A DNA stretch of 46,562 bases, taken from positions 1 through 46,562 of the forward strand of contig NZ_JMPI01000053.1 of assembly GCF_000735355.1 (NCBI RefSeq), written 5' to 3'. Numbering within the stretch: position 1 is the first letter of the stretch; the number at the start of each line of letters is the position of its first letter. Positions 1 through 46,562 of the stretch are shown here, piece after piece. Both the position numbers and the translations under genes were made by a program. The stretch is from Buttiauxella agrestis ATCC 33320. Its GTDB lineage: Bacteria; Pseudomonadota; Gammaproteobacteria; Enterobacterales; Enterobacteriaceae. Below the pieces are notes generated by a model. The model was not told the DNA's origin. It searched no databases and saw nothing but the letters and a program-made list of their open reading frames with translations.

Positions 1-198
1 GATGCTCAAAAATTAACTTTCGTAATAATTCAACTAAATGAATTACTGCTTGGTCACTCTTCAAGACTTGATATTTTTTTGATACCCGAAGGTATCTGAG
101 ATATCAATCCTGCGAGTGCCCACACAGATTGTCTGATAAATTGTTAAAGAGCAGTGAGCTAGGCGCTTTCGCTTGCTAACTCGAGGTGGCGTATATTA
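1..198 (-). other. rRNA operon leader (5' external spacer before a 16S gene outside the window)
   Basis: Read on the minus strand this matches the enterobacterial rrn leader. It contains the boxA antitermination element (TGCTCTTTAACAA, plus-strand 141-153) and a small hairpin GATACC/GGTATC at 81-96. It ends a few tens of bases before where mature 16S would begin, left of position 1. The leader loads the Nus antitermination complex and supports 16S processing. The position next to clpB matches rrnG of E. coli, but no rRNA sequence is present to confirm the operon's identity. Confidence 0.85.
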
Positions 199-319
199 CG
201 CTTTCCTCTTTCAGAGTCAAGCGTTTATTTTCGCTTTTCATCTGGCTGACGGGCCGGTTTGTAAGCCGTTGTGCCGTGTCAGTGGAGGCGCAGTATAGGG
301 ATTTTCTGGAGGCTGACAA
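193..319 (-). promoter_or_regulatory. Tandem rrn promoters P1 and P2
   Basis: Two sigma-70 promoters read leftward. P1 has -35 TTGTCA (plus-strand 314-319) and -10 TATACT (292-297) with a 16-bp spacer. P2 has -35 TTGACT (215-220) and -10 TAATAT (193-198), also 16 bp. The A/T-rich stretch just upstream of P1, about 321-345, sits where an UP element would be. Layout and spacing match E. coli rrn operons, where P1 is the growth-rate-regulated promoter. Confidence 0.85.
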
Positions 320-403
320 GTACTAAAATACAAAATACTTACCGACCGCTCACTTTCCAGGCAATACACCTTTAAAAACTCTCATCTCGCCTGCTTTTTA
401 AAC

Positions 404-431
404 AAAAACGAGCCCGGAAGGGCTCGTTTTT
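404..431 (-). terminator. clpB intrinsic terminator
   Basis: Perfect stem AACGAGCCC/GGGCTCGTT with a 4-nt loop, flanked by A and T tracts so that it can work in both directions. It lies 15 bp past the clpB stop codon and separates clpB from the rrn promoters. Confidence 0.9.
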
Positions 432-445
432 GTCTTTTATGTGAC

Positions 446-3019
446 TTACTGCACTGCCACAATATGATTGTCTTTTACTTCCAGGTGTACAGCTTTCCCA
501 GGAATCAGCTCTCCAGAAAGGATTTGCTGAGCAAGTGGGTTCTCAATTTGCTGCTGGATAGCGCGTTTCAACGGTCTTGCACCATACACCGGGTCATAAC
601 CATTCTCGCTAAGCAGCTTCAGCGCCTCTTCAGAGATAGTGACTTCATAGCCACGGTCTTCGAGACGTTTATACAAACGCTGCAACTGAATCTGCGCGAT
701 AGAAGCGATGTGTTTTTCACCCAGAGGATGGAACACCACGACTTCATCTATACGGTTAACGAATTCAGGACGGAAGTTCTGGCTAACAACGCCAAGTACA
801 ATGTCCTTCATATGACCATAATCCAACTCGCCGAAACGTTCCTGAATCAAATCGGAACCGAGGTTAGAGGTCATAATTACAACCGTATTACGGAAGTCGA
901 CCGTTCTCCCCTGCCCATCAGTCAGGCGTCCGTCGTCCAGCACCTGTAATAGGATGTTGAACACATCCGGGTGCGCCTTCTCAACTTCATCCAACAGAAT
1001 GACAGAGTAAGGACGACGACGAACCGCTTCTGTCAGATAACCGCCCTCTTCGTAACCAACATACCCCGGAGGCGCACCGACCAAACGAGAGACCGAGTGT
1101 TTTTCCATAAACTCGGACATATCGATACGCACCATTGCGTCATCGCTATCAAACATAAAGTTCGCCAGCGCTTTGCACAGTTCGGTTTTACCTACACCCG
1201 TTGGCCCAAGGAACAGGAACGAGCCTATTGGGCGGTTCGGGTCAGACAAGCCCGCACGGCTACGGCGAATTGCATTCGATACGGCTTCAACCGCTTCATT
1301 CTGCCCAATAACACGAGTATGAAGTTGTTGTTCCATACGCAGCAGTTTCTCGCGCTCACCTTCAAGCATTCGCGCCACAGGGATCCCCGTCCAGCGTGCC
1401 AGCACTTCCGCAATTTCTGCATCAGTGACTTTATTACGCAAAAGACGCATGGTTTTCCCTTCATTCTGAGTGGCAGCTGCAAGCTGTTTCTCAAGCTCAG
1501 GAATTTTCCCGTATTGCAATTCAGACATTCTGGCCAGGTCGCCGACACGGCGAGCCTGTTCAATGGCAATTTTCGCCTGCTCCAGCTCCGCTTTAATCGT
1601 CTGTTCACCAGAAAGGGATGCTTTCTCAGCTTTCCACTCTTCTTCCAGCACGGAATACTCACGTTCTTTTTGCCCTAATTCTTCTTCAAGCATACTTAAA
1701 CGTTTCTGGCTGGCTTCGTCAGACTCTTTCTTCAGTGCCTGCTGTTCCAGTTTGAGCTGGATAATTCGACGATCCAGACGGTCAAGCTCTTCTGGCTTCG
1801 AGTCAATCTGCATACGAATGCTGGAAGCCGCTTCATCAATCAGGTCGATGGCTTTATCCGGCAACTGACGGTCAGCGATGTAACGGTGCGATAGCGTCGC
1901 AGCCGCAACAATCGCCGGGTCCGTAATTTGCACGTGGTGGTGCAATTCGTAGCGTTCTTTCAGCCCACGCAAAATCGCGATGGTGTCTTCTACAGTAGGC
2001 TCGGCAACAAATACTTTCTGGAAGCGACGCTCAAGTGCTGCATCCTTCTCTATATACTGACGATATTCATCAAGTGTGGTCGCACCGACGCAATGAAGTT
2101 CACCGCGAGCCAGTGCTGGTTTTAGCATGTTGCCCGCATCCATTGCACCGTCAGCTTTGCCTGCACCAACCATAGTGTGCAATTCGTCAATAAACAGGAT
2201 GACATTACCTTCCTGTTTAGAAAGGTCGTTCAACACACCTTTAAGACGTTCTTCAAATTCGCCACGATATTTCGCACCAGCCACCAGCGAGCCCATATCC
2301 AGAGCCAATACACGTCGCCCTTTCAAACCTTCCGGCACTTCACCATTAATAATGCGCTGCGCCAGGCCTTCAACGATGGCGGTTTTACCCACACCTGGTT
2401 CACCGATTAATACCGGGTTGTTTTTGGTACGACGTTGCAATACCTGAATAGTACGACGAATTTCTTCATCACGGCCAATCACCGGATCGAGCTTGCCTTG
2501 TTCTGCACGCTCGGTCAGATCGACGGTATATTTTTTCAATGCCTGACGTTGGTCTTCGGCACCTTGATCATTCACGTTCTCGCCTCCACGCATTTGCTCA
2601 ATTGCTGCTGTCACATTTGCCGTGGTAGCACCCGCTGATTTCAGTAAATCAGTTAATGTTCCGCGTGATTCAAGTGCTGCCAGAACAAATAACTCTGACG
2701 AAATGAAGTTGTCATTTCGTTTTTGCGCCAGTTTGTCACACAGGTTTAATGCACGGACTAAATCCTGCGAAGGCTGAACGTCACCGCCCGTCCCTTCAAC
2801 TTGTGGCAAACGGCTTAATGCTTGCTCGATCTCAGTACGCAGCTTTCCGGCATTTACACCAGCAGATGTCAGTAATGGGCGTACAGATCCGCCTTCCTGA
2901 TTGAGCAACGCGCTCATCAAGTGAAGGGGTTCGATAAATTGGTTGTCGTGCCCGAGAGCCAGAGATTGGGCATCGGCGAGAGCAAGCTGGAATTTATTAG
3001 TAAGACGATCCAGACGCAT
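446..3019 (-). CDS. clpB: ClpB protein disaggregase (Hsp100 AAA+ chaperone)
   Basis: Hexameric cytosolic ATPase that, with DnaK/DnaJ/GrpE, pulls polypeptides out of aggregates after heat stress. The 857 residues are collinear with E. coli ClpB: N-terminal Clp-N domain (1-150), first AAA+ domain with Walker A GEPGVGKT, a coiled-coil middle domain (about 410-525) that contacts DnaK, and second AAA+ domain with Walker A GPTGVGKT. The start is set at 3019 (MRLDRL) because a strong GGGAGGAG ribosome site lies directly before it. An ATG 12 bp upstream would place that site inside the gene. A GTG at codon 149, preceded by GGAGG, fits the known internal start that makes the short isoform. A sigma-32 promoter lies upstream. 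Confidence 0.98.
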
Positions 3020-3058
3020 AACTCCTCCCATAAACAGGTCAAATTTGCTACTGGAGAT

Positions 3059-3087
3059 TAAATGAGGTCATCCCTCAATTATTCAAG
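3059..3087 (-). promoter_or_regulatory. Sigma-32 (heat-shock) promoter of clpB
   Basis: Minus-strand -35 CTTGAA (plus-strand 3082-3087), 14-bp spacer, then -10 CCTCATTTA (3059-3067), close to the CTTGAA/CCCCAT-T heat-shock consensus. It lies about 40 bp upstream of the clpB start, as in E. coli. Confidence 0.85.
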
Positions 3088-3149
3088 GTTAATGACCTGA
3101 AATATTTGAAGCGTTTGTTACCTGCGTTGGATCGTCTTGATTCAATAAG

Positions 3150-3881
3150 TTATATCAGCCAAATGAAACTTGCCATACGGCCTGTGGTTCTGTCGCGTCG
3201 ATACGAGAAAAAATCACCCGCTTCGCTGTAGGTACAACGGTCGCCACCAAAAATTTGGGTAATGCCTACAGCTGACAAACGCTGGCGGGCCAACGTGTAG
3301 ATGTCTGCGATGTATTTATCCCCATACGGGCGAAATGCGCTGTCGGCCTGAATATCTTTGGCCATAAACGCTTCACGCACTTCAGGGCCAACTTCAAATG
3401 CTTCAGGTCCGATAGCCGGGCCAAGCCACGCCATAATATTTTCTGGCGCGTCTTTAAAACAAGCTGCGGTTTCTTCAAGAACGCCTTCGCACAGGCCGCG
3501 CCATCCAGCATGAGCAGCCGCAACTTCCGTTCCGGCCTTATTACAGAATAGCACCGGCAGGCAATCAGCAGTCATTACCGCACAAACAGTACCTGGCGTT
3601 GAGCTATATGAAGCATCAGCACGTTTGGACAGATAAGGTTCGCCAGTCAGTTTTAAGACTTCTTTGCCGTGAACCTGCTCTAACCAAACAGGCTTAGAGG
3701 GCAACATTGCTGCGGCAAAGAAAAGGCGACGGTTTTCTTCGACATCATCCAGATTATCACCGCAGTGAGCACCCAGATTAAGCGAGTCGTAAGGCGGCTG
3801 ACTCACGCCGCCAATACGTGTCGAACTGCACGCAGCCACTCCTTGAGGAAGCGGCCAATGCGGGACGATCAATTTACTCAT
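3150..3881 (-). CDS. pgeF: PgeF/YfiH, peptidoglycan editing factor (multicopper-like laccase-domain protein)
   Basis: 243-residue member of the YfiH/LACC1 family. Family members have purine nucleoside phosphorylase and adenosine deaminase activity in vitro. The E. coli protein is reported to keep non-canonical amino acids such as Ser out of the peptidoglycan stem. The conserved zinc-site residues are present: His71 (QVHG), Cys107 (TADCLP) and His124 (AAAHAGWRG). The ATG at 3881 overlaps the rluD stop as ATGA, so the pair is translationally coupled and lies in one transcript with rluD. Confidence 0.95.
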   Translation of the reverse strand: MSKLIVPHWPLPQGVAACSSTRIGGVSQPPYDSLNLGAHCGDNLDDVEENRRLFFAAAMLPSKPVWLEQVHGKEVLKLTGEPYLSKRADASYSSTPGTVCAVMTADCLPVLFCNKAGTEVAAAHAGWRGLCEGVLEETAACFKDAPENIMAWLGPAIGPEAFEVGPEVREAFMAKDIQADSAFRPYGDKYIADIYTLARQRLSAVGITQIFGGDRCTYSEAGDFFSYRRDRTTGRMASFIWLI

Positions 3882-4858
3882 AGCCAGTCCAGTTGGTCCT
3901 TGTGAAGCTCTGTATCAACGCGCAACGCTTCAATTAACTCGACCATATCCTGAGGAATTGGCGCATGCCATTCCATCAACATACCGCTGATCGGGTGATG
4001 GAGGCGCAGCATAGTTGCGTGTAAAGCCTGCCTGTCAAACTTACGCAGCACGCTGACAAACTCTTCCGACGCACCTTTTGGTGGGCGTGGACGACCACCA
4101 TAAAGCTGATCGCCAACCAACGGATGAGTAATATGCGACATGTGTACACGAATCTGGTGAGTACGGCCGGTTTCCAGACGCAGACGCAGACGCGTATGCA
4201 CACGGAAATGTTCCATGATTCGATAGTGTGTAACCGCAGGTTTACCCATTGGATGCACAGCCATATGTGTACGTTTGGTCGAATGGCGACTGATTGGCTC
4301 ATCTACTGTGCCACCTGCCGTCATATGACCAATTGCGACTGCTTCATACTCACGCGTAATTTCGCGTAATTGCAAAGCCTCAACCAGGTGAGTTTGCGCC
4401 GGTACTGTTTTCGCCACCACCATCAAACCGGTGGTGTCTTTATCCAGACGATGCACAATGCCCGCACGCGGCACATCGGCAATCGGTGGATAATAATGCA
4501 GCAGTGCATTTAGTACGGTTCCGTCAGGATTACCCGCACCAGGATGCACAACGAAATCACGCGGCTTGTTAATCACCAGAATATCGTCATCTTCATAGAC
4601 AATATTAAGCGGGATATCTTGTGGTTCCCAGCGCACATCCTCTTCGATTTCTGCATTGATTGTGACGCTCTCGCCACCCAATACTTTTTCTTTTGGCTTG
4701 TCGCTGATCGTGCCGTTAACCAGCACGCGTTGTTCAAGAATCCATTCTTTTATGCGCGATCGTGAATAATCAGGGAACAATTCGGCCAAAGCTTGATCTA
4801 AGCGTTGACCGAGTTGAGATTCGGACACTGTTGCGGTGAGTTGTACTAGTTGTGCCAT
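3878..4858 (-). CDS. rluD: RluD, 23S rRNA pseudouridine synthase (positions 1911/1915/1917)
   Basis: 326 residues, the same length as the E. coli enzyme. It makes the three conserved pseudouridines in helix 69 of 23S rRNA, which is important for late 50S assembly. An N-terminal S4 RNA-binding domain (about 18-75) precedes the catalytic domain. The motif HRLDKDTTGL carries the catalytic Asp139. It is divergent from bamD, with 130 bp between them, and is followed directly by pgeF with a 4-nt overlap. Confidence 0.97.
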   Translation of the reverse strand: MAQLVQLTATVSESQLGQRLDQALAELFPDYSRSRIKEWILEQRVLVNGTISDKPKEKVLGGESVTINAEIEEDVRWEPQDIPLNIVYEDDDILVINKPRDFVVHPGAGNPDGTVLNALLHYYPPIADVPRAGIVHRLDKDTTGLMVVAKTVPAQTHLVEALQLREITREYEAVAIGHMTAGGTVDEPISRHSTKRTHMAVHPMGKPAVTHYRIMEHFRVHTRLRLRLETGRTHQIRVHMSHITHPLVGDQLYGGRPRPPKGASEEFVSVLRKFDRQALHATMLRLHHPISGMLMEWHAPIPQDMVELIEALRVDTELHKDQLDWL

Positions 4859-4988
4859 AGACAGCTTCTTCGTTAACGTTGGGTTTTACGGCAATGCCGT
4901 TTAATATAGTGTGCTATTGTAGCTGGTCTTTATCGGGAGCTGGTACTGTGAGCCTCCCGGATAACATTCTGAGGAAAGTCAAAACGTC
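4859..4988. promoter_or_regulatory. Divergent rluD/bamD intergenic region
   Basis: 130 bp between two divergent genes, so it must hold promoters for both. A run TTTAATATAGTGTGCTATTG at 4900-4919 contains -10-like hexamers on both strands, but I could not pair them with convincing -35 elements. GAGGAAAG at 4971-4978 is the likely ribosome site of bamD. Confidence 0.4.
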
Positions 4989-5726
4989 ATGACGCGTATG
5001 AAATATCTGGTGGCAGCAGCCACGTTGAGCCTGGCTTTGGCTGGTTGCTCCAGTTCCAAGGATGAGGTTCCTGATAATCCACCTTCTGAGATCTATGCGA
5101 CTGCCCAGCAAAAGTTGCAGGACGGTAACTTTAAAGCGGCGATAACGCAACTGGAAGCGCTGGATAACCGTTATCCGTTCGGGCCTTACTCACAGCAAGT
5201 GCAGTTAGATCTTATTTACGCTTACTATAAGAACGCTGATTTGCCGCTGGCTCAGGCTGCGATCGATCGCTTTATGCGTCTGAATCCTACCCATCCAAAC
5301 ATCGACTACGTACTTTACATGCGTGGTCTGACGGATATGGCGTTGGATGATAGCGCATTACAAGGTTTCTTCGGTGTAGATCGTTCAGACCGAGATCCTG
5401 CTCATGCTCGTGATGCTTTCAACGATTTCTCTAAACTGGTTCGTGGTTATCCGAACAGCCAGTATGTCACCGATGCCACCAAGCGTCTGGTGTTCCTGAA
5501 AGATCGTTTAGCGAAATATGAGCTTTCGGTGGCGCAATACTACACTAAACGCGGCGCGTGGGTTGCAGTAGTTAACCGTGTCGAAGGAATGTTGCGCGAT
5601 TTCCCTGATACTCAGGCCACTCGTGATGGTCTGAAGTTGATGGAAAATGCTTACCGCGAAATGCAAATGCCGGCTCAGGCCGATAAAGTTGCTAAAATTA
5701 TCGCGGCTAATAGCAGCAAAGCCTGA
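4989..5726 (+). CDS. bamD: BamD, outer-membrane assembly lipoprotein of the BAM complex
   Basis: Essential periplasm-facing lipoprotein that binds BamA and helps fold beta-barrel proteins into the outer membrane. The 245 residues begin with a type II signal peptide ending in the lipobox LAGC, with Cys20 as the lipidated residue. The rest is tetratricopeptide-like repeats. The length equals E. coli BamD and the sequence is highly conserved. It is a single gene closed by its own terminator. Confidence 0.97.
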
Positions 5727-5745
5727 TTCGCTGATTTATAAAAAC

Positions 5746-5775
5746 AAAATGGCAGCCCTGGTGGCTGCCATTTTT
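5746..5775 (+). terminator. bamD intrinsic terminator
   Basis: Twelve-bp stem AAAATGGCAGCC/GGCTGCCATTTT with a 5-nt loop, ending in a T run, 20 bp after the bamD stop. Confidence 0.92.
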
Positions 5776-5920
5776 ATTGCCTGAAACACCAAACTGAAAC
5801 GGTTTAGCTTCAGGTCATCCCATCAAATATGGACGCTATTTCTTCGTTCCACAAGCTTTAAAAACAGAGATCCTGTCCTGCCTCACAAAAAGGGTTTGCT
5901 GACAAAAAGTGACAAAATAG

Positions 5921-5936
5921 TGTGATTCACATCACA
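5921..5936 (+). promoter_or_regulatory. CRP-cAMP site upstream of raiA
   Basis: TGTGATTCACATCACA fits the CRP consensus TGTGA-N6-TCACA exactly. It lies about 70 bp upstream of the raiA start. CRP control of raiA is known in E. coli and fits hibernation-factor induction when carbon runs short. Confidence 0.8.
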
Positions 5937-5998
5937 CATTTTGACATTCAGAAAGGTATGCTGGAGTTACCAAGACGGGAAAGACAAGAGGTAACTTT

Positions 5999-6337
5999 AT
6001 GACAATGAACATTACCAGCAAGCAAATGGAAATCACCCCAGCTATTCGTCAGCACGTCGCAGACCGTCTCACTAAACTGGACAAGTGGCAAACTCATCTA
6101 ATTAATCCACACATTGTTTTGTCCAAAGAACCGAAAGGATTTGTGGCTGATGCCACCATTAATACGCCAAACGGCCAGCTCGTAGCGAGCGCTAAACACG
6201 ATGATATGTATACGGCTATCAACGATTTGATTAACAAACTGGAGCGGCAGTTGAATAAAGTGCAACACAAAGGTGAAGCGCGTCGCACAGCAGGCTCAGT
6301 GAAAGACGTTGCTATCGCGGAAATTGAAGAAGAGTAA
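5999..6337 (+). CDS. raiA: RaiA (YfiA, protein Y), ribosome-associated inhibitor
   Basis: 112-residue stationary-phase and cold-shock factor that binds the 30S A/P-site channel, blocks initiation and keeps ribosomes as inactive 70S monomers. It has the short HPF/RaiA fold with the acidic C-terminal tail (EIEEE) typical of RaiA, and is close to the 113-residue E. coli protein. The ribosome site AGAGGT sits 6 bp before the ATG. A consensus CRP box is upstream and a terminator follows. Confidence 0.96.
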
Positions 6338-6360
6338 ATTTTAGCTTTATCAATCATACC

Positions 6361-6385
6361 AACGCGCCTCCGGGCGCGTTTTTTA
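6361..6385 (+). terminator. raiA intrinsic terminator
   Basis: Stem AACGCGCC/GGCGCGTT with loop TCCG followed by a T run, 23 bp beyond the raiA stop. Confidence 0.9.
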
Positions 6386-6415
6386 TTGACAGAGCGAAAA
6401 CAGACCGGGTACCTT
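6386..6415 (+). promoter_or_regulatory. pheL-pheA promoter
   Basis: A consensus -35 TTGACA at 6386-6391 is followed about 18 bp later by a weak -10-like TACCTT (6410-6415). It begins directly inside the raiA terminator's T tract. The -35 is clear; the -10 assignment is tentative. Confidence 0.6.
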
Positions 6416-6442
6416 ACTTGTACGACTTATCAGGAACCGCCC

Positions 6443-6490
6443 ATGAAATTATTTCCGTTTTTCTTCGCATTCTTTTTTACCTTCCCCTGA
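6443..6490 (+). CDS. pheL: pheA leader peptide PheL
   Basis: 15-codon reading frame [15 protein letters not shown], in which eight of fifteen residues are Phe. A ribosome stalling on Phe codons when Phe-tRNA is scarce changes leader RNA folding so that the downstream terminator does not form. The E. coli peptide, as I recall it, is [15 protein letters not shown], with seven Phe. The peptide itself has no other known role. Confidence 0.95.
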   Translation: [15 protein letters not shown]

Positions 6491-6538
6491 ATGGGAGGCA
6501 ATTCGTCGTGTGATAAAGAATGCGAAGACGAACAAACA

Positions 6539-6566
6539 GGCCTCCCCCAGCGGGGAGGCCTTTTTT
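6539..6566 (+). terminator. pheA attenuator terminator
   Basis: Nine-bp GC-rich stem GGCCTCCCC/GGGGAGGCC with a 4-nt loop and a T6 run, between pheL and pheA. The upstream GGGAGG at 6494-6499 can pair with the CCTCCC arm, as expected for the alternative antiterminator or pause structures. Confidence 0.92.
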
Positions 6567-6589
6567 ATGGAATTTAAAAAGGTAGCGTT

Positions 6590-7750
6590 ATGAGTGAGAC
6601 AAACCCATTGCTGGCACTACGCGATAAAATCAGTGCACTGGATGTAAAACTGCTGGCTTTGCTGGCAGAACGTCGCTTGTTGGCTGTAGAAGTCGGAAAG
6701 GCGAAACTTGCGACTCATCGCCCAGTGCGTGATATCGATCGTGAGCGAGATTTGCTGGAGCGCCTGATTACTCTGGGTAAAACGCATAATCTGGACGCCC
6801 ATTACATCACTCGTCTGTTTCAACTCATCATTGAAGACTCAGTCCTGACACAGCAAACGCTATTGCAGCAGCATCTTAATCAAACTAATCCGCAATCAGC
6901 TCGAATCGCGTTCCTCGGCCCAAAAGGTTCTTACTCGCACCTTGCCGCTCGTCAGTACGCCGCTCGTCACTTTGAACAGTTTATTGAAAGTGGCTGCGCT
7001 AAGTTCCATGACATCTTCAACCAGGTTGAAACGGGCCAGGCCGATTACGCCGTCGTACCGCTAGAAAACACCAGCTCAGGTGCCATCAATGATGTGTACG
7101 ATTTATTACAACACACCAGCTTGTCTATCGTTGCTGAAATGACCGTGCCAATCGACCACTGTGTGTTAGTTAATGGCACAACCGATCTGAACACTATCCA
7201 GACGGTGTACAGTCATCCGCAACCGTTCCAGCAATGCAGCCAGTTCATTAATCGCTACCCGCACTGGAAAATTGAATATTGCGAAAGCACCTCTGCGGCG
7301 ATGGAAAAAGTGGCTCAGGCAAATTCTCCACTTGTTGCAGCTCTGGGCAACGAAGCCGGCGGTGCGCTTTATGGTTTACAAGTTCTTGAACGCAACCTGG
7401 CAAACCAGACACAGAACATTACCCGTTTCATTGTGTTGGCACGCAAAGCGGTAGAAGTGACCGACCAGGTCCCTGCCAAAACGACCTTGCTGATCGCTAC
7501 CGGTCAACAAGCTGGTGCTCTTGTAGAAGCGCTGCTGGTTCTGCGTAATCACAATCTGATTATGACGAAACTGGAATCTCGCCCGATTAACGGCAATCCG
7601 TGGGAAGAGATGTTTTATCTGGATGTTCAGGCAAACCTGAACGATGAAACGATGCGTAAAGCTCTGCGCGAACTGGGTGAAATCACTCGCTCCATGAAAG
7701 TGCTCGGCTGCTATCCAAGCGAAAACGTAGTGCCTGTCGATCCGGCATAA
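6590..7750 (+). CDS. pheA: PheA, bifunctional chorismate mutase/prephenate dehydratase
   Basis: Converts chorismate to prephenate and then to phenylpyruvate, the committed route to phenylalanine. The 386 residues equal the E. coli enzyme. The mutase domain (about 1-100) carries Arg11, Arg28 and Lys39. The dehydratase domain (about 105-285) has the TRF motif with catalytic Thr278. The C-terminal ACT domain has the GALV (309-312) and ESRP (329-332) motifs for Phe feedback inhibition. Expression is controlled by the pheL attenuator directly upstream. Confidence 0.98.
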
Positions 7751-7757
7751 CACTGGT

Positions 7758-7784
7758 AGTAAGCCAGCGCCATGCTGGCTTACT
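7758..7784. terminator. Hairpin between convergent pheA and the SMP-30 gene
   Basis: Perfect 11-bp stem AGTAAGCCAGC/GCTGGCTTACT with a 5-nt loop, 7 bp after the pheA stop and overlapping the 3' end of the opposing gene. No strong T run follows on either strand, so it may be a weak or assisted terminator or an mRNA 3'-end stabiliser. Confidence 0.55.
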
Positions 7785-8655
7785 GCGTCTGTTTAAACTT
7801 CAGTTTGGGCATTCCCGCAACCGCGACGCCGAGCATAAAAATCGCCCCAGATAATGGCTTCGCAGCAACTTCTGCATCATCCATATTTTCTCGCGTCGTT
7901 GTGATAAACAACGTTTTCATATCATCGCCGCCAAAGCACACCATTGTCGGGCATCGCACCGGTAACCGGTATTCTTCAAGTATTTCACCGGTCGGCGATA
8001 TACGGGCAATCCGATAACCATCAAACAATGCTGTCCAGTAGCAGCCTTCCACGTCAATTGCGGCGCCGTCAGGAATGCCTTGCCCTGGCTCGAAACGCTT
8101 AAACACTTCGCGTTTTCCCGGTTCACCTTGCTCATTTAAAGGGGTTCGGTAAATCACTCGATTTGGCGTATCGGAGGTAAACATCCATTTTTTATCTTCA
8201 CTAAACGCTAAACCATTAGCCCCGTGAATATCATGTTGGATGACATGCGGCGTCAGATCGTTGTCCACGCGGCACAGTAACGCACCGTTGTAATCGCCCG
8301 GTCCCCAAAATGTTCCGGCGTAAAAACGCCCTTCTCTGTCAGTTCCACCATCATTAAAACGAGCCAAAGCCGGATTATTGGGATTATCACAAACTTTACG
8401 AGTGATAAGCCCAGTGCGATTCGTGAGATAAATTCCACTTCGCAGCGCAACAATAAAACCGCCCGTTTCGCATAAAGCAAAACAGCCGACTTCCTCTGAA
8501 AATTGGATTACATCGTGTTTTTTGCTTTCGACGTTATAGCGATGAATTTCATTTTCGAGAATGTCTGTCCAGTAGAGGCAATTTTCTTCTGCACTCCATG
8601 TCGGGCATTCAGGTAAGTGACCGGTGTAATCGAACAGAACCTGCGGCTGTGCCAT
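7780..8655 (-). CDS. SMP-30/gluconolactonase/LRE family lactonase-like protein
   Basis: 291-residue cytosolic six-bladed beta-propeller of the SMP-30 family, whose members hydrolyse sugar lactones using one divalent metal ion. The expected ligands are visible: Glu16 (LPECPTW), Asn101 (RFNDGGTD), Asn147 (GANGLAFS) and Asp196 (IPDGAAID). The substrate cannot be told from sequence. It lies convergent to pheA and downstream of tyrA on the same strand, but the tyrA side has its own terminator, so it need not belong to the aromatic operon upstream (aroF-tyrA). E. coli has no gene here, so this is a lineage-specific insertion or retention. Confidence 0.88.
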   Translation of the reverse strand: MAQPQVLFDYTGHLPECPTWSAEENCLYWTDILENEIHRYNVESKKHDVIQFSEEVGCFALCETGGFIVALRSGIYLTNRTGLITRKVCDNPNNPALARFNDGGTDREGRFYAGTFWGPGDYNGALLCRVDNDLTPHVIQHDIHGANGLAFSEDKKWMFTSDTPNRVIYRTPLNEQGEPGKREVFKRFEPGQGIPDGAAIDVEGCYWTALFDGYRIARISPTGEILEEYRLPVRCPTMVCFGGDDMKTLFITTTRENMDDAEVAAKPLSGAIFMLGVAVAGMPKLKFKQTQ

Positions 8656-8675
8656 TTCTCTATCCTTTTGCCAAT

Positions 8676-8707
8676 AAAAAAAGCCAACGAGTTGCCCCGA
8701 TGGCTTT
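8676..8707 (-). terminator. tyrA terminator
   Basis: On the minus strand, stem AAAGCCA/TGGCTTT closes a 14-nt loop and is followed by a T7 tract. It sits about 20 bp past the tyrA stop and upstream of the SMP-30 gene. Confidence 0.8.
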
Positions 8708-8729
8708 CAATTATAAAACTATTTCACAA

Positions 8730-9851
8730 TTACGGGCGGCTATCATTAGCCTGGCGTAATAAAGTGCGGCTTTCACTCTGGAAGCGCTGTGCGTAATCAC
8801 CAAACCAGTGTTCAACCTTACGGAAGCTGTCGATAAATGCTTGTTTATCGCCATGCTCTAGTAAGCCTATGGCCTCACCAAAACGTTTGTAATAGCGCTT
8901 AATCAGATCCAGATTGCTTTCTGAAGACATAATAATGTCTGCGTAAAGCTGCGGATCTTGTGCGAACAAGCGCCCTACCATTGCCAGTTCCAGACGATAA
9001 ATCGGCGATGAAAGCGCAAGCAACTGCTCTAACTGAACATTCTCTTCAGCCAGATGAAAACCATAGGCAAAGGTTGCGAAGTGGCGCAGCGCCTGAATAA
9101 ACGCCATATTCTGATCGTGTTCAACTGCGGTGGAGCGATGTAAACGTGCCCCCCAAACCTGAATCTGCTCCAGGAACCACTGGTACGCTTCCGGCTGGCG
9201 ACCATCACAATAAACCACGACTTGCTTCGCAAGGCTTCCGCTATCAGGGCCAAACATAGGATGCAGACCGAGCACAGGTCCCTGATGTGCAGCCAACATA
9301 GCTTGCAATGGGCCATTCTTCACGGATGCGAGATCGACCAGAATACAGTCATCAGGCAGCCGGGGTAATTGAGCGATAACCTGTTCTGTGATGTGAATCG
9401 GAACACTCACAATCACCATACCAGCATCAGCCATTAACTCTGGCGCTTTAGCCCAGTCTTCTTTTTCAAGAATACGAACCTGATAGCCTGACAAAGTGAG
9501 CATCTTTTCAAACATGCGCCCCATCTGACCGCCACCACCGACGATAACCACCGGGCGTAACGCAGGAAACAGTGTTTTGAAACCTTTGTCGTTCTCGCTT
9601 GAGTAAGACTCTCGCATCACGCGGCGCAGAACATCTTCAATCAGATCAGGTGGAACTCCCAAAGCTTCAGCTTCTTTGCGGCGTGAAGCCAACATTGCAG
9701 CTTCACGTTCCGGGACATAAATCGGTAAACCATACTGGCTTTTGACTTCGCCAACTTCTGCTACCAGTTCCAGGCGGCGTGCCAGTAGCCCCAGCAACGC
9801 CTTATCCACTTCGTCAATTTGATCGCGTAGCGCGGTCAATTCAGCCACCAT
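8730..9851 (-). CDS. tyrA: TyrA, bifunctional chorismate mutase/prephenate dehydrogenase
   Basis: Converts chorismate through prephenate to 4-hydroxyphenylpyruvate with NAD+, the committed route to tyrosine, and is inhibited by Tyr. The 373 residues equal the E. coli enzyme: N-terminal AroQ mutase (1-90), a GGGGQMG dinucleotide-binding loop near 105-111, and catalytic His197 in [12 protein letters not shown]. It is the second gene of aroF-tyrA, starting 11 bp after aroF, so both respond to TyrR. Confidence 0.98.
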
Positions 9852-9862
9852 AGTAAAACCTC

Positions 9863-10933
9863 TTATGCCTGACGCGCCGCAAGCGTACCGTTCAGATCTT
9901 TATGAATCTCACGCAGTAAAGTCTCTGTCGTTTCCCAATCGATGCATGCATCTGTTACAGAAACACCGTATTTCATTTCACTGCGAGGTTGCTCTGAAGA
10001 TTGATTTCCCTCGTGGATGTTACTTTCAATCATCAGGCCAATAATAGAACGATTGCCATCTTTGATTTGAGCGACAGCTGATTCAGCGACGCCCGGCTGG
10101 CGGCGGTAGTCTTTGTTTGAGTTGCCATGGCTGCAATCTATCATCAAGGCCGGGCGGAGTCCCGCCTGCTCCATCTCTTTTTCACACTGCGCCACATCTG
10201 CCGGGCTGTAGTTTGGCGCTTTGCCGCCGCGTAAAATCACGTGGCCATCAGGATTTCCCTGAGTTTGCAGTAAGCAAACCTGGCCCGCCTGGTTGATGCC
10301 GACGAAACGGTGCGGCATAGATGCGGCACGCATCGCATTGATCGCAGTACCGAGGCTGCCATCAGTACCATTTTTGAAACCAACTGGCATAGAAAGGCCG
10401 GACGCCATTTCACGGTGAGTCTGAGATTCAGTAGTACGCGCACCGATTGCAGACCAACTGAACAGATCGCCTAAGTATTGCGGGCTGTTTGGATCAAGCG
10501 CTTCGGTCGCCAACGGCAGGCCCATGCTGACCAGCTCTACCAGCAAGTTACGTGCGATTTTCAAACCACCTTCAACATCAAACGAACCGTCCATATGAGG
10601 ATCGTTAATCAATCCTTTCCAGCCCACAGTAGTACGTGGCTTTTCAAAATAGACGCGCATCACGAGGTACAGACTATCGCTGACTTGTTCAGACAGTGTT
10701 TTAAAACGACGAGCATATTCAATCGCGGTTTCAGGATCGTGGATTGAGCAAGGTCCACACACCACCAACAGACGAGGATCGCGGCCAGCGATAATGTTGG
10801 AAATCGTCTGACGGGACTGTTCAATCTGCGCTTCCTGAGCGGCAGTCAGCGGGAATTCCGCTTTCAATTGGTCCGGAGTGATAAGTACCTGTTCGTCAGA
10901 AATATGAACGTTGTTCAGCGCGTCTTTTTGCAT
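9863..10933 (-). CDS. aroF: AroF, Tyr-sensitive DAHP synthase
   Basis: Condenses phosphoenolpyruvate and erythrose 4-phosphate, the first step of the shikimate pathway. The 356 residues equal E. coli AroF. Metal and active-site motifs include [10 protein letters not shown] with Cys62, [25 protein letters not shown] and VTDACIDW. The [15 protein letters not shown] start and the pairing with tyrA identify the tyrosine-inhibited isozyme rather than AroG or AroH. TyrR boxes lie upstream. Confidence 0.98.
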
Positions 10934-11026
10934 GATGGCGATCCTGTTAGCTCGTTTGCGATAGTCGTTTCCTCAGTGAGGATGGAGCTACCTTATCATC
11001 TTTAGTAAAGATTGCAATCCATTTTA

Positions 11027-11044
11027 CGTAAACAATACGTTACA
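11027..11044 (-). promoter_or_regulatory. TyrR box 1 of aroF-tyrA
   Basis: Minus-strand TGTAACGTATTGTTTACG matches TGTAAA-N6-TTTACA with two mismatches and keeps the key G and C. It lies about 95 bp upstream of the aroF start, in the promoter region. Confidence 0.72.
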
Positions 11045-11088
11045 CAAACAAAATAATTGCCGTTTAAGGCACATTTAAACATTATAAT

Positions 11089-11106
11089 CGTAAATAAAAA
11101 TATACA
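11089..11106 (-). promoter_or_regulatory. TyrR box 2 of aroF-tyrA
   Basis: Plus-strand CGTAAATAAAAATATACA fits the palindromic TyrR consensus with two mismatches. It is centred 62 bp from box 1, about six helical turns, which suits cooperative binding by TyrR hexamers. Between them is an inverted repeat GTTTAA-N7-TTAAAC (minus strand, 11062-11080) that may be a further weak site. Confidence 0.65.
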
Positions 11107-11221
11107 CCCTGCATAAACAAGCCCGTTTCCTGCGCATTCAAGCATTCTTTAAAAAATAACGTCATGGGGAACCATAACCACTCTATGCTCAGAGAATACC
11201 CTTTGAAATGGATATCCCCGA

Positions 11222-11593
11222 ATGCGTTACTTAGCTCTGATTCCTGCCTTGTTATTGACTGGCTGTTATGTCGACCCCTATACCCATGCCCCAACCCCCT
11301 CCCCCACCGACTGGTATCAGGCTGGCTGGGATGATGCGATGTCGGGACAACCCATAAGAAGCAACCCTGTCATTGCGCATTTGCATAACGATGAAAATGT
11401 TGACCGTGAGGAATGGTTAAAAGGTTATGCCGGTGGCCAGGAGCGGATTTGTGATCCTAAATTTTTAGAGATCCTGGGAGAAAGCGGAAAGTCGTTCCCA
11501 GCCAGCTGCGAAACACTTCCGGATGTAGCCGAGCGGCAAGCGCAATGGGAAAAAGCGAGTCGTAAAGGCTTTCAGGACTCTTTCATGCATTAA
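11222..11593 (+). CDS. yfiL: YfiL, small outer-membrane-type lipoprotein of unknown function
   Basis: 123-residue protein with a short lipoprotein signal ending in LLTGC, with Cys15 as the lipidation site. The mature part is hydrophilic with no transmembrane segment. I recognise it by position, divergent from aroF, and by general likeness to E. coli YfiL, whose role is unknown. In E. coli yfiR-yfiN-yfiB follow here. In this genome a terminator and rplS follow at once. The ribosome site is weak. Confidence 0.75.
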   Translation: MRYLALIPALLLTGCYVDPYTHAPTPSPTDWYQAGWDDAMSGQPIRSNPVIAHLHNDENVDREEWLKGYAGGQERICDPKFLEILGESGKSFPASCETLPDVAERQAQWEKASRKGFQDSFMH

Positions 11594-11594
11594 G

Positions 11595-11629
11595 CAAAAA
11601 AAAGGGCTGCCAAATGGCAGCCCTTTATA
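11595..11629. terminator. Bidirectional terminator between yfiL and rplS
   Basis: Eleven-bp stem AAAGGGCTGCC/GGCAGCCCTTT with an AAAT loop. The A run at 11596-11603 gives a T tract for the leftward rpsP-rplS operon. The stem also closes the rightward yfiL transcript. Confidence 0.9.
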
Positions 11630-11650
11630 TGGATGTCGCGTTAGCGAATC

Positions 11651-12810
<1,160 letters not shown>

Positions 12811-12855
12811 AAGCCAATCCCCATAACGCCGTCTTTTACCGTTTATCCGGAGGTT

Positions 12856-13404
12856 TTAAAAACCAGGATCCCAATCTACTTCAATGGTTTGAGTAGCGAG
12901 ATCGACTTTCTTGATAACCTGCCCATCGAGGAACGGAACCAGCCGCTCCTTGATACCGAACGCATCTTTCAGGTTTGCCTTAATGACGAGAACGTCATTT
13001 GAGCCGGTTTCCATCATGTCGATGACTTTACCGAGCTGATATCCCTGAGTCGTTACCACCTGGCAACCCATAAGGTCTTTCCAGTAGTAATCGCCCTCTT
13101 CGAGACCTGGCAATTGCGCTGAATCAATCACAATTTCGCAATTAGTGAGTAGATTCGCCGCATCCCGATCGTCAACGCCTTTCAGCTTGATGATCAGATC
13201 CTGATTGTGGTGCTTCCAGCTTTCCAGCTGTACTTGCTGCCACTGACCCGCCTTCTGGATAAACCAGGGCTGATAGTCAAAAATGCTATCGGCGTCTTCG
13301 GTGGAGGAAAACACTCTGAGCCAACCTCGAATACCGTAGCAGGATCCCATCTTACCCAATACGATTGGGTTAACAGGTGCCTTTGCGGAGATTTGATTGC
13401 TCAT
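12856..13404 (-). CDS. rimM: RimM, 16S rRNA processing / 30S maturation factor
   Basis: 182-residue assembly factor that binds ribosomal protein S19 and helps fold the 30S head. It has the N-terminal RimM barrel ([15 protein letters not shown]) and a PRC-like C-terminal barrel ([11 protein letters not shown] to VDWDPGF). The start is set at MSNQ (13404), matching E. coli length; an adjacent ATG at 13407 would add one Met. It begins 18 bp after rpsP. Confidence 0.96.
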
Positions 13405-13422
13405 CATGACCACCGTGACAGA

Positions 13423-13671
13423 TTAAGCTGCTTTTTTTGCTGCTTTGATCAGCGCAGATACGCGATCAGAAACGGTTGCGCCTTGGCCAACCCAATGCTC
13501 GATGCGATCCAGATCCAGGCGAGTTGCCTCGTCTTTTTCGCCAGCGATAGGGTTGAAGAAACCAACGCGCTCAATGAAGCGACCGTTACGTGCATTACGG
13601 CTGTCAGTAACAACAACCTGGTAGAACGGACGCTTTTTAGCGCCGTGACGTGCTAAACGAATAGTTACCAT
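13423..13671 (-). CDS. rpsP: 30S ribosomal protein S16
   Basis: 82-residue S16, needed for early 30S assembly. The start [10 protein letters not shown] at 13671 has the ribosome site GAGGA 5 bp ahead; 12 upstream in-frame codons run back into the leader hairpin and are not coding. It is the first gene of the rpsP-rimM-trmD-rplS operon. Confidence 0.97.
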
Positions 13672-13693
13672 AACATCCTCTTTAGTGAATAAA

Positions 13694-13727
13694 ACACCAG
13701 GCCCCATCGAGGGATGGAGCCTGGTGT
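13694..13727 (-). promoter_or_regulatory. Attenuator-like hairpin in the rpsP leader
   Basis: On the minus strand, stem ACACCAGGCTCCATC pairs with GATGGGGCCTGGTGT (one G-U pair) around a 4-nt CCTC loop and is followed by TTTTATT. It lies between the putative rpsP promoter and its start, so it looks like an intrinsic terminator that part of the transcription must pass. It could also end ffh-side read-through. Confidence 0.75.
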
Positions 13728-13745
13728 CATATTAAAAGCCCGAAA

Positions 13746-13773
13746 ATTGTACTCATTCCTGAGCGGAAATCAA
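13746..13773 (-). promoter_or_regulatory. Putative rpsP operon promoter
   Basis: Minus-strand -35 TTGATT (plus-strand 13768-13773) and -10 TACAAT (13746-13751) with 16-bp spacing, between ffh and the leader hairpin. A second -10-like TAATAT lies slightly closer to the gene. Confidence 0.55.
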
Positions 13774-13808
13774 TTTTTGTTTTACAAGCAAAACAAAAAT
13801 TACAGAAA

Positions 13809-15170
13809 TTAACGGCCTGGGAAACCTGGCGGCATCATACCTTTCATGCCGCGCATCATTTTCGCCATTCCGCCTTTCTTCATCTTTTTCATCATGCGTT
13901 GCATGTCGTCGAACTGCTTAAGCAGACGGTTGACGTCTTGCACCTGCATACCCGCACCCATCGCGATACGACGTTTACGTGAACCTTTGATAATCTCTGG
14001 CTGCGCACGCTCTTTGAGCGTCATGGAATTAATAATCGCTTCCATACGCACCAGAACTTTGTCATCCATTTGCGACTTAACGTTATCCGGCAACTGCCCC
14101 ATACCTGGCAGTTTGCTCATCATACTCGCCATGCCGCCCATGTTTTTCATTTGCTTGAGCTGGTCAAGGAAGTCGTTGAGATCAAACCCATCGCCCTTCT
14201 TGAGTTTGGTGGCAAGTTTTTCCGCCTGAGCACGGTCAACTTTGCTCTCAATATCTTCGATAAGCGACAGAACATCGCCCATCCCCAGAATACGAGAAGC
14301 GATACGATCCGGGTGGAAAGGCTCCAGCGCTTCGGTCTTTTCGCCCACACCGAGGAATTTAATCGGCTTGCCGGTGATATGACGAATGGAAAGAGCCGCA
14401 CCACCGCGTGCATCACCGTCGACTTTGGTCAGTACGACCCCCGTCAATGGCAACGCTTCGTTGAAAGCTTTTGCGGTATTTGCCGCATCCTGGCCGGTCA
14501 TGGCGTCGACAACAAACAGAGTTTCAACTGGGTTAATCGCAGCGTGAACCTGTTTGATTTCGTCCATCATCGCTTCATCAACGTGCAAACGACCGGCGGT
14601 ATCCACCAGCAGCACGTCAAAGAATTTCAGCTTCGCTTCTTTCAGCGCAGCATTAACGATATCGACCGGTTTTTGACCAACATCAGACGGGAAGAAATCG
14701 ACACCGACTTGTTCAGCCAGCGTTTCCAACTGTTTGATCGCCGCGGGGCGATAAACGTCAGCAGACACCACCAGCACTTTTTTCTTGTGCTTCTCACGCA
14801 GGAATTTACCTAACTTACCTACGCTTGTGGTTTTACCTGCACCTTGCAGACCCGCCATCAGCACAACGGCTGGCGGCTGTGCTGCAAGATTCAGGCTGGC
14901 ATTCTCGTCGCCCATCGCCGCAACCAGTTCGGCGCGCACGATTTTGACGAACTCCTGACCCGGAGTCAGGCTTTTGTTAACTTCATGGCCAACCGCTTTT
15001 TCTTTTACGCGGCTGATAAAGTCACGCACCACCGGCAGCGCAACGTCCGCTTCCAGCAATGCCATGCGCACTTCGCGCAGTGTTTCTTTTACATTCTCTT
15101 CAGTCAGCCGCCCGCGGCCGCTGATATTGCGCAGTGTGCGCGACAGACGGTCAGTTAAATTATCAAACAT
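13809..15170 (-). CDS. ffh: Ffh, signal recognition particle GTPase (SRP54)
   Basis: 453-residue protein component of SRP. It binds 4.5S RNA and inner-membrane signal sequences and docks with FtsY. N and G domains carry GLQGAGKTTSVGKLG (P loop), DTAGR and TKVDGDARGGAAL. The Met-rich M domain at the C-terminus has repeated MM and MKK motifs for signal and RNA binding. The start is at MFDNLTDR (15170), the E. coli start; the 15-codon upstream extension is not conserved. It is divergent from ypjD. Confidence 0.97.
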   Translation of the reverse strand: MFDNLTDRLSRTLRNISGRGRLTEENVKETLREVRMALLEADVALPVVRDFISRVKEKAVGHEVNKSLTPGQEFVKIVRAELVAAMGDENASLNLAAQPPAVVLMAGLQGAGKTTSVGKLGKFLREKHKKKVLVVSADVYRPAAIKQLETLAEQVGVDFFPSDVGQKPVDIVNAALKEAKLKFFDVLLVDTAGRLHVDEAMMDEIKQVHAAINPVETLFVVDAMTGQDAANTAKAFNEALPLTGVVLTKVDGDARGGAALSIRHITGKPIKFLGVGEKTEALEPFHPDRIASRILGMGDVLSLIEDIESKVDRAQAEKLATKLKKGDGFDLNDFLDQLKQMKNMGGMASMMSKLPGMGQLPDNVKSQMDDKVLVRMEAIINSMTLKERAQPEIIKGSRKRRIAMGAGMQVQDVNRLLKQFDDMQRMMKKMKKGGMAKMMRGMKGMMPPGFPGR

Positions 15171-15343
15171 TGTCTTTTGCCTAACGTGGTAACTTAGGGC
15201 CGCAGCTTGCGACACAAAACAGAATTTGGCGGATTATAACATGAAGCCGCCTTTGGTGTGATGCAACGGTTAGAGTTGGAGCAGGCGGCAGGTAACGTTA
15301 TACTGGTTTTTTTTCTTCTCTGGCTAATTGACCGACACTTTAT
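15171..15343. promoter_or_regulatory. Divergent ffh/ypjD intergenic region
   Basis: 173 bp that must hold promoters for both genes. I see no clear terminator, and no hexamer pair strong enough to assign. Confidence 0.3.
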
Positions 15344-16132
15344 ATGCCTGTTTTCGCAATCCTTGCGCTTGTAGCCTATTCCAGCAGCCTCGCGCTGATT
15401 ATCCCAAGTCTGCTGACAAAAAACAGCGGATGGCGGCGTTTCGCTATCATCTCTGCTGTTATCGCGCTGGTAAGTCACGGCCTGGCGCTTGAAGCACGTA
15501 TTTTTAACGCTGACGGGGGGCAGAACCTCAGCTTGCTTAACGTCGGCTCACTCGTCAGTTTGATGATTTGCACGGTGATGACCATCGTTGCGTCACGTAA
15601 TCGCGGTTGGCTACTGTTGCCAATTGTTTACGCATTTGCGCTCATCAATCTGGCGCTTGCCACCTTTATGCCCAATGAATTCATCACCCATCTGGAAACA
15701 ACGCCGGGTATGATGGTGCATATTGGTCTGTCACTCTTTGCCTACGCCACGCTGATTATTGCGGCACTTTACGCGCTACAGCTGGCATGGATTGACTACC
15801 AGCTCAAAAATAAAAAACTAGCCTTCCGTGCTGAAATGCCGCCGTTGATGAGCATTGAGCGCAAAATGTTTCATATCACCCAAGTCGGCGTGGTCCTGCT
15901 GACGCTAACTCTCTGCACCGGCCTGTTTTATCTGAAAAATCTTTTCAGTCTCGAAAACGTCGATAAAGCGGTGTTGTCGATTCTCGCATGGTTTGTCTAC
16001 ATCGTTTTACTTTGGGGACACTATCATGAAGGTTGGCGTGGCCGCCGTGTGGTGTGGTTTAACGTCGCGGGTGCAGCGATTCTGACTCTCGCCTATTTTG
16101 GTAGCCGCGTCCTGCAACAATTCGTCGGCTAA
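15344..16132 (+). CDS. ypjD: YpjD, inner-membrane cytochrome c assembly (CcmC/CcsA)-family protein
   Basis: 262-residue polytopic membrane protein with about eight hydrophobic helices starting from the N-terminus. It belongs to the cytochrome c assembly protein family that includes the heme-handling CcmC and CcsA, but its own role in enterobacteria is unsettled. Conserved His residues sit between helices (for example in MVHIGLSLFAYA and HYHEGW). It is directly followed by yfjD, whose TTG start is 25 bp past the stop, so the two are probably co-transcribed. Confidence 0.88.
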   Translation: MPVFAILALVAYSSSLALIIPSLLTKNSGWRRFAIISAVIALVSHGLALEARIFNADGGQNLSLLNVGSLVSLMICTVMTIVASRNRGWLLLPIVYAFALINLALATFMPNEFITHLETTPGMMVHIGLSLFAYATLIIAALYALQLAWIDYQLKNKKLAFRAEMPPLMSIERKMFHITQVGVVLLTLTLCTGLFYLKNLFSLENVDKAVLSILAWFVYIVLLWGHYHEGWRGRRVVWFNVAGAAILTLAYFGSRVLQQFVG

Positions 16133-16157
16133 TGTTGTCTTTATAAAGGAAATCCTT

Positions 16158-17444
16158 TTGGAACAGATCTCAACGACTACGTTGATTGTCACACTGATCA
16201 TCATGGTAGTCGTTTCAGCGTACTTCTCCGGCTCTGAAACCGGCATGATGACGCTTAACCGTTACAAGCTGCGCCACCTAGCCAAACAGGGCAACCGCGC
16301 CGCTAAACGGGTCGAAAAACTGCTTCGCAAGCCAGACCGCCTGATTAGCCTGGTGCTCATCGGTAATAACCTGGTCAACATTCTGGCCTCAGCCATTGGC
16401 ACAATCGTCGGCATGCGTTTATACGGTGATGCTGGCGTTGCTATCGCAACCGGTATCCTCACCTTCGTGGTTCTGGTCTTTGCTGAGGTGCTGCCAAAAA
16501 CTATCGCCGCGCTGTACCCAGAAAAAGTCGCCTTCCCGAGCAGCTTCCTGCTCGGCCCGCTGCAAATCCTGATGATGCCCCTGGTATGGTTGCTAAACAT
16601 CATCACGCGTATGTTGATGCGCCTGATGGGTATCAAAAACGTCAGCACCGTCAGTAGCGCGCTAAACAAAGACGAATTACGTACCCTGGTGCATGAGTCA
16701 CACACAAAAATCTCCCGTCGCAACCAGGATATGCTGCTCTCGGTTCTGGATCTTGAGAAAATGAGCGTCGACGACATCATGGTGCCGCGAAATGAAATCG
16801 TCGGTATCAATATCAACGACGACTGGAAATCTATCGTTCGCCAACTGACGCACTCCCCTCACGGGCGCATTGTGCTGTATCGCGACACGCTGGATGACGC
16901 CATCAGCATGCTGCGAGTGCGTGAAGCCTACCGTTTAATGACGGAAAAGCAGGAGTTCACCAAGGAAACCTTGCTGCGTGCATCCGATGAAATTTACTTT
17001 GTCCCGGAAGGCACGCCGCTCAGCGTGCAACTGGTAAAATTCCAGCGCAATAAGAAGAAGGTCGGCCTGGTTGTTGATGAATACGGCGACATTCAGGGAT
17101 TAGTCACGGTCGAAGATATTCTTGAAGAGATTGTCGGCGACTTCACCACGTCAATGTCCCCAACACTCGCCGAAGAAGTGATGCCGCAAAACGATGGCTC
17201 CGTGATTATCGAAGGCAGTGCGAACGTGCGTGAAATCAACAAAGCGTTCAACTGGACGTTACCGGAAGATGAAGCACGCACCATCAACGGTATGTTGCTC
17301 GAAGAGCTGCAAGAGATTCCGGCTGTTGAAACGCGCGTGCGCTTAAGCCACTACGATATTGATATTCTCGATGTGCAGGACAACATGATTAAGCAAGTCC
17401 GCGTGACCCCAGTTACGCCGCTTCGCGAGAGTGTTCAAGAGTAA
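16158..17444 (+). CDS. yfjD: YfjD/CorB, CNNM-family membrane protein with CBS domains
   Basis: 428-residue protein of the CNNM/CorB family linked to magnesium or cobalt efflux. The DUF21 transmembrane domain (about 1-190, including SGSETGMMTLNR) is followed by paired CBS domains (about 200-320, MSVDDIMVPR and GDIQGLVTVEDILEEIVGDF) and a CorC/HlyC C-terminal domain. The start is the TTG at 16158: it has AAGGA 7 bp ahead and gives the E. coli-like start (M)EQISTTT. The open frame reaches back into ypjD but that part is not conserved. Confidence 0.9.
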   Translation: MEQISTTTLIVTLIIMVVVSAYFSGSETGMMTLNRYKLRHLAKQGNRAAKRVEKLLRKPDRLISLVLIGNNLVNILASAIGTIVGMRLYGDAGVAIATGILTFVVLVFAEVLPKTIAALYPEKVAFPSSFLLGPLQILMMPLVWLLNIITRMLMRLMGIKNVSTVSSALNKDELRTLVHESHTKISRRNQDMLLSVLDLEKMSVDDIMVPRNEIVGININDDWKSIVRQLTHSPHGRIVLYRDTLDDAISMLRVREAYRLMTEKQEFTKETLLRASDEIYFVPEGTPLSVQLVKFQRNKKKVGLVVDEYGDIQGLVTVEDILEEIVGDFTTSMSPTLAEEVMPQNDGSVIIEGSANVREINKAFNWTLPEDEARTINGMLLEELQEIPAVETRVRLSHYDIDILDVQDNMIKQVRVTPVTPLRESVQE

Positions 17445-17465
17445 ATCGCTTTTGTAGCAGACACA

Positions 17466-17495
17466 AAAAAGCCAGCCGCGAAGGCTGGCTTTTTA
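17466..17495. terminator. Bidirectional terminator between yfjD and grpE
   Basis: Stem AAAAAGCCAGCC/GGCTGGCTTTTT with a 5-nt loop, with A and T tracts at both sides. It serves the convergent genes yfjD and grpE. Confidence 0.92.
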
Positions 17496-17514
17496 TTTAA
17501 AGCAATAGTGCGAA

Positions 17515-18099
17515 TTACGCTTTGGCTTTAGCCACAGAAACCATTGCTGCGCGCAGTGTGCGGCCATTAAGGGTGTAACCCTTTTGCATCACCATCAGCA
17601 CATGGTTTGGTGCAACATCTTCGGACTCAACCATTGCAATCGCCTGATGGACATCCGGGTTGAACGGAACATTGGTCTCGCCAACCACTTCCACACCAAA
17701 TTTACGCACCACATCCAGCATTGATTTCTGAGTTAATTCAATGCCTTCAATCATAGCGGCTAAATCGGTGTTGGATTTGTCTGCCACTTCCAGAGCGCGA
17801 TCCAGGCTGTCGATAACCGGCAGCAGCTCGTTGACAAATTTGTCCAGAGCGAACTTGTGCGCCTTCTCAATATCGAGTTCGGTACGGCGACGGAGGTTTT
17901 CCATTTCCGCTTTATTGCGTAACACGCTGTCACGCTCGCGCTGCTGAACTTCTTCCAGTTGCGCTGTTAAATCGGCAATTTGTTCATCGCGCGGATCAAC
18001 CACTTCGGCACCCTCTACGGCCTCGACTTCTTCGTGGCTTTCCATTGCAATTTCGTCCGAGACTTGCTCGTCTGGTGTTTTCTGATCTTTACTACTCAT
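17515..18099 (-). CDS. grpE: GrpE, nucleotide exchange factor of DnaK
   Basis: 194-residue homodimeric cochaperone that releases ADP from DnaK and acts as a thermosensor. It has an acidic N-terminal tail, a long paired coiled coil (about 40-135, including [19 protein letters not shown]) and a beta-wing domain ending [18 protein letters not shown]. The start at MSSKDQ (18099) has GGAG upstream and matches E. coli; nine upstream codons are not conserved. A consensus heat-shock promoter precedes it. Confidence 0.97.
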
Positions 18100-18141
18100 G
18101 AATTTCTCCGCGTTTTTAGCATTCATCTCGCTGGTTCGCTT

Positions 18142-18170
18142 ATTATGGGGATCAGTTTCCGGGATTCAAG
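18142..18170 (-). promoter_or_regulatory. Sigma-32 promoter of grpE
   Basis: Minus-strand -35 CTTGAA (plus-strand 18165-18170), 14-bp spacer, -10 CCCCATAAT (18142-18150). This is an almost exact heat-shock consensus, about 45 bp upstream of grpE, and mirrors the E. coli promoter. Confidence 0.9.
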
Positions 18171-18229
18171 GGAACGTGACATATTGTCATAATAAGACGG
18201 CATATCTGCGCATAAGGACCTTCAGCATA

Positions 18230-19108
18230 ATGAACAAACATTTCAACTGCATTGGTATTGTCGGGCATCCACGTCACCCTACAGCCCTCACCACGCATGA
18301 AATGCTGTATCGCTGGCTATGCAAAAAAGGCTACGACGTGATTGTCGAGCAGCAAATCGCCCAGGAACTTAACCTCCAGAATGTGAAAACTGGCACGCTG
18401 GCGGAAATCGGGCAACAAGCTGATCTTGCGGTCGTGGTCGGTGGCGACGGCAATATGCTAGGTGCCGCGCGTGTACTTGCCCGTTACGATATCAAAGTCA
18501 TCGGCATCAACCGTGGCAATCTCGGTTTTCTGACCGACCTTGACCCAGACAACGCGCAACAACAACTGGCCGATGTGCTCGAAGGGCATTACATCGCCGA
18601 GCGCCGCTTCTTACTCGAAGCACAGGTGTGCCAGCAGGACACGCCGACGCGCCTGAGCACCGCTATCAACGAAGTGGTTCTGCACCCTGGCAAAGTCGCC
18701 CATATGATTGAATTCGAAGTCTATATCGATGAAGTCTTCGCATTCTCACAACGTTCCGATGGGCTAATAATTTCGACCCCCACTGGCTCAACGGCCTACT
18801 CACTCTCGGCAGGCGGGCCTATTCTTACCCCGTCGCTGGACGCCATCACACTGGTGCCGATGTTCCCGCACACGCTTTCTGCTCGCCCGTTGGTCATTAA
18901 CAGCAGCAGTACCATCCGTCTGCGTTTCTCGCATATGCGCAGTGACCTTGAAATCAGTTGCGATAGTCAGATTGCCCTGCCAATTCAGGAAGGGGAAGAT
19001 GTTTTAATTCGCCGCTGCGATTATCACCTCAATCTCATTCACCCTAAAGATTACAGCTATTTCAATACATTAAGCTCAAAACTCGGCTGGTCGAAAAAAT
19101 TATTCTAA
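18230..19108 (+). CDS. nadK: NadK, NAD kinase
   Basis: Essential cytosolic kinase that makes NADP+ from NAD+ and ATP. The 292 residues equal the E. coli enzyme, with the GGDGN motif at 71-75 (catalytic Asp73), the INE motif and the [18 protein letters not shown]-like segment (written here as [16 protein letters not shown]). The start is at MNKHF (18230); the long in-frame extension upstream crosses the grpE promoter and is not real. Confidence 0.97.
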
Positions 19109-19128
19109 AAAGTGCTACTAGTTCTTTA

Positions 19129-19184
19129 CTGTATATAAAACCAGTTTATACTGTATGAAAACACAGTCATGTCTTTTCATACAG
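19129..19184 (+). promoter_or_regulatory. recN promoter with three LexA (SOS) boxes
   Basis: CTGTATATAAAACCAG (19129-19144), CTGTATGAAAACACAG (19151-19166, exact CTGT-N8-ACAG) and ATGTCTTTTCATACAG (19169-19184, one mismatch in the CTGT half). A promoter with -35 TTTACT (19125-19130) and -10 TATACT (19147-19152) lies among them, so LexA would block RNA polymerase directly. recN is among the most strongly induced SOS genes in E. coli. Confidence 0.9.
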
Positions 19185-19194
19185 GAAAGCTATT

Positions 19195-20856
19195 ATGCTG
19201 GCACAACTCACCATCAGTAACTTCGCAATCGTTCGTGAACTGGAAATCGATTTTCATCACGGCATGACCGCCATTACCGGTGAAACAGGTGCCGGTAAAT
19301 CTATTGCTATTGATGCCTTAGGATTGTGTCTTGGCGGCCGCGCTGAAGCTGATATGGTTCGTCAGGGTGCCAGCCGCGCTGATCTTTGCGCCCGCTTCTC
19401 TTTGAAAGACACCCCTGCCGCCCTGCGTTGGCTAGAAGAAAATCAACTTGATGATGGTCGTGAATGCTTGCTGCGCCGCGTTATCAGCAGCGATGGCCGC
19501 TCACGTGGCTTTATTAACGGCACGGCGGTTCCTCTTTCTCAATTGCGCGACCTCGGCCAGATGCTGATTCAAATTCATGGTCAACATGCGCACCAGCTTT
19601 TGTTAAAACCAGAGCATCAAAAAAATCTGCTGGATGGATATGCGGGTGAATCCGCACTGCTTTTGAAAATGGCAGAGAACTATCGCGACTGGCATCAAAG
19701 CTGCCGCACTCTGGCACAACACCAACAACTTGCTCAGGAACGCGCATCCCGCAGCGAATTACTGAATTATCAATTGAAAGAACTCAATGAGTTCTCACCG
19801 ATTGCAGGTGAATTTGAGCAAATCGACGAAGAGTACAAACGTCTGGCCAACAGCGGGCAATTGATCTCCGTCAGCCAGCAAGCGCTGGCGATCCTTGCTG
19901 ATGGCGAAGACAATAACCTGCAAAGCCAGCTGTATACCGTTCGTCATTTGATGGAAGAACTGGCGGGAATGGATAGCAAACTCTCCGGCGTATTAAATAT
20001 GCTCGAAGAAGCTAACATTCAGATTTCGGAAGCCAGTGACGAGCTACGCCACTACTGTGACCGCCTCGATCTTGATCCGAACCGTTTGTACGAACTGGAA
20101 CAGCGCATCTCGCGGCAAATCTCGCTGGCACGCAAACACCATATTTCTCCGGAAGAGCTGCCCGCTTTTCATCAGCAATTGCTCGAAGAACTTCAACAGT
20201 TAGACGATCAGGCCAGCTCTCAGGATGAACTGATGCAGGCGGTAGCCATCCATCATCAGCAAGCGCTTAGCACCGCACGCGAGTTACACCAGCGTCGCGC
20301 GCACTACGCGGCTGAACTTTGTGAGCTGATCACCGAAAGCATGCATTCTTTGTCTATGCCTCACGGCAAACTCGCCATTGACGTTGAATTCAATGAAAAC
20401 CACCTGACAGCAGAAGGTGCGGACCGCATTGATTTCCGCGTCAGCACCAACCCTGGTCAGCCGTTGCAACCGCTGGCGAAAGTGGCCTCGGGTGGCGAGC
20501 TTTCACGTATTGCGCTGGCAATTCAAGTGATCACCGCACGTAAAATGGAAACACCAGCGCTGATTTTCGATGAAGTGGATGTCGGTATCAGCGGCCCAAC
20601 AGCGGCAGTGGTGGGTAAATTATTGCGCCAGCTCGGCGAATCAACCCAGGTTATGTGCGTCACGCATCTGCCGCAAGTTGCAGGCTGTGGCCATCATCAC
20701 TTCTTTGTCAGTAAAGAAACCGACGGTGAAATGACAGAAACTCACATGCAGCCGCTTGATAAGCGCTCACGCTTGCAAGAATTGGCTCGTTTACTTGGTG
20801 GCAGCGAAGTCACCCGTAATACACTGGCTAACGCAAAAGAGTTGTTGGCGGCATAA
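19195..20856 (+). CDS. recN: RecN, SMC-like DNA repair ATPase
   Basis: 553-residue SMC-family protein that holds broken DNA ends and sister chromosomes together during double-strand break repair by RecA. It has Walker A GETGAGKS (29-36), a coiled-coil middle (about 150-370) and a C-terminal head with the ABC signature [12 protein letters not shown] and Walker [12 protein letters not shown]. Length equals E. coli RecN. The ribosome site AGGAAAG precedes the ATG. It is under LexA control. Confidence 0.98.
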
Positions 20857-20914
20857 CCTCATCGTTCAAAAAAGCACCAATCAGCTAGCATATTGTTAAT
20901 TGAGCAGGTTTTAA

Positions 20915-20943
20915 GCCAACTTTTTTGCCGTACCAGGGTCAGA
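20915..20943 (+). promoter_or_regulatory. Sigma-E-like promoter of bamE
   Basis: GCCAACTT (20915-20922), 15 bp, then GTCAGA (20938-20943), resembling the envelope-stress consensus GGAACTT-N15/16-GTCAAA. It lies about 100 bp upstream of bamE, a known sigma-E target in E. coli. Assigned from sequence likeness only. Confidence 0.5.
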
Positions 20944-21044
20944 GTTAAGCGCCTTAATGTTTTAAACTGCGTAAAGGTTTATTATCATCGGCATATTATG
21001 AATGAGCCATGTGCTGCTCGGGCCCGAAAAGGAATCAAATCACT

Positions 21045-21386
21045 ATGCGCTGTAAAACGCTGACTGCTGCCGCAGCGGTTCTTCTTATGCTGACCGCAGG
21101 CTGTTCCACTCTGGAGCGAGTGGTTTACCGCCCCGACATTAACCAGGGGAACTACCTGACACAGAACGATGTGTCAAAGATTCGTACTGGCATGACTCAA
21201 CAACAAGTTGCGTATGCTCTGGGTACGCCAATGATGACCGATCCATTCGGTACAAGTACCTGGTTCTATGTCTTCCGCCAGCAACCAGGGCATGAAGGCG
21301 TAACTCAGCAAACACTGACTCTGAGTTTCAACAGCAGCGGTGTGTTGACCAACATCGACAACAAACCGAAGCTGGAAAAAGAATAA
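21045..21386 (+). CDS. bamE: BamE (SmpA/OmlA), BAM complex lipoprotein
   Basis: 113-residue outer-membrane lipoprotein that stabilises the BamA-BamD contact. The signal peptide ends LTAGC with Cys20 lipidated. The SmpA/OmlA fold follows ([25 protein letters not shown]). The start at 21045 (MRCKTLT) matches E. coli. A 12-codon extension is not conserved, and AGGA lies 11 bp before the chosen ATG. Confidence 0.96.
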
Positions 21387-21391
21387 CCAAC

Positions 21392-21420
21392 AAAAAAGGT
21401 GCCGATGGGCACCTTTTTTT
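21392..21420. terminator. Bidirectional terminator between bamE and rnfH
   Basis: Twelve-bp stem AAAAAAGGTGCC/GGCACCTTTTTT with a GATG loop and a T run. It serves the convergent bamE and ratA-rnfH transcripts. Confidence 0.92.
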
Positions 21421-21446
21421 GGCTACTGTTTTGACTACTTATTTGT

Positions 21447-21737
21447 CTACTTCTGAGCAGCCTTTTCAGCGCGCTGGCGTCTTAACTCTTTCGGGTCAGC
21501 AATGAGCGGCCGATAAATCTCCACCCGATCTCCGTCGTTAAGCGTGTCGGTCAGTTTTACCGGTCGGCTAAAAATCCCAACCTTATTCTTCGTCAAATCA
21601 ATATCGGTACGCAATTCAAGGATGCCCGATGCGGCAATCGCCTGCTCAACGGTACTCCCGTACGCCAGCCGAACTTTAAGCAAGTACTGCTTTTCAGGCA
21701 GCGCATAAACCACTTCGACCTTAATTTCAGGCGACAC
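21447..21737 (-). CDS. rnfH: RnfH (YfjF), beta-grasp family protein
   Basis: 96-residue ubiquitin-like-fold protein of unknown exact role. The start is taken as the GTG at 21735-21737: it has AGAGG 8 bp upstream and gives [16 protein letters not shown], matching the E. coli protein. It overlaps the end of ratA by 11 nt in another frame, which implies translational coupling. The pairing with ratA, like a toxin-antitoxin pair, has been noted in the literature without a firm antitoxin role. Confidence 0.88.
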
Positions 21738-22164
21738 TGTAGACCTCTTTCGCACGCACGGTAAACGCCTGAACCATGTTACCCGCAAGCTCTTTGAAGA
21801 TACGCCCAAACGCCAACTCAATAAGTTTGTTGGTAAATTCAAAATCAAGTTGGAACTCAATACGGCATGCTTCAGCGCTTAATGGCGTGAACTTCCAGCC
21901 CCCCATTAATGACTTAAACGGCCCATCGACAAGATGCATCAAAATACTTTGATTGCTGGTCAAGGTGTTACGCGTCGTGAAAGTTTTGCTGATCCCAGCT
22001 TTGGAAACATCGACAGCCGCCGTCATCTGTTCGGCCGACGCGTTAAGCACCCGGCTGCCAGTGCAACCCGGTAAAAAATCTGGATAGGATTTCACGTCGT
22101 TCACTAATTGATACATCTGCTCCGCGCTGTAAGGCACTAGCGCAGTACGGGTAATCTGAGGCAT
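21727..22164 (-). CDS. ratA: RatA (YfjG), START/SRPBCC-family protein; ribosome association toxin
   Basis: 145-residue protein of the START-like lipid-binding superfamily, related to mitochondrial Coq10. In E. coli it is reported to block 50S/30S association when overproduced and to affect ubiquinone function. The sequence begins [21 protein letters not shown], a typical START N-terminus. It is divergent from smpB and coupled to rnfH. Confidence 0.92.
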
Positions 22165-22318
22165 AGCATTTCCTGAGAGTCACAAAACGGGCAAATAATA
22201 ACATTTATCATCACGCAAAGAAAAACTCTTAGCCTGGAGCCGTGCTAAGATATGCCTTCATCCTCGCAGCGAAGCGGGGTGTATTTGAACTCCTGGATTA
22301 CATATACTGAGCAGCACT

Positions 22319-22801
22319 ATGACAAAGAAAAAAGCATTCAAACCAGGTTCAGCCACCATTGCGCAAAACAAACGCGCCCGCCATGAATACTTTATCGAAG
22401 ATGAGTATGAAGCGGGGCTAGTGCTACAAGGCTGGGAAGTAAAATCTCTACGTGCCGGGAAGGCCAACATAGGTGATAGCTACGTCATTTTGAAAGACGG
22501 CGAAGCATACTTGTTCGGTGCCAACTTTACCCCACTAAATGTGGCTTCAAGCCATGTGGTCTGCGACCCTACACGCACGCGTAAACTCCTGCTTAATCAG
22601 CGCGAACTGGACAATCTTTACGGCCGTATCAACCGTGATGGTTATACCGTCGTGGCTCTGTCGATGTACTGGAAAAATGCCTGGTGTAAAGTCAAAATCG
22701 GCGTTGCAAAAGGTAAGAAACAGCACGACAAGCGTACAGATTTGAAAGACAAAGAGTGGGCGGTGGATAAAGCTCGCATCATGAAACACGCCGGTCGATA
22801 A
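22319..22801 (+). CDS. smpB: SmpB, tmRNA-binding protein
   Basis: 160-residue OB-fold protein that binds the tRNA-like end of tmRNA and takes it to stalled ribosomes for trans-translation. Conserved segments include [26 protein letters not shown] and the basic C-terminal tail [17 protein letters not shown] that enters the mRNA channel. In E. coli ssrA follows directly. Here its partner RNA is 17 kb away, beyond the bap locus. Confidence 0.97.
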
Positions 22802-22827
22802 CCCTTATTCTATAACCTCCAGATATC

Positions 22828-22866
22828 ATTACCGGTTCTTATTACTAAGAACCGGTAATGTATTTT
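22828..22866 (+). terminator. smpB terminator hairpin
   Basis: Perfect 13-bp inverted repeat ATTACCGGTTCTT/AAGAACCGGTAAT with a 6-nt loop, 26 bp after the smpB stop and followed by the T-rich GTATTTTATATT. Confidence 0.75.
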
Positions 22867-23583
22867 ATATTCATGTTTTATAAATAAGTTAAATATAAAA
22901 TTATCATTCTGAACAATTAGTTTCGGTAAGTTATTTATGGAAAATATATTCCACACGTTTATTAGTTGTGTGCTACCCCTCATAAACACATTCAGTGTTA
23001 TCCGCAACAACCCGCTTCGTTGGATAAACCCTGCTTAATAAAAGCAAAATTTTTCACCTCTATTTCAACTCAAACAGATAAATGAACAACTTTCCCATCG
23101 GGAAATAACCTTATAAAAAAAGCGCCTTCAGTTGTTCTAGTCATCATATCCCCAGCCCAAAAAAAACCCTGTAACACATTGAATGAATACAAATTTAACC
23201 ACCGCTAACTGTATAGCCACCCTTCAGGTAAATCCCGAAAATCTAGTCCCGATAACTCATGTTTTGGCAAAATGATAGTTCATAGATACTAAAGATTTTC
23301 TTTAGCAATCCTTAATTTGCGCTTTCATACTTTCCTGTCTATATCTTCAATAACCCTGAAATAAAATGATAAGAAAGTATGAAGTTTCCATTTATATAAA
23401 TATGTGACCCGGTAGAAAACCTAATTTATCAATAATGCTAGTCGTCATCATTCTGATGTCCGGATTCGCTCGCTTCAAATTTATAGATCAATGGAATCAT
23501 TTTAACACTTTGTTCAGGGGAAGTTATTTGCGTGCATCAGCTGTGTCAAAGCCCCTACGTTCACATTGAATGGAGTGATAATA
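22867..23583 (+). promoter_or_regulatory. Long AT-rich leader/promoter region of bapA
   Basis: About 720 bp with no convincing gene. It is clearly more AT-rich than its flanks and holds two palindromes: CTAAAG-N5-CTTTAG at 23289-23305, and an 11-bp inverted repeat TTCATACTTTC (23324-23334) / GAAAGTATGAA (23373-23383). In Salmonella, bapA is activated by the curli/cellulose regulator CsgD, and long AT-rich leaders of such genes often bind H-NS. I could not fix the promoter. The bapA ribosome site TGGAG is at 23571-23575. Confidence 0.5.
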
Positions 23584-26500
23584 ATGCGTTCAATATCAAT
23601 CATCTCAAAACTGACTGGCGTAACGAATAATGTTGAAAGCTCAGAAATCACGCTGAATGCTCCCTCAATTGTAGAACTCAGGGCCGAGCGTGCTGATATC
23701 GCCAGTATTGCTCGCACTAATCAGGATATGGTTATCACTCTGCGAGATGGTGAAGTGATTACCGTTAAAAATTTCTATGCGTTTGCCGATCAAGGCGGCA
23801 ACCAATTAGTTCTTGAAGACAGCAAAGGCGCGCTGTGGTGGGTGCAGGATACCGACTCAGCTTTTCACTTCGAACACATCGCCAATATTGATGAGCTGAT
23901 GGCCGCCACGGGTGCCGAATCCCATGGCGGCGGAGCGATTTGGCCCTGGGTGCTGGGCGGAGTCGCGGTTGCTGGGGGGATTGCCCTTGCTGCTGGCGGA
24001 GGCGGCGGAGGTGGTGGCGGAGGTGGTGGCGGGAGCGACAACTCTAACGGCAACGGTGGCCCTGGTTCACCAAACCCTCCACCGCCAGCGGCTGACACCA
24101 CCCCACCCGCAGCACCGACAAATCTGAACGTCTCGGCTGACGGTAAAACTATTACCGGCAGCGCAGAACCTGGCAGTACCGTGACCATTACCGATAGCGC
24201 AGGCCAGATTATCGGAACCGGCATAGCGGGCAGCGATGGAAGTTTCACCATTCCACTGACCAATCCGCAAATTAACGGCGAAGATCTCACGGCTCACGCC
24301 ACCGATCCCGCAGGAAACACTGGCCCTGATGCCACAGTCACCGCCCCGCTAATTCCCGATCCTGTCGAACCCATTGTAACCGCTGTAAATGATGACGCTG
24401 ACCCGACAACCGGCCTGGTTTTGGACGGACAATCGACGAACGATAATACTCCGACAATAGAAGGCGTCGCCCTTGCAAACTCCACTGTGCGTATTTTCGA
24501 CAACGGTCAGCAAATTGGCACCGTAGTCGCTGATGCCAGCGGCAACTGGAGCTTTACACCAGACACTCCCCTCGATGATGGAGCGCATAATTTCACCGCC
24601 ACCGCCACCAATGAAAAAGGTGAAAGTGACCCATCCGGCAGCTATACCGTCACTATTGATAGCCAGGGGCCAGCCGCCCCCGAAAATCTCGATGTGTCTG
24701 ATGATGGAGCAAGAGTCACAGGCATCGCCGAAGCGGGCTGCACGGTGATTATCAGGGACGCCGACGGTAACGAAATTGGCGAAGGGACCGCGGATGCCAT
24801 CACTGGAGCATTCTCCGTCAACATTTCTCCGGCACAAACCGCGGGTGAAACGCTGGTCGCGGTTGCCATCGACCCACTGGGGAATATGGGTGACGAGGCC
24901 GAGTTCACCTATTTTGACTCCCCCCCGCCCTCCACTCCCCTGATTTCTAGCGTCGTAGACGACGCCGCACCAACAACCGGCAACCTGACGAATGGTCAGC
25001 TTAGCAACGATCCTCGCCCAACGCTGAACGGCAGCGCTGAAATCGGCAATACGGTAACCATTTTCGATAATGGCGTTTCGATTGGCACGGCGCTTGTCAA
25101 TAACAACGGGGAATGGAGTTTCACACCGGGTTCAAATCTGAGCGATGGAAACCATATTTTCACCGTCATCGCCACTGATGCGGCGGGTAATTCCAGTGTG
25201 TCACCGTCGGCAAGTTTTGAAATTCAGATAGACGCCACGGCACCTGCACTTCCGTCCATCACAAGCGTCTTTAGCGATAACGGTACACAGCAGACTCCTA
25301 TCCTGGCCAACCGCGAAACGAACCAAGACCTTCCTTCTCTCAAAGGGTTAGCGGAACCCAACACCACGCTGACTCTTAAAGATAATGGCATTGAGATTGG
25401 AACTATCGCCGTAGATGGAAGTGGCAACTGGAGTTATACCCCAACTGCGCCGCTGGGAAATGGCAGCCATAATTTAACCCTAACCGCAACGGATGAAGCG
25501 GGCAACGTCAGCCAACCTTCCGCAGGTTTCGCCTTTACGATTGACACCACTCCCCCCGCCGCCCCAACCGGATTACAAGTGTCCACCGATGGTCTGCATG
25601 TCACCGGCACGGCGGAAGCCGGCAGCATTATTACCGTCACCGACGGGAATGGCGTGGTGTTGGGAACGGGCACGGCGGATATCAATGGCGCATTTGACGT
25701 CACTCCGCTAACAACCGCACAAACTAACGGCGAAGCGCTGTTGGTCAGCGCCACAGATGCGGCAGGTAACGAAGGCCCGAATACCGGCGTACTGGCCCAG
25801 GACACCACCGACCCTGGCGCCCCGACCAATCTGGCGGTTAACGACGAAGGAACTGTGGTCACCGGTAACGCCGAACCCGGCAGTACCGTGACGGTTAGCG
25901 ACAGTAGCGGCAACCCGCTGGGTGATGGAAAAGCCGGGGATGACGGCAGCTTTAGCGTCACCATAACGCCTGCACAAACCAACGGCGAAACGCTGGAAGT
26001 CACCGCCACGGATAAAGCCGGGAACACCGGGCCAGAAGCGCCGGTTGATGCCCCCGACTCCACGCCACCAGCGGTTCCGATGATCGGCGCTGTGGTTGAC
26101 GATGCTGCCAATATCACAGGCAATCTGAACAACGGCGATACTACCAACGACAATAAACCGACGCTGCAAGGCACCGCCGAACCAGGTGCAACAATCAACA
26201 TCTATGACAACGGCGGGACCACGCCAATCGGCACTGTTACCGCTGACCCTGGCGGCATCTGGAGTTTCACGCCGACGACTGCGCTGGGGCAAGGGCTGCA
26301 TAACCTGACGGTCACCGCGACCGATGCCGATAACAACATAAGCCCAGCCGCATCGTTTAGCCTGAGTGTCGACTCCGTCGCCCCGCTCGCTCCGGCAATC
26401 ACTTTAGTGAGTGATGATGTTGGAACAATTACCGGTTCCGTGCCGAATAATGGCGTCACTAACGACACGACCCCAACCCTCCAGGGCACCGGTGAACCGG

Positions 26501-29500
26501 GCTCGACGGTGACTCTGACGCTCGACGGCACAACGACGCTGACGACGTTTACTGTCGATGCCTCCGGCACCTGGAGTTACACGCTGACCACCGCACTTAG
26601 CGAAAGCGAGCATCGCTTTACGGTCACGGCTTCAGACTCTGCGGGTAACGTCATTGCTCCGTCTACCGAGTTTGTGATTACGGTAGACACCACGCCGCCA
26701 GCAACCCCGGTCATTACTGGCGCGGTGGATGATATCGGCAGCGTAACCGCCCCGCTTGGCAACAATTCTTCCACCGATGATACCCGTCCGCAATTCAACG
26801 GCACCGGGGCGCCAGGCTCAACCATCACGCTTTACGATGGCGCAACAGCCATCGGCTCATTCACCATCGGAATAGATGGCCAATGGAGTATCACGCCAGC
26901 GCAACCTCTGACGGAGGGAGCGCACGCACTTACCGCGGTGGCTACCGATGCGGCGGGCAACGCCAGCCCTGCGGCCAACTTTAATCTGACGATAGACACC
27001 ACGCCTCCGGCTGCACCGTTGATTGTGAACGCCGTGGGTGAAGTCGGCGGTGCCAACGCCACACTGGTCAGCGGCGGCAGCATACAAAACGGGACTCCAA
27101 CGCTTTCAGGAACCGGGGAAGTGGGGGCCACCATCAGGATTTACGATAATGGCGGCACCACGCCTATTGGCACGATTACCGTTCCGGCTGGCGGAAACTG
27201 GACATTTACCCCAACGACGGCGTTGACTGAAGGCGCTCATACGCTCACCGCCGTGGCAACCGATCCGGTAGGTAACGTCGGCCTTCCATCGGCTGGCTTT
27301 ACGTTAACCGTGGACTCCTCGATCCCAGCCACACCGGGCATTCCAACCGTGACTGACGATGTGTCCCCAGGGCTTGGAACCATCGCCAATAACGGCAGCA
27401 CCAACGACACCACACCGACCTTCTCCGGCACGGGAACGGCGGGCGATACCATCACGATCCTCGATAATGGCGATCCTATTGGCACCACGACCGTCCTGGC
27501 AGATGGCACCTGGAGCTTTACGCCGGGTACGCCATTCACCACGCCAGACCATTCGGTAAGCGTGACCGAAAGCGATGCAGCGGGTAACAAAAGCCCGGCC
27601 TCAGGCACCATTAACTTCACCCTCGATACCGAGCCGCCTGCTGCGCCAACCATTGATTCCGCGGACGATAACGTCGGTGCGCTGCAACAAACATTGCTGA
27701 CCAATGGCGTCACCGATGACAATACGCCGACCTTCCACGGCACTGGAATCAATGGCGATACCATCACGCTGTACAACGGCAGCACCGTGCTTGGCACCGC
27801 TCTCGTCACAGGTGGTGTGTGGACGATTACGCCTGCTACCGCGTTGCCGAACGGCACGCTGAATCTGACCGCCACCGCAACCGATCCGGCGGGGAACGTC
27901 GGCAGCCCGTCGGCAAACTTTACGTTGACCGTTGATAACACGCCGCTCACCGCTCCGGTGGTGACAGAAATTGTTGATAACGAAGGCGTCATTCAAACTC
28001 CGCTAACGAGTGGCAGCGTTACCGACGACAAAACCCCGACCTTCAACGGCACTGGCACCGTTGGCAGCACGATTAATATTTATGACAACGGCGGAGCCAC
28101 GCCCATTGCGACAACAACCGTTGGCGCGAATGGTACCTGGAGCGTGACGTTGCCTGAGCTGGCAGAAAACGGGCATTCGCTTACGATTGGCGCAACCGAT
28201 CCGGCGGGTAACTCGGTTGGGCCATCTGCGCCAATTTTGATTACGGTGGATACAGCTCCGCCAGCCGCGCCGACTGTTTTAGTCCCTGATGGCACAGTTG
28301 TCAGCGGCACTGCCGAAGTTGGCAGTACTGTCATCATCAGAAACAGTACAACGGAGCTGGGCCGTGGCATCGCTGATGCCGATGGGAAATGGGCTATCAC
28401 TCTGTCGCCTGCCCAGTTACCTGGCACATCGCTGATAGCGATAGCGCAGGATATTGCAGGAAACCAAAGCCCATCAGCAGGCTTTGATACAACTCTCTCA
28501 CTCACCCTTCAACCTCCAACCATTGACCATGTTGTGGATGACGCGGGAACAATTACCGGAGATATCGCCAATGGAAAAACAACCAACGACACCACGCCGA
28601 CACTGAATGGCTCAAACGCTGCATCTCTCGCAACCGTTCATATCTTTGTGGATGGTGCAGAAGTTGCCACTGTGACTGCCACTCTTTCAGGCACATGGAG
28701 CTACCAGATCCCAGCAGCGCTGGCCCAAGGCTCGCATACCTTTGCCGTCAGCCAGAGCACACTCCTTGAGACCAGCGGCCAGTCGCCGGCCTTTACTGTC
28801 ATCGTAGATACAGCCGCACCGACGATTCCAGTTATCACATCTGTTACTGACGATGTGGCACCGATAACAGGCAATGTCAGTAGCGGGCAAGCCACCAACG
28901 ATCCGCGCCCAACCCTTACCGGCAGCGGGGAAGCAGGCTCGACAATCACCATCCTTGATAACGGCTCGTCAATCGGCACCGCCGTAGTAGGCGCTGGGGG
29001 CACCTGGACCTTTACGCCGACGGTGGATTTGGGCAATGGCTCACATCCGATAACCGTCACCTCAACCGATGCCGCCGGGAACGTCAGCGTACCGTCTGCA
29101 GGTTTTTCATTAAACGTGGATACCACCGCGCCACTTGCACCAGTGATTAGCAGCGTGACGGATGACACCACCACGCCAGGAGCGGTGGTTTCTGGTCAAC
29201 CAACCAACGACAACACGCCAACCTTTAGCGGAACCGTTGAACCCAATACCACGCTGATTATTAGCGATAACGGTACGGTGGTTGCGACGATTCCTGTCGG
29301 TATATCCGGTAACTGGACATGGACACCAAATCCAGCGCTGACCGAAGGCAGCCACCCGCTCACACTCACCACCACCGACGCGGCGGGGAACGTGAGCCCG
29401 GCGACTACCTTTACTGCGGTGGTCGATACCAGCGCGCCGATACTTCCGGCGATCACGTTGGTGGTTGATGACCAGACACAAACGGGAACCGATCTAACGT

Positions 29501-32500
29501 TAACCAGCGGGCAAGCGACCAAGGATACGTTGCCAACATTGAGCGGCACCAGCGAAGCCAACGCCATTATCACGCTCAAAGATGGCAATACGATTATTGG
29601 CACCACGACGGCGAACGGTGCAGGTGAGTGGTCATTGGATCCGACTACCGCTCTTGGCCAGGGCAGCCACAACCTGACCGTAACCGCCACAGACGCCGCC
29701 GGAAACGTCAGCAATCCATCCGGTGTCTTTACGGTCGTCATCGACTCGGTGGCACCAATCGCCCCGTTGATTGTGACCGTCACCGACAACACCGTGCCAA
29801 ACATTGGGCCAATCACCAGCGGCGTGCCAACCAACGAAACGCGTCCGGTGATTACCGGCTCAGGGGAAGTGGGCGCGACCATTACGGTTTCTGACGGCAA
29901 CCAGGTGCTGGGCACGACCACCGTGGGTGCTGGCGGAACGTGGAGCTTTACGCCAGGCACACCGCTCACCAGCGGGTCGCATAATTTGACCGTTACCGCC
30001 ACGGATGCCACCGGAAACGTCAGTGCGCCATCAGCAGGCTTTAACGTGGTGATCGATTTAGCTGCACCAACTGCACCAGCCATCACCACGGTTTCTGACG
30101 ATGCGGGTTCAGCCACCGGTGATTTGGCTAATAACCAGGTGACGGACGACACTCGCCCGGCGCTAAGCGGCACCGCCGAAGCCGGTTCAAGCGTCAATAT
30201 TTACGATAACGGCGCATTGATTGGCACCGTGACTGCAACGGGCGGCGTGTGGAACTTTACGCCACCAGCAGGCGCACCGTTGGGTAACGGTAATCACGCG
30301 TTTACCGTCACCGCCACCGATGCGGCGGGCAATATCAGCGCGTTGTCGCCAGCCTTCAATATTGTGGTGGACACTGCCGCCCCAACGTCCCCAATCGTGA
30401 TTCAGGCATTCGATGATGTCGGCCCGGTTACGGGGCCGTTAGTCAGCGGGCAAACCACCAACGACAAACAGCCGTTGCTCAGTGGTACGGCTGAAGCCAA
30501 CTCCACGGTGAATATTTACGACAACGGCGGCACCACACCTATCGGCACCGTCACCGCCTTGCCGAACGGCACCTGGAGCTTCACTCCTTCTGGCGATTTG
30601 GGCGAAGGGACGCATGTGTTCACCGCCACCTCTACCGATGCGGCAGGCAACCTGGGGGCAGTATCAGGCACCTTTACGCTGAATATCGACAGCTTTGCAC
30701 CGGCCACGCCAACGCTCACCACGGTAGTGGACGATGTGGCTGGCGGCGCAGTAGGTTCGCTGGGCAACGGGCAAGTCACCAACGATGCGCGGCCTACGCT
30801 TAACGGCACGGCAGAAGCAGGCAGCACGCTTGCCATCTTTGACGGCGCAACACAAATTGGCACCGTGACGGTTCCTGTTGGCGGCAACTGGACATTCACC
30901 CCGACCACGCCGCTGGCGACAGGTCTGCATACCTTTACGCTCACCTCAACGGATGCGGCGGGTAACGTCAGCCCCACCAGCGCGGGCTTTGCCATTGTGG
31001 TTGATACCACCGCGCCGACTGTCCCGATTATCACTTCGATTGTCGATGATGTTGCGGGTGGCGTGTCCAACGGTTCACTCGCCAATAACCAGGCGACCAA
31101 CGACAGATTGCCAACGCTTAACGGCACGGCGGAAGCCAATGCCACCGTGAACATTTATGACAACGGTGGAACGACGCCAATCGCCACAGTCACCGCATTA
31201 CCAGACGGCACCTGGACGTATACGCCGCCTGCGGGACAACTGCTTTCTGAAGGGCCGCACTCCTTCACCGTCACCGCTACCGATTTAGCGGGTAACATCA
31301 GCGCCCTTTCGCAGCCAGCGGCGATTGTCGTCGATGTCACACCGCCTGCGTTGCCGACCGGACTGGCGGTTAACGCAACCGGGACGAGCGTCACGGGAAC
31401 TGCCGAAGCGGGCAGCACCGTGACGATTACCAGCGGCGGAACGGTGCTCGGCACCGCAACGGCGGACGGCACAGGCGCGTTCACCGTCGCCATTTCTCCG
31501 GCACAAACCAACTCGCAAGTCTTACAAGCCTATGCTCAGGATGCGGCGGGCAACACAGGTAACGCCGCCAGCGTGACCGCACCTTCAACGGCGCTGCCTG
31601 GCGTGCCGGTCATCACCAGCGTGGTGGATGACTTCGCCGCAGTCACCGGGAATGTCGCCAACGGGCAAAGCACTAACGATGCCACGCCAACCATCAACGG
31701 CATCGCGGATGTCGGAGCGACTGTCAACGTCTACAACAATGGCGTGCTGATGGGCACCACTGTTGCGGGAGTCGGCGGGGTCTGGAGCTATACGCCAACG
31801 GGCGCGTTGAGTGAAGGCTCCCATGCCTTTACCGCGACGGCCACCAACGTCAACGGCACCGGCGGCTTCTCCACTCCGGCAACGGTCGTTGTGGATACCA
31901 TCGCACCGCTGGCACCAACAGCCTCCATCAGCGCCGATGGCACAACCATCAGCGGCACCGCCGAAGCCAACAGCACTGTGACCATTACATTGCCTGGCGG
32001 CGCAACCGTCACCACCACCGCCAACGCCGGGGGCAGTTACAGCCTGACGCTACCGACACGTGAAATTAGCGGGGAAGTGCTTTCCGTCAAAGCCACCGAT
32101 GCGGCGGGGAACACCTCGCCGTCCATTACGGCGACTGCGCCGGTTCTGCCACTGGCGGCAGACGACAACGTGGTGAACCTGGCGTTAACCACCGACGCGC
32201 AAGTGACAACTTCGCATGCCAGCGACTACGGCGTATTGCTGGTCGGCGCACTGGGTAATGTGGCGTCAGTTCTCGGCAATGACACCGCGCAGGTTGGCTT
32301 TAATATCGCCGCGGGTGGCAGCGGCAATATCACCATTGATGCCTCCGCCACGGGAGTGGTGATCTCCTTGCTCAATACGCTGGAAGTGGCGGTTCAGAAA
32401 TACGATGCAAATACCGGAACATGGAGCACCATTATCGACTCGTCGATGCCGCAGTTTGCCAACCTGCTAACGTTGGGTGCCAGCGGCGTGACGATGAATA

Positions 32501-34830
32501 TCACCGGGCTGCCGGAGGGTTCGTACCGTGTTCTGAGTTACAACACCAGCCTGCTGGCGACAGGTTCGCTGACCAACCTCGACGTTTCCGTGGTGCAAAC
32601 CAGTGCGGGAACGATCACCAGCGGCACCACGCATCCGGGTAACGTGATTACCGACGCAGGCCCGACTGGCAGTTCAGATACCGCTCCGGCAGGAACGGTG
32701 GTGAGTTCCGTCACCAATGCGCAGGGCGTTACCACCCAGATTGGTGCGGGCGGGGCTGATATTCAGGGCCAGTATGGCGTGCTGCATATCAACCAGGACG
32801 GCAGTTATACCTACACTCTGACCAACACGTCCGCCACGGTTCTTGGGCATACAGAAAACTTCACCTACACCATCACCTTCAACGGCGTGAGCAATTCGGC
32901 GCAACTGGTCGTGACGCTGGGTAATGGCGCTCCGGCGAACACCGTTACCGCAACGGATAACACCGCGTCGCTGACCTACAACACCGACGTTGAAGCGGTC
33001 AACCACGGGGCGTCATCGCAAAATGGCTTCTCGGTAGTCGGCGTAGGGCTTGGGAATGTGTTGAATCTCGATGTGCTGGCGAACATGTCGAACCCGATAA
33101 TCTTTGATGTTGATGACGGTTCGACGCGCACCATGACGTTGCAGGCAAGCGTAGGCGGTGTGGCATTGCTGTCAACCTTCGATCTGTACATCTACAAATT
33201 CAACGATGTCACCCAGCAGTTTGAGCAATATAAAGTGGTGAATACCTGGCTGACCGCGCCGTTGCTGGGCGGGACTTCAGGGCAATTAACGTTAACGCTG
33301 CCGGGCGGCGAGTACCTGTTCCTGCTCAATAATGCAAGCGGCGTCACCGTGCTAACGGGCTACACGCTGAACATTTTGCAGGATCATACTTATGCGGTGG
33401 AAAGCGTTACCGCTTCGACGACGGGTAATGTGCTGGCAGACGATGTGGCTCCGGTGAATAGCCACATCACGCAGGTCAACGGCGTTGCTGTCGCAGCCAG
33501 CGGAACCACCACCATTGTTGGCGAATACGGCACGCTGACGATTGATGCCAACGGCAACTACACCTACAAACTGAATGTGGGTGTGGGTGCTGACAGCATC
33601 AAAACGCCGGATAGTTTCATCTATACCGTGACCGCGCCAAATGGCGACACCGATACCGCGTCGTTAAATGTCACTGCCACACCGACCCCGGTGAATGCCA
33701 TTGACGACGTCAGCACGGCAATGGCGGTTAGCACCGCGCAAACCACCGCGAATTACTCCGATACCACGGTGGGTTCGGCGGTCTGGAACGCCGCATTGCT
33801 TTCGTCAACCAGCAAAAGCGGCAGTGGGACATTTGTCGTCGGTGCGAATGACGTTTTGCACAATCCGGTTCTGCATTTCACCGTGAATTCACTGCTTTCA
33901 CTCGGTGGATTAAACGTAAGCTGGAATATCACCAATCAGGCAGGAACGGTAATCAAAAGCGACTCATTCAGCGGCGGCCTGCTGCTCGGTGGCGTAGCGA
34001 ATATTGATTTGACGGGATTGGATCTTGCGGCCGGTACCTACACCCTGAACTACACCGGAAGTATGGGGCCGCTGGGGCTGGGCCAAATCAGCATCACCCC
34101 AACCGTCACCGGCACCACCATTGATCTGGATAATTATTTAACGCAAGGCGGCAGCACCGTTCACGGCAACTTGTACGATGGAACGGACTCCTCAGGCGCG
34201 ATTGATCAGTTAGGCACCGTGCACACGCTACTGAGCATTACCGGCTTTAACGGCAGCACCGCAACGCTTGATCCGCTCACTAACAGCAGCGCCTCCGCCA
34301 CTATTCAGGGGCATTACGGCACGCTGCAAATTGGCATCGACGGGGCGTATACCTACACGCTCAATAACGGGATTAACCCGGCGTCGATCACAACCAGGGA
34401 GACATTCACCTACACGCTGAACGACCAGAACGGTCATTCCGACAGCGCGACATTAACCATCAATATGAACCCGCAATTCGTCAGCACCGCGTTAAGCGAT
34501 GTGATAACCGGCTCGGCTTATGGCGACACGCTGGTTTATGACCTGCTCAATAACGCCAACGCCACGGGCGGCAATGGCGCAGATACCTGGAAAAACTTCT
34601 CGCTGGCTCAGGGCGATAAAATAGACATCCACGATTTGTTAGTGGGCTGGAACCCGGCAAGCTCCAACATCGCCAACTACCTGAACGTCACCACCAGCGG
34701 CAATAACACGGTGATTTCCATCGACCGCGACGGCACCGGCACGACTCACAACGTAACCCCACTCGTCACTCTGGAGAATGTTCAGACCACGCTCGATGAG
34801 CTGGTACAGCAACACCATATTATTACCTGA
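23584..34830 (+). CDS. bapA: BapA-like giant secreted biofilm adhesin with Ig-like repeats
   Basis: 3,748-residue repeat adhesin exported by type I secretion. The location after smpB, the architecture and the following secretion genes match Salmonella bapA, a CsgD-regulated biofilm protein of about 3.8 kb residues. Order: BapA-type N-terminal domain (1-120), hydrophobic stretch (about 121-136), Gly13 linker (138-150), then 27 Ig-like repeats (about 169-2855). Twenty repeats are long (about 100 residues, with DD-TG-TND-PTLxGTAE-IYDNG-WSFTP-TATDAAGN) and seven short (about 85). Three VCBS-like modules of about 250 residues follow (each ending YGTL-I-DG-YTYTL), then a C-terminal type I secretion domain (NGADTWKNFSLAQGDKIDIHDLL to the end). 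The start is the ATG at 23584 with TGGAG 8 bp ahead; an in-frame TTG 18 bp upstream would swallow that site. Confidence 0.9.
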   Translation: MRSISIISKLTGVTNNVESSEITLNAPSIVELRAERADIASIARTNQDMVITLRDGEVITVKNFYAFADQGGNQLVLEDSKGALWWVQDTDSAFHFEHIANIDELMAATGAESHGGGAIWPWVLGGVAVAGGIALAAGGGGGGGGGGGGGSDNSNGNGGPGSPNPPPPAADTTPPAAPTNLNVSADGKTITGSAEPGSTVTITDSAGQIIGTGIAGSDGSFTIPLTNPQINGEDLTAHATDPAGNTGPDATVTAPLIPDPVEPIVTAVNDDADPTTGLVLDGQSTNDNTPTIEGVALANSTVRIFDNGQQIGTVVADASGNWSFTPDTPLDDGAHNFTATATNEKGESDPSGSYTVTIDSQGPAAPENLDVSDDGARVTGIAEAGCTVIIRDADGNEIGEGTADAITGAFSVNISPAQTAGETLVAVAIDPLGNMGDEAEFTYFDSPPPSTPLISSVVDDAAPTTGNLTNGQLSNDPRPTLNGSAEIGNTVTIFDNGVSIGTALVNNNGEWSFTPGSNLSDGNHIFTVIATDAAGNSSVSPSASFEIQIDATAPALPSITSVFSDNGTQQTPILANRETNQDLPSLKGLAEPNTTLTLKDNGIEIGTIAVDGSGNWSYTPTAPLGNGSHNLTLTATDEAGNVSQPSAGFAFTIDTTPPAAPTGLQVSTDGLHVTGTAEAGSIITVTDGNGVVLGTGTADINGAFDVTPLTTAQTNGEALLVSATDAAGNEGPNTGVLAQDTTDPGAPTNLAVNDEGTVVTGNAEPGSTVTVSDSSGNPLGDGKAGDDGSFSVTITPAQTNGETLEVTATDKAGNTGPEAPVDAPDSTPPAVPMIGAVVDDAANITGNLNNGDTTNDNKPTLQGTAEPGATINIYDNGGTTPIGTVTADPGGIWSFTPTTALGQGLHNLTVTATDADNNISPAASFSLSVDSVAPLAPAITLVSDDVGTITGSVPNNGVTNDTTPTLQGTGEPGSTVTLTLDGTTTLTTFTVDASGTWSYTLTTALSESEHRFTVTASDSAGNVIAPSTEFVITVDTTPPATPVITGAVDDIGSVTAPLGNNSSTDDTRPQFNGTGAPGSTITLYDGATAIGSFTIGIDGQWSITPAQPLTEGAHALTAVATDAAGNASPAANFNLTIDTTPPAAPLIVNAVGEVGGANATLVSGGSIQNGTPTLSGTGEVGATIRIYDNGGTTPIGTITVPAGGNWTFTPTTALTEGAHTLTAVATDPVGNVGLPSAGFTLTVDSSIPATPGIPTVTDDVSPGLGTIANNGSTNDTTPTFSGTGTAGDTITILDNGDPIGTTTVLADGTWSFTPGTPFTTPDHSVSVTESDAAGNKSPASGTINFTLDTEPPAAPTIDSADDNVGALQQTLLTNGVTDDNTPTFHGTGINGDTITLYNGSTVLGTALVTGGVWTITPATALPNGTLNLTATATDPAGNVGSPSANFTLTVDNTPLTAPVVTEIVDNEGVIQTPLTSGSVTDDKTPTFNGTGTVGSTINIYDNGGATPIATTTVGANGTWSVTLPELAENGHSLTIGATDPAGNSVGPSAPILITVDTAPPAAPTVLVPDGTVVSGTAEVGSTVIIRNSTTELGRGIADADGKWAITLSPAQLPGTSLIAIAQDIAGNQSPSAGFDTTLSLTLQPPTIDHVVDDAGTITGDIANGKTTNDTTPTLNGSNAASLATVHIFVDGAEVATVTATLSGTWSYQIPAALAQGSHTFAVSQSTLLETSGQSPAFTVIVDTAAPTIPVITSVTDDVAPITGNVSSGQATNDPRPTLTGSGEAGSTITILDNGSSIGTAVVGAGGTWTFTPTVDLGNGSHPITVTSTDAAGNVSVPSAGFSLNVDTTAPLAPVISSVTDDTTTPGAVVSGQPTNDNTPTFSGTVEPNTTLIISDNGTVVATIPVGISGNWTWTPNPALTEGSHPLTLTTTDAAGNVSPATTFTAVVDTSAPILPAITLVVDDQTQTGTDLTLTSGQATKDTLPTLSGTSEANAIITLKDGNTIIGTTTANGAGEWSLDPTTALGQGSHNLTVTATDAAGNVSNPSGVFTVVIDSVAPIAPLIVTVTDNTVPNIGPITSGVPTNETRPVITGSGEVGATITVSDGNQVLGTTTVGAGGTWSFTPGTPLTSGSHNLTVTATDATGNVSAPSAGFNVVIDLAAPTAPAITTVSDDAGSATGDLANNQVTDDTRPALSGTAEAGSSVNIYDNGALIGTVTATGGVWNFTPPAGAPLGNGNHAFTVTATDAAGNISALSPAFNIVVDTAAPTSPIVIQAFDDVGPVTGPLVSGQTTNDKQPLLSGTAEANSTVNIYDNGGTTPIGTVTALPNGTWSFTPSGDLGEGTHVFTATSTDAAGNLGAVSGTFTLNIDSFAPATPTLTTVVDDVAGGAVGSLGNGQVTNDARPTLNGTAEAGSTLAIFDGATQIGTVTVPVGGNWTFTPTTPLATGLHTFTLTSTDAAGNVSPTSAGFAIVVDTTAPTVPIITSIVDDVAGGVSNGSLANNQATNDRLPTLNGTAEANATVNIYDNGGTTPIATVTALPDGTWTYTPPAGQLLSEGPHSFTVTATDLAGNISALSQPAAIVVDVTPPALPTGLAVNATGTSVTGTAEAGSTVTITSGGTVLGTATADGTGAFTVAISPAQTNSQVLQAYAQDAAGNTGNAASVTAPSTALPGVPVITSVVDDFAAVTGNVANGQSTNDATPTINGIADVGATVNVYNNGVLMGTTVAGVGGVWSYTPTGALSEGSHAFTATATNVNGTGGFSTPATVVVDTIAPLAPTASISADGTTISGTAEANSTVTITLPGGATVTTTANAGGSYSLTLPTREISGEVLSVKATDAAGNTSPSITATAPVLPLAADDNVVNLALTTDAQVTTSHASDYGVLLVGALGNVASVLGNDTAQVGFNIAAGGSGNITIDASATGVVISLLNTLEVAVQKYDANTGTWSTIIDSSMPQFANLLTLGASGVTMNITGLPEGSYRVLSYNTSLLATGSLTNLDVSVVQTSAGTITSGTTHPGNVITDAGPTGSSDTAPAGTVVSSVTNAQGVTTQIGAGGADIQGQYGVLHINQDGSYTYTLTNTSATVLGHTENFTYTITFNGVSNSAQLVVTLGNGAPANTVTATDNTASLTYNTDVEAVNHGASSQNGFSVVGVGLGNVLNLDVLANMSNPIIFDVDDGSTRTMTLQASVGGVALLSTFDLYIYKFNDVTQQFEQYKVVNTWLTAPLLGGTSGQLTLTLPGGEYLFLLNNASGVTVLTGYTLNILQDHTYAVESVTASTTGNVLADDVAPVNSHITQVNGVAVAASGTTTIVGEYGTLTIDANGNYTYKLNVGVGADSIKTPDSFIYTVTAPNGDTDTASLNVTATPTPVNAIDDVSTAMAVSTAQTTANYSDTTVGSAVWNAALLSSTSKSGSGTFVVGANDVLHNPVLHFTVNSLLSLGGLNVSWNITNQAGTVIKSDSFSGGLLLGGVANIDLTGLDLAAGTYTLNYTGSMGPLGLGQISITPTVTGTTIDLDNYLTQGGSTVHGNLYDGTDSSGAIDQLGTVHTLLSITGFNGSTATLDPLTNSSASATIQGHYGTLQIGIDGAYTYTLNNGINPASITTRETFTYTLNDQNGHSDSATLTINMNPQFVSTALSDVITGSAYGDTLVYDLLNNANATGGNGADTWKNFSLAQGDKIDIHDLLVGWNPASSNIANYLNVTTSGNNTVISIDRDGTGTTHNVTPLVTLENVQTTLDELVQQHHIIT
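24092..32150 (+). repeat. Array of 27 tandem Ig-like domain repeats within bapA
   Basis: Coding repeats of about 255-310 bp. By reading the translation I count 20 long and 7 short units. Short units are numbers 1, 3, 6, 7, 15, 25 and 27, clustered near both ends. Units 8-14 and 16-24 are uninterrupted runs of long units. Units differ enough that exact DNA repeats are short, but such arrays still change copy number by recombination and can be misassembled. Confidence 0.85.
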
Positions 34831-34840
34831 ATGGCGTAAA

Positions 34841-34997
34841 TGGTGGATGACGCTAACGCTTATCCCCCCTACAAAATCAAAAATGTAGGTCGGATAAGCG
34901 CAGCTTCACCCGACAAAACCAAAATGTAGGTCGGATAAGCGCAGCGTCATCCGACAAAATCAAAATGTAGGTCGGATAAGCGCAGCGTCATCCGACA
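34841..34997. repeat. Cluster of four REP/BIME-like palindromes between bapA and bapB
   Basis: Three direct copies of a palindromic unit (TGTAGGTCGGATAAGCGCAG...CATCCGACA) start at 34884, 34925 and 34966, a strict 41-bp period. A fourth copy in the opposite orientation is at 34841-34873. The sequence class matches enterobacterial REP elements. Between genes of one operon they usually protect the upstream mRNA from 3' exonucleases and lower downstream expression, which suits a large substrate gene followed by exporter genes. Confidence 0.88.
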
Positions 34998-35051
34998 AAA
35001 GCAGGCAAGCCATACCAATTAGAACGTAGTGACTTTTAAAAGGGACTGACT

Positions 35052-36455
35052 ATGGGAAAATTACAGCCGTTTGCACTGTGGCTGGCATGCAGCCTGTGTA
35101 TAGCCCAGGCGCATGCCGATGACACACCACAATTTATCAGTACTCAGGAACTCTCTGAGCAACAACTACCGGCACTTGATGGCTCCACCAGCTTACCGTT
35201 GGACGCCCCCGCGCCGGGAACGCTGACTCTCAATGATGCGGTCAACCGCGCCGTTACCTGGCATCCGAGCATTCACGAAGCCATCGGCAAACTGGCCGGG
35301 CAATCTGAACAGGTCAACGTCGCAAAATCAAAATACTATCCGCAAGTCACGGCGGGCATGAATAACGGCTACAGCAACGGTTACACCGACAGCGGTTTTA
35401 GCCCCTCGCTGGTGTTGTCCGTTTCGCAGATGCTTTATGACTTCGGCAAAGTCTCAAGCCAGGTACGAGCCGAAAGCGCAGGCGTGGCACAAGAGCAAGC
35501 AAACGTGCTGGTGAGCATCGACAATGTCGGCCACGACACCGCTAATGCCATGATTCAGGTGCAGATGTGGCAACAAATGGTTGATATCGCCAAAGATCAA
35601 TTAGATGCCCTGAGCGCGATTGGGAAATTAACCGAGAAGCGCAACGATGAAGGGGCCACGTCAATGTCGGACGTGGTGCAAACCAATGCGCGTATTGAAT
35701 CTGCTCGTTCACAACTCATTCAATATCAGTCCAATCTCGACAGCGCCCAGGCCACATTAACGAGCTGGCTGGGCTGGAACAACCTCAACGGTATCAGCAA
35801 CGAGTTCCCTGATAAGCTAGCAAAAAGCTGTGACATCGCCAAACCGGATGACCGCTTAGTCCCTGCGGTTCTCGCCTCGTGGGCGCAGGCCAGTGTCGCC
35901 CAGGCCAATCTTGATTACGCCAACGCGCAGATGACGCCAACCATCTCGCTGGAGCCGCAGGTTCAGCACTATCTGAATGACAAATACGCCAGCCACGAAG
36001 TGCTGGATCGCACCCAATATTCCGCGTTTATCAAAGTCGAAATGCCGCTTTACCAGGGCGGCGGCTTAACGGCGCGTCGCAATGCGGCCAGCCACGCGGT
36101 GGAAGCGGCACAATCTGGAGTACAACGCACCCGCCTCGACATTCGCCAGAAACTGATGGAATCGCGCAGCCAGGCACTCGGGCTGATGGGCGCGGTTCAG
36201 GTGCTGCAACGCCAGGAACAATTGAGCGAACGCACCCGCGAACTCTATCAACAGCAATATCTGGATTTAGGTTCACGCCCGTTGCTCGACGTACTCAACG
36301 CGGAACAGGAAGTTTTTCAGGCCCGTTTCGCGCAGCTACAAATCCTCAGCCAACTTCATCAATTGCAGCTCAACTGTTTGTATAACTCTGGCCGCTTACG
36401 CAACGCATTTGGCCTGGAGCACCGCACCATCCAGTCACTGGAGATCCAGCCATGA
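35052..36455 (+). CDS. bapB: BapB, TolC-family outer-membrane channel of the type I secretion system
   Basis: 467-residue outer-membrane efflux protein. A Sec signal peptide is predicted at 1-22 (cleavage after AHA). The body shows the duplicated long-helix and beta-strand pattern of TolC/LapE, including LSVSQMLYDFGKVSSQVRAE and VEMPLYQGGGLTARRNAASH. It would form the outer-membrane exit duct for BapA with BapC and BapD. AGGGAC precedes the ATG. The stop overlaps bapC by 4 nt (ATGA). Confidence 0.92.
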   Translation: MGKLQPFALWLACSLCIAQAHADDTPQFISTQELSEQQLPALDGSTSLPLDAPAPGTLTLNDAVNRAVTWHPSIHEAIGKLAGQSEQVNVAKSKYYPQVTAGMNNGYSNGYTDSGFSPSLVLSVSQMLYDFGKVSSQVRAESAGVAQEQANVLVSIDNVGHDTANAMIQVQMWQQMVDIAKDQLDALSAIGKLTEKRNDEGATSMSDVVQTNARIESARSQLIQYQSNLDSAQATLTSWLGWNNLNGISNEFPDKLAKSCDIAKPDDRLVPAVLASWAQASVAQANLDYANAQMTPTISLEPQVQHYLNDKYASHEVLDRTQYSAFIKVEMPLYQGGGLTARRNAASHAVEAAQSGVQRTRLDIRQKLMESRSQALGLMGAVQVLQRQEQLSERTRELYQQQYLDLGSRPLLDVLNAEQEVFQARFAQLQILSQLHQLQLNCLYNSGRLRNAFGLEHRTIQSLEIQP

Positions 36456-38647
36456 GCCAAACACCGCCTCCTGTTGATGAACACCTGACTGAACATGCGC
36501 TAAGCCACTGGGCGCAGTTGATTAGCCACGTCGCCGCGCATTATCGCGTCGCCTGCTCTCCCGGCACCATCCAGGCAAACGCCCCGTGGTTTAAAGACAA
36601 AAACATGCTCTCGGCACTCACACAGTTATCGCGCCAGGCGGGGCTTTCATTTCATATGATGAGCGCCCCGGAACTGGCGATTGGCAAATGGCGGTTGCCT
36701 CTTGCGGCGAGCCTGAACAACGGGCAACTGGCGGTCATCGAACATTTCGACGGCGAGGATACGGTTGAAATTTGCGTTATTGACGGCGAACGCCAGACCA
36801 ACCGGGTATCGCTCGCAACGCTGCTGCCGGAAATCCGTTTTGTAGCCGCACTTCGCCCGCTGTCGGCGCTTAAAGACAGCCGCGTGGATGCGTATATCTC
36901 ACGCTTTAGCCCAGACTGGCTAAAAGAGCTGGTGATGCAGGATCTGCGCCCTTACGGCCCGGTGATGCTGGCGGCTTTCCTCATCAATGTGCTGTCGCTT
37001 TCCGGCATCCTTTTCTCGATGCAGGTTTATGACCGCGTGATCCCCGCACAGTCGTACCCCACGCTGTATGTGCTGGCTTCCGGCGTGTTGCTGGCGGTGA
37101 TATTTGGTTTTGTGCTGCGCGTGGCGCGTGGTCATATTATGGATGTGCTCGGCAAACGGGCGGATATGCGTGTTTCCGATCGCGTATTCAGTCACGCGCT
37201 GCGCCTGCGCAACAGCGCCATCCCCCGCTCCACCGGCAGCTTTATTTCCCAGCTTCGCGAACTCGAACAGATCCGAGAAATGATCACCTCATCAACGATC
37301 TCGACGATCGTCGATTTGCCGTTCTTCTTTATGTTCATCATCGTACTGGCGATTATTGCCCCGCAACTGGCGTGGATTGCGCCGGTCGCCGCCGTACTGA
37401 TGGTGCTGCCGGGCATCCTGCTACAGAAAAAACTGGCGATGCTCGCCAACCAGTCAGCTCACGAAGCGACGCTGCGTAATGCGGTATTAGTGGAGAGTGT
37501 TCAAGGGCTGGAAGACATCAAACTGATGCAGGCGGAGAACCGTTTCCTGCAACAATGGAACAGCTACATTCGCATTACGGCGGAATCTGGCCTGCGCACC
37601 CGCCAGCTTTCGCAAGGGCTGATTAGCTGGGGAATGACGGTGCAAAGCCTGGTGTATGCGGCGGTGATTCTCTTCGGCGCACCGCTGGTCATCGAAGGCG
37701 ATATGACCACCGGTGCAATGGTTGCCGCCTCAATGTTAGCCTCAAGAATGATTGCCCCGATGGCAAACCTGTGCGGCGTGCTGGCTCGCTGGCAGCAGGT
37801 CAAAGCCGCGAAACAGGGACTGGACAGCATTATGCAGTTGCCGGTGGAAACCCAGCGCGACGAAAGCCTGGTGCATCAGGATATTTTTCACGGCCATTAT
37901 CTGTTTGAAAACGCGCAGTTTCGTTACCACAACGAAGACCAGCGCATCCCTTTACGCATTACTCGCCTCGAGATCCAGCAAGGCGAGCGCGTGGCAGTTT
38001 TAGGGCGCAACGGCGCGGGGAAATCCACGCTATTGCAGGCGTTAGCGGGCGGCGTCGATTTAATCAGCGGTGATGCGCGGCTCGACAACCTGAGCATGAC
38101 GCAAATTGATATGGCGGATTTGCGCCGCAATATCGGCTTTATGAGCCAGAACGCCCGTCTGTTTTACGGCACGCTGCGCGAAAACCTCACGCTTGGCGCA
38201 CCGAATGCCAGCGACGAAAATATCTTCGAGGTGCTGGAAATCAGCGGTGCGGGCAACTTTGTTAAGAGTCTGCCAAAAGGACTCGACCACGCCATTATGG
38301 AAGGCGGAACCGGTTTATCCGGTGGGCAACGCCAGTCGATTTTGCTCGCCAGAATGCTGTTACGCTCGCCCAATATTGTGCTGCTCGATGAACCGACGGC
38401 CTCGCTCGACGACCACACCGAACGCGAGTTCATTCAGCGCCTGGGTCTTTGGCTTGGGCATCGCACATTGATTGTCGCCACTCACCGCGTACCGATGCTT
38501 GAACTGGTCGAGCGCGTGCTGGTTCTCAAGGAAGGCCAACTGGTGATGGATGCACCAAAAGCTCAGGCGCTCAGTAACAGTAACAACAGCCGCGCCACCG
38601 TACAGCCAAATGGGCGGGAGTGGAAAAATGAAAACCAATCAGCGTGA
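36452..38647 (+). CDS. bapC: BapC, type I secretion ABC transporter (permease/ATPase, LssB/LapB-type)
   Basis: 731-residue inner-membrane exporter. The N-terminal 140 residues form a C39-like domain without an evident catalytic Cys-His pair, the kind that binds substrate without cutting it. A six-helix membrane domain follows (about 160-450). The ATPase carries Walker A GRNGAGKST (about 518-526), signature LSGGQRQ (about 620) and Walker B IVLLDEPTASLDD (about 640). The ATPase would power BapA export using its C-terminal signal. Coupled to bapB by ATGA and overlapping bapD by 20 nt. Confidence 0.93.
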   Translation: MSQTPPPVDEHLTEHALSHWAQLISHVAAHYRVACSPGTIQANAPWFKDKNMLSALTQLSRQAGLSFHMMSAPELAIGKWRLPLAASLNNGQLAVIEHFDGEDTVEICVIDGERQTNRVSLATLLPEIRFVAALRPLSALKDSRVDAYISRFSPDWLKELVMQDLRPYGPVMLAAFLINVLSLSGILFSMQVYDRVIPAQSYPTLYVLASGVLLAVIFGFVLRVARGHIMDVLGKRADMRVSDRVFSHALRLRNSAIPRSTGSFISQLRELEQIREMITSSTISTIVDLPFFFMFIIVLAIIAPQLAWIAPVAAVLMVLPGILLQKKLAMLANQSAHEATLRNAVLVESVQGLEDIKLMQAENRFLQQWNSYIRITAESGLRTRQLSQGLISWGMTVQSLVYAAVILFGAPLVIEGDMTTGAMVAASMLASRMIAPMANLCGVLARWQQVKAAKQGLDSIMQLPVETQRDESLVHQDIFHGHYLFENAQFRYHNEDQRIPLRITRLEIQQGERVAVLGRNGAGKSTLLQALAGGVDLISGDARLDNLSMTQIDMADLRRNIGFMSQNARLFYGTLRENLTLGAPNASDENIFEVLEISGAGNFVKSLPKGLDHAIMEGGTGLSGGQRQSILLARMLLRSPNIVLLDEPTASLDDHTEREFIQRLGLWLGHRTLIVATHRVPMLELVERVLVLKEGQLVMDAPKAQALSNSNNSRATVQPNGREWKNENQSA

Positions 38648-39818
38648 CGTCGCCATGGACGACCCGGATATTCAGCGCGAGCGCGAGTTTTCCGGTGCCA
38701 GCCGTATCATCATCATCAGCGTGCTGCTGTTTATTTTGCTCGGCGTGTGGGCGTGGTTTGGCACACTCGATGAAGTCTCGACCGGCACCGGGAAAGTGGT
38801 GCCGAGTTCTCGCGAACAGGTGCTTCAGTCGATGGATGGCGGCATCGTCACCGAAGTGTTGGTCCACGAAGGCGACAAAGTTGAAGCCGGGCAAATCGTG
38901 GCGCGCCTCGACCCAACCCGTTCGGAATCAAACGTGGGCGAAAGTGCTGCGCGTTACCGTGCGTCCCTGGCCTCCAGCGTGCGGCTTAACGCGGAAGTGA
39001 ACGATTCGCCGCTGGTTTTCCCCGATTCGCTCAAAGCCTGGCCGGAACTTATCGCCTCCGAAACGCGCCTGTATAAAAGCCGCCGTGCACAGCTCAACGA
39101 CTCCGCATCCGACATACAAGATGCGCTGGTTTCGGTGAACAAGGAACTGGCGATAACGCAACGGCTGGCGAAAAGCGGTGCGGCGAGTAACGTCGAAGTG
39201 CTGCGTTTACAGCGGCAAAAAAGCGATCTGCAACTCAAAATCACCGACCTGCGCTCGCAATATTACGTCCAGGCACGCGAGGCACTTTCCAAAGCGAACG
39301 CTGAAGTCGATATGTTATCGGCCATTATCAAAGGCCGTGAAGACTCCGTGAGCCGCATGACCGTACGCTCGCCAATGCGCGGCATCGTGAAAAATATCCA
39401 GGTGACCACCATCGGCGGCGTTATCCCACCCAACGGGGAAATGATGGAAATCGTACCTGTAGATGACCATTTACTGATTGAAGCTCGTCTATCCCCGCGC
39501 GACATTGCGTTTATCCACCCCGGCCAGCGTGCGCTGGTGAAAGTCACCGCCTACGATTACGCCATTTATGGCGGGCTGGAAGGCGAAGTTGAAACCATTT
39601 CGCCGGACACCATTCAGGACAAAGTTAAGCCAGAAATCGTTTATTACCGGGTATTTATCCGCACCCATCAGGACTATCTGGTGAATAAAGTCGGGCATCA
39701 TTTTTCGATATCGCCGGGGATGGTCGCCACCGTAGACATTAAAACCGGGCAAAAAACCATCGTCGATTACCTGATAAAACCGTTTAACCGCGCCCGCGAA
39801 GCGCTGCGTGAACGTTAG
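38628..39818 (+). CDS. bapD: BapD, HlyD-family membrane fusion protein
   Basis: 396-residue periplasmic adaptor linking BapC to BapB. One N-terminal membrane helix (about 26-45, IIIISVLLFILLGVWAWFG) is followed by a lipoyl/barrel-sandwich segment (VLQSMDGGIVTEVLVHEGD), long helical hairpins and a C-terminal beta-barrel (PVDDHLLIEARLSPRDIAF). The start at 38628 (MKTNQRDV) has GGGAG 7 bp ahead; an in-frame ATG 78 bp upstream lies deep in bapC and is less likely. It is the last gene before ssrA. Confidence 0.92.
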   Translation: MKTNQRDVAMDDPDIQREREFSGASRIIIISVLLFILLGVWAWFGTLDEVSTGTGKVVPSSREQVLQSMDGGIVTEVLVHEGDKVEAGQIVARLDPTRSESNVGESAARYRASLASSVRLNAEVNDSPLVFPDSLKAWPELIASETRLYKSRRAQLNDSASDIQDALVSVNKELAITQRLAKSGAASNVEVLRLQRQKSDLQLKITDLRSQYYVQAREALSKANAEVDMLSAIIKGREDSVSRMTVRSPMRGIVKNIQVTTIGGVIPPNGEMMEIVPVDDHLLIEARLSPRDIAFIHPGQRALVKVTAYDYAIYGGLEGEVETISPDTIQDKVKPEIVYYRVFIRTHQDYLVNKVGHHFSISPGMVATVDIKTGQKTIVDYLIKPFNRAREALRER

Positions 39819-39855
39819 CGCAGATGAGGGGTGGTAAGTGGCGCTACAACTCTGT

Positions 39856-39861
39856 TATACT
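39856..39861 (+). promoter_or_regulatory. -10 element of the ssrA promoter
   Basis: TATACT, 14 bp before the mature tmRNA 5' end, is a good -10. The -35 region near 39833-39838 (GGTAAG) is weak. The precursor would therefore begin within a few bases of the mature end. Confidence 0.6.
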
Positions 39862-39875
39862 TAAAAAACACTTGT

Positions 39876-40239
39876 GGGGCTGATTCTGGATTCGACGGGA
39901 TTCGCGAAACCCAAGGTGCATGCCGAGGGGCGGTTTGCCTCGTAAAAAGCCGCAAAAAAATAGTCGCAAACGACGAAAACTACGCCCTAGCAGCTTAATA
40001 ACCTGCTAAGAGCCTTCTCTCCCTAGCTTCCGCTCTTAAGACGGGGATCAAAGAGAAGTCAAACCCAAAAGAGATCGTGTGGATACCTTGCCTGTGGTTG
40101 AAGCATTAAAACTAATCAGGATAGTTTGGTAATGGCGTGTCTACCCGCAGTTGCCCGGCGAATGTAAAGATAGACTAAGCATGTAGTACCGACGGCGTAG
40201 TAATTTCGGACGGGGGTTCAACTCCCCCCAGCTCCACCA
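39876..40239 (+). ncRNA. ssrA: tmRNA (10Sa RNA)
   Basis: 364-nt transfer-messenger RNA that rescues stalled ribosomes with SmpB and adds a degradation tag. The 5' end GGGGCTGATTCTGGATTCGA and the 3' end GGACGGGGGTTCAACTCCCC plus CAGCTCCACCA form the Ala-tRNA-like domain. The internal reading frame at 39966-39995 encodes ANDENYALAA followed by two TAA stops. Conservation with E. coli ssrA is very high. The CCA is encoded, and the gene's 3' end is the integration target of the adjacent element. Confidence 0.98.
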
Positions 40240-40260
40240 AAATTCTCCCTCAACGATTAC
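40200..40260 (+). mobile_element. Probable attachment junction of the P4-like satellite at the ssrA 3' end
   Basis: The tmRNA 3' end is intact and is followed 205 bp later by an integrase gene reading away from it, the usual layout of elements that use ssrA as attB and rebuild the gene on integration. The exact crossover core cannot be fixed because the matching copy at the far end lies beyond this window; I saw no second copy of CAGCTCCACCA up to 46562. Confidence 0.65.
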
Positions 40261-40284
40261 CAGAGTCGTCCGAGGAAGTCCTGA

Positions 40285-40317
40285 AAGCCCGCACAGCGTA
40301 AGCCTTGCGGGCTTTTT
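40285..40317 (+). terminator. ssrA terminator
   Basis: Stem AAGCCCGCA/TGCGGGCTT with a 12-nt loop followed by a T run, 45 bp after the mature tmRNA end. Confidence 0.85.
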
Positions 40318-40371
40318 TGTATCTGTTATATGTCCGCAACCATCCGAGAAGATCCGCCTGAATCCAGTGAT

Positions 40372-40427
40372 AATTGGTATACGTTTAGGTATACGGTAAG
40401 ATGTAGGCCTAAAAACGTATACCAATT
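40372..40427. promoter_or_regulatory. Inverted repeat with three GGTATAC cores upstream of the integrase
   Basis: Perfect 15-bp inverted repeat: AATTGGTATACGTTT (40372-40386) and AAACGTATACCAATT (40413-40427). A third direct copy of GGTATACG lies at 40388-40395 between them. It ends 17 bp before the integrase ATG, with the ribosome site AAGGAG in between. Likely roles are integrase arm-type binding, autoregulation or excisionase binding. Confidence 0.6.
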
Positions 40428-40444
40428 CACGAAGGAGCGGCCAT

Positions 40445-41644
40445 ATGGCACGGACAACGCGCCCCCTCACTAACACCGAAGTTCTACGAGCAAAAGCAGG
40501 CGAGAAAGAGCTGACGCTTCATGACGGCGAAGGTTTATTCCTTATCGTTAAGACGACCGGAAAAAAGCTATGGCGTTTTCGGTATCAAAGACCGACCACC
40601 AAAAAAAGAACGATGGTTGGTTTAGGTTCCTTCCCTGCCCTTTCACTTGCGGATGCCCGAGCATTACGAGCTGAATATCTTTCATTGTTAGCCAAAGGCA
40701 TCGACCCACAGGTTCAAGCAGAGGTCACAGAGGAACAGCAGCAAATTGCCCTCGACAGTATTTTCTCCACCGTGGCCGCTAACTGGTTCCAGCTCAAAAG
40801 CAAAAGCGTCACAGCAGATTACGCGAAGGATATTTGGCGTTCTCTGGATAAAGACGTGTTCCCAGCCATTGGTGAGATCCCTGTTCAGGAAATCAAAGCC
40901 AGAACGTTAGTTGAAGCACTTGAACCCATCAAAGCGCGTGGAGCACTTGAGACAGTTCGCCGTTTGGTACAGCGCGTCAATGAAATAATGATATATGCGG
41001 TTAACACCGGTTTGATTGATTCAAACCCGGCATCCGGTGTTGGTATGGCTTTTGAGCGGCCTAAAAAGCAAAACATGCCAACCTTACGACCGGAAGAACT
41101 TCCAAACCTCATGCGCTCACTAGTGATGTCTAACCTTTCGGTTTCGACTCGTTGTTTGATTGAATGGCAGCTCCTGACACTTGTGCGCCCTGCGGAGGCT
41201 TCCGGTACTAGATGGGAAGAAATCGATCTCGATACCAAGCTGTGGACTATTCCAGCAGAACGAATGAAGGGCAAACGCGAGCACGTTGTTCCTTTATCTC
41301 CTCAGGCATTAGAGATTCTGGAGGTAATGAAGCCTATTAGCTCTCACCGAGAACATGTTTTCCCGAGCAGGAATGATCCAAAGCAAGCAATGAATAGCCA
41401 AACGGCTAATGCTGCTATAAAACGCATCGGATATGGTGGAAAGTTAGTCGCACATGGGCTGCGCTCAATTGCAAGTACAGCCATGAACGAAGCGGGTTTT
41501 AACGCTGATGTGATTGAAGCAGCTCTGGCACATTCAGATAAAAATGAAGTTAGAAGAGCATATAATCGCTCAACTTATTTAGTGCAAAGAATAGAGTTAA
41601 TGGATTGGTGGGGAAAAAACGTCCGCACTTTATTGAATAAATAA
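40445..41644 (+). CDS. P4/CP4-57-type tyrosine recombinase (integrase)
   Basis: 399-residue site-specific recombinase of the P4 integrase family, closely resembling IntA of CP4-57, which also uses ssrA. The N-terminal DUF4102 arm-binding domain (LTLHDGEGLFLIVKTTGKKLWRFRY) is followed by a core-binding domain and the catalytic domain. Catalytic residues visible are Arg248 (LVRPAEASG), His337 and Arg340 (AHGLRS), His363 (LAHSD) and nucleophile Tyr373 (RRAYNRS). AAGGAG lies 8 bp before the ATG. It would integrate and, with a Vis/AlpA partner, excise the element. Confidence 0.95.
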   Translation: MARTTRPLTNTEVLRAKAGEKELTLHDGEGLFLIVKTTGKKLWRFRYQRPTTKKRTMVGLGSFPALSLADARALRAEYLSLLAKGIDPQVQAEVTEEQQQIALDSIFSTVAANWFQLKSKSVTADYAKDIWRSLDKDVFPAIGEIPVQEIKARTLVEALEPIKARGALETVRRLVQRVNEIMIYAVNTGLIDSNPASGVGMAFERPKKQNMPTLRPEELPNLMRSLVMSNLSVSTRCLIEWQLLTLVRPAEASGTRWEEIDLDTKLWTIPAERMKGKREHVVPLSPQALEILEVMKPISSHREHVFPSRNDPKQAMNSQTANAAIKRIGYGGKLVAHGLRSIASTAMNEAGFNADVIEAALAHSDKNEVRRAYNRSTYLVQRIELMDWWGKNVRTLLNK

Positions 41645-41672
41645 TACAGAATAATCCACAAGGTACATTTCA

Positions 41673-43916
41673 ATGTATGATTCATTCGTTACAACTAAAG
41701 TACGTCCCATTCGGAAACTATTTATTATCAATAGTGATGATAAGACAACTTTTATAACAATATTCAATTCCTTAATGCACGATATTGATGGGATTTTAAA
41801 TATAATACTGCAAGTAGATGAGAAATTATTCTCAGAAATAAATAAAGAATTTGTCAATCGTTATGATCCTGATGTGATTCTTAACTACTCCACCTTGGAT
41901 GATAATAAACTTTCAGAGCATTTTAATACAATCACGTACAACTCCTCATCAAAGAACTATAATTTACATGATTTTTGCTCCCCATTATTTACATTTACTG
42001 GCACTCCTTATCTAGCTACTAAAGATCCATCTCTAATCCCCAAAAAAGTGTATGCATCTTCAAAAATAGAATTCAGTTCTAAATCTCTTTTATACGCAAT
42101 GAATTTTGGTGTATTGGATAGAAAAAATTATGTTCGACTCAAAAGAATTACGTCTATTTTTCAAGATGTATCTTTTTCCTGCATTGAAAATGCAAATATT
42201 ATCAAATCGATTCTTTTTGATGGTAATTTAAAATATCTTAACCTGACAAACAACATTGGTTCCGCATACACATCCTCAACAATATATGAGCAGAGTTATA
42301 ATAACAAAAGATACTTCAATGAGAAAGGGAAGCAATATTTATTCATATCCCAGCCTACAAACTTAAATTTCATCATTTATTTTTGGAATACTAGAAACAG
42401 TTATAACCTCGAACGTTTAGCATGGATTCCTATTGATTTTTTAGATGATAATAATGACATTATCAATGAAAATACAATACTGGTCTTTAATGATGAAAAA
42501 GATAAATCCGATGTGGTCGCTAAATTTCCTGATAACGAATGCATCATTGCAGATAGATACTATTTTCCTGGTGAAAAAGAACGTTGGATTAGTTTTGAGC
42601 ATGATCAATACCTTACAGGCACCTCGCAAGTTCAAGCCTTAACTCATCCAAATGAGAAAACATTCTCAGACATCGGTTTTGGCGGTGGGTTTATATTTGA
42701 AATTAGGGGGCCATCCGAATTATCATATCCAAAACAGCATTTTCTAGGTACACTTTTCACCGACAATTTAATTGACCAAGCAACTTTCCCACAATATTTC
42801 ACCCGTTTATCTAATAAGGGATTATCAAAATACTTCAAACATTTTAACCCCTACAAAACCTCGGGTATTACAGAGTCTTTTAAGTTGCCATTATTTAAAG
42901 ACCTGCTAAAGTCGCATTTTTTGCATTATAACCTAACAATCGAACAAACACCTAAAACATTCATCCTTGAGCAACTAATCCAACTTATCGGAGGAATTAA
43001 TAACACTTACTTACTTAGCGATGAGAGAATATTCGAATTATTAATATCATTAACACCTCATACGCGGACAGAAAGACTTGTTAAAAAGGCTTTTCCTGAA
43101 ATTGAAAACCATTCATCACAGGATGAATTAATATCATATATTGGCACTCTGAAAGATCGAGGTGAGATATCACTTCCATCAACAGTATTAACAATGGAAA
43201 ATATATCTTCAAAATTAACAGGGAAATCAGATCCGCATAACCTTTATCATGAAAAACTACAAATTCTTAATAACTCCAAAATACTATTAAGAGGAAAACA
43301 CTTCAAATGCAATCATTGCTCTGCAATGCTTTGGTTTCCTCTTGAATCATTCCAAAGAACAAATTACTGTGTTGAATGCGGTAACTCCATTCACATACCT
43401 ATATTTATTGATGGCAAAATTCAAAACGATCATTACAAATTAAACCAATTAGTCTCTAGAGCTGTAGACCAGGGGCAATTATCCACACTTCTTTTAATAA
43501 ATTACATCAATAAGCAAGGTTATAGTCATTTCAACTATGAAACAAATTATGAAATATTTGAAAGTGGTCGGTTAATATCAGACATAGATGTTTTTGTTAA
43601 GATTGGTAAAAAACTTGGGTTATGTGAATGCAAATCTCATAGTCCTTTTAGTAACAAACAAATAGATGAGTTACTGAACACTGCTAAAATAATAAAATGT
43701 AACTTTATTATTCTATCCTGCCTCCTTAGTAAGGATGACATAATGATTAAAGAGACTGTAGATTATTTAAAAAACATAGAAATAAACATACCCGTATTTA
43801 TTATCACGAAAGATGAATTATTTTCAGAGAAACCACAGAGAATATACGAATACTTTAAAGTGGAAAATAGAACAGGTGAATTTTATAAAGGTCCAGTTCT
43901 TATAGGAAACCAATAA
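41673..43916 (+). CDS. Unknown 747-residue protein with zinc ribbon and PD-(D/E)XK nuclease-like C-terminus
   Basis: I do not recognise this family. Residues 1-520 are globular-looking, rich in Asn, Ile, Phe and Tyr, with no membrane segment. A zinc ribbon follows with Cys546-Cys549 and Cys566-Cys569 (KCNHC and YCVEC). The last 130 residues show a restriction-endonuclease-like pattern: Glu627/Glu630 in a helix, Asp637-x-Asp639 (ISDIDVFV), then Glu652-x-Lys654 (GLCECKS) on the next strand, and a conserved-looking IIKCNFIILSCL. The DNA is roughly 30% G+C by eye on sampled lines, far below its neighbours, so it was acquired separately. It lies alone between the integrase (28 bp before) and cos/psu, the cargo site where P4 satellites carry anti-phage systems. 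A single-gene defence nuclease is an inference. Confidence 0.75.
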   Translation: MYDSFVTTKVRPIRKLFIINSDDKTTFITIFNSLMHDIDGILNIILQVDEKLFSEINKEFVNRYDPDVILNYSTLDDNKLSEHFNTITYNSSSKNYNLHDFCSPLFTFTGTPYLATKDPSLIPKKVYASSKIEFSSKSLLYAMNFGVLDRKNYVRLKRITSIFQDVSFSCIENANIIKSILFDGNLKYLNLTNNIGSAYTSSTIYEQSYNNKRYFNEKGKQYLFISQPTNLNFIIYFWNTRNSYNLERLAWIPIDFLDDNNDIINENTILVFNDEKDKSDVVAKFPDNECIIADRYYFPGEKERWISFEHDQYLTGTSQVQALTHPNEKTFSDIGFGGGFIFEIRGPSELSYPKQHFLGTLFTDNLIDQATFPQYFTRLSNKGLSKYFKHFNPYKTSGITESFKLPLFKDLLKSHFLHYNLTIEQTPKTFILEQLIQLIGGINNTYLLSDERIFELLISLTPHTRTERLVKKAFPEIENHSSQDELISYIGTLKDRGEISLPSTVLTMENISSKLTGKSDPHNLYHEKLQILNNSKILLRGKHFKCNHCSAMLWFPLESFQRTNYCVECGNSIHIPIFIDGKIQNDHYKLNQLVSRAVDQGQLSTLLLINYINKQGYSHFNYETNYEIFESGRLISDIDVFVKIGKKLGLCECKSHSPFSNKQIDELLNTAKIIKCNFIILSCLLSKDDIMIKETVDYLKNIEINIPVFIITKDELFSEKPQRIYEYFKVENRTGEFYKGPVLIGNQ

Positions 43917-44000
43917 CCATCATTTCATAGGCAATTACAAAGAGGTCATACGCATCGTTACAAAATGCTCAGATGCAATAAATAAATTCCTCAGCGCGCA

Positions 44001-44019
44001 ATGCTATCCCCGCCACGCC
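44001..44019 (-). other. P2/P4-type cos site (cohesive-end sequence)
   Basis: Minus-strand GGCGTGGCGGGGATAGCAT matches 16 of 19 positions of the P2/P4 cohesive end as I recall it (GGCGAGGCGGGGAAAGCAC). It is followed on the same strand by TGCGCGCTGA, also as in P2. The flank on the other side contains CACCCCGGAGC/GCTCTGGGGTG (44059-44087), a hairpin next to cos. This would let P2-like helper terminase package the satellite. Confidence 0.75.
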
Positions 44020-44120
44020 TGCCCGCTTCATGGGTGGGTTTTAATGCAGGTGCATGAACACCCCGGAGCCGCGCCAGCTCTGGGGTGATAAGGTGTGAAA
44101 AATACGGGGTTTTACATGCA

Positions 44121-44146
44121 AAACCATGCACCGTAATGCATGGTTT
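44121..44146. terminator. Hairpin downstream of psu
   Basis: Perfect 10-bp stem AAACCATGCA/TGCATGGTTT with a 6-nt loop, 34 bp past the psu stop on the minus strand. It could end the sid-delta-psu transcript or be part of the cos region. The following T run is short. Confidence 0.5.
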
Positions 44147-44180
44147 AATTGAATTAAATGGCGGTGTTTTCAAGTCGATT

Positions 44181-44756
44181 TTATGCGGGTGGTTGCTGGC
44201 TCAGTTCTGTCTGCCGGTGCGCGTAAACATGGTTTTGTGCCGGTGTATATTTCTGCTGAGTATCAGCCCGCGAAGCCTTATCAGGCCTGAATCCGATGGC
44301 TGTCAAAATGTCGCTGTTTTCCGCTGTGTAATGAATTTCCGGGCCGGTCGCCAGATAATCCCGCAGGGCTTCCCCGACGTAATGCGTCGCTCGCCGTATG
44401 GCCAGCTCGCGGATTGCCGCCGGAAGCTGATTAATCCCCATTAATTCCGGTGCCAGCGTACTGACCAGTGCTGCCCCGTTTTGCTTCATAAATGCATTGA
44501 GTGAATGACAAATACTGGTGTGCTGTACCGCTTCATGCGAGCGAATATAACGCCCCGCCGCACAGGTGATTTCCCACTGTTTAACGTCGATATATTCACT
44601 CAGATAAGTAATCCGCTCTGCGTTCCGGGGATGTCCCGGTGCAAGCTGTTCATCCAGCGCAGTCTCTGCCGCTTTCAGTTCATCTTTTTTATTCTGCCAG
44701 GCGGTTTTATTCGCCTGACACACGGCAAAGGCCTGCTGTAATGGTGTGTCGCTCAT
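44181..44756 (-). CDS. psu: Psu, polarity suppression and capsid decoration protein
   Basis: 191-residue homologue of P4 Psu (190 residues). Psu inhibits the Rho termination factor and also decorates and stabilises the small P4 capsid. Shared stretches with P4 Psu include AAGRYIRSHEAVQH, APELMG and DSDILT-IGFRPD. It is mostly helical, as expected for the knotted all-helix dimer. It is the last gene of the late operon sid-delta-psu, starting 18 bp after delta. Confidence 0.93.
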   Translation of the reverse strand: MSDTPLQQAFAVCQANKTAWQNKKDELKAAETALDEQLAPGHPRNAERITYLSEYIDVKQWEITCAAGRYIRSHEAVQHTSICHSLNAFMKQNGAALVSTLAPELMGINQLPAAIRELAIRRATHYVGEALRDYLATGPEIHYTAENSDILTAIGFRPDKASRADTQQKYTPAQNHVYAHRQTELSQQPPA

Positions 44757-44774
44757 GGATTCATCCCCGGCTGG

Positions 44775-45014
44775 TCATTGTGTTGCTGACGGTCGCTGTT
44801 TCGGTGCTTTATCCATTTCACCCTGGATAAATTCATCAGCCGGTTCATCACCGGCTACTGGCTGGCGGATAATCGACTCAACGGACTCCATTGAGCGGAA
44901 CGTTGCTGAACAAAGCACATTCTGGCACTGGTAGTAGCGATGTTTGACGCTGTCAGACAGATAACGGCTTGTGCGTGAATGCGCCGAATTTCTACAAAAC
45001 GGGCAGTGCATCAT
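44775..45014 (-). CDS. Delta/Ogr-family late transcription activator (single zinc domain)
   Basis: 79-residue zinc-finger activator. The ligand pattern Cys4-x2-Cys7-x22-Cys30-x4-Cys35 is exactly the CX2C-X22-CX4C of P2 Ogr. It would contact the RNA polymerase alpha subunit at late promoters of the satellite and its helper phage. Classical P4 Delta is about 166 residues with two such domains in tandem; this one has a single domain, like P2 Ogr. AGGAGG precedes the ATG. It sits 2 bp after the sid stop. Confidence 0.9.
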   Translation of the reverse strand: MMHCPFCRNSAHSRTSRYLSDSVKHRYYQCQNVLCSATFRSMESVESIIRQPVAGDEPADEFIQGEMDKAPKQRPSATQ

Positions 45015-45016
45015 GA

Positions 45017-45820
45017 TCAGCCCTCCTGTTTTTTGTCTGCTTTCTCTGCCAGCTCTCTGGCTATCATCGACCGTTTGATGGGGCTGTCGTAAAGATTCAT
45101 ATCGACGCCGGTCAGCGCAGGACGGTACAGGCCAAGCTGAGAAAGCACGGGTTCATTTTCCATGCTGAAACTGTGGAGCTGGCTCTGGCTGAGAATGCGA
45201 TCGCCCAGCTCCTGTACCAGCGTTCTTTTCGGTGCCTCATTCCCCTGAATTTCCAGCTCGCGCAGGCGCAGGCAGAATGCCCGGATCAGGGCTGGACTCA
45301 GGTCTTTAATTGCCGCATTCCATTCATTGTTGGCATAGGTGCTAAAAGCGGTACGGTGTGCCTCGACATAGGCCTTGCCTGATGCGCAGGCACTGAGCAT
45401 GGCGCGGGTTTTATCTGTTTCCAGTTCGCCAATCAGCGCGGTGAACTCCTCCGCCAGCTCGCGATTAGCAATCCGCTGGCTGTGCTCGTTTTTCATTTCC
45501 GGTGTAATGGCACCTTTGAGGGCACGGAACCGGCTGCGCCAGCTGTGTTCTGCTTCCTCACTTTCTTCCAGTGCGACCTGTCGCTCCTTCTCGCTGCGGC
45601 TGATGGCGGTGCCAATCTCATTAAGCTCAAGCATGTTTGCGGTATGTCGGGATTTCGCCTCGCCGAAGGATTTCAGGTCGCGGGTCAGTGCGGCAGTGAG
45701 AACCTGGCTTTCCTGTCCGTTCAGCGTATTCAGCGCATTTTTGACGCCGTTCTGCGTTTTTCCATCCTGCGCGCTAGTGGTGGCTTTGGTTGCTGTGTTG
45801 AGTGAGTCAGTTTTCATCAT
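45017..45820 (-). CDS. sid: Sid, capsid size-determination protein
   Basis: 267-residue, highly helical and charged protein in the position of P4 sid, first gene of sid-delta-psu. P4 Sid (244 residues) forms an outer scaffold around the helper's capsid protein and forces a small T=4 head that fits only the satellite genome. Identification rests on operon order, length, helical character and general likeness. GGAG lies before two adjacent ATG codons (45820 and 45817). Confidence 0.87.
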   Translation of the reverse strand: MMKTDSLNTATKATTSAQDGKTQNGVKNALNTLNGQESQVLTAALTRDLKSFGEAKSRHTANMLELNEIGTAISRSEKERQVALEESEEAEHSWRSRFRALKGAITPEMKNEHSQRIANRELAEEFTALIGELETDKTRAMLSACASGKAYVEAHRTAFSTYANNEWNAAIKDLSPALIRAFCLRLRELEIQGNEAPKRTLVQELGDRILSQSQLHSFSMENEPVLSQLGLYRPALTGVDMNLYDSPIKRSMIARELAEKADKKQEG

Positions 45821-45890
45821 TGAGTTCTCCGTTTTTTCAACCTGACGTCATTCTGCCTGTGATGGCACAACATCAGTGAGCCACACCGGA

Positions 45891-45908
45891 TGTATCAGAT
45901 ATGGCACA
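45891..45908 (-). promoter_or_regulatory. Ogr/Delta activator site for the sid promoter
   Basis: Minus-strand TGTGCCATATCTGATACA has the TGT-N12-ACA form of P2/P4 late-promoter activator sites. Its centre (45899.5) is about 56 bp upstream of the start expected from a -10-like CAGAAT at 45850-45855. This agrees with the usual centre near -55. No good -35 is present, as expected for activator-dependent late promoters. Confidence 0.65.
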
Positions 45909-45993
45909 AGAAGAGCTGAAAACCGGCTTGCCAGAGGAAAGGTCTCAGGAATACCCCCCTCTTTTATTATTTTTTACTATTAACTATTCACTC

Positions 45994-46086
45994 TGTTCAC
46001 CTTTAAAAAAAAGATAAGTAATACAGTAAATTAGAGGGTGAACAATCGAGGTCTGACTGTTCACCGTCTGTTCACCACTGTTCACC
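45994..46086. repeat. P4-type replication iterons (candidate origin or crr)
   Basis: The octamer GGTGAACA occurs five times in 93 bp: once on the plus strand (46037-46044) and four times as its complement TGTTCACC (45994, 46058, 46069, 46079). The last three are spaced 11 and 10 bp, one helical turn. As I recall, P4 alpha primase-helicase recognises type I iterons of this octamer at ori and crr. Very AT-rich DNA flanks it (45960-46035), as at an unwinding site. No alpha gene is within the window. Confidence 0.65.
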
Positions 46087-46365
46087 CGACCAAAATCACT
46101 TTGTGCTTTTATTGGATGTTTTAAGCTATTAATTTTCTTTTATTAATTGCTGATAATAATTGCAAATCTAAGTTATTGCTCTTCCAGTTGCTTCCTGTTG
46201 CCTACAGTACCTAAAAAAGTAATTTCGCTTAAAAAACAGACTCCTTGTTCTGTGCCTCATACAAATTCACCTTGTTGCATTGAGGGAAAATATTCACAAA
46301 ATAGAGAGCTACCCGAAGCCGGACGGACACGACCGGATCTCTATGGACTGTTATGAGGTAGCTTT

Positions 46366-46562
46366 ATGCACACCGCTTTTTCCGCACCATCTTCCGCGCC
46401 AGCCGCGCATCTGCCGCCAGTTTCTGCCCCGAATCAGGAGCGTTTTTTACGCCTCCCCGAAGTCATTCATCAGTGCAGGCTGTCCCGCTCCACGCTCTAC
46501 GATTTAATCGCCCGCAATGCGTTCCCGGCGCAGGTCTCCCTTGGCGGAAAAAATGTCGCCTT
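46366..46562 (+). CDS. AlpA/Vis-family regulator, 5' part only
   Basis: The first 65 codons are visible, then the window ends. After a Pro/Ala-rich N-terminal tail of about 25 residues comes the AlpA-type helix-turn-helix (RFLRLPEVIHQCRLSRSTLYDLIARNAFP). In P4 the divergent neighbour of sid is vis (orf88), which represses and acts as excisionase. This gene has the right place and fold, so it may be the recombination directionality factor of the integrase. GAGGT lies 6 bp before the ATG. Confidence 0.85.
   Translation, partial: MHTAFSAPSSAPAAHLPPVSAPNQERFLRLPEVIHQCRLSRSTLYDLIARNAFPAQVSLGGKNVA

Follow-up and report, generated by a model that had tools for sequence, protein, structure and literature searches.

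The proteins of the Card1/Can2/Cdn1/VC1899 group (DUF1887), which join a CARF domain to a PD-(D/E)XK nuclease, are the closest described counterparts of the protein considered here, and they are best known as arms of type III CRISPR systems. VC1899 is found outside type III CRISPR, as is our protein. According to the parts of two papers drawn on here (PMC7969007 and PMC6981274), VC1899 displays only weak RNase activity, is not regulated by cA4, and does not nick DNA; it therefore gives no support for ligand gating outside CRISPR. The genomic setting has been described too. The slot between int and psu in P4 elements holds many different systems, in more than 300 arrangements, and its cargo includes PARIS, TIR-NLR, and gop-beta-cII (PMC9122126, in part). 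A sequence-only reading of our locus had invoked this interval as a hotspot for anti-phage systems, and the hotspot is indeed real and published (same part of PMC9122126).

The window is the whole stretch of DNA that was analyzed, 46,562 nucleotides of Buttiauxella agrestis ATCC 33320 (contig NZ_JMPI01000053.1). It contains a gene, here called X, that occupies this very slot in a satellite of that kind (Table 1), and this position between int and psu marks X as cargo of a P4-like satellite. None of the cargo systems described in the part of PMC9122126 considered here is recognizably X, and X has no PADLOC model. With moderate confidence, we propose that X is a CRISPR-independent, single-gene defense cargo encoding a metal-dependent PD-(D/E)XK nuclease that is held inactive until a sign of infection appears; nuclease activity, gating, trigger, substrate, and role in defense are all putative.

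As the sequence-only reading had described, X is a 747-codon, AT-rich gene that stands alone between a P4-type integrase and psu. Its G+C content, 31.2% (27% at third codon positions), is lower than that of the integrase region (about 48%) and that of the chromosome before the integrase (about 56 to 58%). X is the only long open reading frame (ORF) in the integrase-psu interval; the other ORFs of at least 60 amino acids that touch the interval are 60 to 119 amino acids long, and between positions 41673 and 44180 all but two of them overlap X. Over 743 codons compared with a full-length Escherichia coli homologue, pN is 0.206 and pS is 0.78 (saturated), indicating that the X protein is under purifying selection.

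Table 1. Features of the P4 element and of gene X, in window coordinates
Feature	Position	Strand	Basis or remark
tmRNA gene (ssrA), probable attachment site of the element	39876-40239	+	Attachment role suggested by position
P4-type tyrosine integrase, 28 bases upstream of X	40445-41644	+	Pfam Phage_integrase, E 6.8e-32
Gene X (747-aa protein)	41673-43916	+	ATG start; ORF list
Putative N-terminal Rossmann-like lobe 1, residues ~4-90	41682-41942	+	Predicted models
Putative Rossmann-like lobe 2, residues ~221-302, with FWNxR motif at 237-241	42333-42578	+	Predicted secondary structure, alignments
Helical middle region, residues ~407-534, part of Card1/Can2-like unit	42891-43274	+	Predicted structure
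Zinc ribbon, residues 538-575 (Cys546, 549, 566, 569)	43284-43397	+	Metal binding suggested by cysteines
Y-x-L-N-x-L-x-x-R-A-x-D-Q-G stretch and following helix, residues 588-612	43434-43508	+	Conserved in alignment
PD-(D/E)XK nuclease core, residues 602-711	43476-43805	+	Alignment, profile search, model
Nuclease core residues Asp639, Glu652, Lys654; also Gln663	43587-43589 (Asp639); 43626-43628 (Glu652); 43632-43634 (Lys654)	+	Conservation
cos-proximal segment common to E. coli P4 elements	43989-44083		Name cos from the sequence-only reading and part of PMC9122126
psu-like gene	44181-44756	-	Order and strand as in annotated E. coli element
ogr/delta-like zinc-finger gene	44775-45014	-	Order and strand as in annotated E. 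coli element
sid-like gene	45017-45820	-	Order and strand as in annotated E. coli element

The psu, ogr/delta, and sid names come solely from comparing order and strand with the annotated E. coli element. A query containing the cos-proximal segment was matched in 66 of 5,426 E. coli genomes, and all 20 of the matches listed cover that segment, at 88.7 to 93.7% identity. The contig of the window ends within the P4 element; elsewhere in the genome, a different contig bears a homologue of P4 alpha (61% identity). A 22-base stretch is common to window positions 40373 to 40394, beside the integrase, and to positions 5437 to 5458 of L077, on the contig with P4 alpha; it may represent a repeat of the attachment site or a site bound by the integrase. 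Before ssrA, positions 35052 to 39818 hold ORFs that by eye resemble a type I secretion set, namely, a TolC-like outer membrane protein, an ABC transporter, and a membrane fusion protein.

Full-length X homologues occur in 2 of the 5,426 E. coli genomes (68.9% DNA identity and 65% protein identity), and X may so far have been passed over. Among open-license PMC papers, we recognized none on the X protein, accessions of the E. coli homologue and integrase included. In E. coli AR_0369 (L002), the homologue lies between the integrase and psu of a P4 element; just upstream of that integrase (11114 to 12430), a DarT-type ADP-ribosyltransferase and a NADAR antitoxin-family protein are annotated. In E. 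coli ECZP248 (L003, 12225 to 16951), the same integrase and X proteins stand at ssrA, adjoining IS1, and no further P4 gene is annotated in a 30-kb stretch around them; the cargo seems to have outlasted its P4 element. A Citrobacter P4 element (L016) carries a close member in the order int-X-psu, and further close members come from two viral contigs, L024 and (in part) L026. The homologue on a P4-like element of Pectobacterium fontis (L013/L018, one genome) is split into separate frames, two of them at L013 5983 to 8233, beside an integrase that looks intact.

The ECZP248 locus, where integrase and X are the only annotated P4 genes of the 30-kb stretch and stand at ssrA beside IS1, and the presence of members on P4 elements and next to actinobacterial integrases would also suit a protein that serves the mobile element itself, either by excluding or damaging rival satellites, prophages, or plasmids or by stabilizing the element. 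We rate this reading as unlikely. It overlaps with defense in practice, and inspection of the ORF list by eye brought out no evident antitoxin-like partner beside X.

For the C-terminal part of the protein, the sequence-only reading had proposed a zinc ribbon followed by a restriction endonuclease-like signature, and the translation carries Cys546, Cys549, Cys566, Cys569, Asp637, Asp639, Glu652, and Lys654 exactly where it had placed them. The assignment is borne out by conservation of the Cys, Asp, Glu, and Lys residues and by the model, in which residues 531 to 730 have block pLDDT values of 74 to 92 and the nuclease core runs helix-strand-strand-strand-helix-strand; Asp639 and Glu652 lie on strands of this core, and Lys654 follows immediately. 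A PD-(D/E)XK fold in the C terminus is well supported by this prediction. The proposed division into residues 1 to 520 and 580 to 747 had to be redrawn: the C-terminal unit starts near residue 407 and takes in the helical region and the zinc ribbon. In the N-terminal part, residues 11 to 213 of the X model fall below pLDDT 50; lobe 1 is mostly below 50 as well, and in an Amycolatopsis homologue (residues 18 to 100) it has blocks of 69 to 92. The Rossmann-like lobes are modeled features, resting on a homologue that is 17% identical overall. A periplasmic-binding or LacI-type fold for these lobes was set aside as too weak (Foldseek E values of 0.02 to 0.2, low TM).

Invariant positions in a ten-row alignment include the four cysteines, Asn591, the Arg-Ala-x-Asp-Gln-Gly block, Asp639, Glu652, Lys654, Phe659, and Gln663. 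Five of the ten rows are only 14 to 18% identical to X, yet the cysteines, Asp639, Glu652, and Lys654 do not vary. When fragments are included (22 rows), Asp639 is kept in 20 rows, with 2 gaps, and Glu652 and Lys654 are kept in 18, the remaining rows being 2 substitutions and 2 gaps. The Asp637 column of this wider set is acidic (Asp or Glu) in 18 rows and occupied by Arg in two, and this variability makes Asp639 the likelier catalytic position. Trp238 of the FWNxR motif is aligned in 21 of the 22 rows, though for the fragments L074 and L075 the alignment at this point carries little weight.

Two members that group together in the tree (100/100), L051 (8391 to 10667) and L052 (8201 to 10387), have lost the catalytic Glu and Lys and have kept the zinc cysteines and FWNxR. 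Some family members, therefore, probably act without a nuclease, and, judged from their sequences, these two are possibly regulators descended from it. Their existence would also favor viewing X itself as a nucleic acid-binding regulator or repair protein in which the nuclease is incidental. Such a role is highly improbable for X, given that the catalytic residues are invariant in all ten aligned rows, from P4 elements and actinobacteria alike.

By structural alignment of predicted models only, residues ~407 to 730 of X correspond to the part of Card1/Can2 after CARF (rmsd 4 to 5), so that X shares the C-terminal nuclease unit by predicted fold; it shares the nuclease core by profile (Asp, Glu-x-Lys) as well as the layout of a front end plus a nuclease. 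The core profile scored above all 100 shuffles against Can2-like proteins, with an hhalign probability of 51%, which was 35% with the middle region and 21% at full length. Whole-chain superposition by Foldseek is poor (rmsd 8 to 23 and TM by target 0.27 to 0.35 in the best five rows per search). The hhalign profiles comprised 17 of 22 rows (L051, L052, L074, and two L075 pieces excluded), the C-terminal profile, A6, comprised 16 of 19 (L051 and L052, for their lost catalytic residues, and the fragment L074 excluded), and the Can2-like set consisted of three proteins from the four loci found, with L081 left out. When the C-terminal profile was searched against PDB, Can2 ranked below two cyanovirin-N chains (E 2.3e-4 and 2.8e-4); each of these two matches combines a pair of repeats with individual E values of about 2, and they were treated as chance.

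X is nearly twice as long as Card1/Can2 and has a longer, different front end where CARF sits, modeled as Rossmann-like, and its N-terminal profile is unrelated to Can2. In fold matching, this front end is still compatible with a CARF-like fold. The LNxTxG-type CARF signature, present in all three Can2-like proteins, is absent from X, whereas the four-Cys zinc ribbon belongs to X, and CxxC is absent from the three Can2-like proteins examined. PF09002 (Card1_endonuc) is not among the E 5 matches of X or of five relatives, is absent among the 25 families listed of 42, and has no match at E 1e-10 in the genome of X. At E 0.001, Cas10 models (Csm1 and Cmr2, whose controls matched in 7 and 4 of 14 genomes) drew a blank in 9 of the 11 carrier genomes tested, that of X included; of the other two, G1281 has sub-cut-off matches, and the MAG G1014 has one Cmr2 match that exceeds the cut-off and lies on a different contig. 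We would not class X as a Can2, given that it shows neither a PF09002 match nor, in these tests, an association with CRISPR and that it lacks the CARF signature.

No Pfam or NCBIfam model reaches its cut-off on X, and the matches listed for X at E 5 are confined to the zinc ribbon. The sequence-only reading had recognized no family in the N terminus, and this was upheld by Pfam, PADLOC, NCBIfam, and PHROGs, none of which matched it at an E value of 5 or lower. A profile of the N-terminal region likewise had no meaningful counterpart in PDB, in PADLOC, or in Can2, and none of 16 N termini matched PADLOC. X did not emerge as a known anti-phage system from PADLOC-DB 2.0.0 (0 families), nor did five relatives, with a single exception: the Rickettsiales member weakly matched CARF_PDDEXK (E 0.022). 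A viral structure search yielded no match at E 0.001. Two Pfam families resemble the nuclease core, and both fall below curated cut-offs where scores are shown: NERD, weakly and in one member (best E 0.017), and HSDR_N_2, weakly and in two members (best E 0.035). It is unlikely, in our judgment, that X is instead a modification-dependent (type IV-like) restriction enzyme whose N terminus and zinc ribbon read modified or foreign DNA with no ligand gating. X has the predicted nuclease that such an enzyme requires; no modified-base-reading domain is listed for X, the five relatives, or the N-terminal profile, the N terminus being poorly modeled.

For the preferred reading of X as a gated defense nuclease, the Card1/Can2 plan combined with the Rossmann-like front end suggests gating by a ligand. 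The N-terminal region (residues 1 to ~405, with the modeled lobes) would recognize that infection is under way, with a small ligand or a product of the phage as the likeliest cue; its sensor role is a conjecture from architecture alone. The nuclease would stay inactive before that recognition. Once triggered, the C-terminal unit (residues ~407 to 730, comprising the helical region, zinc ribbon, and nuclease core) would act, and active X would attack nucleic acid, either the invading phage's or the cell's own, by nicking or cutting it, thereby protecting the satellite and the host population. Should X prove to act in defense, what triggers it would represent a new means for one protein to notice infection, and the system would bear on whether CRISPR ancillary nucleases came from mobile-element defense genes or the reverse.

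Relatives beyond the P4 elements were not within reach of simple searches. A tblastn search with X returned no match at E 0.1 in 50,697 phage and 72,556 plasmid records, a search of 392 genomes of the same family and 295 of the same order found only X itself, and peptide-pattern scans with X alone found no relatives in genome and viral contigs. Scans of viral contigs with the pattern of alignment A1 and with an actinobacterial alignment were equally empty. Eight weak C-terminus matches besides X itself (398 genomes, E up to 0.1) were dropped: at L005, L006, L008, L010, and L012, the long ORFs looked like unrelated proteins, and the remaining loci, L007, L009, and L011, were dropped along with them. 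The family was opened by a degenerate DNA pattern for Y-x-L-N-x-L-x-x-R-A-x-D-Q-G, followed by profile searches. The pattern scan picked out 1 viral and 10 genome stretches, and a family match was afterwards found in 9 of the 10 genomes, that of L014 giving none. A member from a Rickettsiales MAG (L015) is 36% identical to X; members in actinobacteria and one unassigned MAG are 14 to 18% identical. Searches around two of these distant members brought in still more distant ones, with matches in 4 of 150 and 10 of 150 genomes; the starting genomes and some found earlier are part of these totals. In a tree of 17 rows (five partial rows left out), the four P4 members fall on one side of a branch (93/92), adjoined by the Rickettsiales member (100/100). 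Judged by sequence comparison, X belongs to a rare family that crosses phyla and occurs also on mobile DNA of very different bacteria.

Sixteen non-P4 loci were scanned with an integrase model. Of the six integrases that went into this model, five (L013, L050, L053, L056, and L070) come from loci that were themselves scanned. The model matched within 2 kb of X in L053, L056, L058, and, weakly, L071 (E 0.0039), and farther away in L070 (2.4 kb) and L050 (7 kb); the other 10 loci gave no match. Pfam integrase scores exceed the cut-off in L053, L070, and L050 and fall below it in L056 (E 4.4e-4), while nothing is listed for the ORFs given from L054, L058, and L071. In L055, an integrase N-terminal remnant lies in frame upstream of X (Pfam below cut-off). 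An integrase-like neighbor in Amycolatopsis, so judged by eye, had no Pfam match, and a recombinase-like ORF beside L069 was seen by eye only; neither was counted.

This proximity raises the idea that X is an accessory nuclease of the neighboring integrase, for integration or excision. In four P4 elements, X follows int on the same strand at gaps of 28 (window), 25, 18, and 19 bases; in Umezawaea (L056), the gap is ~35 to 70 bases, depending on the start codon, and integrase matches occur in the further loci named above. Even so, we regard a helper role as very improbable: the P4 slot accommodates more than 300 different arrangements (PMC9122126, in part), and an integrase match is absent from the 10 non-P4 loci.

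The check for homologues near defense genes gave a divided answer, positive in two of five loci and negative in the other three (9 proteins tested). L055 has ORFs with TIR-model matches ~1 kb from X, and L057 has an ORF with an Avs1b match (E 9.5e-24) ~1.4 kb from X; five other neighbor proteins (L050, L054, and L069) matched no PADLOC model. Taken together, the P4 slot (PMC9122126, in part), the occurrence on mobile elements, and the defense-type neighbors argue for defense. More tentatively, and with doubt outweighing confidence, X may found a family of CRISPR-free, ligand-gated mobile-element nucleases with a new Rossmann-like sensor, one lineage of which has lost the nuclease but retained the sensor; if so, it would be a zinc-ribbon Card1/Can2-type nuclease driven by a kind of sensing not yet described. 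X ties nucleases known chiefly from type III CRISPR to stand-alone genes of phage satellites, which also occur beside integrases in actinobacteria. In Saccharothrix (L058, ~9754 to 12041), both the X homologue and the adjoining integrase are broken; that integrase resembles the Umezawaea one by eye, and a similar chromosomal gene flanks both elements.
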